DNA of 64,000 nt from Archangium sp. (GTDB lineage Bacteria > Myxococcota > Myxococcia > Myxococcales > Myxococcaceae), in contig JALHMW010000001.1 in assembly GCA_022843845.1 (NCBI GenBank), positions 248,001 to 312,000 of the forward strand, in the 5' to 3' direction. The first letter of the stretch is position 1. Each line of letters opens with the position of its first letter. Below, one piece after another: positions 1 through 64,000 of this stretch. Under the pieces are notes generated by a model. That model was not told where the DNA came from. It ran no database searches and saw nothing but the letters and a program-made list of their open reading frames with translations. A program made the translations under genes and the position numbers.

Positions 1-1286
1 GTGGTGGTGAGCGAGATGACGTTCGGGCAGCGGCCGCCGTAGACGCTCAAGGTCAGCTCCGGGCGTTCCTGCACGGGCACGCTCGCGGACAGGTGCGAGA
101 AGATGCCACGCGCCGTCTCGCTGCAGCGGCAGAACTCGCTGGTCAGCGCCTGGCTGAAGGGAATCGTCTGGGTCTGAAGGTACGTGCGCACGTTGGTGAT
201 CTCGGTGGTCGCCGCCGGGTCGGTGAGCTGGCGCGCGAATGGCCCTGGCGTGGTGACGACGACGCCACCATCGGCGCCCGTGGCCCGCACCCCGCACGCC
301 GTCGGCATCGCGACCGAGCGACACCCCTTCCACCAGTCGGGGAGCAGTGGGCTCGAGGCCTGACCGAGTCCGAAGTCGTCGGAGCAGGTGCTGGCCGAGG
401 CGTGCCTCCAGAAGATCGCATAGCCGCCCTTCTGCAGCGCCTCGGTGAGGTTGCGTCGGAAGGTCGTCGTCGCGCCGGTCGTCTCGCACTCCGACGCGGA
501 GCAGGCGTAGACCGCGTACGTGTAGACGCGGGGCTGTCTCATCGCCTGCCGTGACGCGATCGGAGGCTTCGAGCCGCCACCGAACGGGTAGCCGCGATAC
601 GGCATGTCGGGGACGAGCTGCTCGAGCACGTCGGGCGCGATGGCGTTGGGGCCCTCGTAGACGAGCGTCGCCATGGCATCGGACGGGCCCGTTGGCGCGG
701 CGTCGAGGCGACGGAGCAGGCGCACGCGCTGGAACGAAGCTCCGGTCGGGTTGACCCAGCGTGCTTCGAGCGCGGCTCGAGTCGACGTGTACGCGACCAT
801 CAGCCCTGTCGGCGGTTGCAGCGTCGCGGAGCCTCCTGCAGCCCCGCCAGCGACGGCGCCTCCCGCGGCACCACCGGCCGAGGCTCCTCCGGCGGAGCCA
901 CCCGCGACAGCGCCACCTGCTGAACCTCCAGCGGCACCACCCGCCGATGCGCCTCCAGCGGAGCCACCCGAAGCGCCACCTGCGACGGCGCCACCCGCAG
1001 ATCCTCCAGCGGCACCACCGCCAACAGCGCCGCCGCCTGAGCCTCCAGCGGCACCACCACCGCTCGCGCCGGAGGCGACGCAGCGCTGCTGCCGACACAC
1101 CCGACCATCGGGGCACCGCGCACACTGCAGCCCTCCGCTCCCGCACTCGGTGGTGGCGGTTCCAGCCAGGCACACGTCGCCCGAACAGCACCCCGACGCG
1201 CACGTCGACGCGTCACACGGAGGCATCGTCTGACACGACGCCGCGAAGAGCAGGGAGACGACCACCACAGACGCGCGAGTGAACAT
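1..1286 (-). CDS. Lipoprotein with Gly/Ala/Ser linker, FN3-like segment and histidine-phosphatase-like domain (C-terminus cut off)
   Basis: The reading frame opens at an ATG and runs off the window start, so about 428 residues are visible. It begins with a lipoprotein-type signal (LLFAASC). A short Cys-rich head follows (CDASTCASGCCSGDVC), then a linker of about 80 residues made almost only of Gly, Ala, Ser and Val, then an FN3-like stretch near LEARWVNPTGASFQRVRLL. The end resembles the histidine phosphatase superfamily: GGYAIFWRHASAS matches the 'RHA' catalytic-histidine motif and SEFCRCSETARG matches the second-arginine motif. The later catalytic residues lie beyond the window. It is probably anchored in the outer membrane or periplasm. 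The phosphatase assignment rests on motifs only, and enzymatic activity cannot be judged from a truncated domain. Confidence 0.8.
   Translation of the reverse strand, partial: MFTRASVVVVSLLFAASCQTMPPCDASTCASGCCSGDVCLAGTATTECGSGGLQCARCPDGRVCRQQRCVASGASGGGAAGGSGGGAVGGGAAGGSAGGAVAGGASGGSAGGASAGGAAGGSAGGAVAGGSAGGASAGGAAGGAVAGGAAGGSATLQPPTGLMVAYTSTRAALEARWVNPTGASFQRVRLLRRLDAAPTGPSDAMATLVYEGPNAIAPDVLEQLVPDMPYRGYPFGGGSKPPIASRQAMRQPRVYTYAVYACSASECETTGATTTFRRNLTEALQKGGYAIFWRHASASTCSDDFGLGQASSPLLPDWWKGCRSVAMPTACGVRATGADGGVVVTTPGPFARQLTDPAATTEITNVRTYLQTQTIPFSQALTSEFCRCSETARGIFSHLSASVPVQERPELTLSVYGGRCPNVISLTT
829..1075 (-). repeat. Short-period repeat encoding a Gly/Ala/Ser linker
   Basis: This stretch of the first gene is built from variants of a 12-base unit encoding AGGS, AGGA or AGGV. 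It is an in-frame low-complexity linker between the Cys-rich lipoprotein head and the FN3-like part. Its opposite strand reads as an equally open proline/alanine-rich frame, which is an artefact of the repeat. Units are imperfect, so recent slippage is not obvious. Confidence 0.8.
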
Positions 1287-1334
1287 GGTGCGCGTTCTAT
1301 GCACTTGCGGCGCCCAGCGCACCCGGAGCGTGCA

Positions 1335-2459
1335 TCAAGGCTCGGGCTCTTCGGCGCCCTTGAGCCACGGCAGCGGGTCGATCGCCTGGCCCTGCTTGCG
1401 AATCTCGAAGTACAGGTACGCGCCCTTGAGGCTGCCGGTGTCGCCGACCTCGCCGAGCGACTCGCCCTCTTCCACTTCGTTCCCCACCTCGACCTGCATC
1501 ACGCTCAGGTGTGCGTAGAGCGAGTGGTAGCCCGAGCCGTGGTCGACGATGACCAGGTTGCCGTAGCCCTTGAGCCACCCCGACCACGCCACCGTGCCCG
1601 ACCCGACCGAGGACACCGCTGCGCCTGAGGCCGCGCGCAGGTCGATGCCCTTCTGGACGGTCACCGTGTTGAAGCGCGGGTTCACGACCTTCCCGAAGCC
1701 GACCTCGATCAGCCCCTTCACGGGAAACGGCAGCTGGCCTTTGCGCGCGCGAAAACCGGCGTGCTGCGTCGAGGGCGCCATGTCGCCCACCATGGTCGCG
1801 AGCTCCTTCTCGCTGACCTCGAGTTCGGCGATCAGCCGGCTCATGCGGTTCTGTTCGGCGCCGAGCGACGCGAGCAGATCGGAGAACCTCGACAGCCGCG
1901 CCTGACCGACGGCCTGCTCCGTGCGCAGCGCCCGCAGGTACCGCTCGCCCGTCTGCTCGAGCCGCTCCATGCGCCGTGACACGAGGGCCTGATAGCGCGT
2001 GAGCGTGGTGAGCTGCTCGAGGGCCCGCGCATCGGACGCGACGAGGGTGCCGACGGCGCGCTGGCGCTTGATGAGCGTCGTGAAGTCCTGCGAGGCGAGC
2101 AGGAAGCCCAGCGCGTCGCGTTTCTGCAGCCGATAGAGCATCACCAGCCGGGGCGCCAGGGCGCGTTGCTGCTCACGAACGGCGGCAGCGTTCTTCTCGA
2201 GGTCGATGGAGAGCTCGGCCCGCTGGCGCTCGAGGCGCTGGCGTTGGCGCTCCAGCGACGCCACGCGCGACGACGAGTCACGGGAGAGCCGCTCGAGGGT
2301 GTCGAGGAGGGTCAGCAGCTCCTTTTTCTCGGTGCCCAGCGCGTCGAAGGCCTTCTTCTCGGCCTCGAGCCGCTCCTGCAGTTCCGCGCGCTCCTCGGCC
2401 ACGTCGTCGGGCGAGGCAGCGAGCGCGATGGAGAGCGAGAGCGCGAGCACCACCGTCAC
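1335..2459 (-). CDS. envC: EnvC-like murein hydrolase activator (degenerate LytM/M23 domain)
   Basis: It has a signal peptide ([16 protein letters not shown]), a long coiled coil at about residues 18-225 and a LytM/M23 domain at about 245-370, 374 residues in all. I chose the GTG start because it overlaps the ftsX stop as GTGA; an upstream ATG would run deep into ftsX. The M23 zinc site is broken: the first His of the HxxxD motif is Gln269 (QKGID), and the final HxH reads YLY at 348-350. E. coli EnvC is likewise a non-catalytic LytM protein that activates cell-wall amidases under FtsEX control. The position directly after ftsE-ftsX supports the same role at the division septum. The family call is firm; the partner amidase is not in this window. 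Confidence 0.9.
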   Translation of the reverse strand: MTVVLALSLSIALAASPDDVAEERAELQERLEAEKKAFDALGTEKKELLTLLDTLERLSRDSSSRVASLERQRQRLERQRAELSIDLEKNAAAVREQQRALAPRLVMLYRLQKRDALGFLLASQDFTTLIKRQRAVGTLVASDARALEQLTTLTRYQALVSRRMERLEQTGERYLRALRTEQAVGQARLSRFSDLLASLGAEQNRMSRLIAELEVSEKELATMVGDMAPSTQHAGFRARKGQLPFPVKGLIEVGFGKVVNPRFNTVTVQKGIDLRAASGAAVSSVGSGTVAWSGWLKGYGNLVIVDHGSGYHSLYAHLSVMQVEVGNEVEEGESLGEVGDTGSLKGAYLYFEIRKQGQAIDPLPWLKGAEEPEP

Positions 2460-3355
2460 ACCCTCAAGAAGCGCCGCACGGCGATGAAGCTGCCCACCAG
2501 GCCTAAGGAACAGCCGATGCCGACCAACTCGCCGGCCAACCTCGGCCACTGCACGACGAGCCGCCCATCGAGGCGCGCGAAGGCGAGCAGCCCGGTCTGT
2601 CCCGACTCGAGCCAACGCACCAACGCGAAGACGGCGCCGAGAGCCAAACCAGCCGCCAACAGCCCCTGCAGCAGCCCCTCGAGCAGGAACGGCAGCCGCA
2701 CGAAGCGATCGGTCGCGCCCACCAGCTTCTGGATCTCGATCTCCTCGCGCCTCGCGAAGATCGCCAGCTGCAGCGTCGCCGAGACGACGATGACGGCGGT
2801 GAGGAACACGAGTGAGAAGACGACGAGGCTGGCGATCTCCAGCGCGCGGGCGATCAACGTCAGCCGCTCCAGCGCCTCTTCTCCGTAGTCGACGCCCGTG
2901 ACGAAGGGCAGCGCGCGGGTCTTTCGAGCCAGGTCGCCTAACGAAGCGGCGTCTCGCGCGGCTTTGGGCAGGTGTACCTCGAGGCTCCAGGGGAGCGGGT
3001 TGTCGGGGAGCTCGGTGAGAACCTTCCCATCCTCCCCGAGCTGGGTGGCGAGGCGGCCGAGGGCCTCGGCTGGAGAGACGCGATGCACCTCGCCCGCCGT
3101 TCGCTGCGCCAGCGCCTGCTCGAGCTCGGCGACCTGCGCTTCGGGCGCGTCTTCGGCGAGGTACACCGTCATCTCGACCTCGCCGCCGAGCGAATCGACC
3201 AGCGCGTCGAGCTGCGTGCGGGCGATGCGCGCGACCCCAAAGCCGATCAGCGACAACGACAGGCTGGCGACGGCGATGACGTGCACGAAGGGGGAGCGCA
3301 CGATGCTGCCCACCGCGGTCCGCACGAAGTAGGCGAGCTTCGCCGGGGCGCTCAT
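2456..3355 (-). CDS. ftsX: Cell division protein FtsX
   Basis: This 299-residue inner-membrane protein has the FtsX layout: a cytoplasmic start, TM1 near residues 24-45 ([19 protein letters not shown]), a periplasmic domain of about 110 residues, then three C-terminal membrane segments beginning with [18 protein letters not shown]. FtsX pairs with the FtsE ATPase to transmit ATP hydrolysis across the membrane to EnvC-type amidase activators. Its ATG overlaps the ftsE stop as ATGA, and its stop overlaps the envC start as GTGA, so the three genes are translationally coupled. Confidence 0.96.
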
Positions 3356-4050
3356 GCGGTCTGGGACATCAGGCGGGCTGCCTTGGCGCCACGTTCATCG
3401 GCCACGACGGTGCCCTTCTCGAGCCGCAACGTGCGCTTCTGGTAGCGCTCGATGAGCGTGGCGTCATGCGTCGCGACCACGACGGTGGTGCCGCGCGCGT
3501 TCACGTCGGTGAGCAGATCCATGATCTCGACGGTGAGCGCAGGGTCGAGGTTGCCAGTGGGCTCGTCGGCGAGCAGGAGCGCGGGATCGTTCACGAGCGC
3601 ACGGGCGAGCGAGACGCGCTGTTGTTCTCCACCCGAGAGCTTGAGCGGCGAGACGTCGGCTTTGTGCTCGAGCCCGACGCGCCGGAGCATCTTGAGGCTG
3701 CGATCTCTCACCTCGTCGCGCGCGGTGCCCAGCACGTCGAGCGTGAAGCCCACGTTCTCGGCGACGGTGCGCGTCGGCAGCAGCTTGAAGTCCTGGAAGA
3801 CGACCCCGATGTTGCGGCGCAGAAACGGAATGCCCGACTCGCGCAGGCGGGCGACGTTGCGGCCGGCGAGCAGCACCTGCCCGCGGCTGGCGCGTTCGGC
3901 GAGAAACATGAGCTTGAGCAGCGTCGACTTGCCGGCGCCCGACGGCCCCGTGAGGAAGATGAACTCGCCCTTCTCGATGTCGAGGTTGATGTCCACCAGC
4001 ACCGGCGGGTCGCCTGGGTACGCCTTGCTGACATGGAACATCTGAATCAT
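3352..4050 (-). CDS. ftsE: Cell division ATP-binding protein FtsE
   Basis: This ABC ATPase of 232 residues has Walker [10 protein letters not shown], a Q-loop in VVFQDFKLL, the signature LSGGEQQR, Walker B LLLADEP and a switch His in VVATHD. The start [13 protein letters not shown] is the normal FtsE N-terminus; the frame stays open further upstream but would run into etfA. FtsE drives FtsX and thereby septal amidase activation. A hairpin with a short T-run lies between this gene and etfA, so ftsE-ftsX-envC is probably its own transcription unit rather than a continuation of the etf genes. Confidence 0.96.
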
Positions 4051-4097
4051 CGCGGGCGCGATCGTACCCGAGAGCGAGGGTCGCCGCGAAAACACAT

Positions 4098-4132
4098 CGG
4101 GCGGGCGCTCCATGCCGAGGAGGGCCCGCCCG
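4098..4132 (-). terminator. Terminator-like hairpin after etfA
   Basis: A perfect 9-base GC-rich inverted repeat (CGGGCGGGC / GCCCGCCCG) with a 17-base loop lies 25 bases past the etfA stop. On the minus strand the right arm is followed by ATGTGTTTTCG, a short T-rich tract. This fits an intrinsic terminator for the etfBA transcript. It lies about 50 bases before the ftsE start codon. Confidence 0.6.
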
Positions 4133-4157
4133 CGAGGTGCCAGGACAGCCGAAGAGG

Positions 4158-5126
4158 TTACTTCGAGGCCTTCACGGCGGCCTGCAGCTCCGGCAGGGCC
4201 TTGAAGAGGTCGGCCACGAGGCCGTAGTCGGCGACCTGGAAGATGGGCGCGTCGCCGTCCTTGTTGATGGCGACGATCGTCTTGGAGCCCTTCATGCCGG
4301 CGATGTGCTGGATCGCGCCCGAGATGCCGGCCGCGATGTAGAGCGAAGGGGCAACGACCTTGCCCGTCTGACCGACCTGCAGATCGTTCGGCTGCCAGCC
4401 CGCATCGCACACCGCGCGCGAGGCCCCGACCGCAGCGCCCAGCTCGTCAGCCAGGCCGTTGACGTCCTTGAAGTCGCCCTTGGTGCCGCGGCCACCGGCC
4501 ACGACGATCTTCGCCTCGGTGAGCGCCGGGCGGGCCGACTTCACTTCCTTGAACGAGACGACCTTCTGCAGCGCCTTCGCCGGAGCCGCGGGCGAGAACG
4601 CCTTCACTTCGCCGGCGCCCGACTTCTCCGCGAGGGGGAACTCGGTGGTGCGCGCGGTGAAGCACTTGATGGGCGTGCCGAGCTTCACCGTGGCGATGAC
4701 GGCGCCGGCCCACATCGGGCGGGTCAGCTGCAGATCGGCGGCAGACGAGCCGACGACGCCGAGGATCTCGGACGCCATGGCGGCCTTGAGGCGCGCGGCG
4801 ATGCGCGGCATCACGTCGCGACCGGCCTGGGTCGCCGCGGCGCCGACGTACTCGGCCTTGATGGCGACGGCGATCTCCGCCACGGCGGGCGCGACGACGT
4901 CAGCGGTGAACTGGGCGAGGTGCGCGGCGCTGCCGGCGTGAACGATCTTCACCCCGTACTCCTTCACGGTGTTGGCGAGGGCCGAGGCGTCTTTCGCGAG
5001 GACGACGGCGTGCAACTCTCCGCCCGTCTTGGCGGCGATCTGCTGACCGGCGGTGAGGGCGTTGAGGGTGGCCTTGCGGAGCGAACCGTCAGGCTGGGCT
5101 TCGACGACGATGAGAACGTTGGACAT
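4158..5126 (-). CDS. etfA: Electron transfer flavoprotein alpha subunit
   Basis: The protein has 322 residues. The N-terminal domain starts [14 protein letters not shown], and the C-terminal FAD-binding domain contains [32 protein letters not shown] and ADYGLVADL, all characteristic of EtfA. With EtfB it accepts electrons from acyl-CoA dehydrogenases and passes them to ETF-quinone oxidoreductase. AGGAA sits upstream of the ATG. It lies 36 bases after etfB on the same strand, in the usual etfB-etfA order. Confidence 0.97.
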
Positions 5127-5162
5127 GGTGTGAGTTCCTTTTTCAGTCGGGTCGAAGGCAGG

Positions 5163-5969
5163 TCAGATGACCTTGGCCTCGGTCTTGAGCTTGTCCACCA
5201 GCGCGGCGATGTCGGGCACCTTGATGCCGGCCTTGCGGGCGGGCGGGTGCTCCATCTTCGTCACGGTGATCTTCGAGGTGCCATCCACGCCGAGCGTGGC
5301 GGGCGTGTGCTCTTCGATGGGCTTCGACTTCGCCTTCATGATGCCCGGGAGCGACGCGTAGCGCGGCTGGTTGAGGCGCAGGTCGGTGGTGACGACGCAC
5401 GGCATGGTGCACTCGATCGTCTCGAGCCCGCCGTCGACCTCTCGCACCACCGTCAACGTCTTCGCGTCGGCCGAGAGCTTGAGCGCAGGCTGCTTCGACT
5501 TCTCCGCCTCGGACTCCATCGACTCTTCCTTCGAGGCGAACGTGGCCTGCGACCAGCCGAGCCACTCGGCGAGGTACTGGCCCACCTGGTTCTGATCGTC
5601 GTCGATGGCCTGCTTGCCGAGGACGGCGAGGTCAGGCTTCTCCTTCTCGATCACCTTCTGCAGGCAGCCGGCGATCGTCATCTGATCGAGCGGGCCGGCG
5701 TGGTTGACCCAGATGGCCTTCGTCGCGCCCATCGCCAGCGCGTGGCGGAGCTGCTCGTGCACGTCCTTGGTGCCGACCGAGACGACGACGACCTCGCCGC
5801 CGCCGTGCTTGGCGACCAGCCGCAGCGCCTCTTCGACGCCGATCTCATCGAACGGGTTGATCTTGTATTTGAGGCCTTCGAGGACGATCCCGTTTCCCTG
5901 GGCGTTCACCTTGATCTTCGACTCGTAGTCTTCGACCCGCTTGGCGGTGACGAGGATCTTGATTGGCAT
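5163..5969 (-). CDS. etfB: Electron transfer flavoprotein beta subunit
   Basis: This 268-residue EtfB begins MPIKILVTAKRVEDYESKI. The start has a strong GGAGGG ribosome site and is preferred over an in-frame ATG 30 bases upstream. Recognisable segments are NPFDEIGVEEALRL, the AMP/ADP-binding region ALAMGATKAIWV, and LGKQAIDDDQNQVGQYLAEWLG. It forms the ETF heterodimer with the next gene. The acyl-CoA dehydrogenase lies just upstream on the same strand, so the three probably act together in fatty-acid or branched-chain acyl-CoA oxidation. Confidence 0.96.
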   Translation of the reverse strand: MPIKILVTAKRVEDYESKIKVNAQGNGIVLEGLKYKINPFDEIGVEEALRLVAKHGGGEVVVVSVGTKDVHEQLRHALAMGATKAIWVNHAGPLDQMTIAGCLQKVIEKEKPDLAVLGKQAIDDDQNQVGQYLAEWLGWSQATFASKEESMESEAEKSKQPALKLSADAKTLTVVREVDGGLETIECTMPCVVTTDLRLNQPRYASLPGIMKAKSKPIEEHTPATLGVDGTSKITVTKMEHPPARKAGIKVPDIAALVDKLKTEAKVI

Positions 5970-5995
5970 GCGAGGGCCCTCCAGTGGCCGAGCGT

Positions 5996-6038
5996 GCATC
6001 GCATGACGCGATGCGGCGCTGTTGACTTAGGGGTCAAC
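5996..6038 (-). promoter_or_regulatory. Two perfect inverted repeats in the acyl-CoA dehydrogenase-etfB gap
   Basis: Within the 125-base gap lie GCATCGC-N5-GCGATGC (5996-6014) and GTTGAC-N6-GTCAAC (6021-6038). The first could fold as an RNA hairpin in the etfB leader and the second looks like an operator-type dyad. Neither has a T-run, so a simple terminator is less likely. Function is inferred from symmetry alone. Confidence 0.4.
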
Positions 6039-6094
6039 GAACACTGCGGCAAGCGGAAATCGAGGTGGGCGGAGGGTCGAAACGACAGCGCTGA

Positions 6095-7237
<1,143 letters not shown>

Positions 7238-7396
7238 GCGCACCTCGTAACACACCAACTCCAGAGCGCCGCGACGGTTTGGGCGCGCGGACAGCAGAGC
7301 AGCTACAGTCATCGAAGACATTGACTCGGCATCGCGCCGGGCGAGACTCGCGGGCCGCGCAGAGGTCTCGTTTCGAGCGCACCAAGGGAGCAGTTC

Positions 7397-9736
7397 ATGA
7401 CTCAGCAGAAGTGGTTGGCAGTGGCGTGTCTCGCCGTCGTGACGGCGTGTGGCCCTGCGATGGTCGAGCCGGTGCTCGAGCTGACTGCGGCCCCGCGCTC
7501 CGTTCGCGCTGATGGCCAGGTCTCGGTCATCTCGATCACCGCCACCGACGGCGCTGGCAAGCCAGGCACCGGCGCGGTGCGCGTTCGCAGCGGGTTCGGC
7601 AGCCTCAAAGACTCCGCCACCGTGCAGCTCGCCGCGGGGAAGGGCGAGGTCGACTTCTCGTGCGACGTTCGCATGGAGCCGGAGTGCCGAGGCACCGCCC
7701 GGCTGACCGCAGAGTGGACCTCGGGCGGCAAGCTGGTCGAAGCGGCCGCCTCGGTCAGCCTGACGGCGCCGCCGATCGACGCTGGCGTCGACGCAGGCGT
7801 GGACGCGGGCATGACGGGCCCAGACGCAGGCGAAGTGGACGGTGGCTCGGGTGACGCTGGCTCGGCCGACGCCGGCATGCGGCTTCCTCCGGGGACGTCC
7901 GATGGCGGCTTCTTCGATGTCTATCGCCTCACCATCGTCGACATCGAAAAGCCCACCCTGCTCACTGGCGTGAGCGACGAGCTCGACATCACCTTCCAGC
8001 TCACCCTCAACACGACCTTCATGATCCCCGTGGCAGGCCGCATGGCGACCCTCACCGTCGACAACGGCGCCTCGTTCAACGGCACGATGGCGGCGCCGAC
8101 CCTCACCCGCATGACCGACATGGCGGGCCGCTTCACCGTCACCGTGTACTCTGGCAACGCGTCGCCGCGGAGCACGCTGTCGGTCGTCGCCGACGCCGAA
8201 GACGCGCGGGCCACGGCGGTGCTCCGAGCCGTCAACATCGCCAGCGCCGAGTGGGTGGATGACCCGATGACACAGAGGACGCTCGCCGTGAGCTCGACGG
8301 GCATGGGCAACACCACGCCGGTCCTCTTCCGCGTGAAAGACGCCATGGGAATGCCGGTCGAGGGCGTCGACGTCAACTTCCTCGTCGCGCCGAACTCAGC
8401 CGCCGGTTGCACGCTGCTCCCGCTCCGCGACCGAACCGACGCCATGGGCATCGCGCGAACGACCCTCTCTTCGGGAGACTCGCAAGGCACCGCCACGGTG
8501 CTCGCGCGCGTGTTCAGTCTGCCCGACACCCTGTCGACCAACTTCAACATCGTGATTGGCCGCGTGAATGAGGGCCGCATGCAGCTGAGCTGCGATCGAA
8601 CGACGCTCGGGGCACGCCAGGCGGCACAACCCCCACGAATCGATCAGAGCGCGATCTGCACCGTGACGCTCGTCGACCGCGGAGGACGAAACCCTCCATT
8701 CGCCCTCAACGTCTCGTGGCTGACCCAGGCCGGCAGCATTCCCCCGATGAGCACCTCGATGCCCGGCGCGACGAGCGTATCGGCGACATTCAACACCGGC
8801 GGAGCGCTGCCGGTGCCCACCACACCGCTCCCCGCCGTCGGCGGGCCCTTCGCTGCGCCAGCCGAGCCCTCATCGGGCCTCAACAACCCGCGCGACAACT
8901 TCGTGACCATCGTCGCCGCAGTGCAGGGCGAAGAAGAGTTCTGGGACGGCTCGGGCGCCACCAACGGCGTGACCAACGGGATCTGGGACCCTGGCGAGTA
9001 CTGGGTCGACCTCGCCGAGCCCTTCGCCGACAACAATGACAACGGCCGGTGGGACCCCGGCGAGCCCTACATCGACACCGACCGGACCAACTGCGCGACA
9101 GGCCTCGTCGAGCCGAAGAACAACCGGTGGGATCCGCCGAACGGCTGTTGGGACCGGGCGACCCAGGTGTGGAAGACGACCCACATCGTGTACGCGGGGG
9201 GCCCGGCCGCGGGCTCGGGTGCCGTCGGCACCTTCATCCGCTTCAGCCCTCCGATCCCCTCCTTCATGGCGCCCGAGACCGTTCAACAGATCAACATCAC
9301 CTGGACCGATGAGTGGTTCAACCGCTTCTCGTCCGACAGCGCGAGCGTGTCGGTGACGTCGGTCGCGGGAACTCGTGGAACGGCGACCATCGCCAACGGC
9401 GCCATCGCAGGCGAGAACTACGGTCATCGGCTCGAGTACTTCGCGATCCGCGCCCAGGTGTCTGACGCTGGCACCGTCATCGCCGAAGAGGGCGTGTGCG
9501 ACGAACAAGAGCCTGATTCAGGCTACCCAGGTGTTCGCTGCCTTCGCACCTACCGCTTCCGTGACTGGCGAACCTCGTCGCCCACGGTCACGATGACCCT
9601 CGTGGGCCCGATGGCCCAGACCGCGCTGATGGACGGCGGGGTTCCGCCCGCAACGAACACCACGTGGGAGCTGCGCGCGGCCAACTCGCTTCAGTCAGGT
9701 CCTTCGGCCTACCAGTTCACCGTCTCGTTCCCCTGA
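7397..9736 (+). CDS. Large Ig-like (Big-domain-type) lipoprotein with Asp-Ala-Gly linker
   Basis: This 779-residue protein has a good ribosome site (GGGAG) and a lipobox VVTAC near residue 18. After a first Ig-like segment comes an Asp/Ala/Gly-rich linker at about residues 135-160 (IDAGVDAGVDAGM). Beta-rich segments resembling Big/invasin Ig domains follow, for example VLFRVKDAMGMPVEGVDVNF and ICTVTLVDRGG. A region near residues 525-590 has repeated NGxWDPGE motifs and a calcium-loop-like ADNNDNGRWD. It is probably a surface lipoprotein of structural or adhesive nature. I recognise no enzyme domain. It ends convergently with the histidine kinase downstream. Confidence 0.88.
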   Translation: MTQQKWLAVACLAVVTACGPAMVEPVLELTAAPRSVRADGQVSVISITATDGAGKPGTGAVRVRSGFGSLKDSATVQLAAGKGEVDFSCDVRMEPECRGTARLTAEWTSGGKLVEAAASVSLTAPPIDAGVDAGVDAGMTGPDAGEVDGGSGDAGSADAGMRLPPGTSDGGFFDVYRLTIVDIEKPTLLTGVSDELDITFQLTLNTTFMIPVAGRMATLTVDNGASFNGTMAAPTLTRMTDMAGRFTVTVYSGNASPRSTLSVVADAEDARATAVLRAVNIASAEWVDDPMTQRTLAVSSTGMGNTTPVLFRVKDAMGMPVEGVDVNFLVAPNSAAGCTLLPLRDRTDAMGIARTTLSSGDSQGTATVLARVFSLPDTLSTNFNIVIGRVNEGRMQLSCDRTTLGARQAAQPPRIDQSAICTVTLVDRGGRNPPFALNVSWLTQAGSIPPMSTSMPGATSVSATFNTGGALPVPTTPLPAVGGPFAAPAEPSSGLNNPRDNFVTIVAAVQGEEEFWDGSGATNGVTNGIWDPGEYWVDLAEPFADNNDNGRWDPGEPYIDTDRTNCATGLVEPKNNRWDPPNGCWDRATQVWKTTHIVYAGGPAAGSGAVGTFIRFSPPIPSFMAPETVQQINITWTDEWFNRFSSDSASVSVTSVAGTRGTATIANGAIAGENYGHRLEYFAIRAQVSDAGTVIAEEGVCDEQEPDSGYPGVRCLRTYRFRDWRTSSPTVTMTLVGPMAQTALMDGGVPPATNTTWELRAANSLQSGPSAYQFTVSFP

Positions 9737-9743
9737 ACAGGGG
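9730..9743. terminator. Small GC hairpin at convergent gene ends
   Basis: CCCCTG-AA-CAGGGG forms a 6-base perfect dyad that includes the stop codon of the Ig-like lipoprotein and lies 22 bases from the stop of the opposite-strand kinase. It could serve both strands. There is no T-run and the loop is very tight, so this is tentative. Confidence 0.3.
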
Positions 9744-9764
9744 TGACGGGTCGAAGACGCAGCC

Positions 9765-11645
9765 TCAGCGGCCCGTCGAGCCGAACCACGCCAGCATGTC
9801 GCTGAGCGCTTCGACCGAGACGGGCTTGGGCAGGTACGCGTCCATGCCCGCCGAGAGGCAGGCGAGCTCGTCGGCCTTCATCGCGTTGGCAGTGAGGGCG
9901 ATGATCGGCAGGTGACGGCCACTGGTCTGCTCCTCGGCGCGAATGCGGCGCGTCGCCTCGAGCCCATCGAGCAGCGGCATCTCGACGTCCATGAAGACGA
10001 GATCGAAGCGGCGGCTCATGGTGAGCTCGAGGGCCGAGCGGCCATCGCGCACCGTCTCGACGTCGTGGCCCAGCCACGAGAGCATCGCGCCGGTCAGCCG
10101 GGCGTTGATCTCATTGTCCTCGGCGAGGAGGACCTTGAGGCGCCGGCCGGTGGCCACCGGGCGGCGGCTGACGACGTTCGCCGCGCCCCGCGCGAGCGGC
10201 AACCGCGCCTCGAACTGGCTGCCCTGCCCTGCCGCGTCGACGAGCTGCAGGTCACCGCCCATGAGCCGGGCGAGCCGGCGCGCGATCGACAGGCCGAGAC
10301 CGGTGCCCTGCCTGCGCTGACCCGACACCTGCACGAACGGCTCGAAGATGCTGTCGTGCCAGCCGGGTGGAACGCCGGGGCCGGTGTCGCGAACCGTCAG
10401 CACGAAGACGCCATCGGGCGAGACGCCCAGGGTGACGGTGACGGCGCCCGCGTTGGTGAACTTGACCGCGTTGCCGACGAGGTTGGTGACGATCTGCCGA
10501 ACGCGGCCCGCGTCACCAACGACCGAGCCTTCGCCCGGCGCAGAGACCTCGACGATCAGCTCGATGCCCTTGGTGGTGGCCTCGGCGTCGAAGCCGCGAG
10601 TCGCCTGTCGCACCAGCGCACCCAGGTCGAACGGCGCGAGGTCGAGCTCGAGCCGTTCGGCTTCGATCTTCGACAGGTCGAGCACCTGGTTCACCAGCGC
10701 GAGCAGCGACTCTCCGGCGTTCTCCAGCACGCCGACGTAGTCCTTCACGTCGGCCGGAAGGCTCAGACTCCGCAGCAACTGCGTGACGAGGATGATGCCG
10801 TTGAGCGGCGTGCGGATCTCGTGGCTGACGTTGGCGAGGAACTGGCTCTTCGAACTCGAGGCGGCGACGGCCTGCTCCCGGGCCGCGATGAGCTGGCGCT
10901 CGGCGCGCTTGAGCTCGGTGACGTCGCGAACCAGCCCGAGAAACCCTCCCGACTTCATCGGCGAGATGCGGGCCTCGAAGTCTCTGCGTGCAGCCCCGGG
11001 CAGCTCGAGCTCGTACTCGTGCCGTTGCCCCTCGCCAGACTCGCGGGCGCGCTTCATCGCGGCGAGCGCGGCATCGCCGATCTGCGGCGGCAGGACGTCG
11101 GAGATCGAGCGGCCGAGGAACTCCTCTGGCGGCAGGAAGAAGCTGCGCGAGCTGCCCGCCTGGTAGTCGACGAAGCGGCCGTCGGCGTCGAACTGAAAGA
11201 GCAGATCGGGGAGGCTCTCGAGCAGCGCCTGGTTCCGGGCCTCCAGCAGCCGCAGCCGACCCTCCCGCTCCTCCAACTCGGCCGACGCCTGCCGCGCCGC
11301 GGTGATGTCGATGAGGAGCCCCACGAAGCCGACCACCGCCTCGCCACGGGTGTCGGGCGTCGCGACCAGGCGCATCCACCTGAGGGCGCCAGCGCGATCG
11401 GTCACCCGCAGCTCGACGTCGATCGGCACTCCGTGCGCGACGGCGTCACGGGCGGCGCCATCGAGGAGCGGTTGATCGTCGAGGTGCATCACGGCGCGCC
11501 AGCCAGCGCCAAGGGCCTGCTCGAGCGACTGGCCCGTCAGCTCACCCCACCTCGAGTTGATGAAGGTGCACCCGAGGCGCGCGTCGCTCTCCCACACCGT
11601 GACGGGGATTCGCTGCGCGACAGAACGGAAATCGCCTGGAGTCAC
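9765..11645 (-). CDS. PAS-PAS hybrid sensor histidine kinase with receiver domain
   Basis: The GTG start at 11645 lies just after the stop of the upstream membrane-protein gene; 626 residues. Order: PAS1 at about 5-125, PAS2 at about 140-260, HisKA with phospho-acceptor His in FLANVSHEIRTPLNG, HATPase with NAVKF, DTGPGV and GTGLGLSIARR, then a receiver at about 510-622 with LLAEDNEIN, phospho-acceptor Asp in VFMDVEMPLLDG and Lys in LPKPVS. No membrane segment is seen, so it is a soluble hybrid kinase. The architecture implies relay onward to another protein, but no Hpt or output regulator is adjacent. The ligand of the PAS domains is unknown. Confidence 0.95.
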   Translation of the reverse strand: MTPGDFRSVAQRIPVTVWESDARLGCTFINSRWGELTGQSLEQALGAGWRAVMHLDDQPLLDGAARDAVAHGVPIDVELRVTDRAGALRWMRLVATPDTRGEAVVGFVGLLIDITAARQASAELEEREGRLRLLEARNQALLESLPDLLFQFDADGRFVDYQAGSSRSFFLPPEEFLGRSISDVLPPQIGDAALAAMKRARESGEGQRHEYELELPGAARRDFEARISPMKSGGFLGLVRDVTELKRAERQLIAAREQAVAASSSKSQFLANVSHEIRTPLNGIILVTQLLRSLSLPADVKDYVGVLENAGESLLALVNQVLDLSKIEAERLELDLAPFDLGALVRQATRGFDAEATTKGIELIVEVSAPGEGSVVGDAGRVRQIVTNLVGNAVKFTNAGAVTVTLGVSPDGVFVLTVRDTGPGVPPGWHDSIFEPFVQVSGQRRQGTGLGLSIARRLARLMGGDLQLVDAAGQGSQFEARLPLARGAANVVSRRPVATGRRLKVLLAEDNEINARLTGAMLSWLGHDVETVRDGRSALELTMSRRFDLVFMDVEMPLLDGLEATRRIRAEEQTSGRHLPIIALTANAMKADELACLSAGMDAYLPKPVSVEALSDMLAWFGSTGR

Positions 11646-11649
11646 CGCG

Positions 11650-13284
11650 TCACCACCACTGGTATTTCTGGCCCGATGGCGCGGCCCACGACTGCTTGAG
11701 GAAGTTCTTCGCCGACACGCTCGCCGAGTGGTGATCGGTGACCAGCGCAAGCAGCCCGAGGTGCGTGATCATGCCCAGCAGCACCAGCGCAGGCACTGCG
11801 TTGAGGGCGCGAAACCGGCTGAACACCCACGCCGTCGCCGCGAGCACCATCAGGATGATCGCCACGCCGGGCGCCGGGTTCGGCACCAGCGCGTTGAGCC
11901 ACGACACGGGCCACACGCCCTCCTGCACGAGGGGCACGGCCAGCCCGAACAGCGACGTCGAGATGTGGAAGACGCCCTGCGCGTCGGTGTGCTCCAGATC
12001 GTTCGGCACGTAGTTCACCTGCGTCACCAGCGACATGAGGAGCACCGAGGAGACACACAGCCCGGCGGCGAGTGACGCGCCAGGCCCCACGCGCGCCGAG
12101 AGCCGCTCCAGCGCGAGGCCCACGGGCAACACCAGGAAGGGAATCAGCGGCGTGAGGTGCCGCGGCCCCGTCGTCCACCCCCAGGAGTCGTAGGTGAACG
12201 ACGAGGTGAAGTAGGCGTTGGCGATCAGCAGCGCGAGCACCATCACCCACTGCGCGCGCTCCTTCACCTTCAGCGGCCCGAGCCCGAAGAAGGCGAGCAG
12301 CAGGAACGGCGAGAGCGTGAAGAAGCCACGGAGCGGCGAGAACGCCGAGAGCACGAAGGCCCTCGGGTCGGGGTAGCGGATGCCGAGGAAGCCCCCGAGG
12401 TGCCAGCCCTGATACGCGGCGTCGTTGAGGAACTTGTAGCCGCTCGTCAGCGGGTGCCCGAAGCAGATCTGGTGGTACGCCATGAGGGCGATGAGGAAGG
12501 GCGCTGCGCCGAGCACCACGAAGCCCACCGCGCGAAGGAGTTGCGTCCACTCCTTCCAGCGCGCCGCCACCACGTAGGCCGCCACGCCGACGACGCCCAG
12601 CGCGCCGGTGTACTCGGTGAAGACGACGCTCCCAGCGAAGAGGCCCGCGATCAGCAGGCCCCGCTCCTTCCAGTCACCCCGCTGCACGCGCCACGCGGCG
12701 TAGAAGGTGCCGAAGAGGAGCACCGCGGTGAGCTGGTGCGAGAGGAACTGCTCCGAGTAGCTGAAGGCCATCGTGCCCAGCGCGTAGACGACCACCAGCG
12801 TGTCGGTGGTGGCGTCGCTCACGAAGGCGCGAAGGAATCGCCGCAAGAACACCAGCATCACCAGCGTCGGGGCGACGGTGATGAAGAGGCGCGAGAAGAG
12901 CACCTGCGCCGACTCGCTGACCGGCGCCTTGAGGGCTTTGAGCACCGCGTAGACGGGCGCGCCGAGGAACGACAACATCGGGGCCTTCGAGGGGTAGTAG
13001 CGCGTCTCGATCAGCTGGGCGCCAGGCGGCGGTGGAGCGACACAGCTGACCAGCTGCTCCACCTCTCCGACGCGCACCTTCGCGACGCACGAGAGATCGC
13101 CCACCATGCCGAACTCGCGCAGCGTCTCGTTGATGACGACGGTGCCGTGGTCGACGAGGCTGCGCGACTGCCAGAGGCGACAGAGCTCGTTCGGGCTGCG
13201 GAGCGCCGGGTGGTACGGAAAGCAGAAGAGATAGAGCGCGGCGACGAGCCCGTACCCGACCTGCGGCGAAAGCCAGCGCGCCAT
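11650..13284 (-). CDS. Polytopic membrane protein, possibly GT-C-like
   Basis: This 544-residue protein has about ten hydrophobic segments. An extracytoplasmic loop after the first segment holds ETRYYPSKAPMLSFLGAPVY. The layout of a short N-terminal segment, a long first loop and many following helices resembles GT-C-fold glycosyltransferases or PMT-like proteins, but I could not identify a defining catalytic motif beyond Asp/Glu residues in the first loop (NETLREF). The downstream kinase starts 5 bases after its stop, so the two are probably co-transcribed. Function is unassigned. Confidence 0.75.
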   Translation of the reverse strand: MARWLSPQVGYGLVAALYLFCFPYHPALRSPNELCRLWQSRSLVDHGTVVINETLREFGMVGDLSCVAKVRVGEVEQLVSCVAPPPPGAQLIETRYYPSKAPMLSFLGAPVYAVLKALKAPVSESAQVLFSRLFITVAPTLVMLVFLRRFLRAFVSDATTDTLVVVYALGTMAFSYSEQFLSHQLTAVLLFGTFYAAWRVQRGDWKERGLLIAGLFAGSVVFTEYTGALGVVGVAAYVVAARWKEWTQLLRAVGFVVLGAAPFLIALMAYHQICFGHPLTSGYKFLNDAAYQGWHLGGFLGIRYPDPRAFVLSAFSPLRGFFTLSPFLLLAFFGLGPLKVKERAQWVMVLALLIANAYFTSSFTYDSWGWTTGPRHLTPLIPFLVLPVGLALERLSARVGPGASLAAGLCVSSVLLMSLVTQVNYVPNDLEHTDAQGVFHISTSLFGLAVPLVQEGVWPVSWLNALVPNPAPGVAIILMVLAATAWVFSRFRALNAVPALVLLGMITHLGLLALVTDHHSASVSAKNFLKQSWAAPSGQKYQWW

Positions 13285-13353
13285 GCGAGTGGCTCTATCA
13301 CCTTCCTACCGGAATCAACGCGGCGGAGTAGGGTTCACACCCAGGCGCTGCTG

Positions 13354-16485
<3,132 letters not shown>

Positions 16486-16497
16486 AGGCCTCGGCTC

Positions 16498-18054
16498 CTA
16501 GAACAGCTCGTAGCGCGCGCCCACCATCACCTTGTCGTTTCGTGACAGGTACCCGAACGGGCTGAAGCTCGCGCCCTCGTACACCTCTGCCGCGAGCCAC
16601 ACCTTCAGCCCCTCGACGCCCTGCCACGTCACCTTCGGGCCCAGCGCGAAGCTCAACCCGATCGGCTCGAACGCGGCACGCAGCTCGAGCGCGAGGCGAT
16701 CGTTCCACAGCGTGTAGCTCACGTTCCCGACGAACAGATGGAACCACGCCGTACGCGCGGCTCCTGCTGCCGTCGACGGCTCGATCAACACCAGCTGCTG
16801 GCTCGCCGCGAGGTCTGGCACCGCGAGCCCGAAGTAGCTGAGCGCGTAGACGAACTTCGAGTCCGACGCCTGGCTCACGCCGGCGACCCACGACACTGCG
16901 CTCTTGTCGATGGGCCGGAACTCGGCGTCGAAGAACGTCTGCCGCGGAGAGAACGTCACGTCGAGGTCGACCTGGGTCGGCCCCAGCACCGCCGAGCCCT
17001 GCGCCGAGAACAGATGCGTGCGCGCGTACGTGCCGCGAAAGAGCGTCTCGCCCGCCTGGAACCGGTTCAACACCGACGCCGCGATCGCCTGAGGCACCGG
17101 TCGACCCGCCGCGTTGGCCGACGCGAGCGCCTGCACCTCGGGGTCGACCACCACGCGCGGCATCTTCTCGTTCATCCACACCCACGAGCCGCCGACCTTC
17201 ACCTTGCCGCTCGAGGTGAGCCGCAGCGCGACGTCGCCGAGGAATGGAGGAGGCCGCTTCGTCTCGAGGAAGCGCTCCTGCGCGAAGTCTTCAACGGACG
17301 GATCGACTCGCCGCGTGTCGAACGACGGCGCCAGGGCCGGCTGGAGCAGCGCCTCGTCCTGACCGAAGATGAAGTAGCGGTTCGGCTGGAAGAACGGCAC
17401 GTACGCGACGAGGTAGTTCACCTGCCCAAGCGCTCCCTGCGCGCGCACCGCCGGCACCGGGAGCAACGTGTCTTCGAGCTCGCCGGCGACGAAGCTCTCG
17501 CGCAGATCTCTCGGGTTGAGCGCGTCGGCCGGAGCCAGCGCTGCGTTCGCGCCGAGCGCGATGCGTTGGTTGCCGACCCGCACGTCGACCTTCGGCGAAT
17601 AGAAGTCGACGTACGCATCGCCCAGCAGCGGCTCGAAGAAGCCCTTGGCGCGATCGAACTCCCGCTGCGTCGCGAGCCGCACCTGCGCGCGGCCCTCGAG
17701 CACCACCCGCACGCGCTCGTTCACCTTCACGTCGACGCCCAGCGAGACCCTCAGGCGGCCCTCGGCGACGTTCTCGGCGAAGGGAACGTTGCGAGGCGAG
17801 TCGAAGCGCGTGTCGACGCTGGTGTCGGCGCGAACGGAACCGAAGAGCCGAACCGTCGGGCTGGGTGCGCTGACCTCGAAGGTCTCGAGCGTGACAGCGA
17901 CTCCCGCATCGACGGCGACCTCGACGAACGGCTCGAAGCCCTCGATGGCCATCACCGGCTCGGGAGCGCCCGCGTCGACGTCAGGCGTACCCGCGTCCAC
18001 CTGCGAAAGGAGAACGACGAGAAGGGTCGCCGCGGCTGCCACGAACAGGCGCAT
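16498..18054 (-). CDS. Outer-membrane beta-barrel protein, DUF1302-like
   Basis: The protein has 518 residues with a signal peptide from MRLFVAAAATLLVVLLSQVDAG. It is rich in alternating beta strands and ends in a C-terminal aromatic strand (VGARYELF). The segment VRVGNQRIALGANAALAPAD followed by LNPRDLRE and EDTLLPVPAVRA resembles the conserved core of DUF1302 proteins, which are predicted outer-membrane barrels often found near LolA-like proteins. One such LolA-like gene lies 1.7 kb away on the same strand, with a kinase gene between. A hydrophobic-molecule transport role is possible but not shown. Confidence 0.75.
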   Translation of the reverse strand: MRLFVAAAATLLVVLLSQVDAGTPDVDAGAPEPVMAIEGFEPFVEVAVDAGVAVTLETFEVSAPSPTVRLFGSVRADTSVDTRFDSPRNVPFAENVAEGRLRVSLGVDVKVNERVRVVLEGRAQVRLATQREFDRAKGFFEPLLGDAYVDFYSPKVDVRVGNQRIALGANAALAPADALNPRDLRESFVAGELEDTLLPVPAVRAQGALGQVNYLVAYVPFFQPNRYFIFGQDEALLQPALAPSFDTRRVDPSVEDFAQERFLETKRPPPFLGDVALRLTSSGKVKVGGSWVWMNEKMPRVVVDPEVQALASANAAGRPVPQAIAASVLNRFQAGETLFRGTYARTHLFSAQGSAVLGPTQVDLDVTFSPRQTFFDAEFRPIDKSAVSWVAGVSQASDSKFVYALSYFGLAVPDLAASQQLVLIEPSTAAGAARTAWFHLFVGNVSYTLWNDRLALELRAAFEPIGLSFALGPKVTWQGVEGLKVWLAAEVYEGASFSPFGYLSRNDKVMVGARYELF

Positions 18055-18110
18055 AGCCCAGTCGGGCCCGCGCGTCGTCACGCTCGACGGTCGGCTGCAC
18101 CGCTGACAGA

Positions 18111-19721
18111 GTGACGTCCCCCGTGTCCGACACACCCGAGAACGACACCTTCGTCAGCGGCAAACACCGCATCGTCGGAGGCCGCTACATTCTCGAGAAG
18201 CAGCTCGGCGCTGGCGGCATGGGCACGGTGTGGAAGGCCAGCCAGATGGGCGTCGGCAACGTCGTCGCCATCAAGTTCCTGCACGACGCGCTCTCGTCGG
18301 ACCCCGGGCTCGTCAAACGCTTCGAGCAGGAGGCGAAGGTCTCGCTCGAGGTCACCCACCCCGGGGCGGCCCAACTGCTCGACACCGGCAGAGACGCGAA
18401 GACCGGCCAGCTCTACCTCGTCTTCGAGTTCGTCGACGGTGAGGACCTGCGCGCCCGGCTCAACACCGAAGGCGCGTTCTCGTTCGACGAGGCCCGTGAC
18501 ATCGCGCTGCGTGTCGGGGAGGTGCTCGCCGCGGCTCACGCGCGCGGCATCGTGCACCGCGACATCAAGCCCGAGAACATCCGCCTTCGGCGCGATCTCG
18601 GCGGCACGCACGTGAAGGTGCTCGACTTCGGCATCGCGAAGTTCCGACCTGAAGCCAACGCGCGGCTCACCGCCGATGGCGCGATCGCCGGTACGCCCGG
18701 CTACATGGCTCCAGAGCAGGTGCGCGCCGAGGTCATCGACGGCCGGGCTGACATCTACGCGCTGGGCCTCGTCACCTACGAGATGATGACGGGCCTGCCG
18801 GCGTTCACTTCGACGTCGGCGCCGGCGCTCCTCGTCGATCAGATGACGACCCAGGTGCCAGCGCTCTCTGCGCGCGCCCCGGGCCGCGACTTTCCCGACC
18901 TCGACGTCATCATCCAGAAGGCCTGCGCGAAGGACCCGGCCCAGCGGTACCAATCGGCGAAGGAGTTCGTCGCCGCGATGAAGGGGCTCTCGCCTCCTCC
19001 GTGGAGCTCGCGCGCCCGCGCGGCCGTGGCTCCGGCCAATCGCGCGACGCCGCTGAACCTCGCGCCGCTGCCGCAGGCGACCGTGGTGCCGTCGTCATCG
19101 AAGGCGCCGCTCGTCATCGGCCTTCTCGCGCTGGTTGGCGTGCTGATCGGCGGCGCGGCGTATGGCGTGTCTCGGCTCGCGAAGTCCTCGCTCGCGACGC
19201 TCGCGCCCACCACCGACTGCCCCGGGAGCGACCGCTACAAGCCGGAGGTGCGGCAGCTCTCGAACGCTGAGCTCGAGCGTCGCATCCAGGGGAGCCGGCT
19301 CGTGCCGCCGAGCAGCGCCCAGCTTCAGGTCGAGTCCCTCAAAGCGACCGCCAGCGCCTACGACCCTTCGACGCGCGACTGCACGTACCGCATGATGTTG
19401 ATGGGCTCGGTCGCGACCGAAGAGACGACGCTGCGCTCGATGCCCGAGCTGTGGGGCCACACGCGTGAGGTGAAGGAGCTCGAGCTGCTGTTCCTCGAGA
19501 TGCCGCTGCTGCAGCGGTGGAACGTCGCCCAGCGCAAGGACGTGCTCGCGCAGATCGACTCGATCTTCGTCGCCACCCTGACCGAGAAGGAGCCGGGCGA
19601 TCGCGAGCACTGGCAGCGGCAGTATTACGGACTCGAGCTGACCTGCGAGGCGACCGACGAGGTGCTCGAGCAGCTCAAGACGAAGCGCCCGAAGGACTGC
19701 CTCAACCTCACGCCCCGCTGA
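18111..19721 (+). CDS. Ser/Thr protein kinase with C-terminal TM and extracytoplasmic domain
   Basis: It starts at a GTG; 536 residues. The kinase domain at about 25-285 has GAGGMGTV, VAIKFL, HRDIKPENI, DFGIAKF and GTPGYMAPEQ. A linker and one TM (APLVIGLLALVGVLIGGAAYG, near 330-352) lead to a C-terminal domain of about 180 residues with Cys residues (TTDCPGSD, RDCTYR, ELTCEA, KDCLNL) that may form disulfides in the periplasm. I do not recognise that sensor domain. The gene is divergent from the barrel gene (56-base gap) and convergent with the LolA-like gene (1-base gap). Confidence 0.94.
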   Translation: MTSPVSDTPENDTFVSGKHRIVGGRYILEKQLGAGGMGTVWKASQMGVGNVVAIKFLHDALSSDPGLVKRFEQEAKVSLEVTHPGAAQLLDTGRDAKTGQLYLVFEFVDGEDLRARLNTEGAFSFDEARDIALRVGEVLAAAHARGIVHRDIKPENIRLRRDLGGTHVKVLDFGIAKFRPEANARLTADGAIAGTPGYMAPEQVRAEVIDGRADIYALGLVTYEMMTGLPAFTSTSAPALLVDQMTTQVPALSARAPGRDFPDLDVIIQKACAKDPAQRYQSAKEFVAAMKGLSPPPWSSRARAAVAPANRATPLNLAPLPQATVVPSSSKAPLVIGLLALVGVLIGGAAYGVSRLAKSSLATLAPTTDCPGSDRYKPEVRQLSNAELERRIQGSRLVPPSSAQLQVESLKATASAYDPSTRDCTYRMMLMGSVATEETTLRSMPELWGHTREVKELELLFLEMPLLQRWNVAQRKDVLAQIDSIFVATLTEKEPGDREHWQRQYYGLELTCEATDEVLEQLKTKRPKDCLNLTPR

Positions 19722-19722
19722 C

Positions 19723-20478
19723 TCACCCGCGCTCGAGCGCCTGCTCGGTGAAGGCGTCATCGCCGACGGCCGAGTCTTCGAGCTTCAGCACCGTCATCTG
19801 CGTCTTCGAGCCACTCTGCAGGTTCTCCATCACGGCGTCGGCGGCGATGACGCGCTCCTTGAACGCCTTGAGCTTGAGCGTGCGGTAGCGCTTGAAGGGC
19901 TTGCCCGCCTTGTCCTGGTACTCGACGCGCATCGGCACGTACGTCTGCTGATCGATGAACAGCTTCACCTCGCCGTACGCCGACGCCTCGTCACCTTTTC
20001 CCTTGAGCACGAAGCAGTCGCGGCCTTCGACCTTCTCGTCGGCCAGCAGGGTGACGTCGTCGTCACGCGCGCCGTTCGAGGCGATGTCGGCGTAGGCAAA
20101 GTCGGTGTCCATGAAGGCCTTGCTGCGATCGCTCTTCGCCACCTTCCGCACGCGCTTGAGCTTCGGCAGGTAGAGCGAGACGTCGTCGCCTTCACCCTTC
20201 GCGCCCTCGACCGTCAGCACCGCGACGCCCGCGACGCCAGCCGGAGCGGAGAAGCGCGCGAGCGCGTGGCTCTTGCCGTTGATGGTGCGGCTCGAGCTCG
20301 ACAGCTGCTGCTCCTTCACCTTGCCGTCGCTGCTGGTGGTGACGAGCTTGAGCTCGGCGGTCAGCCCCACGAGGTTGAGCGCGCCCTTCTCACGGGACTT
20401 ACGTGAGATGTCGGCGGCGGACTCGGCCGCGAGGGCCGGGAGAGAAACGACGAGCGCAGCGAGAGCGAGGAGGCGCAT
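19723..20478 (-). CDS. LolA-like outer-membrane lipoprotein-sorting family protein
   Basis: Taken from MRLLALAALVVSLPALAAES, a textbook signal peptide, it has 251 residues. An in-frame ATG 57 bases upstream sits right after the rhomboid stop and has GGGGAG at short spacing, so that start cannot be excluded. The body (LVTTSSDGKVKEQQL, DVSLYLPKLKRVRKV, TDFAYADI, GRDCFVLKGK, YVPMRVEYQDKAGKPFKRYRTL) matches the LolA-like family usually annotated as outer membrane lipoprotein-sorting protein. Members are often encoded near DUF1302 barrels and RND exporters. A periplasmic carrier of lipid-like ligands is the likely role. Confidence 0.85.
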   Translation of the reverse strand: MRLLALAALVVSLPALAAESAADISRKSREKGALNLVGLTAELKLVTTSSDGKVKEQQLSSSSRTINGKSHALARFSAPAGVAGVAVLTVEGAKGEGDDVSLYLPKLKRVRKVAKSDRSKAFMDTDFAYADIASNGARDDDVTLLADEKVEGRDCFVLKGKGDEASAYGEVKLFIDQQTYVPMRVEYQDKAGKPFKRYRTLKLKAFKERVIAADAVMENLQSGSKTQMTVLKLEDSAVGDDAFTEQALERG

Positions 20479-20535
20479 GGGGCCGAGGTTGTACCAGAGG
20501 AGACGAGCGACCGACGCGCGCGGTAGCAGCGCCAT

Positions 20536-22302
20536 TCACTCCCCGAAGTACTCGGGCAACGTCTCCTTCAGGCGGCGCTCGGCGTCTTCGAGGCGCTTGT
20601 TCGAAGGCTCGAGGGTGCGTGCGGTCTGCAGCTTCAGCAGCGCCCGGCGGGGGTGGCCCAGCGCCAGTTCGCAGCGCGCCTCGGCCTCGAGCGCCTCGGC
20701 GTCATCGGGCGCGTACGTCACCGCGTCCTGGGCGGCCGCGCAGGCGCGCTCCACTTCACCGGCCGAGAGCCACGCCCTCGACAGCAGCACCCGCGCTGGG
20801 CCGTTCGACGGGTCCGTCTTCACCGCGACCGAGAGCGCCTCAGCCGCCGGCACCGCGTCACCCTGATCCAACAACGCCTGCCCGAGCCGCGTGAGCACGG
20901 GGCCGGAGTTGGGGAAGAGGAGCGCCTCGGCGCGTGACAACCGCAGCACCTGGCCCTCTTCGAAGCGCACGCCCGCGAGCATCTGCTCCACCACCTGGCC
21001 GTAGCGCGGGTACGCCGCCGACCACTGGAAGACGAGCTGATAGACGACGCGGCCGCGCGGCACGAAGAACGCCGCGAGCCTGGTGGCGCCCGAGGTCTCG
21101 TCGACGACCGCGCGAACCCGCACGCCGTCACGATCGCCGATGCGCACCAGCTCGGTCGACTCGGTGCGCACCCGGGTCACCTCGACGCCGAGCGCGCGGG
21201 GTGTGAGCCGCTCCTCGACGAAGTGGTGCGCGGCGGCCATGGCGTCGGCGGCTTCCTCCATCTGAACGGCTTCGGCGGCGAAGCTGGCGCGGCCCATGCC
21301 GGGGAGCCCGTTGTACCAGGCGACTCGTCCCAGCGGCGTGGCCCCGCGGCCCCAGGTCGACGGCACGTGAATCGAGAAGCCGTACACGTCGTCGCGCTCG
21401 ACCCGCGTCGGCGGCAGGAACTCCGCGAACACCAGGTGACCGAAGAAGACAGCCATCAAGATGCCGATCGACGGGAGCGCGCGAAGCGCGGGCTCCCACC
21501 ACCAGCGCCGTCCTTCCGCCAGGAGCCTCGGCCGCATCAAGGAGCCCGCCGCCAGCCCCGCGACGAGCCCGCCGCCGTGCGCCCAGTTGTCGACGCCCTG
21601 CGAGGTGATGCCGATGAGGAGCAGCCCCAGCGCCGTCGGAATGGCCGCGTCGCCCATCACGCTGCGGTGAAACGCCGACAGCGAGCTGCGGTACTTCAGG
21701 CCGAACGCCACCACCCCACCCAGACAGCCGAACACCATGCCTGAGGCGCCGATGGTGACCGCCTCGTTGAGGAAAAGCGACGCCGTCATGGTGGCCAGGC
21801 CCGAGAAGACGAGCAGCCACAGGTAGTCGAGCGTTCGGTACGTGTTCTCGAGCATGCCGCCGACGTTGAAGAGCACGAACATGTTGAGGCCCAGGTGCAG
21901 GCCGTCGCGGTGCAGCAGGTTGGCGGTGAAGAGTCGCCAGAGCTCTCCGAGATCGAAGATCAGCGGCCCGACCTTCCCGCCGTAGCGGACCATGTCGTCG
22001 AGCTCCATCACGCCGCCCTCGGCGGTCGCGAGGAACGCGGCGAGGTTCACCAGGATGACGGCCGAGGTGATGAAGGGGAATCGCGAGAGCGAGAACGCGC
22101 GCGCGAAGTAGGCCTTGCGGCCGTCCTGCAGCCGCTGCCACAGCTCCAGCTCGCACGCGGGCACGAAGCGCTCACCCGTCACGGCCGGCAGGCACACCAG
22201 GCTCTGCGGAGACACCTCTCCCCGCGTGATGCGACTCTCGAACTCGCTCAGGTCGAGCTCTTCGTCGCCGACTTCCGTGCGCAGGGTGACCGGGGCCGCC
22301 AT
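20536..22302 (-). CDS. Rhomboid family intramembrane serine protease with TPR tail
   Basis: This 588-residue protein carries a short soluble N-terminal domain (1-65) that resembles GYF-2-type domains. A rhomboid core at about 75-260 has H136-x3-N140 (HLGLN), catalytic Ser187 in IGASGMVFG and catalytic His242 in NWAHGGGLVAG. A TM segment (LRALPSIGILMAVFFGHLVF) and a soluble domain follow, ending in about four TPR-like repeats from residue 455 (VLTRLGQALLDQGD, ARVLLSRAWLSAGEVERA). The active site is complete, so it should cleave transmembrane substrates. The LolA-like gene follows directly on the same strand. Confidence 0.93.
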   Translation of the reverse strand: MAAPVTLRTEVGDEELDLSEFESRITRGEVSPQSLVCLPAVTGERFVPACELELWQRLQDGRKAYFARAFSLSRFPFITSAVILVNLAAFLATAEGGVMELDDMVRYGGKVGPLIFDLGELWRLFTANLLHRDGLHLGLNMFVLFNVGGMLENTYRTLDYLWLLVFSGLATMTASLFLNEAVTIGASGMVFGCLGGVVAFGLKYRSSLSAFHRSVMGDAAIPTALGLLLIGITSQGVDNWAHGGGLVAGLAAGSLMRPRLLAEGRRWWWEPALRALPSIGILMAVFFGHLVFAEFLPPTRVERDDVYGFSIHVPSTWGRGATPLGRVAWYNGLPGMGRASFAAEAVQMEEAADAMAAAHHFVEERLTPRALGVEVTRVRTESTELVRIGDRDGVRVRAVVDETSGATRLAAFFVPRGRVVYQLVFQWSAAYPRYGQVVEQMLAGVRFEEGQVLRLSRAEALLFPNSGPVLTRLGQALLDQGDAVPAAEALSVAVKTDPSNGPARVLLSRAWLSAGEVERACAAAQDAVTYAPDDAEALEAEARCELALGHPRRALLKLQTARTLEPSNKRLEDAERRLKETLPEYFGE

Positions 22303-22415
22303 TCTCGAACCATCGTACCAACGCCTACCCCGCGGGCCGCATCCCTGACTCCGTGCAGAATCTCGAAGATGTGTTGGTGCGCGGAACCGTACAGTGGTGC
22401 TAGAAGTTCTACCGC

Positions 22416-24218
22416 GTGCTGAAGCTGATCATCGAAGACGACGAAGGCCGCAAGACCGTCGTCCCTTTCGTACGGGACGAGATCACCATTGGTCGGCAAG
22501 AGGGCAACACCATCCGCTTGACCGAGCGGAACGTGTCTCGTCGTCATGCCCGCTTGTTGCGGCAGAGCGTGAATGTCCTCATCGAGGACCTCGGCAGCTA
22601 CAACGGCATCAAGGTCAACGGCGATCGCATCACCGGCCAGGTCCAGGTGCAGGACGGCGACCTGATTCAGATCGGTGACTACGACCTGGCGATTCAGCGC
22701 GAAGAAGAAGCGCGCGCTGCTGCCGCCTCGTCTGCCACCGTGCCGCTCGACCCGTCACGTGCCCCGACGGCCCTGGCCACCGCCACCGTGAAGTTGCCCG
22801 ACCCGGGCGCCACGATGCCGTCGCTCCCGGTCGTCAACGTGCCCGAGGCGTCTGAAGACGACATTCAAGACCTGCCCGCCGCCGATGAGCCGCCGAGGCA
22901 CCAGTCGACCGCCGTCATTCGCATCGATCAGGTCGCCGGCAGCCGGCCCCAGCGCACGGTGCAGGCGCTCGACGCGAACGAGGCTCCACGCCTCGTGGTG
23001 CTGAACACCGACTTCGCTGGCCGCGAGTTCCCCTGCGTTCGCACCGAGCTGCGCATCGGCCGCACCGACGACAACGACATCGCCATCGATCACCGCTCGC
23101 TCTCGCGCACGCACTGCAAGCTGGTGCGCGAAGACACGGGCGAGTGGAAGATCATCGATCTGCAGTCTGCCAACGGCCTCATGGTGAACGGTGAGCCGTA
23201 CGCCCAGGTGACGCTGCGCATCGGCGACGTGCTCGAGCTCGGCCACTTGAAGATGAAGTTCGTGGCGGCCGGCGACGCGGTCACCATCAACTCTGGCACC
23301 TCGAAGGTCGCCTCCGAGAGCAGCAGGCCCTCGTCGTCGAAGGGCCCGCTCATCGCCGTGGTGCTGGCGCTGCTCGTCGTCGTCATCGGGGGCGGCGGCT
23401 ACGTGATGATGAAGAGCGGCAGCACGACCGACCCGAAGCCGGTCAAGCCTGTCACGCCAGTCGACCCCGTGGTCGACCCCATCAAGGTCGTCGAGAACCC
23501 GACGGTCGAGCCGAAGCCGCCAGACGACCGGCCGAAGTCGAACCAGGTCGACGTCGAGCAGAAGAACGACAAGCTGATCGCCGACGCTGAAGCCTCCATC
23601 GCCAGCGGCGACCTGACGACGGCCGAGGGCTACCTGCAGCAGTGCAAGGTCGGTGCGTCGCTGTGCCCGAAGGCGCAGGCGATGCTGGGCCAGCTGTCGA
23701 GCGAGAAGGGGTACCTCGCGGCCCTCAATGAGGCGAAGAAGGCGCTCGACAAGGGCGACCTGAAGGCCGCCGGAGTCGCGCTCGACAACGCACGCCAGAC
23801 CAAGCTCCTCAAGGCAAAGCTGACCGAACTCGATCAACAGCGAAGCGTCGCTGTCGAGGCGCTGGTGGCCGCGAACGCGAACAAGCCGCCCGTCGTGAAG
23901 CCAGCGCAGCCCGACCCGAACGTGGTGAACGAGGCGAAGAAGGCCCAGATCGACAAGCTGCTGGCGGACGCGAAGGAAGCCAAGACGAACGGGACCTTCA
24001 AGACCGCCATCGAACTCCTGCAGAAGTGCTTGTCCATCGACAGCAAGAACCCCAACTGCACCGTGAGCCTCGCGTCGACCTACGCGACTCGCGGCAGCAA
24101 GGAGAACAACGAGGAAGACAACAAGAGGGCTAAGCAGCTGTACGAGCAGTTCTTGAAGATCGCCGCACCCGACGACACTCGTCGGACGCGCGTCAAAGAT
24201 ATCCTCGACGGCAAATAG
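22416..24218 (+). CDS. Double-FHA membrane protein with TPR-like C-terminus
   Basis: It begins at GTG (VLKLIIEDDEGRK), 600 residues. FHA1 at about 1-95 has IGRQEGNTIRL, NVSRRHARL and GSYNGIKVNG; FHA2 at about 190-280 has IGRTDDNDIAI, SLSRTHCKL and SANGLMVNG. Both keep the Gly-Arg, Ser/Arg-His and Asn residues that bind phosphothreonine. A TM segment (LIAVVLALLVVVIGGGGYVM) and a Pro-rich spacer (VKPVTPVDPVVDPIK) lead to helical TPR-like repeats. It is a probable reader of the Ser/Thr kinases encoded nearby. The receiver-HTH gene starts 13 bases downstream. Confidence 0.93.
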   Translation: MLKLIIEDDEGRKTVVPFVRDEITIGRQEGNTIRLTERNVSRRHARLLRQSVNVLIEDLGSYNGIKVNGDRITGQVQVQDGDLIQIGDYDLAIQREEEARAAAASSATVPLDPSRAPTALATATVKLPDPGATMPSLPVVNVPEASEDDIQDLPAADEPPRHQSTAVIRIDQVAGSRPQRTVQALDANEAPRLVVLNTDFAGREFPCVRTELRIGRTDDNDIAIDHRSLSRTHCKLVREDTGEWKIIDLQSANGLMVNGEPYAQVTLRIGDVLELGHLKMKFVAAGDAVTINSGTSKVASESSRPSSSKGPLIAVVLALLVVVIGGGGYVMMKSGSTTDPKPVKPVTPVDPVVDPIKVVENPTVEPKPPDDRPKSNQVDVEQKNDKLIADAEASIASGDLTTAEGYLQQCKVGASLCPKAQAMLGQLSSEKGYLAALNEAKKALDKGDLKAAGVALDNARQTKLLKAKLTELDQQRSVAVEALVAANANKPPVVKPAQPDPNVVNEAKKAQIDKLLADAKEAKTNGTFKTAIELLQKCLSIDSKNPNCTVSLASTYATRGSKENNEEDNKRAKQLYEQFLKIAAPDDTRRTRVKDILDGK

Positions 24219-24230
24219 CGAGGGGCAAGC

Positions 24231-24836
24231 GTGCGCGGCTCACCACAGATCAAGATCCTGGTCGTCGACGACGAACCTGACAACGCGCAGCTCTTCGACG
24301 CGCTCCTGACGCGCGAGGGCTATGGCGTCGTCACCTTGTCAGACCCCACGAAGGTGATGCCGATGCTCAAGGAGCACGACTTTCACCTGGTGATCCTCGA
24401 CGTGATGATGCCGAAGATGAGCGGCACCGAGGTGCTGGAGCAGATTCGCACCTTCGACGACGACATCGCGGTGATCGTCGCGACGGGCTTCCCGACGGTG
24501 GAGTCAGCGGTGGCCAGCCTCAAGAACGCCGCCAGTGACTACGTGCGCAAGCCGGTCGAGCCGCCGGTCTTCATCGAGACCGTCAAGCGCGTGCTCGACA
24601 AGAAGGGCATCACCCGCGACCCCGAGGCCGAGCTGCACCGCGGCATCGGCCGCTTCATTCGTGAAGGGCGCACCCGCCAGAACCTGACGCTCAAGCAGCT
24701 CGCGCGTCGCACGGGGCTGTCGGTCTCGTTGCTGTCACAGATCGAGCGCGCCGAGTCGTCGGCGTCGATCGCGTCGCTGTATCGAATCGCCTCGGCGCTC
24801 CGCGTTCGCATGAGCGAGCTGTTCGCCGACGTCTGA
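24231..24836 (+). CDS. Receiver domain fused to XRE-type helix-turn-helix
   Basis: The GTG start has GAGGGG 5 bases upstream. The protein has 201 residues. Receiver at about 5-122: acidic pair VVDDEPDN, phospho-acceptor Asp in LVILDVMMPKMSG, Thr in VIVATGFP and Lys in VRKPVE. The C-terminal part at about 137-198 is an XRE/HTH-3 fold (IRRFI-type start, TLKQLARRTGLSVSLLSQIERA). Receivers are usually joined to OmpR, NarL or NtrC outputs, so this pairing is uncommon. It is very probably co-transcribed with the FHA protein. The cognate histidine kinase is not evident in the window. Confidence 0.92.
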   Translation: MRGSPQIKILVVDDEPDNAQLFDALLTREGYGVVTLSDPTKVMPMLKEHDFHLVILDVMMPKMSGTEVLEQIRTFDDDIAVIVATGFPTVESAVASLKNAASDYVRKPVEPPVFIETVKRVLDKKGITRDPEAELHRGIGRFIREGRTRQNLTLKQLARRTGLSVSLLSQIERAESSASIASLYRIASALRVRMSELFADV

Positions 24837-24841
24837 CGCGC

Positions 24842-25609
24842 CTACTCGCCTCGAAACCGCGGCGCGCGCTTCTCGAGGATCGAGAGCCGGCCCTCGGCCG
24901 CGTCGGCGCTGTTGAACGAACGTCGACGCACCGCCTGGTAGTCGGCCAGCGCTGCGTCTGACACCTCGCCATGCGAGAGCAACGACAGCCCCTGCTTGAG
25001 GCCCGCGACCGCCAGCGGCGCATTGCCGGCAAGCTCGGTGCACAAGCGCTCGGCCTCGGCGACCGGCGCGTCGGAAACGGTGTCGACGAGGCCACGGCGC
25101 AGGGCTTCGTCGGCCGTGACTCTTCGGCCGGTCAGGAACAGGTACCGCGTCGTCGCGTCACCGACCTTCGCGCGGAAGCGATCGAGCCCGTTGAGCGAGT
25201 ACACGACGCCGAGGCGCGCGGGCGGCATCGACAGCACGGCGCGCGCGCCCGCGACGCGGAAGTCACACGCGAGGGCGAGCTCACAGGCCGCGCCAAAGGC
25301 CGGCCCATCGATGGCGGCGACGCTCGGCGCCGGGTGATGCATCAGGCGATCGAGCACCTCGCTCAGCCGCTCGTCGGGCAGCCGCTCGCCTTCACCGTAC
25401 GTCGACAGATCGTTGAGATCCCACCCGGCGCTGAAGATGCCGTCGCCCTCGCCAAGCACGAGGAAGGCGCGCACGCCCGAGGCCTGCGTGACAGCGGCAT
25501 CGAGCTGCTGAAGCAGCGTGGAGTCGATGGCGTTCTTCCGACCCGGGTTCGAGAGCGTCAACGCCCGCACCCCGCCCGCCCGATCTTCGACGCGCAGCGC
25601 GGCCGGCAC
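24842..25609 (-). CDS. Crotonase-fold (enoyl-CoA hydratase/isomerase family) protein
   Basis: This 255-residue protein starts at a GTG three bases after the biotin-carrier stop. The oxyanion-hole segments IFSAGWDLNDLS and IDGPAFGAACELALACDFRVA are clear, and the Glu in CELAL corresponds to the first catalytic Glu of crotonase. The position of the second catalytic Glu (normally PE) is Pro in LSMPPARLGVVYS. A standard two-Glu hydratase is therefore doubtful; isomerase, lyase or another crotonase reaction is possible. The tight coupling to biotin-carrier and biotin-carboxylase genes suggests acyl-CoA metabolism such as amino-acid or odd-chain breakdown. Confidence 0.88.
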   Translation of the reverse strand: MPAALRVEDRAGGVRALTLSNPGRKNAIDSTLLQQLDAAVTQASGVRAFLVLGEGDGIFSAGWDLNDLSTYGEGERLPDERLSEVLDRLMHHPAPSVAAIDGPAFGAACELALACDFRVAGARAVLSMPPARLGVVYSLNGLDRFRAKVGDATTRYLFLTGRRVTADEALRRGLVDTVSDAPVAEAERLCTELAGNAPLAVAGLKQGLSLLSHGEVSDAALADYQAVRRRSFNSADAAEGRLSILEKRAPRFRGE

Positions 25610-25612
25610 GGC

Positions 25613-25825
25613 TCAGCCCAGGACGATCAGCACGTCGCCTTCGCTGACCGACTGCGCCTCGGCGCAGCGGATCTCTTTGACGACGCCGGGGTCGGTCGCC
25701 TCGACGGGCATCTCCATCTTCATCGACTCGAGGATCACGAGGGTGTCACCCGCGTTCACCTGCTGCCCGACCTTGCACTCGATCTTCCACACGGTACCGG
25801 TGATGTGTGCAGTCACGTCAGCCAT
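25613..25825 (-). CDS. Small biotin/lipoyl-binding carrier protein (70 aa)
   Basis: MADVTAHITGTVWKIE opens a protein of only 70 residues that is a bare biotinyl domain. The biotinylation motif ESMKMEM places the modified Lys at residue 36. Stand-alone carriers of this size are known in actinobacteria, whereas AccB-type carriers have a long N-terminal extension. It lies 25 bases after the biotin carboxylase gene and should be carboxylated by it. It would need a carboxyltransferase, which is not found next door. The true start was taken at the internal ATG because the longer open frame overlaps the carboxylase. Confidence 0.92.
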   Translation of the reverse strand: MADVTAHITGTVWKIECKVGQQVNAGDTLVILESMKMEMPVEATDPGVVKEIRCAEAQSVSEGDVLIVLG

Positions 25826-25850
25826 CGTTTGCTCCAGAGAAAAGGTGAGG

Positions 25851-27200
25851 TCAGGGCTTCGCGTGGTGTTCAAGGAACTTCGTGTCGAGGCGGCCGGCGA
25901 CGAAGGCCTCGGCCTCGAGGATGCGCAGGTGCAGCGGCACGTTGTGCTTGATGCCTTCGATGCGGAAGTTCGAGAGCGCTTCTTTCGCGCGAGCAATCGC
26001 CTGGGCGCGGGTGTCACCCGTGATGATCAGCTTGGCGATCATCGGGTCGTAGTTCGGCGTCACCGTGTTGCCTTCGGCGTAGCCCGCGTCGAGGCGCACG
26101 CCGGGCCCCGTGGGCGGCTGGAACACCTTGAGCGGCCCGGGTGACGGGAAGAACTTCACCGGGTCCTCCGCGTAGATGCGGAACTCGAGCGCGTGGCCCT
26201 TTCGGGTGATCTCGCTCTGCTGCAGCGTCAACGTCTCTCCGGCCGCGATGCGGAACTGCCAGCCGATGAGATCGACGCCGGTGGTGAGCTCGGTGACCGG
26301 GTGCTCGACCTGCAGCCGCGCGTTCATCTCGATGAAGTAGACCTTGCCCTCGGAGTACAGCAGCTCGACCGTACCGGCGTTGGCGTAGCCGAAGGCCTTC
26401 GCGGCTTTGAGGCCGGCGTCGAAGAGCTGCTGGCGCACGTCGGCGTTCTGGCCATCGAGGAAGAGCGGGCTGCCGGCCTCTTCGACCACCTTCTGGTGCC
26501 GGCGCTGAATCGAGCACTCGCGCTCGAGGATGTGGAGCGTGTGCCCTTTGAGATCGCCGAGGATCTGCACCTCGAGGTGGCGAGGCGCGGCGAAGTAGCG
26601 CTCGAGGTAGACGGTGTCGCGGCTGAAGGCGGCGCGCGCGCGATCGACGCAGGCGCGGAACACCTTCTCGAGCTCGGCGGGCGTGTTGGCGACGGCCATG
26701 CCGATGCCGCCTCCACCACCCGCGGCCTTGCAGAGGATCGGGTAGCCAATGCGCTCGGCCTCGGCGAGCGCGGTCGCGACGTCGGGTATGGTGTCTTTCG
26801 AGCCCGGAACGATCGGCACGCCGGCCTCGGCGACCAGGCGGCGCGCCTCGCTCTTGTCCTTCATGCGCAGCATCGCCTCGGGCGGCGGGCCAACGAAGGC
26901 GATGCCGTTGTCGGCGACCGTCTTCGCGAACTCGGCGTTCTCCGAGATGAAGCCGTAGCCGGGGTGAATCGCCTCGGCCTTCGTCTGCTTCGCCGCTTCC
27001 AGAAGCGCCGCGACGTTCAGGTAGCTGTCCTTCGCGGGCGCAGGCCCGAGGCGCACGGCCTCGTCGGCTTCCTTCACGAACGGCAGCTCGGCGTCGGCGT
27101 CGGAGTACACGGCGACGGTCTGCATGCCCATGCCGCGGGCAACGGTGATGATGCGGCGGGCGATCTCTCCACGATTGGCGACGAGGATCTTCTTGAACAT
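25851..27200 (-). CDS. accC: Biotin carboxylase subunit of an acyl-CoA/acetyl-CoA carboxylase
   Basis: This protein starts MFKKILVANRGEIARRI and has 449 residues, the normal AccC length. It has the ATP-grasp layout: HPGYGFISENAEFA, the Gly-rich loop KAAGGGGGIGM, ERECSIQRRHQKVVEEAG and EMNARLQVEHPVTE, the last holding the metal and catalytic residues. It carboxylates the biotin on the carrier encoded next. GAGAGG sits just before the ATG. Whether the complete enzyme works on acetyl-CoA, propionyl-CoA or another acyl-CoA depends on a carboxyltransferase that is elsewhere. Confidence 0.95.
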   Translation of the reverse strand: MFKKILVANRGEIARRIITVARGMGMQTVAVYSDADAELPFVKEADEAVRLGPAPAKDSYLNVAALLEAAKQTKAEAIHPGYGFISENAEFAKTVADNGIAFVGPPPEAMLRMKDKSEARRLVAEAGVPIVPGSKDTIPDVATALAEAERIGYPILCKAAGGGGGIGMAVANTPAELEKVFRACVDRARAAFSRDTVYLERYFAAPRHLEVQILGDLKGHTLHILERECSIQRRHQKVVEEAGSPLFLDGQNADVRQQLFDAGLKAAKAFGYANAGTVELLYSEGKVYFIEMNARLQVEHPVTELTTGVDLIGWQFRIAAGETLTLQQSEITRKGHALEFRIYAEDPVKFFPSPGPLKVFQPPTGPGVRLDAGYAEGNTVTPNYDPMIAKLIITGDTRAQAIARAKEALSNFRIEGIKHNVPLHLRILEAEAFVAGRLDTKFLEHHAKP

Positions 27201-27252
27201 GGGCCTCTCGAGCGGGACGCGCACCGTACCACGCGCGATTCCCGTCACTTGG

Positions 27253-27281
27253 CGAATACCCACGGCCCCGCGGCGTGACAA
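27253..27281 (-). promoter_or_regulatory. Putative sigma-70-type promoter for the biotin carboxylase operon
   Basis: On the minus strand TTGTCA (5 of 6 to the -35 consensus) and TATTCG (3 of 6 to the -10) are 17 bases apart. The -10 lies about 53 bases before the carboxylase ATG. The match is moderate and GC-rich genomes give few such pairs by chance in gaps, but nothing else confirms it. Confidence 0.4.
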
Positions 27282-27335
27282 CCGCTTTCCCGTTGCCGTT
27301 CGACCGAAAGTGGATCGACGCGGCGACCGCGAGGT

Positions 27336-27728
27336 ATGAGGCGGCCGATGCCGCGCCGTCGCTCCAAGCCCGCTCAGGTGTACTCGCTCGCCGAGGCCCG
27401 ACTCGCCCGACGGCTGACGACCTACCGCGAACGGCTCGAGCGCGTCATTCGCTCCAACCGGCGCGCGATCGGCAAGCTGTACACGTCGGGCTCGCTGTTC
27501 ACGAAGGCCGGCGCACGTGCTGGGCGAGATCTGCTGACGGCGCACGAGCACCTGCTCCGCGTCGTCACCCTGCTCGAGCGGTTCGGCAACGTGGGCGACG
27601 TGCCCGCGCCGAAGTCGTCGAAGGAGATCGAGGCGGTCTTCGTCGAGCTCGACACCCTGCTCGACCGCACCGGAGAGCTGACGGCACAGACGTCGTTGTT
27701 GATGGGCGATCTCAAGCCCGAGCGGTGA
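27336..27728 (+). CDS. Small helical protein of unknown function
   Basis: It has 130 residues if the first ATG is used; an ATG 12 bases later has GAGG at better spacing and may be the true start. The basic N-terminus (MPRRRSKPAQ) is followed by long amphipathic helices rich in Arg, Leu and Glu (RLARRLTTYRERLERVIRSN; LLTAHEHLLRVVTLLERFG), suggesting a helical bundle or coiled coil. No signal or membrane segment is seen. I do not recognise the family. The gene is divergent from the carboxylase and convergent with fadL. Confidence 0.65.
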   Translation: MRRPMPRRRSKPAQVYSLAEARLARRLTTYRERLERVIRSNRRAIGKLYTSGSLFTKAGARAGRDLLTAHEHLLRVVTLLERFGNVGDVPAPKSSKEIEAVFVELDTLLDRTGELTAQTSLLMGDLKPER

Positions 27729-27766
27729 GTCTCGAGGCGCGGGAGGTCTCAACCTCAGCCGCCTTC

Positions 27767-27846
27767 ATCGCGTGACGCAGCGGCTCGAGCTCCTCGGCGA
27801 CTGGTGCGACTCGATCAGGCGATCGGCCGCTGTGGCATCACGCGGT
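27767..27846. terminator. Long imperfect stem-loop between convergent genes
   Basis: CGCGTGA (27769-27775) pairs with TCACGCG (27838-27844), and CAGCGGC (27778-27784) pairs with GCCGCTG (27826-27832). They are separated by an internal loop, and the terminal loop is about 41 bases. The structure fills most of the 120-base gap between the small helical-protein gene and fadL. It may end transcripts from both sides; no T-run is present on either strand. Confidence 0.45.
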
Positions 27847-27848
27847 GA

Positions 27849-29045
27849 TCACCAGCGGTAGCCGGCGTTGAGGCCGACCACCTGCGCGCTGCCCGAGTAG
27901 GTGCCGCTGAACCCCGGCGCCGTGCTCGCCTGCGGGACGAGAATGACGAACTGGTAGCCAGCGTCGAGGTTGAGCCCGAACTCGAAGCGGTAGCCGACGC
28001 CTGCACAGAAGCGCACGCGTGAGGCGTCAGGGAGATCCGGAGTCAGCGTGTCGGTCGGCGTCGCGGCTTCGTCGTAGACGGCGCCGAGCCGCGCCTGAAT
28101 GCGGTTGGTGACGTCGTACTCCGCGCCCAGGTGCACCGACATGGTGTCGCGCCACCGCTTCGGCAACGGGTTGTCGAGGTCCTTGCTCTCGAAGTCGATG
28201 AAGAGCTGGCGGAACGAGCTCCAGGTGATGACGTTCAGGTCGAGGCCGACGCGCAGCCGCGGCGTTGCCTTGAAGCCGAGGCCGACCGTCGCGACGTCGG
28301 GCATCGTGACGCTGGCGATGATGGGTTGATCGGCGAGGCGCGACTGGAACTCTGGAGGCACGTTGCCAAAGTGCGCGCGGCCCGAGAACCGCAACGGCAC
28401 GTTGGAGCGCCAGGTGAACCCGAACGTGAGCCGATCCTCCACGATGGTGCCCTGCACGCCTGCATTCCAGCCCACGCCCCACGCGTCTCCGCCGAGCGAG
28501 ACCTTGCCTTCGGAATCGATGAACGGCAGCGCGCGCTCGATGGCGACGGTGCCGCGGAGGATCTGCAGGCCCGCGCCGATCTTGAACCGTGGGTGAATGC
28601 GGTACGCGATCGTCGGGTTGAAGGCGAACGTCTGCACGTTCGATGACAGGGCGCGTCCCCTGCCCTCCCAGCCGTCGGGCCACGTCGCGCCGGCGCCGAA
28701 GGGGTTGAAGATGCCGACCCCGATCGAGAGATCGTCGGTGATGCCCCAGGCGACGTTGAGGTTGATGGGCGTCGAGAGCCGCGTGAGCGTCTGGCTGCTG
28801 ACGCCCGTCGTGTCGGAGGTGAAGACGACGGCAGGGAGCACGATCGTGAGCCCAGCCTGTACGTCGAAGCCCTTTCGGCCAGCGAGGCCGGCGGGGTTGT
28901 AGACGATCGCCGAGGCGTCATCGGTCAGCGCCGTCACCGCGATGCCCATGCCGGCCGCGCGCGCGTGGTGCGTCTCGAGGCGGAAGCCGCTGGCGAACGA
29001 CGTCGCGGCGATCAGGAGCCCGAGGAGGAGTGCAGTTCGCGTCAT
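27849..29045 (-). CDS. fadL: FadL/OmpP1-family outer-membrane fatty-acid transporter
   Basis: This 398-residue protein has signal peptide MTRTALLLGLLIAATSFASG. The mature start FRLETHHARAAGMG and the hatch-region signature DDASAIVYNPAGLAG are hallmarks of the FadL/OmpP1/TodX family, and the body is a beta-barrel ending in an aromatic C-terminal strand (VVGLNAGYRW). FadL passes long-chain fatty acids through the outer membrane. The ATG overlaps the stop of the VolA-like lipase as ATGA, so the two are translationally coupled. The same pairing is known from Vibrio, where the lipase releases fatty acids for FadL uptake. Confidence 0.93.
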   Translation of the reverse strand: MTRTALLLGLLIAATSFASGFRLETHHARAAGMGIAVTALTDDASAIVYNPAGLAGRKGFDVQAGLTIVLPAVVFTSDTTGVSSQTLTRLSTPINLNVAWGITDDLSIGVGIFNPFGAGATWPDGWEGRGRALSSNVQTFAFNPTIAYRIHPRFKIGAGLQILRGTVAIERALPFIDSEGKVSLGGDAWGVGWNAGVQGTIVEDRLTFGFTWRSNVPLRFSGRAHFGNVPPEFQSRLADQPIIASVTMPDVATVGLGFKATPRLRVGLDLNVITWSSFRQLFIDFESKDLDNPLPKRWRDTMSVHLGAEYDVTNRIQARLGAVYDEAATPTDTLTPDLPDASRVRFCAGVGYRFEFGLNLDAGYQFVILVPQASTAPGFSGTYSGSAQVVGLNAGYRW

Positions 29046-32000
29046 GGCGTCACCGGAGCGTTCGCAGGCGTCATGCCAGTCGAGAGGAACTGCGCGAGCT
29101 GCGACTGCGCCACGAAGGTCGCGCACGTGCTGGCGTTGAACGACATCGTCGTCGCGTCGCACTCCGGGTTGATGTCAGGCGTGCCGGGAGGCCCTCCGGG
29201 GTTGAGCAGGAAGCCGTGCCGCGCGGCAGCCGGCCAGGTCGTCGGGAAGCGTCCAGCCGTTGCGGTGCCGGTGTGCGAGGCGAACTGGAACCACGAGAGC
29301 CGCGACGCGTTGGACGACCGAAGCCCCGCGCGGAGCAGCTTCGTGGTTCCGGCGTTCGGCCAGCTTGTGTCGCCTTCGACCGACGAGACGAAGACGCGGC
29401 GGTTGGCGTTGGACGACTCGAGCGCGGCGCGGATCAGGTTCTGCGGATCGGCGGGGTCGAGGATGGTCTTCGCGAGCACGAGGAAGGCGTCGAAGCTGGC
29501 CGTGCCTGGGCTGGAGCCGACGCCTGCGAGCAACACCGTGCGCTGGGCGGTGAAGGCTGGTGACGTCAGCACCGCCTCGAGCGGGTCCACGCCGGGCACG
29601 TTGAGCGCGACGCGCGACGGAATCGGGTTCGCCGCCGCAAAGACGGCGCCAGTGAAACTGCCGACGCTCTGACCGACGACGTGCACCTGCGTGGCGTCGA
29701 GCGTGCCGCGCATGGCGCTGGTGAGCGAGGCGTTGAGCGAGCGAGGCCCGGTCGCGGCCAGGACCCGGAGCACCTGCGCGAGATCGGCCGCGCCTGCGTG
29801 GCGCAGGTTGTCTCGCGTGGCGAAGAGGTTCGAGGCGTCGACGAACCGGTTCCCGCTGATGGCCGGGGTTCCGTACAGGACGAACGTCGGAGCGCTCCGC
29901 ACGAACGAGCCACCTTCACAGCGCCCCGTGGCCGTGAGGCACCGCCCCTGTCCGAGCGTGAAGCAGTCGGCCGGAGCCGCGGCGCACTGGCTGGCGTTGG
30001 CCGGAACGCGGGCGACACACCGGCCCGTCGTCGCGCTGCACTCCTGGTTCACGGAATCCGCGCACGCCGCGTCGGGGCTCGCGACGCCTCGACAGTCGGA
30101 GCGGTCACCATGGAACGGCGCATCGATCGCGATCGTCGCGACGCCTTCCACCGCGAACGCGTCGGCGACGAAGAGCACGTCTGCGCGTGACCGGCCCAGG
30201 CCATGGTTGAAGATGGCGACCGGAAAACCAGCCGGCGGCACCGGCCCTGTCGGCAACGTCACCGTGAAGAGCGCGGCGCGGGTCTGCCACTGCGACGGAT
30301 CGGCGTTGAAGGTTCCACCCGGGCCGGTCAGCACGTGCGGCAGGGTCAGCTCACCTTCGAGAAGGCTCCCGATCGCCGAGTTCTTGACGCCCGCAGCGAT
30401 CAACGCCGGTCGGGTCACTGCGCTGGTGTCGACCAGCCACTCCACCGTGGTCGGCAGCGTCGAGGCGTTCACGCCCGCGGTGATCGCGCGAAGCGGCGCC
30501 GTCACGCTCTGCGTCGTGAAACAGAACCCGAGCGCCATGGAGCTTCGTGGACGACCGGCCGCTTCGAGCCGGTCGAGACAGCCACGAAACCGGCGACGCA
30601 CGAACTCCAACTGCGCCGCCTGCGTGTTCGACACGAGCGGAATCGTGCTGGCACCCGTCGCGTCGACGAGCGGGTTCCTCGAGCGGACGAGCGCGAAGGT
30701 CGGTGAGGCCATGACGGCGCGATTTCGAACGTCGCGGGTCTCGGTGGTGACGAACGCTCCGTACCGGCTGGCTTCGTCGAGCGGCAGCTGCGGCACCCAC
30801 TGCAGCTGCTCCGGTTGGTCGATCACCCCGGCGTCGTTCATCGAGGACGCGCAGTTGAGGCAAACGCGCACCGAGGGCAGTCGCGCGCCACCGTCGGCGA
30901 GCGTGGCGGGAGGGCCGTCGAGCCTGATCAACCCGGCTCCAGTGGCCAGCGAGCCCGCGTCGATCGCGCCGACGTCGAGCGCACCGAGGAGCGTCGAGTT
31001 CTCACTCACCATCGGTGCGGTCGTCGAGAAGCCGTCGAGCGTGTTGAGGCCACCGAGGAGCTGCGCCTGGGCCACGCTCGCGCCGCCAGGAATCGGGAGT
31101 GACAACCGGACACCGGGCACCGCGTCGTCTCCGGGCGCGCCGCCATCAGGCAGCAGGGCGAGCTGCGTTCCGCCATCGACCACCGTGTTTCCGCGCAGCA
31201 GCTGGTTGTTCGGGAACGGCATGACGCCCTGGGCGAGATCGAAGGTGAGCTCGGGCTGATCGACGGTCCGGAACACCCACAGCCCCGCGATGTCCTCCCG
31301 CAAGATGCCGGTCGACTCGAGTGAGTCGAAGACCGGCTTCAGCGAACGCCGCACCGGCTCGAGGCTGATCGCCTGCGCGTCGCTCAACAGCGTGACCGAG
31401 CGACACGACGGGCCGACCGCTCCGCACTGCGCATCGACGAGCGAGTTCGAGAGCCGGGCGAACGAGAAGGCCTGCGACGCGACCAGCGGCTTGCCGGTGA
31501 GTGACCGAATGCCTGCAGGTCCACCCAGCACCACCACGGCGATCGAGCGGCCCTTGCCCCAGCTCCCGTTGGGCGGCGCGACGCTGAACCGGCTCGTCGC
31601 GGCATCGAACGAGATGACCGGAGCGCCCACCAGCGCCGGCCCGGAGAGCACCTGCACGCGCACGGTGTTGGTGTTCACGCTGGCGGGATCGACCGCGCCA
31701 ACGACCTCTCCCGTGGCGATCGACGCGACGGGGAAGCCGTTCAGGGTGTTCAGGTAGTCGGTGATGAACTCGGCGTATGCAGGTGAGGCTCCGGGCGGCA
31801 CGGGAGCGCTGACTCGCCCCGTCGCGGGGTTGATCGCGAGATCTGACGGCGTCGGCACTCGAGGCGGCGTCGCGGATGGGTCGAACACCAGCTCAGGCTG
31901 ATCGACCGTCGAGAACACCCACGCGCCCGCGACATCGTGCCGGCGAACGCCCTCTCCTTCGAGTCGATCGAGCAGCGGCTTGTACGTGCGGCGCAGGCTC

Positions 32001-33322
32001 TCGAGCGCGATCGCCTGGTTGGTGCTGATGGGCGCTGCCTTCACGAACGAGTTGCACGACGGCCCGAGGACTTCACAGTCGACCAGCGGCGCTGCGCTGC
32101 GCACGAGAGCCCAGACCTGACTGCCGACCAGTCGTTTCCCTCCGACGCCCTTCACGCCCGAGTCGCCACCGAGCACGACGACGCCGATCGTCCTCGCGCC
32201 GCCCCACGAGCCGCCAGCGGGCGTCAGCACCAGGCGCTCGAGCTGCGAGCTCCACGTGACCGTCGGTGGCGCGGCCAGCGGAGCCCCCGCCAGCGAGATC
32301 ACACGAACGGTCCGCTCGGTGATCGTCGAGGGATCGATGGGCTGCTGCGCGATGTCCACTCCTGCGCTGGTGGTCGCAGGAAACCCGTTGAGGGTGTTGA
32401 GCCAGGTGCGCGTCCACTCCTGCGCTGCTGGTGACGACGTTGGGTCGATCGACGACGCGACCAGCCCCTGCCTGATGGCGAGGTTGTTCGGCGAGGGCAC
32501 GCGCGGCGGAGACGCCGACGGATCGAAGACGAACGACGCCGAGTCGTCGATGCGGAAGGTCCACAGCAGCGCGAGGTCGGCGCGCCGAACGCCGCTGGTG
32601 ACGAGGAAGTCGATCGCCGGCTTGTACTTGCGGCGCAGCGTCTCGAGGCGCCTGGCGGTCGCGACCTGATCGGCCACGCGGCGCGCGGGATCCTCCGTGA
32701 TCGACGAAGGGACGATCTCGGTCGTGAGCCGGCACGCGCTCGAGGCGAGATCGTCGTTGGGGCAGTCGATCAGCTCCCCTTCGTTGCGAATGAACGACCA
32801 CGTCGCGCTGCCGACACACGCGAGGCCCGACTTCGCGCGCACGCCGTTGACGCCTCCGATGATCGCGACCGCGTAGCGATGGCCCGGAGTCCACCCGCCC
32901 ACCGGCGGAGCGATGGCCACCTGCCCCGGCGCCGCCACGTTCGTCGAGTCCGAGGTCACGCGGGTCACCTCGACGGTGGCGTTGTTCGCGCTGAGATCGA
33001 TGACGCGCACGGTGGCAGGCGTCACCGTCGCCGGGTCGAGCGGGTGCGTGAAGGTGACCGACGCTCCGGCCGCAGCGGGGAAGCCGTTGAGCGTATTGAG
33101 CCACCCGTAGAACCACGTGTCGGCGGCGCTCGCGTCGAGGGGGACTGGAACGCTCAACAAACCGGTCGTCGGGTTCGTCGCGAGATCGTTCGGCGAGGGC
33201 ACGACGGGAATCGCCGCCGAAGGGTCGAACCGCGCGACGACGAACTCCCCTGGAGGCGTGTTGGGAATCTCGGGCGCGCAGGCGACCGAGACCACCACGA
33301 GTGCAGCGAGCAGACGCTTCAC
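29042..33322 (-). CDS. VolA-like surface lipase lipoprotein with four tandem N-terminal modules
   Basis: This 1426-residue protein starts at GTG (GGGGGT upstream) with lipobox SVAC, Cys at residue 15. Residues 32-265, 266-479, 480-693 and 694-943 are four related modules. Each opens with FDP or FDL plus a P-[ST/F]-PN/D-N motif (PSPNDLA, PSPNNLA, PTPSDLA, PFPNNQL) and carries LNTLNGF or LNTLDGF. They resemble the Lipase_bact_N domain of VolA/Pla-1/cef lipases, which normally have one copy. The C-terminal alpha/beta-hydrolase has FNHGLGRSRAD, nucleophile Ser at about 1219 in VVGQSVGSF, a candidate acid in VEGDTSW and a His in FASHTG. A Cys-rich insertion (SVNQECSATTGRC) lies in the hydrolase. 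It probably cleaves lysophospholipids or lipids at the cell surface to feed FadL. Confidence 0.87.
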   Translation of the reverse strand: MKRLLAALVVVSVACAPEIPNTPPGEFVVARFDPSAAIPVVPSPNDLATNPTTGLLSVPVPLDASAADTWFYGWLNTLNGFPAAAGASVTFTHPLDPATVTPATVRVIDLSANNATVEVTRVTSDSTNVAAPGQVAIAPPVGGWTPGHRYAVAIIGGVNGVRAKSGLACVGSATWSFIRNEGELIDCPNDDLASSACRLTTEIVPSSITEDPARRVADQVATARRLETLRRKYKPAIDFLVTSGVRRADLALLWTFRIDDSASFVFDPSASPPRVPSPNNLAIRQGLVASSIDPTSSPAAQEWTRTWLNTLNGFPATTSAGVDIAQQPIDPSTITERTVRVISLAGAPLAAPPTVTWSSQLERLVLTPAGGSWGGARTIGVVVLGGDSGVKGVGGKRLVGSQVWALVRSAAPLVDCEVLGPSCNSFVKAAPISTNQAIALESLRRTYKPLLDRLEGEGVRRHDVAGAWVFSTVDQPELVFDPSATPPRVPTPSDLAINPATGRVSAPVPPGASPAYAEFITDYLNTLNGFPVASIATGEVVGAVDPASVNTNTVRVQVLSGPALVGAPVISFDAATSRFSVAPPNGSWGKGRSIAVVVLGGPAGIRSLTGKPLVASQAFSFARLSNSLVDAQCGAVGPSCRSVTLLSDAQAISLEPVRRSLKPVFDSLESTGILREDIAGLWVFRTVDQPELTFDLAQGVMPFPNNQLLRGNTVVDGGTQLALLPDGGAPGDDAVPGVRLSLPIPGGASVAQAQLLGGLNTLDGFSTTAPMVSENSTLLGALDVGAIDAGSLATGAGLIRLDGPPATLADGGARLPSVRVCLNCASSMNDAGVIDQPEQLQWVPQLPLDEASRYGAFVTTETRDVRNRAVMASPTFALVRSRNPLVDATGASTIPLVSNTQAAQLEFVRRRFRGCLDRLEAAGRPRSSMALGFCFTTQSVTAPLRAITAGVNASTLPTTVEWLVDTSAVTRPALIAAGVKNSAIGSLLEGELTLPHVLTGPGGTFNADPSQWQTRAALFTVTLPTGPVPPAGFPVAIFNHGLGRSRADVLFVADAFAVEGVATIAIDAPFHGDRSDCRGVASPDAACADSVNQECSATTGRCVARVPANASQCAAAPADCFTLGQGRCLTATGRCEGGSFVRSAPTFVLYGTPAISGNRFVDASNLFATRDNLRHAGAADLAQVLRVLAATGPRSLNASLTSAMRGTLDATQVHVVGQSVGSFTGAVFAAANPIPSRVALNVPGVDPLEAVLTSPAFTAQRTVLLAGVGSSPGTASFDAFLVLAKTILDPADPQNLIRAALESSNANRRVFVSSVEGDTSWPNAGTTKLLRAGLRSSNASRLSWFQFASHTGTATAGRFPTTWPAAARHGFLLNPGGPPGTPDINPECDATTMSFNASTCATFVAQSQLAQFLSTGMTPANAPVTP

Positions 33323-33410
33323 GAAGACCCCCAGAGATCGGGTGATGAGCCGTTGGCTTGTAGGCCCGTCACCATTGGCGAGCCGACGAAAAGTGACTAC
33401 GTGACGCGTC

Positions 33411-34127
33411 ATGAAGGTCATCGCCGTCTACGCAGGCATGTACGGGAAGGCGTTCACCAACGCGCTGGCGGCCATCGCGAAGAACCCGTGGACGTTGCTG
33501 TTGCCGATGGGCCTGGCGGTCACGTGGACCGTGCTGCGCATGATCCTCGGCTCGGTGCTCGACCCGTTCACGGGCGGCATGCTCATCAGCCTCGCGTACA
33601 GCGCCGCGCTCAGCATCTATTGCTTCTTCCTCGGCGGGCTCGTCGCGAACCAGAAGGTCGGGCTCGACCAGCTCCGCACCAGCATCGGCGCGTACTTCTG
33701 GTCGTGGATCAGCATCTTCTTCGTGCTCTGGGTGGTCGGGCTCGTGCTGGGGCCAGTGTTCAAGGCGAACCCTGATCTCGTGCTGCCCTACACCCTCGTG
33801 CAGGCGATCGCGCTGAACACCGTGCCCGAGACGATCTACCAGAAGGGCACGCGCGGCGGCATCGAGACGATCCAGCGCAGCTTCGGCTTCCTGCAGGAGA
33901 ACTGGATCGAGTGGTTCGTTCCCAACGGCCTGGTGCTCGGTGGTGTCTTCGCTGCGTCGGTGTTCGGTGCGGTGCTGATGGTGTTCGGCACGGTCGGCGC
34001 GGTCGTCAGCGGGCTGGTCGTCGGCGTGCTGCTCCACGTCTACGCGGTGTTCCGCGGCTTCCTCTACGAGGCCCTCGACGGCTCGACGCACCGCCAGCGC
34101 ATGTATCGCGCACGCTTCGGTAGCTAG
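33411..34127 (+). CDS. Membrane protein of unknown function
   Basis: The protein has 238 residues and about six hydrophobic segments, such as LLLPMGLAVTWTVLRMILG, SIYCFFLGGLVA and SIFFVLWVVGLVLGPVF. Segment order and the GTVGAVVSGLVVGVLLHVY ending resemble small integral membrane proteins of unknown function, and no catalytic motif stands out. It is divergent from the lipase gene with an 88-base gap. Its stop codon overlaps the stop of the opposite-strand sigma factor within a shared CTAG. Confidence 0.8.
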   Translation: MKVIAVYAGMYGKAFTNALAAIAKNPWTLLLPMGLAVTWTVLRMILGSVLDPFTGGMLISLAYSAALSIYCFFLGGLVANQKVGLDQLRTSIGAYFWSWISIFFVLWVVGLVLGPVFKANPDLVLPYTLVQAIALNTVPETIYQKGTRGGIETIQRSFGFLQENWIEWFVPNGLVLGGVFAASVFGAVLMVFGTVGAVVSGLVVGVLLHVYAVFRGFLYEALDGSTHRQRMYRARFGS

Positions 34128-35272
34128 TCTTCGCTCTCGAGCAGATTGAAGTCGGGAATGTTCTCTTGCATGTACTTGCGCATGCGGCCGATGAGCGCGG
34201 CCTCGATCTGACGCGCTCGCTCTCGTGACACGCCGTACTGCGTGCCGATGTCCTGCAACGTCATCGGCTCGTCGGCGATGAGGCGCTTCTCGAAGATGAA
34301 GCGCTCCTTCTCGTTCAGGTGCTTCGAGAAGTCGCCGAGCTTCTCCTTGAACATCGCGCGCAGCTCGGCGTTCGCGAGCGTCTCGTCGGCGCCGACCGCG
34401 TTCGCCGAGAGCAGGCGATCGCCGCGCGTCTCACGATCGTCGTCCACGTTCAGCGGAGCGTCGATGCTCACCTCGTCGTTCCCGAGGCGCTGATCCATCT
34501 CGACGACGTCCTGCTCGGTGACGTTGAGGCGCTCGGCGAGGAGCTTGGGCGTGACCTCGACGCCCTGCTTGCTCAGCCGCTCCTGCTCCTGGCGCAACTT
34601 GAAGAAGAGTTTCCGCTGGGCCTCCGTCGTGCCCAGCTTCACCATCTTCCAGTTGTCCATGATGTAGCGAAGGATGTACGCGCGAATCCACCAGGCCGCG
34701 TAGCTGGCGAGCTTCACGCCGCGCTCGGGGTCGAACTTCTTCACCGCCTGCATCAGCCCGATGTTTCCCTCCTGCACGAGGTCGAGCAGCGAGAGCGGGT
34801 TGCGGTGGTACTCGTGCGCGAGCTTCACCACCAGGCGCAGGTTCGAAGCGACCAGGGTGTAGGCCGCGCGAACGTCGCCCGTATCGCGGAACTTCCTCGA
34901 GAGCTCGACCTCCTGCTCCCGCGTCAACAGCGGGTGCTTCGTCACCTCGGCCATGTACGCCGAGAGCGGGTCGCCCTTCGCCAACCGGGTGCGCGCGAAC
35001 TTCGCCGGCACGGCCTCGACGTCGACCTCTTCGGCCACCAGCTCCTTCGCGTCGGGCTCACCGACCTCGGGCTCTGCCGGCTCGGCGGCGGCGTCGGTGT
35101 CTTCCTCGTCGGCCTCTTTCGCTGCGACGGGTTTCGCGTCGACCACCTCAGCGGCGCGGGTGCGCTTGGGGCGCGGCGACGAAGGAGCGTCTTCGACGAT
35201 CTCCGCGTCGACCACCTCGGCGTCTTTCCGCTCCTCGAGCTCGGACTTCTTCTTCCGCGCAGCCATTCCCAT
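34124..35272 (-). CDS. rpoH: RNA polymerase sigma factor of the sigma-32 (RpoH) group with acidic N-terminal extension
   Basis: This 382-residue protein (380 from the second ATG) has about 100 acidic residues preceding the conserved part. Region 1.2 (DPLSAYMAEVTKHPLLTREQE), region 2 (LVASNLRLVVKLAHEY, DLVQEGNIGLMQAVKKFDP, YAAWWIRAYILRYIM), the RpoH-box-like QRKLFFKLR, and region 4 with a helix-turn-helix (TLQDIGTQYGVSRERARQIE) are all present. The RpoH box argues for the sigma-32 group rather than the housekeeping factor. Myxobacteria hold several such paralogues (for example SigB and SigC), so it may be developmental rather than a heat-shock factor. The role of the extension is unknown. Confidence 0.9.
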   Translation of the reverse strand: MGMAARKKKSELEERKDAEVVDAEIVEDAPSSPRPKRTRAAEVVDAKPVAAKEADEEDTDAAAEPAEPEVGEPDAKELVAEEVDVEAVPAKFARTRLAKGDPLSAYMAEVTKHPLLTREQEVELSRKFRDTGDVRAAYTLVASNLRLVVKLAHEYHRNPLSLLDLVQEGNIGLMQAVKKFDPERGVKLASYAAWWIRAYILRYIMDNWKMVKLGTTEAQRKLFFKLRQEQERLSKQGVEVTPKLLAERLNVTEQDVVEMDQRLGNDEVSIDAPLNVDDDRETRGDRLLSANAVGADETLANAELRAMFKEKLGDFSKHLNEKERFIFEKRLIADEPMTLQDIGTQYGVSRERARQIEAALIGRMRKYMQENIPDFNLLESED

Positions 35273-35331
35273 GGATTAGCGCATCGCGCGTCTTTCGCCA
35301 TGGTGACCGACACGCCATGACGTTCGGGGTG

Positions 35332-35360
35332 TTGACGCCTCGAGCCCCGCCCGATGAACT
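35332..35360 (+). promoter_or_regulatory. Possible promoter for a leaderless mRNA
   Basis: TTGACG (5 of 6) and TGAACT (3 of 6) are 17 bases apart. The expected transcription start falls on or next to the ATG at 35368, which has no ribosome-binding site. This combination suggests a leaderless transcript and also supports that ATG as the start of the zinc-ribbon gene. Confidence 0.35.
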
Positions 35361-35367
35361 CGCTGCA

Positions 35368-35946
35368 ATGACGGCTGCTTGCGCGACGCATGATGGAGCC
35401 GATGCCGTCATCATCTGCAAACGCTGCGGCGGCTTCATGTGCGAGGCCTGCACGCGGCACCGCACCGAAGACCGCTGCGTCACCTGCCGGCCCCGGCGCA
35501 CCCGGGAGGAGCGCGACGAGCGGCGACACAACGCGGTCAGACGATCGCCGTGGATGCAGTGCGAAGGCTGCGGCTACGCCGGCCCTCGCTTCGAGCGGGT
35601 TGGCCTGCCCACCGGGGGTGAGTTCATTCCGTTGGCCGTCGTGCTGATCGCCCTGAGCTCCGTCAGCGTCGTGGCCGGAGCCGTGATGGGCGTGGTGGTC
35701 GGGACGACAGCGTTGAAGGGCTCGCGCCGGCTGTCGTGCCCCCGCTGCGGAACCGACGACTCGCTCTGGCCAGCCACCGAACAGGCAGGGCTCCCGGTCG
35801 ACCCGGCCTTCATCGCGGCGACCAGCGCCAACGACGCCGCCCTTCGGGGCCAACGCCGCACCGCTGTGTTCGTGGTTGCGCTCGCGGCCCTGCTCGGCGC
35901 CCTCGTCCTCATCGCGCGCTCGGGCTGGGTCCAGACGGCGGGCTGA
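35368..35946 (+). CDS. Zinc-ribbon/B-box-like membrane protein
   Basis: Taken from MTAACATHDGADAV it has 192 residues; an in-frame ATG 51 bases upstream is an alternative. The N-terminus has CATH...CKRCGGFMCEACTRHRTEDRCVTC in pieces, a Cys/His pattern seen in B-box-type zinc-binding domains at the start of many bacterial membrane proteins. A second Cys pair CEGCGY and a third SCPRCG flank the first hydrophobic segment (FIPLAVVLIALSSVSVVAGAV). The last segment is VFVVALAALLGALVLIA. The role is unknown; the metal sites suggest a structural or redox-sensing membrane protein. Confidence 0.78.
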   Translation: MTAACATHDGADAVIICKRCGGFMCEACTRHRTEDRCVTCRPRRTREERDERRHNAVRRSPWMQCEGCGYAGPRFERVGLPTGGEFIPLAVVLIALSSVSVVAGAVMGVVVGTTALKGSRRLSCPRCGTDDSLWPATEQAGLPVDPAFIAATSANDAALRGQRRTAVFVVALAALLGALVLIARSGWVQTAG

Positions 35947-35968
35947 GCCCATGTCAGTCATTGCTCAA

Positions 35969-35982
35969 CCCCCTCGTGGGGG
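35969..35982 (+). promoter_or_regulatory. Small hairpin in the leader of the RNA helicase gene
   Basis: CCCCC-TCGT-GGGGG can form a 5-base stem with a four-base loop 17 bases before the helicase ATG. No T-run follows. It could affect translation of the helicase or be chance; the evidence is only the dyad. Confidence 0.25.
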
Positions 35983-35999
35983 CTACACGTGCCCGCGAA

Positions 36000-38210
36000 A
36001 TGACCGGAACGTCTTCTGAAGTGATGCCCACAGGCTCATCGGAGCGCCCGCAGGAGTACCTCGCGGACGTCAGCTTCGATGACCTGGGCCTCTCCCCTGA
36101 GCTGCGCCGCGCGATCGCCGATCGCGGCTACACCCACCCCACCCCCGTGCAGGCCAAGGCGTACGCGCCCGCCAGACAGGGCAAGGATCTCATCGTTCGT
36201 TCGAAGACCGGCACGGGCAAGACCGCCGCGTTCGGCCTGCCGCTCATCGATCAGATCCCCATGGGCACCCGCGAAGTGAAGGCGCTCATCATGTGCCCGA
36301 CGCGCGAGCTGGCGATTCAGGTGTCGCAGGAGCTCGCCTCACTCGCGAAGTACCGCGACGTGCAGGTGATGAGCATCTACGGCGGCGCCTCGATGAAGGA
36401 GCAGGAAGACGCCCTGAAAGCGGGCGCGTCGATCGTCGTGGGAACGCCGGGCCGCGTGTTCGATCACATTCGCCGCGGCAACCTGAAGCTCGGCGCCTGC
36501 CAGCACGCGGTGCTCGACGAAGCCGACGAGATGCTGAACCAGGGGTTCTACGAGGAGGTCACCCGCATCCTCGACTGTCTGCCCAAGACGCGGCAGGTGT
36601 TGCTCTTCTCGGCGACGGTGCCCGAAGACATTCAGCGCCTCATCAAGCGCTACACGAAAGACCCTGAGACCCTGTTGCTGTCGGGCGATGTCTTCACGGT
36701 CGATCACATCCAGCACGTTCGGTACGAGCTCAGCGACGCGTACCCGAAGCCGCGCAACCTGCTCTACATGCTGGAGATCGAAGACCCGCAGAACGCGATC
36801 GTCTTCTGCAACACGCGCGACGACACCGAGCTGGTGACCGCGGTGCTCAACCGCAACGGCTTCGACGCCGAGCTGCTCAACGGTGACCTTCCGCAGAAGG
36901 AGCGCGAGCGCGTGATGAACCGCATCAAGCGCGGCGAGGTCGCCTTCATGGTGGCCACCGACATCGCCGCGCGCGGCATCGACATCTCGGACCTCGGGCA
37001 CGTCATCAACTACTCGCTGCCCGAAGACGCCGCCGTCTACCTGCACCGCGTCGGCCGCACGGGCCGCATCGGCAAGAAGGGCGTGGCCCTCAACATCACC
37101 TCAGGTCGCGAGCTCGCGACGCTGACCACGCTCGAGAAGAAATACAACGTCACCTTCGAGAAACGCATGATGCCCACTGCCGAAGTCGCCAACCAGATGT
37201 TCACCGATCGCCACGTCCGAGAGCTCAAAGAGGCCGCGGCCGGCTCGATCTACGACGGCTACCTGCAGCTGGCGACCAGCATCAAGCAGCGCCCCGACGC
37301 CGACGATCTCGTCGCCTACCTGCTGAAGAACTTCTTCGTGCACCGCCGCATGGAGAAGGTGCAGGCCACCGCTGGAGTCGAGGGTGAGACGCCCATCGAG
37401 ACCGCTCCGCCGCCTCCGCCGCGCCGTGAGCGTGAGCGCGAGAGCCGTGGTGGAGAGCGTGGTGGCCGCGGCCGCGACGCGGGACGAGGCGGCCCCCGTG
37501 ACCGTGACGACCGCAAGCGCCCCTTCCGCGACGACAGCGCGACGATTCCGTCTGGCGTGCCTGCGGTCGACGCGGCCGGCGCGACGAGCGCCGACGCTCC
37601 GACCGAGCCCCGCCGTGAGCGCCGCCCGGCGGCCTCGTCTGATCGTGAGATGTTCGAGAAGATGCAGCGCAGCGCCGCCAACGACGCGGCGACGCCCGCT
37701 GGCGGGACTGCGGGCACGGCGCCAGTGCAGGCCGTGCAGCGCCAGGCCCCTGCGCGTCAGAAGCTCTCCGACCGCGAGCTCTTCGAGCGCCTGCAGCGCG
37801 GAGAGCCCCTGCCTCCCATCGACGATCCAACGGGTGGTGGCGGTGACGCCGGCGCAGCGCCCGCGCGTGCAGAGCGCCCCCGCCGTGAACGTGGCGAGCG
37901 CAGTGGCCGGAGCGAAGGCACTCGTGGAGAGCGCCGCCCGCGTGAGCCGCGCGAAGAGACCCCGGTCGAGGCTGGCCACGCCCGCCTCTGGCTCAACCTC
38001 GGCAAGCTCGATGGCGTCGACGAGGGTGGCGTGTCATCGGCCCTCGAGGCCCTGGGCGCTCCGTCGGGCAAGGTGAAGAAGACCGAGCTGCGCGGCAGCT
38101 ACTCGTACATCCACGTGGCCGATGGCGACGTGGGCGCGTTCGAGGCGCTGGTGGGCAAGCTCCACGGTGAGAAGGCCATCAAGGTCGAGCGCGCTCGCGA
38201 GCGCACCTGA
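36000..38210 (+). CDS. DEAD-box ATP-dependent RNA helicase (DeaD/DbpA-type)
   Basis: This 736-residue protein starts MTGTSSEVMPTGSS; another ATG 24 bases later is possible. The helicase core at about 25-390 has the Q motif GYTHPTPVQ, SKTGTGKT, PTRELAIQ, LDEADEML, FSAT and HRVGRTGRIG. A low-complexity stretch rich in Arg, Gly, Glu and Pro at about 465-650 (RERESRGGERGGRGRDAGRG) links to a C-terminal domain from residue 655 (ARLWLNLGKLDG...SYSYIHV) like the RNA-binding domain of DbpA and DeaD. It remodels structured RNA, commonly in ribosome assembly and cold response. The linker is long, like other high-GC DeaD proteins. Confidence 0.95.
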   Translation: MTGTSSEVMPTGSSERPQEYLADVSFDDLGLSPELRRAIADRGYTHPTPVQAKAYAPARQGKDLIVRSKTGTGKTAAFGLPLIDQIPMGTREVKALIMCPTRELAIQVSQELASLAKYRDVQVMSIYGGASMKEQEDALKAGASIVVGTPGRVFDHIRRGNLKLGACQHAVLDEADEMLNQGFYEEVTRILDCLPKTRQVLLFSATVPEDIQRLIKRYTKDPETLLLSGDVFTVDHIQHVRYELSDAYPKPRNLLYMLEIEDPQNAIVFCNTRDDTELVTAVLNRNGFDAELLNGDLPQKERERVMNRIKRGEVAFMVATDIAARGIDISDLGHVINYSLPEDAAVYLHRVGRTGRIGKKGVALNITSGRELATLTTLEKKYNVTFEKRMMPTAEVANQMFTDRHVRELKEAAAGSIYDGYLQLATSIKQRPDADDLVAYLLKNFFVHRRMEKVQATAGVEGETPIETAPPPPPRRERERESRGGERGGRGRDAGRGGPRDRDDRKRPFRDDSATIPSGVPAVDAAGATSADAPTEPRRERRPAASSDREMFEKMQRSAANDAATPAGGTAGTAPVQAVQRQAPARQKLSDRELFERLQRGEPLPPIDDPTGGGGDAGAAPARAERPRRERGERSGRSEGTRGERRPREPREETPVEAGHARLWLNLGKLDGVDEGGVSSALEALGAPSGKVKKTELRGSYSYIHVADGDVGAFEALVGKLHGEKAIKVERARERT

Positions 38211-38243
38211 GCGGTCCGTTTCATCCAGTGACGACTCGGCGGT

Positions 38244-38276
38244 GCTGCAGCGGGGCGCGAGGCCTCCGCTTGCAGC
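38244..38276. terminator. Strong bidirectional hairpin between convergent genes
   Basis: GCTGCAGCGG (38244-38253) pairs with CCGCTTGCAGC (38266-38276) with one bulged T. The 12-base loop can add three more pairs (GGC/GCC). It lies 33 bases after the helicase stop and about 22 bases after the stop of the opposite-strand gene. It lacks a clear T-run, as is common in high-GC genomes. Confidence 0.55.
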
Positions 38277-38298
38277 GTTCCCGACACTCCGACGAGGT

Positions 38299-38769
38299 TC
38301 AGTCGTCGTCGGCCTTCACGTTCAGGCGCTGGAGCTCGTCAGCCCACGCCTCGTTCATGCTCGTGAACGTCACGGTTCCCTTGTTCAGGCTCACGTCGAT
38401 GCGCGCAGGCCACAGGAATTGGCCGACCAACACCACGGGCATGGCGCCGAGGAAGGCGCCGCCGACCCAGAAGAACTCAAAGGCCGGGCTCAGCGCCTCT
38501 GCTGCCGCCGGGAACGTGCGCAGCAGCCAGCCCGGGAGCAGCTCTTGCGCCACGAGCGCTCCCGCCGTGCCGAACGCCACCACGAGCAGCCGCCTCACCA
38601 GAAGCCCGACGAAGACCTTCGTGCGGCACGGCACGCAGACCGGCACGTGGACGTAATCCCACGGCCGGTTCTCGAAGAGCGGCACCTCGCTGGTCGCCCG
38701 TTCACCACACGCCGCGCATGACGTGGGGAACCTGAGCCCTCTGCGAGGAAGCTTCACCTCCACGCTCAT
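38299..38769 (-). CDS. Small membrane protein with CxxC pairs
   Basis: This 156-residue protein starts MSVEVKLPRRGLRF. The N-terminal part has SCAACGE and PVCVPC, two CxxC pairs that could bind zinc. Two hydrophobic segments follow (LLVVAFGTAGALVAQELL and FFWVGGAFLGAMPVVLVGQFL), then a short soluble C-terminal end (INVSLNKG-type strand, WADELQRLNV). I do not recognise the family. It starts 34 bases past the stop of the glycosyltransferase on the same strand, so it may belong to that unit. Confidence 0.75.
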   Translation of the reverse strand: MSVEVKLPRRGLRFPTSCAACGERATSEVPLFENRPWDYVHVPVCVPCRTKVFVGLLVRRLLVVAFGTAGALVAQELLPGWLLRTFPAAAEALSPAFEFFWVGGAFLGAMPVVLVGQFLWPARIDVSLNKGTVTFTSMNEAWADELQRLNVKADDD

Positions 38770-38803
38770 GGCGCCCTGCTCCGCGCTGGAATGACGAGCA
38801 GGC

Positions 38804-40309
38804 TCAGACGGTCGGCTGGGCTTCGCCCGACACCGTCTCGCTGGCCTGCCGGCGCTTGTTGAAGTCGAACATGCTCGTCACCCCGACGTAGAGGTACCCG
38901 AACATGAACAGGAACAGGTACGGCATCGACGCGTAGATGTCGTGGTCGAACGCGTACCAGATGGCGCCCGCGAAGTAGGCCGCGAAGCCCAGCTCGACGT
39001 ACGGCACCCACGAGCGCCGGCCCTTGTAGGCCTTCTGCACCTTCTGAACCTTGTTTCCCTCGGAGCCCGTCTTCGGCGTGCGAGCGAACTCGCTCTCGTG
39101 ATGCAGCAGGGCCTCGATGACGGCGCGCGATTGGTTGATCGACAGGCCGATGCCCAGGCTCATCAGGAACGGGAGGTACTTGATGCGGTCCCACCAGCCC
39201 AGGCCGAGCTCTCGCACCGTGGCGATGTAGAAGAAGCTCACCGACGCCGTCGCCGCGAGGAACACGGGCAGGTCGAGGAAGAGCGTCTGGTACATGCCGT
39301 GCTGGAAGCGCACCACCATCGACATCGGCATCATGACGGCGAGCAGCACCATCAGCGGGTACGCGATGTTGTTCGAGAGGTGGAACCAGGCCTCACGCTT
39401 GACGTGGAAGGGCAGCGTCTTCGAGGTGAGGATCGTCGGCAGCAGCTTGCGCGCCGTCTGAATCGAGCCCTTCGCCCAGCGGTGTTGCTGGCCCTTGAAG
39501 GCGTTCATGTCGACCGGCACCTCTGCGGGCGAGATGATGTCGGGCAGGAACATGAACTGCCAGCCCTTGAGCTGGGCGCGGTACGAGAGATCGAGATCTT
39601 CCGTCAGCGTGTCGTGCTGCCAGCCACCTGCGTCGACGATGGTCGCGCGACGCCAGACGCCTGCAGTGCCGTTGAAGTTGAAGAAGCAGCCCGAGCGGTT
39701 GCGCGCGGTGTGCTCGATGATGAAGTGACCGTCGAGCAGAATGCTCTGCGCCTGCGTGAGCAGCGAGAACTCGCGGTTCAGGTGGCCCCAGCGCACCTGC
39801 ACCATGCCGACCTTGTCATCGACGAAGAAGGGGACGGTGCGCTTGAGGAAGTCGACGCCCGGGACGAAGTCGGCGTCGAACACGGCGACGTACTCGCCCT
39901 TCGCCAGGTGCAGCCCGTTCTCGAGCGCGCCGGCCTTGAAGCCCTTGCGGTTGGTGCGGTGGACGTAGACGATGTCGACGCCCTGCGCCTTCCACTTCTC
40001 GACGACGGCGCGCGCGAGCGAGCACGTCTCGTCGGTGGAGTCGTCGAGCACCTGCACCTCGAAGCGATCGCGCGGGTAGTCGATGTGGCACACCGCATCG
40101 ACCAGCCGCTGCACGACGTACATCTCGTTGAAGATGGGCAGCTGCACGGTGACGCGCGGCCACTCCGTCAGCTCGCCCTTCGGCGTGGGGAGCTGGAACT
40201 TGTGGCGGTAGTACAGGTACGCCATCCGGTAGCGATGCGACCCGTACGTCGACAGCACGGCCAGCACGCCGAAGTAGACGCAGAGAAAGACGATTTCGGC
40301 GATGCTCAT
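38804..40309 (-). CDS. Cellulose-synthase-like family 2 glycosyltransferase
   Basis: The protein has 501 residues from MSIAEIVFLCVYFG. After one N-terminal TM the catalytic domain shows PIFNE, VQVLDDSTDET, AVFDADFVPG, TEDLDLSYRAQ and QQHRW, the D,D,D,QxxRW set of processive GT2 enzymes. Four or more C-terminal TM segments follow (YPLMVLLAVMMPMSMVV onwards). It resembles the CslA/glucomannan-synthase branch more than bacterial BcsA, with no PilZ domain. It probably polymerises a beta-linked polysaccharide across the inner membrane. A longer start 57 bases upstream is less likely because the chosen ATG begins directly with the TM segment. Confidence 0.93.
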   Translation of the reverse strand: MSIAEIVFLCVYFGVLAVLSTYGSHRYRMAYLYYRHKFQLPTPKGELTEWPRVTVQLPIFNEMYVVQRLVDAVCHIDYPRDRFEVQVLDDSTDETCSLARAVVEKWKAQGVDIVYVHRTNRKGFKAGALENGLHLAKGEYVAVFDADFVPGVDFLKRTVPFFVDDKVGMVQVRWGHLNREFSLLTQAQSILLDGHFIIEHTARNRSGCFFNFNGTAGVWRRATIVDAGGWQHDTLTEDLDLSYRAQLKGWQFMFLPDIISPAEVPVDMNAFKGQQHRWAKGSIQTARKLLPTILTSKTLPFHVKREAWFHLSNNIAYPLMVLLAVMMPMSMVVRFQHGMYQTLFLDLPVFLAATASVSFFYIATVRELGLGWWDRIKYLPFLMSLGIGLSINQSRAVIEALLHHESEFARTPKTGSEGNKVQKVQKAYKGRRSWVPYVELGFAAYFAGAIWYAFDHDIYASMPYLFLFMFGYLYVGVTSMFDFNKRRQASETVSGEAQPTV

Positions 40310-40375
40310 CGCGCTCACAGCCCCGCAACCACCCGGAATAACAGAGAAACCCCCTCCCGGGCTCAAGGACGACCC

Positions 40376-40404
40376 GTTCTAGGGATCTTGGCCCCCCGTG
40401 TCAA
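40376..40404 (-). promoter_or_regulatory. Sigma-70-type promoter for the glycosyltransferase gene
   Basis: On the minus strand a perfect TTGACA -35 (40399-40404) is followed after 17 bases by TAGAAC (40376-40381, 4 of 6 to TATAAT). The expected start site leaves a leader of about 60 bases before the glycosyltransferase ATG. This is the best consensus promoter I found in the window. Confidence 0.6.
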
Positions 40405-40428
40405 AGCGTTCGTTTCGACCGAACCCCA

Positions 40429-41424
40429 TCAATCAGAAGAGCGAACTCCGGCGTCGCGCCAGCGCTCGATCACCGCGTGGAGCACCGGCGCGACCAGTCC
40501 TGCGTCGAGGTAGGCCGACTCGACCGCGAGCGCGCGCCGAACAGGGTCGACACCGAGCCGCGCGTTGAGCTTCTCGAGGCACGAGGGGCACGGCTCGATC
40601 GGCATCGCGTCAGACTCGGCCTGCGAGTTCGCGCCGTTCATCGCGCACTCGAACGCGACGCAGTGCTGCAAGCCCATCATGTGGCCGAGCTCGTGCGCCG
40701 CCGTCGCCATGGTGCGCGAGAGCACGAGGTTCGGCTCGGTCGAGAGATCGCCGTGGCGCGCCAGGCTCATCACGCCGACGCGCTCACCGTAGCGGGCTTC
40801 GCCGAACACGAAGTTCCACTGCGGGTCGGGGTAGAGATCGACCGCCGTCACCGCCATCACACCCGCTGCATCGTCGGGCCGCAGCGGGAGCAGCGCGTCG
40901 AGGATCGGCTGGGTCTGCCACTGTGTCCCGAAGGTGCGCTCGCGGCGGCTGGCGGGCGGAACGATCGACTCCGGGAGCGCGGGCAGGAGCTTCACGTCAG
41001 TCTGGTACCAGTGGACGAGCAGCGCGCGCGTGCGCTCGAGGAGCGCCTCCTGCGCCTCCGACAGGGGCCCGACGGCGACGAGGTAGAGCGTCCGGCCTGG
41101 TGGCCAGCCACCATCGGGCTCCTCCGCCCGGAGGTCGGCGACCAGCTGTCCGGACTCGGGGTGCTCCGCGAGCCACTCACCGGGCTTCGGCGCGAGCTTC
41201 GGCGTCGCGAGCTGCTTCGCCACCTCGAGGGGCGCCGAGAGCCGCTCGTCACGCGCTGCCCTGCCGCGTGGGTACTCGGCGGGCTTGCGGTGCTGCCCTT
41301 TGGGGAGCGGGTTGTCGTCATCACTGCCCCGCGTCCTGAAGGCGAGCGGGAGCAGCAGCACGAAGAGCAGCCCGATGCCGATGAGCACCGCGAGGACCCT
41401 GGTGAACCGTCCGGACTGAGGCAC
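40429..41424 (-). CDS. Archaemetzincin-family metalloprotease with N-terminal membrane anchor
   Basis: This 331-residue protein has an N-terminal TM (VLAVLIGIGLLFVLLLPLAF). The zinc site HELGHMMGLQHC is followed by VAFECAMNG and CPSCLEKL, which reproduces the archaemetzincin pattern HExxHxxGxxHCx4CxM...CxxC: three His ligands, the catalytic Glu and the second structural zinc Cys set. The preceding part has an Arg/Pro-rich linker. Archaemetzincins are common in archaea and animals and patchy in bacteria. This one is anchored so that the protease domain probably faces the periplasm. It lies 13 bases after the secretin-N/BON gene on the same strand. Substrate unknown. Confidence 0.9.
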   Translation of the reverse strand: MPQSGRFTRVLAVLIGIGLLFVLLLPLAFRTRGSDDDNPLPKGQHRKPAEYPRGRAARDERLSAPLEVAKQLATPKLAPKPGEWLAEHPESGQLVADLRAEEPDGGWPPGRTLYLVAVGPLSEAQEALLERTRALLVHWYQTDVKLLPALPESIVPPASRRERTFGTQWQTQPILDALLPLRPDDAAGVMAVTAVDLYPDPQWNFVFGEARYGERVGVMSLARHGDLSTEPNLVLSRTMATAAHELGHMMGLQHCVAFECAMNGANSQAESDAMPIEPCPSCLEKLNARLGVDPVRRALAVESAYLDAGLVAPVLHAVIERWRDAGVRSSD

Positions 41425-41437
41425 GGGAAAGAGGCCT

Positions 41438-42055
41438 TCAGCGGCTCAGGTTCGGCGTCACCGCGCTGGCGTAGGAGTTGGCGATCATCAGCGCCTTCTG
41501 CAGCTCACGCTCGTCCGACACCGAGCCCTCGAGCACGATCTTCCCGCCGTACGCGACGGCGCGGGCCGAGACGAGCCCCTGCTTCTGGAACGCCGCCGAG
41601 ATGTTCGCGGCGACGGCAGGCATCACGCGCGGGTCGACGGTGGCGAGGATTCGAACGCTCGCGTCGTTGGCGAACAACTGCTCGAGGCGGCGCAGCTCGT
41701 CCATCGAGTCGAGGCGCCCGTCGATCACCGTCATGCCGTTGTACGTCTCGACGCGCAGGGACGGGTTGACCAGCGTCTTCACCATCGTCTGCACCTGGTC
41801 GCCCTTGCCGTCGTCGACGACGATGGTCCGCGTCTGCAGCGCGCCCGACGCGGTCCAGAGCGTCAGCGAGGTGCGGCCGAGCTGGTTGGCGGTGATCAGG
41901 AGCTCGCCCTTGCCCGTGGCTCTCACGTCAGCGACCTGCTCCTGGCCGACGGCGACGCGCGTGATGCCGGGGATCTTGAGGACGTGCTGGGTGCCAGGCG
42001 ACAGGCGAATCGGCTCAGCGGCGACAGCCAGGGACAACAGGGCGGTGGTGAGCAT
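41438..42055 (-). CDS. Secreted protein with secretin N-domain (CpaC-like) and BON domain, no secretin pore
   Basis: This 205-residue protein has signal peptide MLTTALLSLAVAAEP. Residues 15-85 (LSPGTQHVLKIPGITRVAVG, LLITANQLGRTSLTLW) match the N-terminal domain of CpaC/RcpA-type secretins, and residues 95-195 (VETYNGMTVIDGRLDS, GGKIVLEGSVSDERELQKAL) look like BON folds. Full CpaC proteins continue into a secretin pore, which is absent here; the stop is clean. It could be a partner of a pilus or secretion secretin, or an independent periplasmic binder. It is adjacent to the archaemetzincin gene. Confidence 0.85.
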   Translation of the reverse strand: MLTTALLSLAVAAEPIRLSPGTQHVLKIPGITRVAVGQEQVADVRATGKGELLITANQLGRTSLTLWTASGALQTRTIVVDDGKGDQVQTMVKTLVNPSLRVETYNGMTVIDGRLDSMDELRRLEQLFANDASVRILATVDPRVMPAVAANISAAFQKQGLVSARAVAYGGKIVLEGSVSDERELQKALMIANSYASAVTPNLSR

Positions 42056-42069
42056 GGCGCTATCGTAGG

Positions 42070-42094
42070 CCTTGAAGGAGGGAGGACTTCAAGG
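42070..42094. promoter_or_regulatory. Perfect 8-base inverted repeat upstream of the secretin-N/BON gene
   Basis: CCTTGAAG-N9-CTTCAAGG lies in the 70-base gap between the ddl stop and the secretin-N/BON start, ending 14 bases before the ATG on the minus strand. It could be an operator for a dimeric regulator or a leader hairpin. No T-run follows, so it is not a typical terminator. Confidence 0.4.
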
Positions 42095-42125
42095 AGGGGG
42101 ATGCCACCAGCCGCCAGAGCGTGCG

Positions 42126-43109
42126 TCAGCCCGCGTGGGCCTCGACCTGCGGCTCGCGCTCGACGACCGGCGCCTCGTGCAGGTGAGCGCCGTCGAGCCT
42201 GGCGCCCGAGAGGATGCGCTCGACGAGGTCTTCGAAGCCCAGGCCCGCGGCCTTCGCGATCTTCGGGAACAGGCTGACCCGCGTCATGCCAGGCAGCGTG
42301 TTCACCTCGAGCACCACCTCGTTCCCGACTTCCGGAACGATGAAGTCGACGCGCACCGCGCCACGGCAGCCCAGGGAGCGCGTTGCGGCGAGCGCCATCT
42401 GCTCGATGTTGGCGACGCGCGTGGCCGGCAGGCGGGGCGGCAGGTGGTACTTCGCGCCACCGTCGTACTTGGTGGTGGTGTCGAAGACCGAGCCATCGTG
42501 GCTGACTTCGCAGGTGCCCAGGACGGCGCCATCGAGCAACGCGACGGTGACTTCGCGGCCCTTCACGAAGCGCTCCACGAGGGCTTCGCCACCGAAGCGG
42601 CAGGCGAGCGCGATGGCCGGCTCGAGCTGCTCGCGGGTGTGCACGAGCGTGAGGCCAACCGAGGAGCCGCTGCTGGCCGGCTTCACCACGCAGGGGAAGC
42701 CGAGATCGGCGTGGAGCGAGGGCACGTCCTTCACGCGCGAGGCCTGCACCACGTAGCCAGTCGGCGTCGCGAGGTTGTGCTGGCGGAAGAGCTTCTTGGC
42801 GACGCCCTTGTTCATCGCGAGCGCCGACCCGAGCACGCCCGAGCCCGTGTACGGAATGTTCATCACCTCGAGCAGGCCCTGCACGCGGCCGTCTTCACCC
42901 ATGCGGCCGTGGAGCGCGAGGAAGGCGACGTCGATGCCAGCCTCACGAACGGTGGTGTCGAGGCCGGGGCCGGCGAACAGCCGCGCGACCTGATGTCCGT
43001 TGGCCTCGAGCGCCAGAGCGATGGCCTCTCCGGTCTTCATCGAGACGTCCCGCTCTTCGCCCCAACCGCCCATGAGAACGCCGATTCGCCTGCTCGACTG
43101 CTGAGTCAT
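42126..43109 (-). CDS. ddl: D-alanine--D-alanine ligase
   Basis: The protein has 327 residues and a clear GGAGG ribosome site. The ATP-grasp ligase motifs are present: GGWGEERDVSMKTG, ALHGRMGEDGRVQGLLE, IPYTGSGVLGSALAMNK, VVKPASSGSSVGL, and the metal-binding segment RVDFIV...LEVNTLPGMT. It joins two D-Ala residues for peptidoglycan precursor synthesis. It is not in an mur/fts cluster here; flanking genes are a PEGA protein upstream and a secretin-N/BON protein downstream. Confidence 0.97.
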   Translation of the reverse strand: MTQQSSRRIGVLMGGWGEERDVSMKTGEAIALALEANGHQVARLFAGPGLDTTVREAGIDVAFLALHGRMGEDGRVQGLLEVMNIPYTGSGVLGSALAMNKGVAKKLFRQHNLATPTGYVVQASRVKDVPSLHADLGFPCVVKPASSGSSVGLTLVHTREQLEPAIALACRFGGEALVERFVKGREVTVALLDGAVLGTCEVSHDGSVFDTTTKYDGGAKYHLPPRLPATRVANIEQMALAATRSLGCRGAVRVDFIVPEVGNEVVLEVNTLPGMTRVSLFPKIAKAAGLGFEDLVERILSGARLDGAHLHEAPVVEREPQVEAHAG

Positions 43110-43280
43110 CAGTGTGGCCTCCGTGCCGCGCCGTCATCGGCGCTCCAGGGAAGAGAGCAGCCGGAGTGCCAACCGGTGCCTCGCCTCAGGAGCGCGCGGA
43201 GTTGCACGCTACAGGCCTGTGTCGCGATGTCGATTTTTCAACCGGCGCGGGCCATCAGCCTCGTCGCCGATGCAGGCGCG

Positions 43281-45263
43281 TCAGTAGTTGCGCAGGTCGT
43301 CGTGGTCCTGTTCCTTCTTCTTCTTCTCTTCCTCTTCCTTCTTCTTCCGCTCCTCGTCCTCATTCTTCTTCCGCTCTTCTTCTTCCTTCTTCTTCTTCTC
43401 GGCCTCGGCCGCAGCCTTCGCGGCGGCCTCTTCGTCGGCCTTCTTCTTCGCGTCGTCGGTCTTCTTCCCGGCCTTCGCGTCGGCCTCCTGCTTCTTGCGC
43501 TCGTCTTCGGCGCGCTTCGCCTCGTCGGCCTTCGCCTTCTTCTCGTCAGCCTCGGCCTTCTTCTTCGCTTCGGCCTGTGCCTGCTCTTCCTTCTTCAGCC
43601 GCGCAGCGTCTTCCTTCTCTTTCCGGGCCTCCTCGTCCTTGCGGCGCTTCTCTTCCTTCGGGTCGACCTTGACGGGCTCTTCCTTCTTCGGAGGTTCTTC
43701 TTTCTTCGGTTCCTCCTTCTTTGGAGGCTCTTCCTTCTTCGGCTCTTCCTTCTTTGGAGCCTCTTCCTTCTTCTTCGGCGGCTCGTCCTTCTTCACGGCC
43801 TCCTTCTTCGCGGGCTCATCCTTCTTCTTGAGCGCGGGCTTCTTCTTCGTCGGCTCAGGCTCATCGGCCGCAGCCCCACCGCCGCCTGAGGCGAGCAGGA
43901 AGGTCCCCACGCCAGCCGCGATACCAGCGCCAATGAAGGAGCCGAGCGAGACGCCACCATAGGCACGCGCCTCGTTGGCAAGGCCGCTGGAGACGCCCGT
44001 CTGAACCTGCGGCGTGGCCCTGAACTGGGTGTAGCGCTCCTGCCCGATGACGCCCGTGCCGATGCCCGCGGCGACGAGGCCTGCGGCGACGCCGAGCAGC
44101 GCGATGCCGACGACCGTCTTGCCCGAGCCTCCACCGCCGTCACCTTCGAAGTGGCTGACCGGGGACTTGCCCTGTCGAGGCGCGTCGGCGGCAACGAGCC
44201 CATCGATGAACGTCTTGAGGGCGTCGCTGGCTGTCCCGAGAGGCTGCGTGGTGGTCGCGTACGCCGCGTTGTGGCCGTCGCGTACCTCGAGGCGGAGCGC
44301 CGTCACCTCGGACTGCTCGCCGACCGTGCTCTTCTTCACGAGGAACGCCAGCACCTGGTCGACCTTGAGCGTCTTGCCGAGCGCCATCAGCGCCTGGTCG
44401 CGCGTCGGCCCTTTGGGCGCCTTCGAGATCGTGTCGACGGCCTTCACCAGCGCCGGCCGCAGCTCCGCGGGCTTCAGCTCCAGCGTGGCGTCGCCGGGAG
44501 GCAGCTCGGTCACGGAGAGGACGTAGCCTCCAAGGCCCGCGACGATCTCGTGTCTGCTCCCGAGCAGGCCATTCACCGTCACCGGGCTCTGGCCGCGGTG
44601 CTGACCGTTCACCCAGATGTTCGCGCCAGGCGGCTCCGTGCGCACGTTGAGCTCGCCCTTCGCACCGTTGGCCAGCTTGCGCTGCTGCTCGACGAACTTG
44701 ATCAACTCAGGCGGGAAGAACTGCGAATTGAACTCGGCCCGGGGCTGCACGGCGATGATGCGCTCGATCTCCTGCTTCGCGGGCGGCACCTCCCCGCCCA
44801 TGGCGTGGCTCGCTGCTTTCATCACCCAGGCCTTCAACAGGTCGTCGAAGGTGCGGCTGGTGTCGGTCTCTTTCAGCTGCTTCACGGCATCGGCGAACGC
44901 CTCGACGCCCTTCGCAGTGTCGAGCTCGTCCAGGGCGGTCTGCCCTGCCGTCATGCGGGCGCGCGCGGCCTCGACCTTCGTCGCGCGTTCAGTAGCGGCC
45001 TGGGGGTCGAAGAGCTCCCTCGGCGACACCACCTCGAAGCGGCCCGAGACCCGCGCGGCGTCTTCGGCGACGAGCTCGAGCATGCCCTGGGTGAGTCGCG
45101 ACGGCGCGTCGAGCGGCACCACCACGATGGCGAGGCGCGGCCCCGACGACGCTGCGGCCACCTCGGCTGGCAACAGGAGCGGCCGGGCGACCGCCGGACC
45201 TGCCGACAGCGCGGCCACCAGCGCGGCGATCAACGCCCTCGAGAAGAGACCCGGCCGACGCAT
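43281..45263 (-). CDS. PEGA-domain secreted protein with long Lys/Glu-rich tail
   Basis: This 660-residue protein starts with a signal peptide (LFSRALIAALVAALSAGPAVA). The middle has a PEGA domain at about 200-270 (GELNVRTEPPGANIWVNGQ, PVTVNGLLG). Two hydrophobic stretches (TVVGIALLGVAAGLVAAGIG and GSFIGAGIAAGVGTFLLA) come near 395 and 445. From about residue 465 to the end the protein is nearly all Lys, Glu, Ala, Asp and Pro, with an 11-residue repeat around KKEEPKKEEPP and then a coiled-coil-like helix. PEGA domains bind or organise surface structures in myxobacterial lipoproteins. The tail's role is unknown; it may be an extended periplasmic arm. Confidence 0.85.
   Translation of the reverse strand: MRRPGLFSRALIAALVAALSAGPAVARPLLLPAEVAAASSGPRLAIVVVPLDAPSRLTQGMLELVAEDAARVSGRFEVVSPRELFDPQAATERATKVEAARARMTAGQTALDELDTAKGVEAFADAVKQLKETDTSRTFDDLLKAWVMKAASHAMGGEVPPAKQEIERIIAVQPRAEFNSQFFPPELIKFVEQQRKLANGAKGELNVRTEPPGANIWVNGQHRGQSPVTVNGLLGSRHEIVAGLGGYVLSVTELPPGDATLELKPAELRPALVKAVDTISKAPKGPTRDQALMALGKTLKVDQVLAFLVKKSTVGEQSEVTALRLEVRDGHNAAYATTTQPLGTASDALKTFIDGLVAADAPRQGKSPVSHFEGDGGGGSGKTVVGIALLGVAAGLVAAGIGTGVIGQERYTQFRATPQVQTGVSSGLANEARAYGGVSLGSFIGAGIAAGVGTFLLASGGGGAAADEPEPTKKKPALKKKDEPAKKEAVKKDEPPKKKEEAPKKEEPKKEEPPKKEEPKKEEPPKKEEPVKVDPKEEKRRKDEEARKEKEDAARLKKEEQAQAEAKKKAEADEKKAKADEAKRAEDERKKQEADAKAGKKTDDAKKKADEEAAAKAAAEAEKKKKEEEERKKNEDEERKKKEEEEKKKKEQDHDDLRNY
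43284..43862 (-). repeat. Polypurine/polypyrimidine low-complexity tract coding a Lys/Glu tail
   Basis: This stretch is almost purely purine on the coding strand (AAGAAG and GAAGAG-type codons) and pyrimidine on the other. Tandem units of about 33 bases encode KKEEPKKEEPP. The composition is striking against the GC-rich surroundings and is suited to slippage or to non-B DNA such as triplex. Confidence 0.75.
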
Positions 45264-45317
45264 CGAGCCGCATGGTTCACCATGACGACCCGGAGCGCTA
45301 GCACCAAAGGCCAGGGA

Positions 45318-46220
45318 TCAATCGTCGTCGTCGGGTTCCACGAACAACCAGCGAATGTCTGGAACGCGCGCGTGAATCGCCAGCTCGAACGCGTCGATGG
45401 TCTCGACCACGCCGCGGGTGTCGAGCTCGTCGATGAGGTGCACCTTGCAGGCGACCATCACCTCGCCGGGCCCCTGCTGCACCGTCAACACGCGGATGAG
45501 GCGCTTGATGTTCGGCTGCGTGAGGGCGACCTCTTTCACGACGATCTCGATCTGCGGGTCGGCGCGTTCGCCGAGCAGGAGCGACATCACCTCACGGGCG
45601 AGGAAGATGGCCACGCCGATCAGCACGACGCCGATGAGCAGGCTGCCGACGGAGTCCCAACGGGGGTCGCCGGTCGCCACCGTCAGGCCCAGCGCGATGA
45701 GCGCCACGATCAGGCCCAGCACGGCCGCCGCGTTCTCTCCGAAGAGCACGACGAGATCGGAGTCCTTCGTCTCACGCAGGTAGGTGAAGAGCCCCTGGTT
45801 GCCTCGCCGCTTCTTCATCTCGACCAGGTTTCCGGAGGTCGCCCAGGCCTCGAGCAGGAGCGCGAACCCGAGGATACCGAAGGCGAGGCCCACGTTCTCG
45901 ACGGGTTCGGGGTGCCCCAGCTTGTGCACGCCCTCGTAGATGCTGAACACCCCGCCGCCCGAGAAGAGGAGCAGCGCGACGATGAAGCTCCAGAAGTAGA
46001 CCGAGCGGCCATAGCCAAGCGGGTAGTTCTCGTCGGGCGGCTTCTTCGCGAGTGTGACGCCGACCAGCAACAGCACCTGGTTGATGCAGTCGGCGCTCGA
46101 GTGGATGGCCTCGGCCAGCATGGTGCCGGAGCCGGTGAAGAAGGCCGCGATGCCTTTGGCGGTCGCGATGGTGACGTTCACCGCCAACGACTTGAGGATC
46201 TCTTTCGTGTTTCCAGCCAC
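45318..46220 (-). CDS. Cation diffusion facilitator family transporter
   Basis: This 300-residue protein has six membrane segments. The TM2 metal-site motif HSSAD (in AEAIHSSADCINQ) is present, but the TM5 motif is ENAAA (VLFGENAAAVLG) rather than the usual HxxxD or DxxxD. This form is seen in a ZnT9-like subgroup. The C-terminal cytoplasmic domain (VALTQPNIKRLIRV, VMVACKVHLID) fits the CDF dimerisation domain but lacks a His-rich loop. It probably exports a divalent metal such as Zn or Mn, or a proton-coupled substrate if the altered site is not metal-selective. It sits between the PEGA protein and the ctpA-like gene on the same strand. Confidence 0.88.
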   Translation of the reverse strand: MAGNTKEILKSLAVNVTIATAKGIAAFFTGSGTMLAEAIHSSADCINQVLLLVGVTLAKKPPDENYPLGYGRSVYFWSFIVALLLFSGGGVFSIYEGVHKLGHPEPVENVGLAFGILGFALLLEAWATSGNLVEMKKRRGNQGLFTYLRETKDSDLVVLFGENAAAVLGLIVALIALGLTVATGDPRWDSVGSLLIGVVLIGVAIFLAREVMSLLLGERADPQIEIVVKEVALTQPNIKRLIRVLTVQQGPGEVMVACKVHLIDELDTRGVVETIDAFELAIHARVPDIRWLFVEPDDDD

Positions 46221-46283
46221 GGGTCGAGCGACCTAGCACGAACCAACCGAGGTTCATCGGCGAGGTGCCGCTGGCGAGACCGT

Positions 46284-47594
46284 CTACGGAGACGAGGCGC
46301 GCGCGGTGTTCTTGCCGGCCGGGGCCGCAGAGCCGTTGAGATAATTGAGCGCCGTCTTCAGCTGGTAATCGGTCACCTTGTCGGTGACGTCCCACGGCTT
46401 GAGGTTGCCCGGCAGCGACGGCTTGAGCGCGGTGACATCGGGCCCTTCGGCCTCTCCGCGGAAGTGCCGCTTGAGATCCTTCTCGCGCAGGGTCTCGGTC
46501 TTCGTCAGCACGCCCTCCGACTCGCCAACGAGGAAGTCGGGCAGAATGCCCCGCTCCTGAATCGAGCGGCCCGACGGCGTGAAGTACCGCGCGATGGTCA
46601 GCTTCAGGCCCGAGCCATCTTCCATCTCGATGACGGTCTGCACGCTGCCCTTGCCGAACGTGGGCACGCCCATCAGCACCGCGCGTTTGTGATCCTGCAG
46701 GGCGCCGGCCACGATCTCGCTCGCCGAGGCCGAGCCCGCGTTCACGAGAATGACGATGGGGTACGGCTTCTCGGTGTCGCGGTCCTTCGCGCGCTCTTCG
46801 GTCGCCTGCGCGCCGTCGCGGCCACGGGTCGAGACGATGGAGAGCCCGCCCGGGAGGAAACGATCGGCGATGGCCACGGCCTGATCGAGCAGCCCACCCG
46901 GGTTGTTGCGAAGATCGATCACCAGCCCGCGCAGCTCCTTGCCGGCGTTCTGCCCACGGAGCTTCTCGAGCTCCTTGAAGAGCGAGGCGTCGGTGCGCTC
47001 CTGGAAGTTCTTCACCTTCACGTACCCGATGCCTCCGTAGAGTGCGCTCTCGACCGAGGCGATGCGAATGTGATCTCGAATGATCGCGAACTCGCGAGGC
47101 GCGGTGAAGCCCTCGCGCATGATCGTCAACATCACCTTCTTGCCTGCGGGCCCGCGCATCTTCTGAATCGCGCGCGCCAGCTCCATCGCCCGCGTCGGCT
47201 CGTCGTCGATCTTCAGCAGCTGATCGCCCGACTTGATGCCCGCGCGTTGGGCCGGCGTGTCGTCGATGGGCGCGACGACGATCATCGCGTCATTTCGACG
47301 GGCGATCTCGATGCCGAGCCCGCCGAACTCGCCCGAGGTGTCGATCTTCATCTCCTTGAAGACGTCGGGCGGCATGTACACGGTGTGCGGGTCGAGCGTC
47401 TCGAGCATGCCCTTGATGGCGCCCTGCATGAGCTGCTGCTCGTCGACGGTCTCGACGTAGTTGTTCTGCACGTACGACAACACGCGCGCGAACAGCTCGA
47501 GCTGGCGGTAGGTGTCCTCCGACTTCGACACCGGAGGCCCTGCGACTGCGGTGAGACCAACACCCAGGCACCACGCCACGACGAGACGACGCAT
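46284..47594 (-). CDS. ctpA: C-terminal processing protease (S41, CtpA/Prc)
   Basis: This 436-residue protein has a signal peptide (MRRLVVAWCLGVGLTAVAG). The S41 layout is complete: an N-terminal helical bundle, a PDZ domain at about 90-180 (GGLGIEIARRND, GDQLLKIDDEPT), the catalytic Ser in NAGSASASEIVAGAL and the catalytic Lys in FGKGSVQT. It cleaves proteins from their C-terminus in the periplasm, often in envelope maintenance. The C-terminal tail (QLKTALNYLNG) is the usual Ctp end. Confidence 0.95.
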   Translation of the reverse strand: MRRLVVAWCLGVGLTAVAGPPVSKSEDTYRQLELFARVLSYVQNNYVETVDEQQLMQGAIKGMLETLDPHTVYMPPDVFKEMKIDTSGEFGGLGIEIARRNDAMIVVAPIDDTPAQRAGIKSGDQLLKIDDEPTRAMELARAIQKMRGPAGKKVMLTIMREGFTAPREFAIIRDHIRIASVESALYGGIGYVKVKNFQERTDASLFKELEKLRGQNAGKELRGLVIDLRNNPGGLLDQAVAIADRFLPGGLSIVSTRGRDGAQATEERAKDRDTEKPYPIVILVNAGSASASEIVAGALQDHKRAVLMGVPTFGKGSVQTVIEMEDGSGLKLTIARYFTPSGRSIQERGILPDFLVGESEGVLTKTETLREKDLKRHFRGEAEGPDVTALKPSLPGNLKPWDVTDKVTDYQLKTALNYLNGSAAPAGKNTARASSP

Positions 47595-47644
47595 GCGGCG
47601 AGTGTAATCGGGTTGAGTCGAAGAAGTTCAGCCCACGAGGCGTT

Positions 47645-48508
47645 TCAGCCCGCCAGGCTGCGCGCGCGCGCGAAGTCGATGATGCGCCGCACCAGCGGGC
47701 GCGGGTTCTCCATCTGAGGCATGTGCCCGAAGCCCTCGACTTCGTGGATCTCGGCGTGCTTCGGCAGGTGTGCGCGGAAGTAGGCCAACCCTTCGGGTGG
47801 GAGGAGCTTCTCCTGCGTGCCCCAGATGAGCAGCGTCGGCATCGGCAGGCCCTGGAGCATGGCCTCGGTCACCGCGTCGCCAGGCTGCACCTCACGAATG
47901 AGGCTCTTCACCGTCGGGTTCGCGTAGAGGTTTCGCATCTCACCGGCCAGCAGGAGCAGCGGCAGCGGCGGCCGGGCGAACAACCGTCGCGTCATCGCTC
48001 TGGCCTCGGCGATGGTGTTCACGTCGAAGCTGTTGACGAGCTCACGAAAGCGCTGATCCTCGAGCTTCGCGCCGGCAGGCGAGATCAACCCGAGCGCGCG
48101 CACCGCCGAGGGGGTCTCGTGCGCGAGGTACAGACTCATCGCGCCGCCGAGGGAGTTGCCGATGAGGAAGACGGGCTCGCGGATCACGTCTTCGAGGAAC
48201 GACCGTACGGTGTCGAGCTGCTCCCGCCACGGCAGCGGCCCGCTCGACGGCGTCGGAGAGAAGCCATTGCCCGGCACGTCGAGCGCCCAGATGCGGCGGA
48301 AGTGGAGCGCGAGCGGCTTGAGCGTTCGCCAGTAGGCGTTGGCCGAGCTGCCCAGCCCGTGCACCAGCAACAGCGGCGGGCCCAGCCCCTGCCCTTCGAG
48401 CCGATAGGCGTGCACGTCGTGGCCGCGAACCCGGTGCACTTCGCTGTGCACGCCCTGCGCTTTGAGGATTCTCCGCATCGTGCGGTTGGCCGTCTGGAGC
48501 AGGGTCAT
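47645..48508 (-). CDS. Alpha/beta hydrolase
   Basis: The protein has 287 residues. The oxyanion motif LLVHGLGSS and nucleophile elbow IGNSLGGAMS are clear, and the C-terminal His is in GFGHMPQMENP. The acid position normally reads GxxDxxxP; here it is WGTQEKLLPP, so Glu rather than Asp fills that role. No signal peptide is evident. Substrate class cannot be told. It is separated by a short gap from ctpA. Confidence 0.87.
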   Translation of the reverse strand: MTLLQTANRTMRRILKAQGVHSEVHRVRGHDVHAYRLEGQGLGPPLLLVHGLGSSANAYWRTLKPLALHFRRIWALDVPGNGFSPTPSSGPLPWREQLDTVRSFLEDVIREPVFLIGNSLGGAMSLYLAHETPSAVRALGLISPAGAKLEDQRFRELVNSFDVNTIAEARAMTRRLFARPPLPLLLLAGEMRNLYANPTVKSLIREVQPGDAVTEAMLQGLPMPTLLIWGTQEKLLPPEGLAYFRAHLPKHAEIHEVEGFGHMPQMENPRPLVRRIIDFARARSLAG

Positions 48509-48659
48509 CGTCGGGTCTTCGTAGCATGGCCACCAGCGTCAGGGTTCTGACGCACCAACGCGCCGCAATCGCTGATCGGGCGGGGGCACAGGCCTTGCTC
48601 AACCGCGAAGAGGTGCGTGGCTTCGCGTCAGGAAAGGCGCGCGCGCAGGGGAGCGTCGC

Positions 48660-49529
48660 ATGGCGGTCGTCGCAGAGAAGCTGGGCGAGCAGGTGCAGAC
48701 GATCCTCTCGAAGAAGATCGAAGAGAACTCGCTGGTGCTGCCTGCGCCGCCCACGGTGGTGACGCGAGTGCTCCAGCTCGTCGGCGACGCTTCGTTTTCG
48801 CCGAAAGACGCGACGCCGCTCGTGGAGCGGGACTCGGTGATCGCCGCCCGCGTGCTGCGCGCGGCCAACTCGGTCGATCAGGCAGGCGTCGAGCGGGTTC
48901 GCACCCTGCCCGAGGCGCTGACGCGGCTGGGCGTCGACGCCCTGCGCTCGCTGCTGATCGAGATCTCGGCCCACCGGCTCTTCGAGTCGAAAGACGCGCG
49001 CATCGGCGCCCACACGCGAGGGCTCTGGGAGCACTCCATCGCCGTCGCGGTGCTGGCGCGCGAGCTCGCGGGCTTGAGCGGCGTCGCCGAGACCGAGACG
49101 GCCTACCTCGCAGGGCTCTTGCACGACATCGGCAAGCCGGTCGTCGCGTTCCTGTTGCTCGAGGCCGAGAAGAACGTCGTCTCGGCGCGCAGCTCGTGGA
49201 TCGACTCCGAGGCCTGGGTCGAGGTGCTGCAGAAGGTGCATCGCCCCATCGGCGTCGCGCTCGCCCAGAAGTGGGGGCTGCCCGAGCCGGTCGCGTCGGC
49301 CATTCGCGACTGCACCGAGTACCAGACGAGCGAGCGCGCCTCGGTCGGCAACTGCGTGCGCCTGGCGAACGCGTTGGCGAAGCGCTGCGGCCTCTACGTG
49401 GGCACCATCGACCGCACCGAGGTCGAGAGTCAGATCGCCATCGGCAACACGCTGCTCGGCGTCGACGACGCCGCGGTGAATGGGCTGTGCGAGGGCCTCG
49501 ACACGCGAGTACGCGCCCTCGCGGTGTGA
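48660..49529 (+). CDS. HDOD-domain protein
   Basis: This 289-residue protein has a strong ribosome site (AGGGGAG). The HDOD fold is visible from LPAPPTVVTRVLQLVGD, through VIAARVLRAANS and LPEALTRLGVDALRSLLIE, to HSIAVAVLARELAG and LLHDIGKPVVAFLL. HDOD proteins are non-catalytic relatives of HD domains that act in signal transduction and cell-cycle or motility control. It keeps a His-Asp pair (LLHDIG). It is divergent from the hydrolase and convergent with the MinD-like gene. Confidence 0.92.
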   Translation: MAVVAEKLGEQVQTILSKKIEENSLVLPAPPTVVTRVLQLVGDASFSPKDATPLVERDSVIAARVLRAANSVDQAGVERVRTLPEALTRLGVDALRSLLIEISAHRLFESKDARIGAHTRGLWEHSIAVAVLARELAGLSGVAETETAYLAGLLHDIGKPVVAFLLLEAEKNVVSARSSWIDSEAWVEVLQKVHRPIGVALAQKWGLPEPVASAIRDCTEYQTSERASVGNCVRLANALAKRCGLYVGTIDRTEVESQIAIGNTLLGVDDAAVNGLCEGLDTRVRALAV

Positions 49530-49553
49530 CCAGTTCGCGGTCGAGTTCTTCGT

Positions 49554-50375
49554 TCAGTCAGGCCGGCGCGCGTCGGCTTCGCGCAGCCGTCGCTCAATGC
49601 CGAGCAGACTCCCGCCTGCGTTCTCGAGCGCGCGCTCACCGTCGAGGAGCAGGGCCGCCAGCCGCTCGATGGCGCGCGCGGCGGGGCTGGCGGCGGCGAG
49701 GGTCACCAGCGGCCGCGACAGGGCGGCGGCGCGGCGCACGTTGTGATCGTCAGGGAGCGAGCCCAGGTACGAGAGCTTCGGCGTGGGCGCGACCGACGAG
49801 CACGCCTGCAGCTTGCCGTAGGCGAGCTGGCCCTGGCGCTCCGAGCGGGTGCCGTTGATGACGACGTCGAGCGAACGAATCGCCGTCTGCTGATGGAGCG
49901 CATGCGCGAGCGTGGCCGCGTCGAGCAGGCTGGTGGGCTCCGGCGTCGCGACGAGCACCACGCGCTCCGCCGCGGCGGCCGAGAACAGCGCGTCACGGCT
50001 CAGCCCCGGCGGGCAGTCGATGAGCACCACGTCGAAGCGCTCGGCGAGCTGCTCCCAGACGGCGCGCAGCGCAAACCGCTGGCCCTCTTCGAGGTGGGTG
50101 AGCGAGCGCTCTCCGCTCGCGGCGGGCAACAGCGCGAGGCCCTCAGGGGTGGTCAGCAGCGCCTCGTCGAGGGCCGCGCCGTCGAGGACATCACCGACGT
50201 GCAGGTTCGCCGTCAGCCCGAAGAGCACGTGCACGCTGGCCAGCCCGACATCAGCGTCGATGATGACGGTGCGCAGCCCTCGCTGGACCGCGAGGACTCC
50301 GAGGTTGGCCACGAGGTGCGACTTCCCCACCCCGCCCTTCCCGCCCGTCACACTGATGACCCGAAGCGCCGACAC
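49554..50375 (-). CDS. MinD/FlhG-like ParA-family ATPase
   Basis: The deviant Walker A TGGKGGVGKS, DADVGLASVHVLFGL, and LIDCPPGLSRDA identify a MinD/FlhG-type ATPase. The GTG at 50375 gives 273 residues starting VSALRVISVTGG; an in-frame GTG 60 bases upstream has no ribosome site, so I prefer the shorter form. Such proteins control placement of flagella, pili or other polar structures. No FlhF or flagellar gene is seen in the window, so a motility or polar-complex role other than the flagellum is plausible. It lies next to the HDOD gene, which is transcribed toward it. Confidence 0.9.
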   Translation of the reverse strand: MSALRVISVTGGKGGVGKSHLVANLGVLAVQRGLRTVIIDADVGLASVHVLFGLTANLHVGDVLDGAALDEALLTTPEGLALLPAASGERSLTHLEEGQRFALRAVWEQLAERFDVVLIDCPPGLSRDALFSAAAAERVVLVATPEPTSLLDAATLAHALHQQTAIRSLDVVINGTRSERQGQLAYGKLQACSSVAPTPKLSYLGSLPDDHNVRRAAALSRPLVTLAAASPAARAIERLAALLLDGERALENAGGSLLGIERRLREADARRPD

Positions 50376-50461
50376 GGGCGCTCGCAGTGCAAAGGCAGAT
50401 CCGCGACGCGGCGGACCACGCACACCCCGAGACACCGCTGAGTCAGTGCTGGAGGTTACGG

Positions 50462-50890
50462 CTACGGAATCGAGTTGCCGTTCAGCACGATGCGCGCCGG
50501 CTGGGCGTTCGCGTTCGTCTCGAAGATGAGGTTGCCGGTATGCGCACCTGTGCGCACTGGGGCAAACGTGACGCTGAAGGTGCGGCGGACATCAGGGGCG
50601 ACGGACCCCGTGCCGCCCTGGACGAAGAACGCGCCGGTGTCTTCGGTCTCGACCTTGATCACCCGAATGTCGAGCGCGTCCTCGCCGGTGTTGACGACCT
50701 CGAAGGTCAACCGGGTCTGCTCGCCCTTCTTGACGTCACCGAACGCGTGGGTGGTCTCGAAGGCCGGCTCGCCGGCATCGGGGAGCGACACTTTCAGCTC
50801 GCCGCGGTTGGTGCCCTGGACGTTGGGGCGCTCACACGCGAGCACGAGAGAGAGGACCACGAACAGGGAGATCAGGTGCGTCGTCTTCAT
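50462..50890 (-). CDS. Small lipoprotein with choice-of-anchor/DUF1573-type Ig-like domain
   Basis: MKTTHLISLFVVLSLVLACERP gives a clear lipobox (LVLAC); 142 residues in all. The Ig-like domain (FGDVKKGEQTRLTFEVVNTG, TFSVTFAPVRTGAHTGNLIF) is the ASPM-SPD-2-Hydin/DUF1573 type common in myxobacterial secreted proteins. Its start overlaps the stop of the TPR gene as ATGA, so they are co-translated. Precise function unknown; the domain usually binds other proteins. Confidence 0.85.
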   Translation of the reverse strand: MKTTHLISLFVVLSLVLACERPNVQGTNRGELKVSLPDAGEPAFETTHAFGDVKKGEQTRLTFEVVNTGEDALDIRVIKVETEDTGAFFVQGGTGSVAPDVRRTFSVTFAPVRTGAHTGNLIFETNANAQPARIVLNGNSIP

Positions 50891-52029
50891 CGTTTTCCCT
50901 CCAGCTTGGGAGCGTAACCCGGCACCGTCTCGGCCAGCCGGGACCACAGGGCTTTGGCGCCGTCGCCGTCGCCTTTGGCTTTCAGCCGATCGCCCAGCGC
51001 ATCGAGGGCTTCGGGAGTTCCCGAGGCCACGCGCCAGACGTTCTCGGCCATCGGCTTGCCGAGCTTCACCAGCGTCCACGCCATGCCGGCGCGCAGCCGC
51101 GGGTTGTCGGGCTGATACGGCATGACCTGCTTGAAGCCGTCGAGGGCCTCCTGGTACCGGCCCTTCGCCAGCGACTCCTCGGAGTCTTCGATGAGCTTCG
51201 CGAAGCGCGCGTCACCTTCAGCCGTCTTCGGGGCGTTCTGGAAGGCGGCGATCGTCGCGGGGTCGAGGGCTGGCATCCCCGCGGGAGGCGGTGGTGCGGG
51301 CGCGGGCACCGGCGTCAGCTTCGAGAGGCCACCAGCGCCGATACCAGCCCTGGTGCGATCGAGGAGCGCGCGGGCATTCCGGCCCTGACGCGCGTTGGGC
51401 GCCGCCGCGAGAAAGCCCTCGAAGTCGCGCTTCGCCGACTCGAGCGCCTTCACGTCATCGGGATTCTCGTCGAGGGTGAGCGAGCCGCGGGCATAGAGCG
51501 CCTCGGGCACATCACCGAAGGTGGTCGCGACACGGTCATAGGCCGCGCGGGCTCCGGCGAAATCTCTCGAGAGGAACCGGGCGTTGCCATCCATCAGCAG
51601 CACGTCGGGCACGCCGGTGAGGGCCTTGCGGGCACAGGTGACCGCGGCGGCGGTGCGCTTGCCATCGGCGTGCTTGCGGGCGACGGCGAAGACGTTGGCG
51701 AGCGTGGCCTCCTGGCCCTTCTCGGGGTCGCACTTCGCATCGGCGAGCGCAGCGGGAGGTGTCGCGCCCAGCTTCTTCTTCTGCTCGAGGTAGAACTGCA
51801 GCGCAGGCTCGGCCGCGGCGAGGGCTTCCTGCGCGTAGACCTGCGCGTCCTTCGTGCGGCCCTGGCTGAAGTAGAGGCGCGTCAGCGAGGCGGAGATCTC
51901 GAAGGGCTTGTCCCGGCCCTTGAGGTCCGGCGCGGCGTCGAGCTTCTTGATCAGATCTTCCGGCGTCGGCGCAGGAGCCGGGGCTCCCTGGGCGAGGGTG
52001 AGACTCACGGCGAAAGACCAGAGCAGCAT
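50887..52029 (-). CDS. Secreted TPR-type protein
   Basis: This 380-residue protein has a signal peptide (MLLWSFAVSLTLAQG). It is largely helical with TPR-like segments (ISASLTRLYFSQGRTKDAQVY, LMDGNARFLSRDFAGARAAYD, ESLAKGRYQEALDGFKQVMP), split by a Pro-rich spacer (LTPVPAPAPPPPAG) near residue 240. It is translationally coupled to the small lipoprotein that follows. Likely a periplasmic scaffold; partner unknown. Confidence 0.83.
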   Translation of the reverse strand: MLLWSFAVSLTLAQGAPAPAPTPEDLIKKLDAAPDLKGRDKPFEISASLTRLYFSQGRTKDAQVYAQEALAAAEPALQFYLEQKKKLGATPPAALADAKCDPEKGQEATLANVFAVARKHADGKRTAAAVTCARKALTGVPDVLLMDGNARFLSRDFAGARAAYDRVATTFGDVPEALYARGSLTLDENPDDVKALESAKRDFEGFLAAAPNARQGRNARALLDRTRAGIGAGGLSKLTPVPAPAPPPPAGMPALDPATIAAFQNAPKTAEGDARFAKLIEDSEESLAKGRYQEALDGFKQVMPYQPDNPRLRAGMAWTLVKLGKPMAENVWRVASGTPEALDALGDRLKAKGDGDGAKALWSRLAETVPGYAPKLEGKR

Positions 52030-52062
52030 GCGTCGCTGATATCACCAGAGCCGGGCCGGGCA

Positions 52063-52341
52063 TCAACCCGTTCGCTCAGGGGAGGCGACACAGCCCGCTC
52101 GGCAGACTGGCGCCCGTTCGAGGTCGTCGCAGGGGGAGCGGACGAAGACAGGGCACTGGGGTGGAAAAATCGGGCGCGGGCAGGCGCTCGCAAGCTCGCT
52201 CGCGTCGGTCTCGTACTGCGGCTTCGACAGCCGACTGATCGCGTCGTTGGAGCAACGAGGGTCGCAGGCCCTGCACATCGGCCCGAAGTAGACGGCCACG
52301 CAATCGGCGTCGACCGAGCACGTCGTCGAGTAGTCGGTCAC
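52063..52341 (-). CDS. Cys-rich small protein, paralogue of the next gene; signal peptide appears frameshifted
   Basis: The frame from a GTG (VTDYSTTCSVDADC) gives 92 residues with ten Cys. It aligns with the downstream-numbered neighbour over DYSxTCxVDAxCVAVYxGPxC. Extending the same frame upstream reads IVLALAFASSCALS, a lipoprotein signal peptide, but it is closed by a TGA with no start codon. An ATG with GAGG upstream at 52390 lies one base out of frame, so a single base change would restore a complete signal peptide. The gene may be a natural frameshift or carry a sequence error. Confidence 0.6.
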   Translation of the reverse strand: MTDYSTTCSVDADCVAVYFGPMCRACDPRCSNDAISRLSKPQYETDASELASACPRPIFPPQCPVFVRSPCDDLERAPVCRAGCVASPERTG

Positions 52342-52392
52342 GCTCAGCGCGCAGCTGCTCGCGAACGCGAGCGCCAGGACGATGGCTCATCG

Positions 52393-52707
52393 TCACCTCG
52401 CCTTCGTGGTGCAGCTCCCGGCGGTACAGACCGCGACCGGCTGCTCACACGGGGCGCAGAGGGGCGTGGGGCCGACGCGCGGAGGACACGCGCTCGCGAC
52501 CGCCCTGGCGTCGGCGTCGTACTTCGCTTTCGAGGACACGTTGATGGCGTCGTTCGCACAGCCACCGCACACCTGACACCCGGGGCCGACATAGACAGCC
52601 ACGCACTCGGCATCGACCGCGCAGGTCTTCGAGTAGTCCTTCGCTTCCAGGGTCGTGTCACAGGCCATCACAACCAACGACGCGACAAGCATGAGAGTCG
52701 AGCGCAT
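52393..52707 (-). CDS. Cys-rich small lipoprotein
   Basis: It starts MRSTLMLVASLVVMACDTT, with lipobox VMAC; 104 residues. The mature part has ten Cys in pairs (KTCAVDAEC, GCQVCGGC, LCAPC, VCTAGSC) suggesting disulfides in the envelope. The start was taken at this ATG because the longer frame upstream would overlap the neighbouring gene and lacks a signal. Its stop sits close to the paralogue's start, so they form a tandem duplicate. I do not recognise the family; it is probably a small envelope or surface protein. Confidence 0.8.
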   Translation of the reverse strand: MRSTLMLVASLVVMACDTTLEAKDYSKTCAVDAECVAVYVGPGCQVCGGCANDAINVSSKAKYDADARAVASACPPRVGPTPLCAPCEQPVAVCTAGSCTTKAR

Positions 52708-52805
52708 GCCGAACGCAAAAGCATCGGCCGGGCCAGCCGGGTGCCCTGTCTTTGCGCAGGCTTGCTGAAGGGTGCGCCACAGGAATCTGAGCCGCTCCTC
52801 GAGCA

Positions 52806-54485
52806 TCAGCGCTGAGGCGTCGCGGGTCGACTGGAGACCGCGCCGAGAAGCACCTCGGCGGTGAACGGCTTGGCGATGAACCTGGCGCCCTGTGCGATCA
52901 GCGGCCCCGTCGCAGCGGGATCGGCGGTGAAGCCCGAGACCAGGACGATCCGCATCGACGGCCTGCGCTCGAGGAGCCGCCTGGCCAGCCAGACCCCGTC
53001 AGCGCCCTCGACGCCGAGCTGAAGATCCGTCACCAGCACGTCGGTCGACGCGAGCGCCGGGTCCGCGAGGGCCTCGGCTGCGGTGGCGACCGCGCGCGCC
53101 TGATGGCCGGCGCTCGTCAGCATGCGCACCACCTGCTCGCGCAGCACCGGCTCGTCGTCGACGACGAGGATCGAGAGGGCGCCACTGGTCGAGGCGAGCG
53201 TCGGCCGCGCTGACACCAACGCTGGCGGCTCGGTGAGCGTCATGGTGACGGTGAACGTGGTGCCCTGCCCAGGCGCGCTGTCGGCGCGCACGGCGCCGCC
53301 AAGCCGCGTCACGATGCCGTACACCGTCGAGAGGCCAAGGCCTGTGCCCTGTCCCTTGGTGGTGAAGAACGGCTCGAAGATGCGTGCCTTGACCGCGTCA
53401 GTCAGACCCGGGCCCGAGTCGCGCACGAGCAGGGCACACGTCGTGTCGTCGCGCCGCTGGAGGGTGATGGTGAGGGCCCCGGCGCCGCCCATCGCGTCAC
53501 GGGCGTTGACGACGAGGTTCATCACCACCTGCTCGATCTGCGACGCCGACGCCATGACGTGACAGGGCGCCTCGGGGAGCACCAGCTCGAGCGTGACGCG
53601 GGTTCCCAGCAGCCGACGAAGCAGATCCGAGAGCCTCGCCAGCAGCGCCGCCACGTCGACGGCCTCGGTGGGCACGACGTCGCGGCGGGCGAAGGCGAGG
53701 AGCTGCCGGGTGAGCGAAGCAGCCCGCGTCACGGCGTCGTCGAGGTCGGCGAGATCCTGCTTCGCGGTTCCATCGGAGGCGACCTGTGGCGCGAGCAGCG
53801 ACGAGCAGGACTGCATCACGGTGAGCAGGTTGTTGAAGTCGTGCGCGATGCCCCCCGCGAGCCGCCCGAGGGCTTCCATGCGCTGGCTGTGGTCGAGCTG
53901 GCGCGACAGCTCCTCGGCGCGCTGGGTCGCGACGCGGGCCTCCTCGTCGCGCTTCATGAGATCGTCGACGAGCTGCTTCAACGAGGCGGCCATGGCCACG
54001 GCGATCAGCCCCACGACGGCGTAGAGCAGCGTGCCCTCGGCGTAGACCCCACCCAGCGTCGGCAGTGCTGGCTGCGTCACCGGCGTCAGCAGCACCACGA
54101 CCTCGCCGAAGAGCCCCAGCACGTAGACCACCAACGCGTCACGCGCGGGGAGGATGACGGCCCCGAGCATGACGCCGACGATCATGAAGAAGCTCGCGTA
54201 GCCGGGGTTCCCGCGCGCGATGGGCGCGACCATCACGGCGCCGATGGCGGTGCCTGCGTAGACGAAGCCGGCGAGCCGTGTGTGGCCGGCCCGCGCCGCC
54301 ACCATGACTGCGCCCGTCGCCACGGCGAGCACCGCGAGGACGATGGCCAGCACCCACTCGCCGCGGAGCAGCGACAAGGTGAAGAACGTGAGGTTCGAGG
54401 CGAGGTACACGGCCCCCACCGCCACGGCGGCGCGACGGCGTCGGCGGTCTTCCGCTTCTCGAATCATGGAGGGCCCCGATGGCAT
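52806..54485 (-). CDS. Hybrid sensor histidine kinase with five-to-six TM sensor and receiver
   Basis: This 559-residue protein has an N-terminal membrane region of five or six segments (AVAVGAVYLASNLTFFTLS to ALVVYVLGLFGEVVVLL). HisKA holds the phospho-acceptor in LAGGIAHDFNNLLTVM, HATPase has NARDAMGG, DSGPG and GTGLGLSTVYG, and a C-terminal receiver has LVVDDEP, VLVTDLQLG and AKPFT. ATG at 54485 or at 54467 is possible; a hairpin spans the first. The receiver makes an internal relay likely. No cognate response regulator is adjacent, and the sensed signal is unknown. Confidence 0.94.
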   Translation of the reverse strand: MPSGPSMIREAEDRRRRRAAVAVGAVYLASNLTFFTLSLLRGEWVLAIVLAVLAVATGAVMVAARAGHTRLAGFVYAGTAIGAVMVAPIARGNPGYASFFMIVGVMLGAVILPARDALVVYVLGLFGEVVVLLTPVTQPALPTLGGVYAEGTLLYAVVGLIAVAMAASLKQLVDDLMKRDEEARVATQRAEELSRQLDHSQRMEALGRLAGGIAHDFNNLLTVMQSCSSLLAPQVASDGTAKQDLADLDDAVTRAASLTRQLLAFARRDVVPTEAVDVAALLARLSDLLRRLLGTRVTLELVLPEAPCHVMASASQIEQVVMNLVVNARDAMGGAGALTITLQRRDDTTCALLVRDSGPGLTDAVKARIFEPFFTTKGQGTGLGLSTVYGIVTRLGGAVRADSAPGQGTTFTVTMTLTEPPALVSARPTLASTSGALSILVVDDEPVLREQVVRMLTSAGHQARAVATAAEALADPALASTDVLVTDLQLGVEGADGVWLARRLLERRPSMRIVLVSGFTADPAATGPLIAQGARFIAKPFTAEVLLGAVSSRPATPQR

Positions 54486-54506
54486 GACGGATCCATCGTG
54501 GGGGCC
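54472..54506 (-). promoter_or_regulatory. Hairpin spanning the histidine kinase start codon
   Basis: The arms GGCCCC-GATGG and CCATC-G-TGGGGGCC form about eleven pairs with small bulges, and the first ATG of the kinase lies in the loop. Such a fold could limit translation from that codon and favour the second ATG at 54467. The assignment is inferred from pairing only. Confidence 0.35.
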
Positions 54507-54528
54507 GAATGCGAGTCGATCAACATTG

Positions 54529-54543
54529 GCGACGCCGCGTCGC
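54529..54543 (-). terminator. Small hairpin after the folK operon
   Basis: GCGACG-CCG-CGTCGC gives a six-base stem just past the folK stop on the minus strand, followed by CAATGTTGATC. The T content is low, so it is only a candidate terminator between folK and the kinase gene. Confidence 0.35.
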
Positions 54544-54546
54544 GCC

Positions 54547-55002
54547 TCAGGCGCGGAGGGAGCGCCCGGTCCGCGGGTCGATCGCCTCGGGCCACAGCGC
54601 CAGCAACGGCTCGAGCACGAAGCGGCGCGCGCTCAAGCCCTGGTGCGGCAGCGTCAGCTCCTCGGAGACGAGCAGACGATCGCCGAACAACACGAGATCG
54701 AGATCGATCACCCGCGGCGCCCAGCGCGTCGTCGTCAGCCGGCCCATCGCTCGCTCGATGGCCTTGAGCGCCCGCAGCAGCGGAAGCGGCTCCAGCGTCG
54801 TCCGCAGCTCGGCGACGGTGTTGAGGTAGTCGGGCTGGGGCGTCGAGGCCTCGTGAGGCAGGAGCGCCGTCGTCTCGAGCACGGGCGCGACGGCGAGCAC
54901 CGTGGTGCCCTCGAGCTCGCCGATGCGACGAACGGCCTCGTCGAGCTGGGCGCGGCGATCTCCGAGGTTGGCACCCAACGCCACGAAGACCCGCTCGGTC
55001 AC
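54547..55002 (-). CDS. folK: HPPK (2-amino-4-hydroxy-6-hydroxymethyldihydropteridine pyrophosphokinase)
   Basis: The protein has 151 residues from a GTG that overlaps the upstream FAH stop as GTGA. FolK motifs are VALGANLGDRRAQL, the central PQPDYLNTVAEL, and the catalytic RWAPRVIDLDLVLFGD with LPHQGLSARRFVLEPL. It transfers pyrophosphate from ATP to hydroxymethyl-dihydropterin in folate synthesis. It is the last gene of the lys/dap operon, an unusual partner for folate synthesis but compact operons often mix such genes. Confidence 0.95.
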   Translation of the reverse strand: MTERVFVALGANLGDRRAQLDEAVRRIGELEGTTVLAVAPVLETTALLPHEASTPQPDYLNTVAELRTTLEPLPLLRALKAIERAMGRLTTTRWAPRVIDLDLVLFGDRLLVSEELTLPHQGLSARRFVLEPLLALWPEAIDPRTGRSLRA

Positions 55003-55757
55003 CGCGTCACCGGGTTGCGCAGCACCCCGATGCCCTCGATGTCGACCTCGACGACGTCGCCCGGCTGCATGGGCCCGACGCCCGACGGCGTACCGGTCGA
55101 GACGACGTCGCCAGGCAGCAGCGTCATGATGTTCGAGATGAAGGCCACCAGCTTCGCGGGCGCGTGCACCATGTCGCTCGTGCGGCCCGATTGTTTCTGA
55201 ACGCCGTTGAGCCGGCAGCGCACCTCGAGATCGCCGAAGTCGAGGCCGCGCACCATGAACGGGCCGCAGCACGCGAACGTGTCGTACGACTTCGCGCGCG
55301 TGTGCTGAACTTCGCGCTTCTGGACGTCGCGGGCGGTGACGTCGTTGAAGCAGGTGACCGCGAAGATGCCTTCTGCGGCTTCTGCTTCGGTCGCGCGCGT
55401 CAGCGTCTTGCCGATGACGAGCCCGAGCTCAGCCTCGTGGTGCACGTCGTTGCTCGCGGGCGGCATGACGATGGGCGACAGATGCGGGTTCAGCGCCGTC
55501 ATCGGCTTCATGAAGATGAGCGGCTCGACGGGCACGGGCTTGCCCATCTCTTCGGCGTGTTTGCGGTAGTTCTGCCCGATGGCGACGACCTTGGTGGCGT
55601 CGCTCGGCACCAGCCACCTGACCGCGTCGAGTTCGAACACCTCGCCGGTGCGGTGGGGTCTCGCCCAGGGCGCGGCCGAGAGCACGTGCACGCGAGGCTC
55701 CTGCACCTCGACGTACCGCGGGCCAGCAGGCGTGTGGATGCGTCCGTACCGGGTCAT
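54999..55757 (-). CDS. Fumarylacetoacetate hydrolase family protein
   Basis: This 252-residue protein has the FAH fold: VAIGQNYRKHAEEMG, IFMKPMTALN, the metal-binding HHEAELGLVIGK, FNDVTARDVQK, and TGTPSGVGPMQPGDVVEVDIEGIG. Family members hydrolyse or decarboxylate beta-keto or acylpyruvate-type acids in aromatic and related degradation. The exact substrate cannot be assigned. It follows dapB by one base in a run of overlapping genes. Confidence 0.93.
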   Translation of the reverse strand: MTRYGRIHTPAGPRYVEVQEPRVHVLSAAPWARPHRTGEVFELDAVRWLVPSDATKVVAIGQNYRKHAEEMGKPVPVEPLIFMKPMTALNPHLSPIVMPPASNDVHHEAELGLVIGKTLTRATEAEAAEGIFAVTCFNDVTARDVQKREVQHTRAKSYDTFACCGPFMVRGLDFGDLEVRCRLNGVQKQSGRTSDMVHAPAKLVAFISNIMTLLPGDVVSTGTPSGVGPMQPGDVVEVDIEGIGVLRNPVTR

Positions 55758-55758
55758 C

Positions 55759-56565
55759 TCACGCTCCGAGCACGTCGCTCATGCCGTACAGCCCAGGCGC
55801 CCGGCCCTGCACCCACCGCGCAGCCCGGAGCGCCCCGCGGCCGAACTGCTCACGGCTCGAGGCGCGGTGGGTGAGCTCGATGCGCTCTCCATCGCCGAAG
55901 AAGTACACGGTGTGTTCGCCCACCACGTCGCCGCCGCGCAGCGTCTGAACGCCGATCTCTTCGCGCCGACGCTCGCCGATGGTGCCGACGCGAGAGGTGC
56001 GGATCTCTTCAGGCCGACGCAGCAGCGCCTTCGAGATCTCCTCCGCCAGCCGCAGCGCGGTGCCGCTCGGGGCGTCCTTCTTGTGGCGGTGGTGCGCCTC
56101 GAGCACGTCGATGTCGAAGTCGCGCCCGAGCCTGGTCGCCAGCTGCGCGGCGATCTCGATCACCATGTTCACGCCGATGCTCATGTTGGGCGACATCACG
56201 ACGGGGACGACCTTCGCGGCCTCGGCGATCTCGGCCTTCGCCTCTGCCGAGAAACCGGTCGAGCCGACGACGAGCGGCACCTGCTTCGCGGCACAGACCT
56301 TCGCGTGTGCGACCGACGCTTCAGGCGTGGTGAAGTCGATGACGACGTTCGCGCCGACGACGGCTTCCGCGAGCGAGTCGACGCACGGCACCTCGAGCAT
56401 GCCCAGGTGACACGCGAGCCCGACGTCGAGGCCGACCGACGGAGCGCCCTTCTTCTCCGTCCCGCCCGACAGCGCGAAGCCCTCGGTGTCACGCACCAGC
56501 TTCACCAGCATCTGGCCCATGCGGCCGGTGACGCCGGTGATGACCGTCTTCACGTCCGCGGCCAT
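55759..56565 (-). CDS. dapB: 4-hydroxy-tetrahydrodipicolinate reductase
   Basis: The protein has 268 residues. NAD(P)-binding GVTGRMGQML opens the protein, VVIDFTTPEAS and VVGSTGFS follow, then the catalytic region EAHHRHKKDAPSGTALRLAE with the catalytic His and Lys and the PSGT loop. It reduces the DapA product in lysine and diaminopimelate synthesis. It starts one base after dapA ends. Confidence 0.97.
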   Translation of the reverse strand: MAADVKTVITGVTGRMGQMLVKLVRDTEGFALSGGTEKKGAPSVGLDVGLACHLGMLEVPCVDSLAEAVVGANVVIDFTTPEASVAHAKVCAAKQVPLVVGSTGFSAEAKAEIAEAAKVVPVVMSPNMSIGVNMVIEIAAQLATRLGRDFDIDVLEAHHRHKKDAPSGTALRLAEEISKALLRRPEEIRTSRVGTIGERRREEIGVQTLRGGDVVGEHTVYFFGDGERIELTHRASSREQFGRGALRAARWVQGRAPGLYGMSDVLGA

Positions 56566-56566
56566 C

Positions 56567-57451
56567 TCACTTCACCACGCCGAGCTTCTGCAGCTCGGCC
56601 TTCAGCTTGACGGTGTTCGCCTCCGACATGGGGAAGAGCGGCGGGCGAATGTCGAGGCCGAAGCGGTTCATCAGGTGGAGCGCCATCTTCACGGGAATCG
56701 GGTTCGACTCGCAGAAGAGCACGCGGTGCAGCGGCTGGAGCTTGAGCTGCATCGCCACCGCCGTCTTGAAGTCGCCCTTCAGCGCGGCCGCGACGAGGTC
56801 GGCCATCTGGCGCGGCACCACGTTCGACGACACGCTCACCACGCCACTGCCACCCGAGGCGATGAACGGCGCCACCACGAAGTCGTCACCCGACAGGAGC
56901 GTCAGGCGGTCGCCGCAGAGCTCGAACACGTCGAGGGTGCGCAGGATGTTGCCGGTGGCCTCTTTCAGCGCCACCACTTCATCGATGTCGCACAGCCGTT
57001 TCACCGTCTCGGGGAGCATGTCGACGCCCGTTCGACCCGGCACGTTGTAGGCCATGATCGGAAAGCCGGGGTGCGCCTGCGCCAGCAGCTTGTAGTGCTC
57101 CACGAGGCCGGGCTGCGTGGGCTTGTTGTAGTAGGGCGTGACGATCAACGTGCCGTCTGCGCCGAGATCGCGCGCCACCTTCATCGACTCGATGCACTCG
57201 GCGGTGTTGTTGCTCCCGGCGCCCGCGAAGACCTTCACGCGGCCCTTGTTGACGGCGATGCAGACCTCGATGGCGCGGCGGCGCTCGGTGGCCGACATGG
57301 TGACGGACTCGCCGGTGGTGCCCATCGGGATGAGCACGGACGTGCCGTTGGCGATCTGATCGTTGACGAGCCACTCGTAGGCGGCCTCGTCGAGCGCGCC
57401 GTTCTTGAAGGGCGTGGCCAGCGCCGTCATCGAGCCAGACAGCTTCATCAT
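56567..57451 (-). CDS. dapA: 4-hydroxy-tetrahydrodipicolinate synthase
   Basis: This 294-residue TIM-barrel enzyme has MGTTGESVTM, the Tyr of IMAYNVPGRTGVD, and the Schiff-base Lys in VVALKEATGN. It condenses pyruvate with aspartate semialdehyde, the first step committed to lysine/diaminopimelate. Its start overlaps the lysA stop as ATGA. Confidence 0.97.
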   Translation of the reverse strand: MMKLSGSMTALATPFKNGALDEAAYEWLVNDQIANGTSVLIPMGTTGESVTMSATERRRAIEVCIAVNKGRVKVFAGAGSNNTAECIESMKVARDLGADGTLIVTPYYNKPTQPGLVEHYKLLAQAHPGFPIMAYNVPGRTGVDMLPETVKRLCDIDEVVALKEATGNILRTLDVFELCGDRLTLLSGDDFVVAPFIASGGSGVVSVSSNVVPRQMADLVAAALKGDFKTAVAMQLKLQPLHRVLFCESNPIPVKMALHLMNRFGLDIRPPLFPMSEANTVKLKAELQKLGVVK

Positions 57452-58689
57452 GGAGTCTCTCCTCGCATCAAATCCGTCACGGTTTCCCGCACCCGCACTA
57501 CGCGAAACGTCTCGCCGTCCACCAGCACCTCGGGTGGGCGTGGGCGCGAGTTGTACGACGACGACATCGACATGCCATACGCGCCCGCTGTCATCACGGC
57601 CAGCAGGTCGCCCTGCGCCAGCGGCGACATCGGCCTCGCGTGCCCCAGCACGTCACTGGACTCACACACCGGGCCGACCACGTCGACGGTCACCTTCTTG
57701 CCCTTGCGTGGCGCGACCGGCGCAATCTCGTGGTGCGCCTCGTACAGCGCGGGGCGGAGCAGGTCGTTCATGCCTGCGTCGACGATGACGAAGTGTTTGG
57801 CGGGCGTCTTCTTCCGGTAGAGCACGCGGGTCAGCAGCACGCCGGCGTTCGCCACCAGCACACGGCCGGGCTCCAGCACGAGCGTCGCGCCCAGGCCGTG
57901 GAGCGGCTCGAGCACCGCCTTCGCGTAGTCGGCGACGCCCGGCGGCGTCTCGGTCGAGTACGTCACGCCGAGGCCACCGCCGACGTCGAGGTGCGTGAGC
58001 GGAAAGCCCTTCGCGCGGAGCGTCTTGTAGACGTCTCCCACCAGGGTCATCGCCTGGCGAACCGGGCGCGTGTCGGTGAGCTGGCTGCCGATGTGACAGT
58101 CGAGGCCGCGCGCGACCAGGCCCTTCATGCGCTTGGACTTCGCATAGAGCGCGACCGCTTCACCGACCGGCACGCCGAACTTCGACGTCTTGAGGCCCGT
58201 CGCGATGTAGCGGTGCGTCTTCGCGTCGACGTCGGGGTTCACCCGCAGCGCGAACGGTGCCTGTACGCCGAGGCGTTGGCCGACGCGATCGAGCGCCTCG
58301 AGCTCCTCTGCGCTCTCGACGTTGAACATCAGGATGCCGGCGCGAATGGCGGCGACCATCTCGTCCTCGGTCTTCCCCACGCCCGCGAAGACGACCTTGC
58401 GCAGGTCGCCACCGACGCGGCGAACACGTTCCAACTCTCCGACCGAGACGATGTCGAAGCCGGCGCCGCCCTTCGCGAAGAGCTTCAAGACCGCGAGCGT
58501 GCTGCACGCCTTCACCGAGTAGCAGACCAGCGTCGGCGTGCTCGCGAAGGCCTGCTGCACGACGCCCAGATGACGGGTGAGCGTGGCGGTCGAGTAGATG
58601 TACGCGGGCGTACCGACGGCCTCGGCGATGCGGCTCAACGGCACGCCTTCGCAGTGGAGCGCACCGTCGGTCATGTCGAAGTGATTCAC
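57448..58689 (-). CDS. lysA: Diaminopimelate decarboxylase
   Basis: This protein starts at GTG (an ATG five codons in is a less likely start); 413 residues. PLP-binding Lys is in CYSVKACSTLAVL, with HIGSQ, GGGLGV, LEPGRVLVANAG, the Cys-containing CESSDVLG and MSMSSSYNSRPR at the substrate site. It makes lysine from diaminopimelate. Its start overlaps the lptM-like stop as GTGA. Confidence 0.97.
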   Translation of the reverse strand: MNHFDMTDGALHCEGVPLSRIAEAVGTPAYIYSTATLTRHLGVVQQAFASTPTLVCYSVKACSTLAVLKLFAKGGAGFDIVSVGELERVRRVGGDLRKVVFAGVGKTEDEMVAAIRAGILMFNVESAEELEALDRVGQRLGVQAPFALRVNPDVDAKTHRYIATGLKTSKFGVPVGEAVALYAKSKRMKGLVARGLDCHIGSQLTDTRPVRQAMTLVGDVYKTLRAKGFPLTHLDVGGGLGVTYSTETPPGVADYAKAVLEPLHGLGATLVLEPGRVLVANAGVLLTRVLYRKKTPAKHFVIVDAGMNDLLRPALYEAHHEIAPVAPRKGKKVTVDVVGPVCESSDVLGHARPMSPLAQGDLLAVMTAGAYGMSMSSSYNSRPRPPEVLVDGETFRVVRVRETVTDLMRGETP

Positions 58690-58820
58690 GGCGCCTCCCG
58701 GCAGCAGCCCGCGTCGAGCACTTCAGCCGGCGGTGGAGGCACGTCTTTTTCGAGCGGCGGTTTTGGAGGCCCTTTGATGCCGCAGGCGCTCAACAGCAGA
58801 AGACTCAGGAGTCGAAACAC
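58686..58820 (-). CDS. lptM: LptM-like small lipoprotein upstream of lysA
   Basis: From a GTG the product is 44 residues: a short hydrophobic segment (RLLSLLLLSAC) and then CGIKGPPKPPLEKD. The CG[LI]KGP motif right after the lipobox is typical of LptM (YifL), an outer-membrane lipoprotein that helps mature the LptD translocon. Such genes often sit just before lysA in proteobacteria, as here with a GTGA overlap. The start could be nine bases further upstream at another GTG, with a worse ribosome site. Confidence 0.8.
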   Translation of the reverse strand: MFRLLSLLLLSACGIKGPPKPPLEKDVPPPPAEVLDAGCCREAP

Positions 58821-58864
58821 GCGGCGCACCCTGCCGGGAAGCCGGTGACGCGGCAAGCCGGGAA

Positions 58865-59413
58865 TCAGGGCACACACTTCGCCTCGAGCTTCTGGAGCTT
58901 CTCGTCGAACTCGGGGCCCATGCGCTTCTCGAGGCCGACCACCGACCACAACAACCGAGGCACGCCGTGCAGGTCGCCAGAGACGACGTATTCCACTTGG
59001 GTCGACCCGGGCGCCTTCTCGGTCAACACGAACTCCAGGCTGCTGTGGCCTGTGCCGAACGAGCCGTGGCTCTCGTTCGTGTAGCGAACCTGCGAGTCCG
59101 CTACCTCGGCCAGCGTCATTCGTCCGAGGCTGCGCGAGTCCTTCCGCTCGACCCACGCGCCCACGCCCGAGCTGACGGTCGAGAACGTGATGACGGGAGG
59201 ATCGTGCGGGTCGGCAAAACCACCCAGCCACGCGTGGAGCTCGCGCACGTCGATGAGGTGCGGCCGTATGACTGCAGGAGCAGCGGCGATCGTGCGCGAA
59301 CGGCTGAAGCGGAAGTGGTCCGGCTGCATCGCGTAGACGGCCGAAAGCGCTCCGCCGACTAGCACCAGAAAGCCCAGCGCCACCGCTCCACCGACCTTCA
59401 GCCACGTCGACAT
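58865..59413 (-). CDS. SRPBCC/START-type protein with N-terminal membrane anchor
   Basis: The protein has 182 residues. A TM segment (VGGAVALGFLVLVGGALSAVYA) anchors it, followed by an SRPBCC-fold (FRFSRSRTIAAAPAVIRPHLID, HAWLGGFA, GAWVERKDSRSLGRMTLAEV, EYVVSGDLHG). Family members often bind hydrophobic ligands or act as polyketide-cyclase-like proteins. The ligand is unknown. It lies 44 bases upstream of the lptM-like start on the same strand, so it may lead the lysine operon. Confidence 0.85.
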   Translation of the reverse strand: MSTWLKVGGAVALGFLVLVGGALSAVYAMQPDHFRFSRSRTIAAAPAVIRPHLIDVRELHAWLGGFADPHDPPVITFSTVSSGVGAWVERKDSRSLGRMTLAEVADSQVRYTNESHGSFGTGHSSLEFVLTEKAPGSTQVEYVVSGDLHGVPRLLWSVVGLEKRMGPEFDEKLQKLEAKCVP

Positions 59414-59605
59414 TCCCGCACCGTACTCTCTCAACCCGCTGATCAACCTCGGCTTTCCGCACCTTTCGTCAAGAACGGAAACACGCCCGAGAAAAACGGT
59501 GCACACGTGTAGGGGGTCTTGGGTCTACCCCGCACCTGAGGGCGGTTCCCCTCTCCCAACACCACTCTTCACGCCGCGACTGCGGCTTTCACCTGGAGCT
59601 TCCAG

Positions 59606-61846
59606 ATGGGCGTTCTTTTGCTTCTCGTCGGCGTCGCAGTTGGCGCGTTCGGTCTCTTCCAGCACGTCAAGGGCAAGCGCATTCTCGCCGCGCCTTTCAA
59701 GAAGACCGGTGAGCTCGCGAAGAACCCGACCAGCTCGGATCCCAAGGGCGCGATGTCGACCGAGGGCAAGGTGATCGCTCCGGCGCAGCAGCTGCTCTCG
59801 CCGTGCACCCAGCAGCCCTGCCTCGCGTACGAGGTGAAGGTCGAGCGGCTGTGGGAGAAGGTCGAGACGACGCAGGACGGCACCAAGACGGTCAAGGGCT
59901 CGGACACGCTCGACACGCTCAAGGGCGGCTCGGTGTTCAGCGTCGACGACGGCTCCGGCGCGGTGCAGATCGACGTCAGCAAGGGCGCCGACTTCGACAA
60001 CTTCAAGGACGGCTTCAAGAAGGAGCTCAACGGCCGCGGCTGGGCCTCGCAGATTCAGTTCGGCGAGCTCTCGTACGACGTGCCCGTCATCAGCGACTCC
60101 GAGAAATACACCATCGGCTTCAAGGCGACCGAGAAGTACGTGCCGGCGGAAGGCAGCCTCTTCGTCCTCGGCAAGATCGAGGGCGGGAAGATCGTCAAGC
60201 CGGGCTGGCGCTCGATGATGACGTCGTCAAAGGGCCGCGATGGCCTCATCGGCAGCATCAACAAGAAGAAGAAGTTCTCGTTCATCGGTGGCGGCGTCGC
60301 GGCGGTGCTGTCGGTGCCCCTGATGATCTTCGGGCCGTCGCTGAGCGATGGCGCCTCGTCGGGCCCCTCGGATCCGAACCACGGCTTCGGCGGCTCGTGC
60401 GCCTCGACGCTGACCGGCGCGGTCTCGAAGTGCAGCGGCCATGTCTCGAACAAGGAAGGCGAGTCGTACACCTGGACCGTCACCCGCAAGGACACCTACG
60501 AGCTCGCCGCGGTGCCGGCGAAGGGCAAGAAGTACACGCTCAACCCGCAGCTGGTGCTGGAGCGTGACGGTGAGGAGCTCGCCAACGTCGAAGGCTACGG
60601 CGAAGCGGCGAAGACCTCGCTCGAGCTCGAGCCCGGCACCTACTCGCTGCAGGTCAAGAGCGTCGGCGGCTTCGTCATCAAGGGCGGCTTCTCGTTCGAC
60701 CTGCAGATCGACGCGCAGAACCCCGAGCCGGTCGCGGCTCCGCTCGTCGCTGAAGCTGACGCAGACGCTGACGCCGCGCCGCTCTCGAAGAAGGACGCCC
60801 TGAAGGCGAAGGTCGCCGCGCTCAAGGCGAAGAAGGCCGGCAAGGCCGCGCCTGCTCCCGCTCCGGTCGAGCCTGCCGTCGAAGCCCCCGTCGCGGTCGT
60901 CGCCGTCGAAGACGCCTTCGAGCTCCGTCCGAATGTCGCCTCCTGCAACCTGCCGTCGAACGGCTCGTGCTCGGAGTACCCGGCGCACACCGAGGCCGCG
61001 AAGAAGGGCTGCGAGATGTTCAAGGGCGAGTACGCGAAGAAGGCGTGCAGCCGTGAGAACGCGGTCGGCGCGTGCGTGATGAAGTCTGGTGACGTCAACC
61101 TGCTCTACGCGGGCGGCTCGATGGGGCTGACGCGGAAGAACGCCGGCATCATGTGCCCGAAGAACCTGGGCCAGCTCGCGGTGGCGCCAGAGGAGGCCCC
61201 GTCGGAGTCGCCTGTGAAGGTCGCCGCCCTCCAGCCGGTCGTCGTCCCCGAGATCGACCTCACGCCTGCCGCCGTCGAGCCCGAGCCGGTGCAGGAGCCG
61301 CTCGCTGCTGCCGAGCCCGAATTGGAGATCTCCGCGAAGAACCTCACCAGCGTCTCGGTCGAGATGAACAAGGCGTGCGGCACGATGCACTGCAAGCGCG
61401 GCTTCCAGTACATCTTCACCAACCTCTCGTGCGACAAGACGGCGCGGTGGTGCCAGCTCGACGTGACGGCCATGGAGCGCGCCTCACACGAGACCTTCGT
61501 CGCCACCCTGCCCTTCACGCCTTCCGCGAAGACCCGCTCGGCGTTCGACGCGGCCACCGATGAAGCCCTGCGCGCCTTCGAAGATGCGCCGAAGTCGGGC
61601 CGCCTCGCTGCAGTGGTGATGCAGGCCGAGAAGAAGCCGGTCGTCGCCGTCGCTGCCAAGCGCGTCGTCGTCGCCGAGCCCATCGCGAAGAAGTCGGCGA
61701 CTGTCGCCACCCGCACCGTCGCCGTCGCTCCGAAGGCCCAGCCCGCGCCCATCGCTGCGCCGGCTCCCGCTCCCGTGAAGGCCGCTTCGGTCAAAACCTC
61801 GGCAGCCCCCGTGGTGCAGCGCGCGAACAAGAACATGGCCGACTGA
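59606..61846 (+). CDS. Membrane protein with GIDE/BAM-type domain and Cys-rich region
   Basis: This 746-residue protein has an N-terminal TM (VLLLLVGVAVGAFGLFQHV). Residues 30-215 (LSPCTQQPCLAYEVKVERLW, SVFSVDDGSGAVQIDV) match the GIDE/MUL1 'beside-a-membrane' domain, and a second TM follows (IGGGVAAVLSVPLMIFG). Next come a PPC-like beta domain (YTWTVTRKDTYELAAVPAKG) and a region with repeated Ala/Pro/Lys. A Cys-rich segment (SCNLPSNGSCSEYP...GACVMKSG) near 450-515 is reminiscent of small Cys-rich modules common in myxobacterial proteins. Eukaryotic GIDE/MUL1 are mitochondrial E3 ligases; the bacterial function is unknown. Confidence 0.82.
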   Translation: MGVLLLLVGVAVGAFGLFQHVKGKRILAAPFKKTGELAKNPTSSDPKGAMSTEGKVIAPAQQLLSPCTQQPCLAYEVKVERLWEKVETTQDGTKTVKGSDTLDTLKGGSVFSVDDGSGAVQIDVSKGADFDNFKDGFKKELNGRGWASQIQFGELSYDVPVISDSEKYTIGFKATEKYVPAEGSLFVLGKIEGGKIVKPGWRSMMTSSKGRDGLIGSINKKKKFSFIGGGVAAVLSVPLMIFGPSLSDGASSGPSDPNHGFGGSCASTLTGAVSKCSGHVSNKEGESYTWTVTRKDTYELAAVPAKGKKYTLNPQLVLERDGEELANVEGYGEAAKTSLELEPGTYSLQVKSVGGFVIKGGFSFDLQIDAQNPEPVAAPLVAEADADADAAPLSKKDALKAKVAALKAKKAGKAAPAPAPVEPAVEAPVAVVAVEDAFELRPNVASCNLPSNGSCSEYPAHTEAAKKGCEMFKGEYAKKACSRENAVGACVMKSGDVNLLYAGGSMGLTRKNAGIMCPKNLGQLAVAPEEAPSESPVKVAALQPVVVPEIDLTPAAVEPEPVQEPLAAAEPELEISAKNLTSVSVEMNKACGTMHCKRGFQYIFTNLSCDKTARWCQLDVTAMERASHETFVATLPFTPSAKTRSAFDAATDEALRAFEDAPKSGRLAAVVMQAEKKPVVAVAAKRVVVAEPIAKKSATVATRTVAVAPKAQPAPIAAPAPAPVKAASVKTSAAPVVQRANKNMAD

Positions 61847-61909
61847 CTTCGACTTCCCCTGACCGCGCTCGCGCCGATCGAACCGGGCCGGCGATGCAGC
61901 GCGGACGAC

Positions 61910-61946
61910 GGGCCTGGCTCCTCACGGAGTCGGGCCTTTCGTGTTT
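61910..61946 (+). terminator. Intrinsic terminator candidate after the GIDE-domain gene
   Basis: A 12-base stem (GGGCCTGGCTCC / GGAGTCGGGCCT, three wobble pairs) with loop TCAC is followed by TTTCGTGTTT. It lies 63 bases past the stop of the GIDE-domain gene and 18 bases before the next start codon, so it could also act as an attenuator for the next gene. Confidence 0.6.
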
Positions 61947-61964
61947 CTGCAGCATGGGTCTGCA

Positions 61965-64000
61965 ATGGTTCGCCTCATGGGGATTCGCCGCGCAGTGGTG
62001 GGACTGTCGCTCCTCGTATTCTCGTGCGAGTCCGTCGAGCCAAGTCAGCCGGTGCAGACGTCTCACCAGGGCCTCGGCACGCCCAGCCTGCTCAGTGACA
62101 TCGACGCGCGGCCGGGGGTCGCGGGCAGCTTCGGCTCCTCGCCCTTCTCGTTCACCCGCCTCGGCGCGCAGACGGCCTTCTTCGCCTCGACGCCCGGCGA
62201 GGGCACCGAGCTCTACGTCACCGATGGCACCGCTGCCGGCACCCGGCTCGTCGTCGACGCGGCGCCGGGCGCTGCGAGCCTGGTCGGGCCCAACACGACG
62301 TTCGCCGAGCTCAACGGCGTCCTCTACTTTCGCGGCTCGAACAGCCAGAGCGGCTTCGAGCTCTTCCGCTCCGATGGGACCGCTGCCGGGACCCGCCTCG
62401 TCGCCGACGTGTGCGCGGGCTGCAGCGGCTTCGAGCTCGACAACACCGGCACCCGCCCGCTCGGCCCCGGGCTGGCGGGCAACGCCGTCGCCTTCATCGG
62501 CAGCGCGAGCACGTCGGGGCAGCCGCTTCAGCTCTACGTCTCGAACGGAACGCCCGCGGGCACCCGCGCCGTCGCGACGTTGAGCAGCGCCCCCTCGAAC
62601 TTCGTGTCGACGGGAACGCGCGTCTACTTCGACACGGGTGGCATCTTCTCGGCGACCGGCAACGAGCTGTGGAGCTCCGATGGGACTGACGCGGGCACCG
62701 GCCTCGTCGCGGACCTCGCGCCAGGTTCGGCGTCGTCGTCGCCGTCGCTGCTGACGCCCGCTGGCAACACGCTCTACTTCATCGCCCGGCCGTCCACTTC
62801 GTCCGAGCTGTGGCGCACCGACGGCACCGCGCCGAACACCGCGCTCGTGGTGAACCTGGGAGACGTGTTCGTGCGCGCGCTCGTCATCTCGGGGCCGAAG
62901 GCGTTCGTGATCGCCGGCAACGGGCCCGGCACACCCTTCCTCTCCGAGATCGACCTGCCCGCTGGGCCGGCCCGGGTGCTCGGCCTCGCCAACCAGGTCC
63001 CCTCGCCAGTCGCGCTTCCACCCAATCGCGCGCTCTTCGCCGCGGTCCCCAATGGGCTGTGGGTCACCGATGGCACCGACGCCGGCACGTTTCCCGTGAG
63101 GGTCGGGCCGAACCTCGGCACGCTCGCGGCGGTCGACGGCGTCGGGTGGTTCGGCGTGAACGGAGCGGTGTGGCGCAGTGACGGCACGGTCGCAGGCACT
63201 TCGGCGGTGGCGGTGCTCGATGGCGGCGGCAACCTCACCCGGTTCGGGCCGTGTCCGCTGGGGCAGGTCTGCTTCTCGGCGTCGTCGGGGGTGGGCGTCG
63301 AACCGTGGGCCACCGACGGAGGTGCCTCAGCGTTTCTGCTCGGCGATCTGTCGCCCGTTCGCGGGTTTGGCTCGCAGCCCTTTTCGAACAGAGTCGTGGT
63401 GGGCAACCAGCTCTTCTTCACGGCCTCGACGCAGGCCACCGGAGAAGAGCTCTGGCGCACCGACGGCACCACGGCCGACACCGCGCTCGTGCAGGACCTG
63501 CGGCCTGGCACCAGCGGGAGCGCCCCCTCCAACCTCGTCGAGGCGCAGGGCAAGGCGTACTTCGTCGCGACGGGCCCATCGGGGAGCACGCAGTTCTTCC
63601 GCACCGACGGGCGTGACGGCGGCATCGAGGCGCTCGCGCTGCCGCTCGGCTCGACGTTCGCGGTCCGCGAGCTGGTCGGCACACCGCTGGGCGCCTTCGC
63701 GACGGCGTCGAACGCGGCGAACTCGCACTGGGTCCTTGCGTGGCTCGGGCCCGACGCAGGGGTCTCCACCATCGGAGTCTTCCCCCCGGCTCCGGCGCCT
63801 GCGCGTCCGCCCGGGCTCTTCACTGCGATTGGCGACACCGTCTTCTTCTATGGGTGGACGCCGAGCGCCTTCGGCCAGGTGTGGCGAACCGATGGCACCG
63901 CAACGAACACCACCGCCGTCACGTCGTTCATTCCGAGCGCGGGAAACCAGCTGTTCAACTTCACCAACTTCGAGAACCGGCTGTACCTGTCGAACAACGT
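61965..64000 (+). CDS. ELWxxDGT-repeat lipoprotein (C-terminus cut off by window end)
   Basis: From MVRLMGIRRAVVGLSLLVFSC, a lipoprotein signal, about 678 residues are visible and no stop appears. Another in-frame ATG 12 bases later is possible. The body is built from repeats around ELWxxDGTxxGTxLVxD (for example ELWSSDGTDAGT, ELWRTDGTAPNT, LWVTDGTDAGT), with spacing of roughly 45-90 residues, as in the ELWxxDGT-repeat proteins of myxobacteria and related bacteria. These form beta-propeller-like surface proteins of unknown role. The upstream terminator leaves little room for its own promoter. Confidence 0.87.
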   Translation, partial: MVRLMGIRRAVVGLSLLVFSCESVEPSQPVQTSHQGLGTPSLLSDIDARPGVAGSFGSSPFSFTRLGAQTAFFASTPGEGTELYVTDGTAAGTRLVVDAAPGAASLVGPNTTFAELNGVLYFRGSNSQSGFELFRSDGTAAGTRLVADVCAGCSGFELDNTGTRPLGPGLAGNAVAFIGSASTSGQPLQLYVSNGTPAGTRAVATLSSAPSNFVSTGTRVYFDTGGIFSATGNELWSSDGTDAGTGLVADLAPGSASSSPSLLTPAGNTLYFIARPSTSSELWRTDGTAPNTALVVNLGDVFVRALVISGPKAFVIAGNGPGTPFLSEIDLPAGPARVLGLANQVPSPVALPPNRALFAAVPNGLWVTDGTDAGTFPVRVGPNLGTLAAVDGVGWFGVNGAVWRSDGTVAGTSAVAVLDGGGNLTRFGPCPLGQVCFSASSGVGVEPWATDGGASAFLLGDLSPVRGFGSQPFSNRVVVGNQLFFTASTQATGEELWRTDGTTADTALVQDLRPGTSGSAPSNLVEAQGKAYFVATGPSGSTQFFRTDGRDGGIEALALPLGSTFAVRELVGTPLGAFATASNAANSHWVLAWLGPDAGVSTIGVFPPAPAPARPPGLFTAIGDTVFFYGWTPSAFGQVWRTDGTATNTTAVTSFIPSAGNQLFNFTNFENRLYLSNN

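Follow-up and report, generated by a model that had tools for sequence, protein, structure and literature searches.

The fadL gene of Escherichia coli is not known to have a lipase partner gene. A FadL homologue of Vibrio cholerae, VCA0862, is encoded next to VolA, VCA0863 (PMC9496633), and published work on that pair describes an outer-membrane alpha/beta hydrolase lipoprotein of the TIGR03502 superfamily and proposes a cut-and-import logic. In Myxococcus xanthus, MXAN_7037 (OmpA) is followed by MXAN_7039, MXAN_7040 (FadL) and MXAN_7041 (cyclic nucleotide-binding) (PMC3222651, PMC5131308). Outer-membrane fractions yielded 34 peptides of MXAN_7039, which was named a putative lipoprotein yet listed among the beta-barrels, and 13 peptides of MXAN_7040 (PMC3222651). 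Strain LS3125, a mutant of MXAN_7040, did not incorporate alkyne-palmitate (PMC4048283).

We analyzed a lipase-FadL gene pair in a 64,000-nucleotide stretch of Archangium sp. DNA, hereafter the window. A preliminary description had given the coordinates of both genes and an ATGA overlap of the lipase stop with the FadL start, and these were exact (Table 1). Like the Vibrio pair, the locus encodes a TIGR03502-superfamily alpha/beta hydrolase lipoprotein beside FadL, for which the same logic can be proposed. Gene order and protein families are also those of MXAN_7039-MXAN_7040: in M. xanthus strain AM003 (locus L158) the genes read OmpA, lipase, FadL and cNMP-binding protein, which fits MXAN_7037-7041, and on this identification, made by order and family in AM003, MXAN_7039-MXAN_7040 is the pair orthologous to that of the window. 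Unlike the M. xanthus pair, which has two repeats and a gap of ~28 nt, the window pair has four repeats and the overlap.

Table 1 Features of the lipase-FadL pair and of neighboring genes in the window
Feature	Position	Strand	Details
Lipase lipoprotein, VolA/Pla-1-like	29042..33322	-	GTG start at 33322, 1426 aa; TIGR03502 E 1e-30, below cut-off
Lipoprotein signal peptide	33275..33322	-	Lipobox VSVAC (residues 11-15 region), ending in the predicted lipidated Cys
Repeats R1-R3	31253..33274	-	~Residues 17-264, 265-477, 478-690; Big_5-like, LNTLNGF motif in each
Repeat R4	30398..31252	-	~Residues 691-975; Lipase_bact_N-like, adjoins hydrolase; PF12262 weak
Alpha/beta hydrolase	29045..30397	-	Residues 976-1426; oxyanion HG 1040, S1219, D1318, H1369
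ATGA overlap, lipase stop and FadL start	29042..29045	-	Kept in 5/5 pair-bearing species of the genus
FadL-family outer-membrane channel	27849..29045	-	ATG at 29045, 398 aa; conserved N-terminal hatch ~residues 19-55, NPA 50-52
Divergent upstream gene	33411..34127		238 aa
Convergent downstream gene	27275..27775	+	
Biotin carboxylase	25851..27203	-	
Enoyl-CoA hydratase	24842..25609		
EtfAB and acyl-CoA dehydrogenase	4158..7321		

The lipase lipoprotein of the window

The lipobox, the lipase triad and the FadL signature named in the preliminary description were all recovered. The lipobox can be read directly from the sequence, and its Cys is kept across relatives. The mature protein would begin C-A-P-E-I-P-N, with neither a Lys at +2 nor an Ala at +7, the residues that in M. 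xanthus mark lipoproteins of the inner membrane or the matrix (PMC3222651). An LNTLxGF motif at residues 75, 308, 524 and 759 defines four repeats, of which R1 matches PF13205 (Big_5) with 25 bits, above the cut-off of 23.6, and R4 matches PF12262 weakly, with 17 bits (25 bits with frame neighbors). The catalytic S1219 lies within GQSVG, a GxSxG motif, and S1219, D1318 and H1369 are invariant in a phylum-wide alignment whose copies come mostly from FadL-linked loci. An insert with eight cysteines occupies hydrolase residues 1077-1135 and is strictly conserved among 13 active copies that were aligned more closely. In a predicted model of residues 478-1426 (pLDDT 89) the triad positions fall at the expected turns. 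The reading frame is intact in all relatives from the window's genus.

TIGR03502 (VolA/Pla-1) was the best family for this protein, at 106.6 bits. Profile positions 42-273 align to R4 and positions 441-570 to the hydrolase, showing homology of both the N-terminal and the catalytic halves, and no other family was matched as widely, all 22 members of a phylum-wide alignment matching it. The curated whole-protein cut-off of 383.9 bits was missed by the window lipase, and it was reached in none of 195 phylum genomes. We therefore rejected an identification as VolA; the family placement implied by the earlier term VolA-like held, and the protein is a distant, re-modeled relative of VolA/Pla-1. It differs from VolA in scoring only ~107 bits against the VolA/Pla-1 model, in the two to four repeat domains that precede the hydrolase in this group and in the eight-cysteine insert. 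Predicted catalytically dead members also occur among its myxobacterial relatives, and lysophospholipase activity and surface exposure are putative here. Three further, distant TIGR03502 relatives (~1030 aa) are encoded elsewhere in the window's genome (G000, contigs C23, C24 and C42), on contigs other than those carrying its two FadL-family genes.

The best structural matches of the hydrolase model were CE7 acetyl esterases (Z 24.7), followed by Lp-PLA2/PAF acetylhydrolase (Z 21.8). The fold does not define the substrate; its nearest solved structures are acetyl-ester (CE7) enzymes. These matches, together with the transport of aromatics by the FadL relatives TodX and CymD, would suit an enzyme that cleaves non-lipid esters, such as acetylated sugars or polyesters, and a channel that imports another hydrophobic product. 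The family placement with VolA/Pla-1 phospholipases and the import of palmitate by the orthologous FadL (PMC4048283) make this reading very improbable in our judgment.

The FadL channel and its junction with the lipase gene

The downstream gene matches PF03349 with E 1.3e-62 and 212 bits, against a gathering cut-off of 29.7, and a sequence search against solved FadL structures gave a best E of 1.5e-20. Its AlphaFold model, hatch included, superimposes on E. coli and Pseudomonas aeruginosa FadL (1T16, 3DWO) with TM 0.85-0.86. The window protein thus has the fold, hatch, NPA motif and Pfam family of these channels, although identity is only ~20%; N50 and A52 of the motif are invariant among aligned relatives. 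The PorV family NF033709 was also matched (1e-12), and BamG/PorV-type chains were among the fold-search matches, as would be expected if the barrel were a helper of the PorV/BamG kind, serving the surface display of the lipoprotein and not the import of fatty acids. However, the corresponding NCBIfam cut-offs were missed (NF033709, 48 bits versus 90; BamG, 32 versus 250), and BamG-type barrels gave TM 0.66-0.69, so that FadL fits far better (0.86 versus 0.67). The M. xanthus ortholog is, moreover, required for palmitate uptake (PMC4048283), and some genomes have FadL without the lipase (see below). On the fold score and the uptake phenotype we rejected the display helper as the best reading, and we regard it as very improbable.

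In the junction sequence GTGACGCCATGACG, the lipase ends GTG ACG CCA TGA and FadL begins ATG ACG CGA, the TGA and ATG sharing ATGA; no clear Shine-Dalgarno sequence precedes the FadL ATG in the junction sequence. Outside the window's genus the two genes lie side by side and are in most cases separated by 8 to 40 nt. The overlap, which suggests translational coupling, is confined to the window's genus in our sample; the coupling put forward in the preliminary description is thus backed by every one of the five species of the genus that have the pair and does not extend to the other sampled loci.

Upstream lies a divergent gene without a Pfam match at the limit used; its place beside the lipase is conserved within the genus (L034, L036, L037) and also in L043 and L073. 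Downstream, the next gene is convergent and 53-85% conserved in four relatives. A longer operon with the same-strand biotin carboxylase was considered, as an open reading frame extending to 27752 seemed adjacent, but the domain begins only near 27200, and the convergent gene separates it from FadL. Because of this convergent gene, the operon most likely consists of two genes. A scan for promoters and terminators found nothing above chance. Enoyl-CoA hydratase and biotin carboxylase genes stand just past the convergent gene. Own-genus loci and L043 carry them downstream as well, and genes of acyl-CoA metabolism may accompany the uptake pair. The acyl-CoA dehydrogenase and EtfAB genes to which the preliminary description had pointed are present, but they are 20 kb from the pair, and the former two are nearer.

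Distribution of the pair in the phylum

Relatives of the lipase were found in 124 of 147 genomes of the class and relatives of FadL in 111 of 145. In 30 of 40 class loci sampled with their flanks, the lipase gene is immediately followed, on the same strand, by FadL, and the gap runs from -7 nt (as estimated from the alignment; by start codon, -4 nt) to +84 nt. Of the remaining ten, three are truncated by a contig end or lie near one, and seven are FadL-less paralogues in genomes that each also have a paired copy. The same arrangement was found in 9 of 20 loci sampled across the phylum and in 36 of the 42 loci whose records name an organism, including Myxococcus, Corallococcus, Pyxidicoccus, Hyalangium and Citreicoccus; this named set shares species with the class set. 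The collection scan used a closer alignment, as a broad one was too divergent. Chance adjacency is excluded because the pairing recurs phylum-wide. The synteny check called for in the preliminary description therefore had a positive outcome: the lipase-FadL pair is real and phylum-wide, and not local to the window.

On the tree, FadL linkage requires a minimum of five changes. A second, paralogous pair was found in seven further loci, other FadL duplicates being solitary. Both genes are absent together from two genomes of the window's own genus (G131, G135) and from genus g7, and four genomes of genus g3 keep FadL and lack the lipase, so the two genes are separable. A search of plasmid records for relatives found none. 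Three loci were unusual in other respects. The FadL-linked lipases of L069 and L070, from another family of the order, are ~2000 aa with a long N-terminal part. In L140 (G068), FadL is broken into two frames beside an intact lipase, through a frameshift or a sequencing error. L152, in a record titled Comamonas sp. KCTC 72670, is a typical Myxococcus-group pair, and the label is probably wrong. A scan of genome contigs yielded matches in myxobacteria only, apart from a single record that is likely mislabeled.

Copies without the catalytic serine and the role of the pair

The catalytic serine is kept in 64 of the 66 FadL-linked copies on the tree. Both exceptions belong to the window's genus, where they represent two of the five pair-bearing species: L036 (G134) reads GVGLG and has the His changed to Ala, and L037 (G132) reads GHDVG. 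Each retains open frames, the repeats, FadL and the ATGA overlap with it. In the first three repeats the two are 68-81% identical to active copies, a level of conservation like that of the active copies themselves, and their FadL proteins are ~83% identical to that of the window. Their hydrolases have diverged to 51-58% identity, and to 54-57% when compared with the window, versus 65% for the active copy of G133. End branches of the hydrolase tree measured 0.55 and 0.40 for these two copies, against 0.15 for G133, or ~2-3 times those of active copies. Hydrolase dN/dS was 0.31-0.49 in the serine-less copies and 0.15-0.35 in active pairs, values that are rough because synonymous changes are near saturation; being below 1, the former indicate relaxed constraint and not neutrality. 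We predict that the G132 and G134 proteins are catalytically dead pseudo-lipases. Serine was also lost in one clade of FadL-less paralogues from large Myxococcus-type genomes (L040, L041, L042, L045, L055), and the tree requires a minimum of three changes to account for its loss. These five paralogues lack the oxyanion HG as well and are preceded by long D/A/G-rich linkers. Taken together, the serine-less copies of the genus and the unlinked paralogues suggest that the repeats may have a non-catalytic role.

Such a role could be general, the lipoprotein being mainly a non-catalytic partner of FadL whose repeats bind surface lipid or dock on the barrel and whose hydrolase is dispensable. The retention of frames, overlap, first three repeats and FadL in G132 and G134, alongside a hydrolase whose dN/dS is raised but still below 1, is what this would predict. 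Nevertheless, nearly all FadL-linked copies across the phylum have kept the serine, and G132 and G134 may be sisters, possibly recording one event and a decaying gene; we consider a general non-catalytic role quite unlikely. A narrower version, also unlikely though less easily set aside, is that in the window's genus the lipoprotein is losing its enzymatic function and becoming a non-catalytic co-receptor of FadL in the outer membrane: here the array has expanded to four repeats, two of five species have given up the serine and the overlap persists, and FadL would need the repeats and not catalysis.

The gene pairing, the outer-membrane detection and the uptake phenotype of MXAN_7040 make VolA-like scavenging the best mechanism, and we think it probable, with moderate confidence, that the two genes form an operon for importing the acyl chains of extracellular lipids in the manner of VolA-FadL. 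The lipase and FadL would probably be made from one transcript. After export the lipoprotein would receive its lipid anchor at the lipobox Cys and reach the outer membrane, the location shown for the M. xanthus ortholog, where it would presumably be displayed on the surface. Its repeats would probably keep the catalytic domain at a distance from the membrane, or act in binding to lipid or to FadL. The hydrolase, judging from its triad and fold, would cut acyl esters in a lipid located externally or in the outer leaflet. The freed fatty acid would then be handed over to the hatch-gated FadL barrel, for which the M. xanthus ortholog mutant has shown uptake. In favor of this mechanism, the triad and oxyanion motif are intact in the window copy, the serine is retained by 64 of 66 FadL-linked copies, the hydrolase model resembles esterases and Lp-PLA2, the channel has a true FadL fold, the pairing recurs, and G131, G135 and genus g7 lack both genes at once. 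Weighing against it are the missed TIGR03502 cut-off, the nearness of the fold to acetyl-ester enzymes, the two own-genus pairs without a nucleophile, the g3 genomes with FadL alone and the reported downregulation of MXAN_7040 in predation. The lipase-feeds-FadL logic of the preliminary description gains from the need for the orthologous FadL in fatty-acid uptake (PMC4048283), but leaves the predicted-dead lipases of two sister species unexplained.

The source of the lipid bears on a further alternative. The preliminary description had suggested scavenging of prey or host lipids, which found no support, and one published expression result speaks against a prey-lipid module: the FadL-like genes MXAN_7040 and MXAN_6116 were reported to be downregulated, not upregulated, in co-culture with prey (PMC9548883). 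That result would agree with a hydrolase acting on the lipids of the cell itself or its kin, in membrane remodeling, vesicles or lysed sisters, and not on foreign lipids. So would the movement of membrane-lipid acyl chains to lipid bodies in developing M. xanthus, which makes many lipolytic enzymes (PMC4048283). The M. xanthus fadL mutant, however, forms lipid bodies and develops normally (PMC4048283), which means that development can proceed without recycling through FadL, and we judge the own-lipid reading distinctly unlikely.

Under the scavenging mechanism, the known M. xanthus channel MXAN_7040 gains a predicted dedicated enzyme, MXAN_7039, and lipase-FadL coupling would be extended from Vibrio to a predatory phylum. 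The entry of complex lipids into myxobacteria, a route that the published predation transcriptome left open, becomes testable, and with the serine-less copies nature supplies a test of whether catalysis by the partner is required for FadL or its mere presence is enough.
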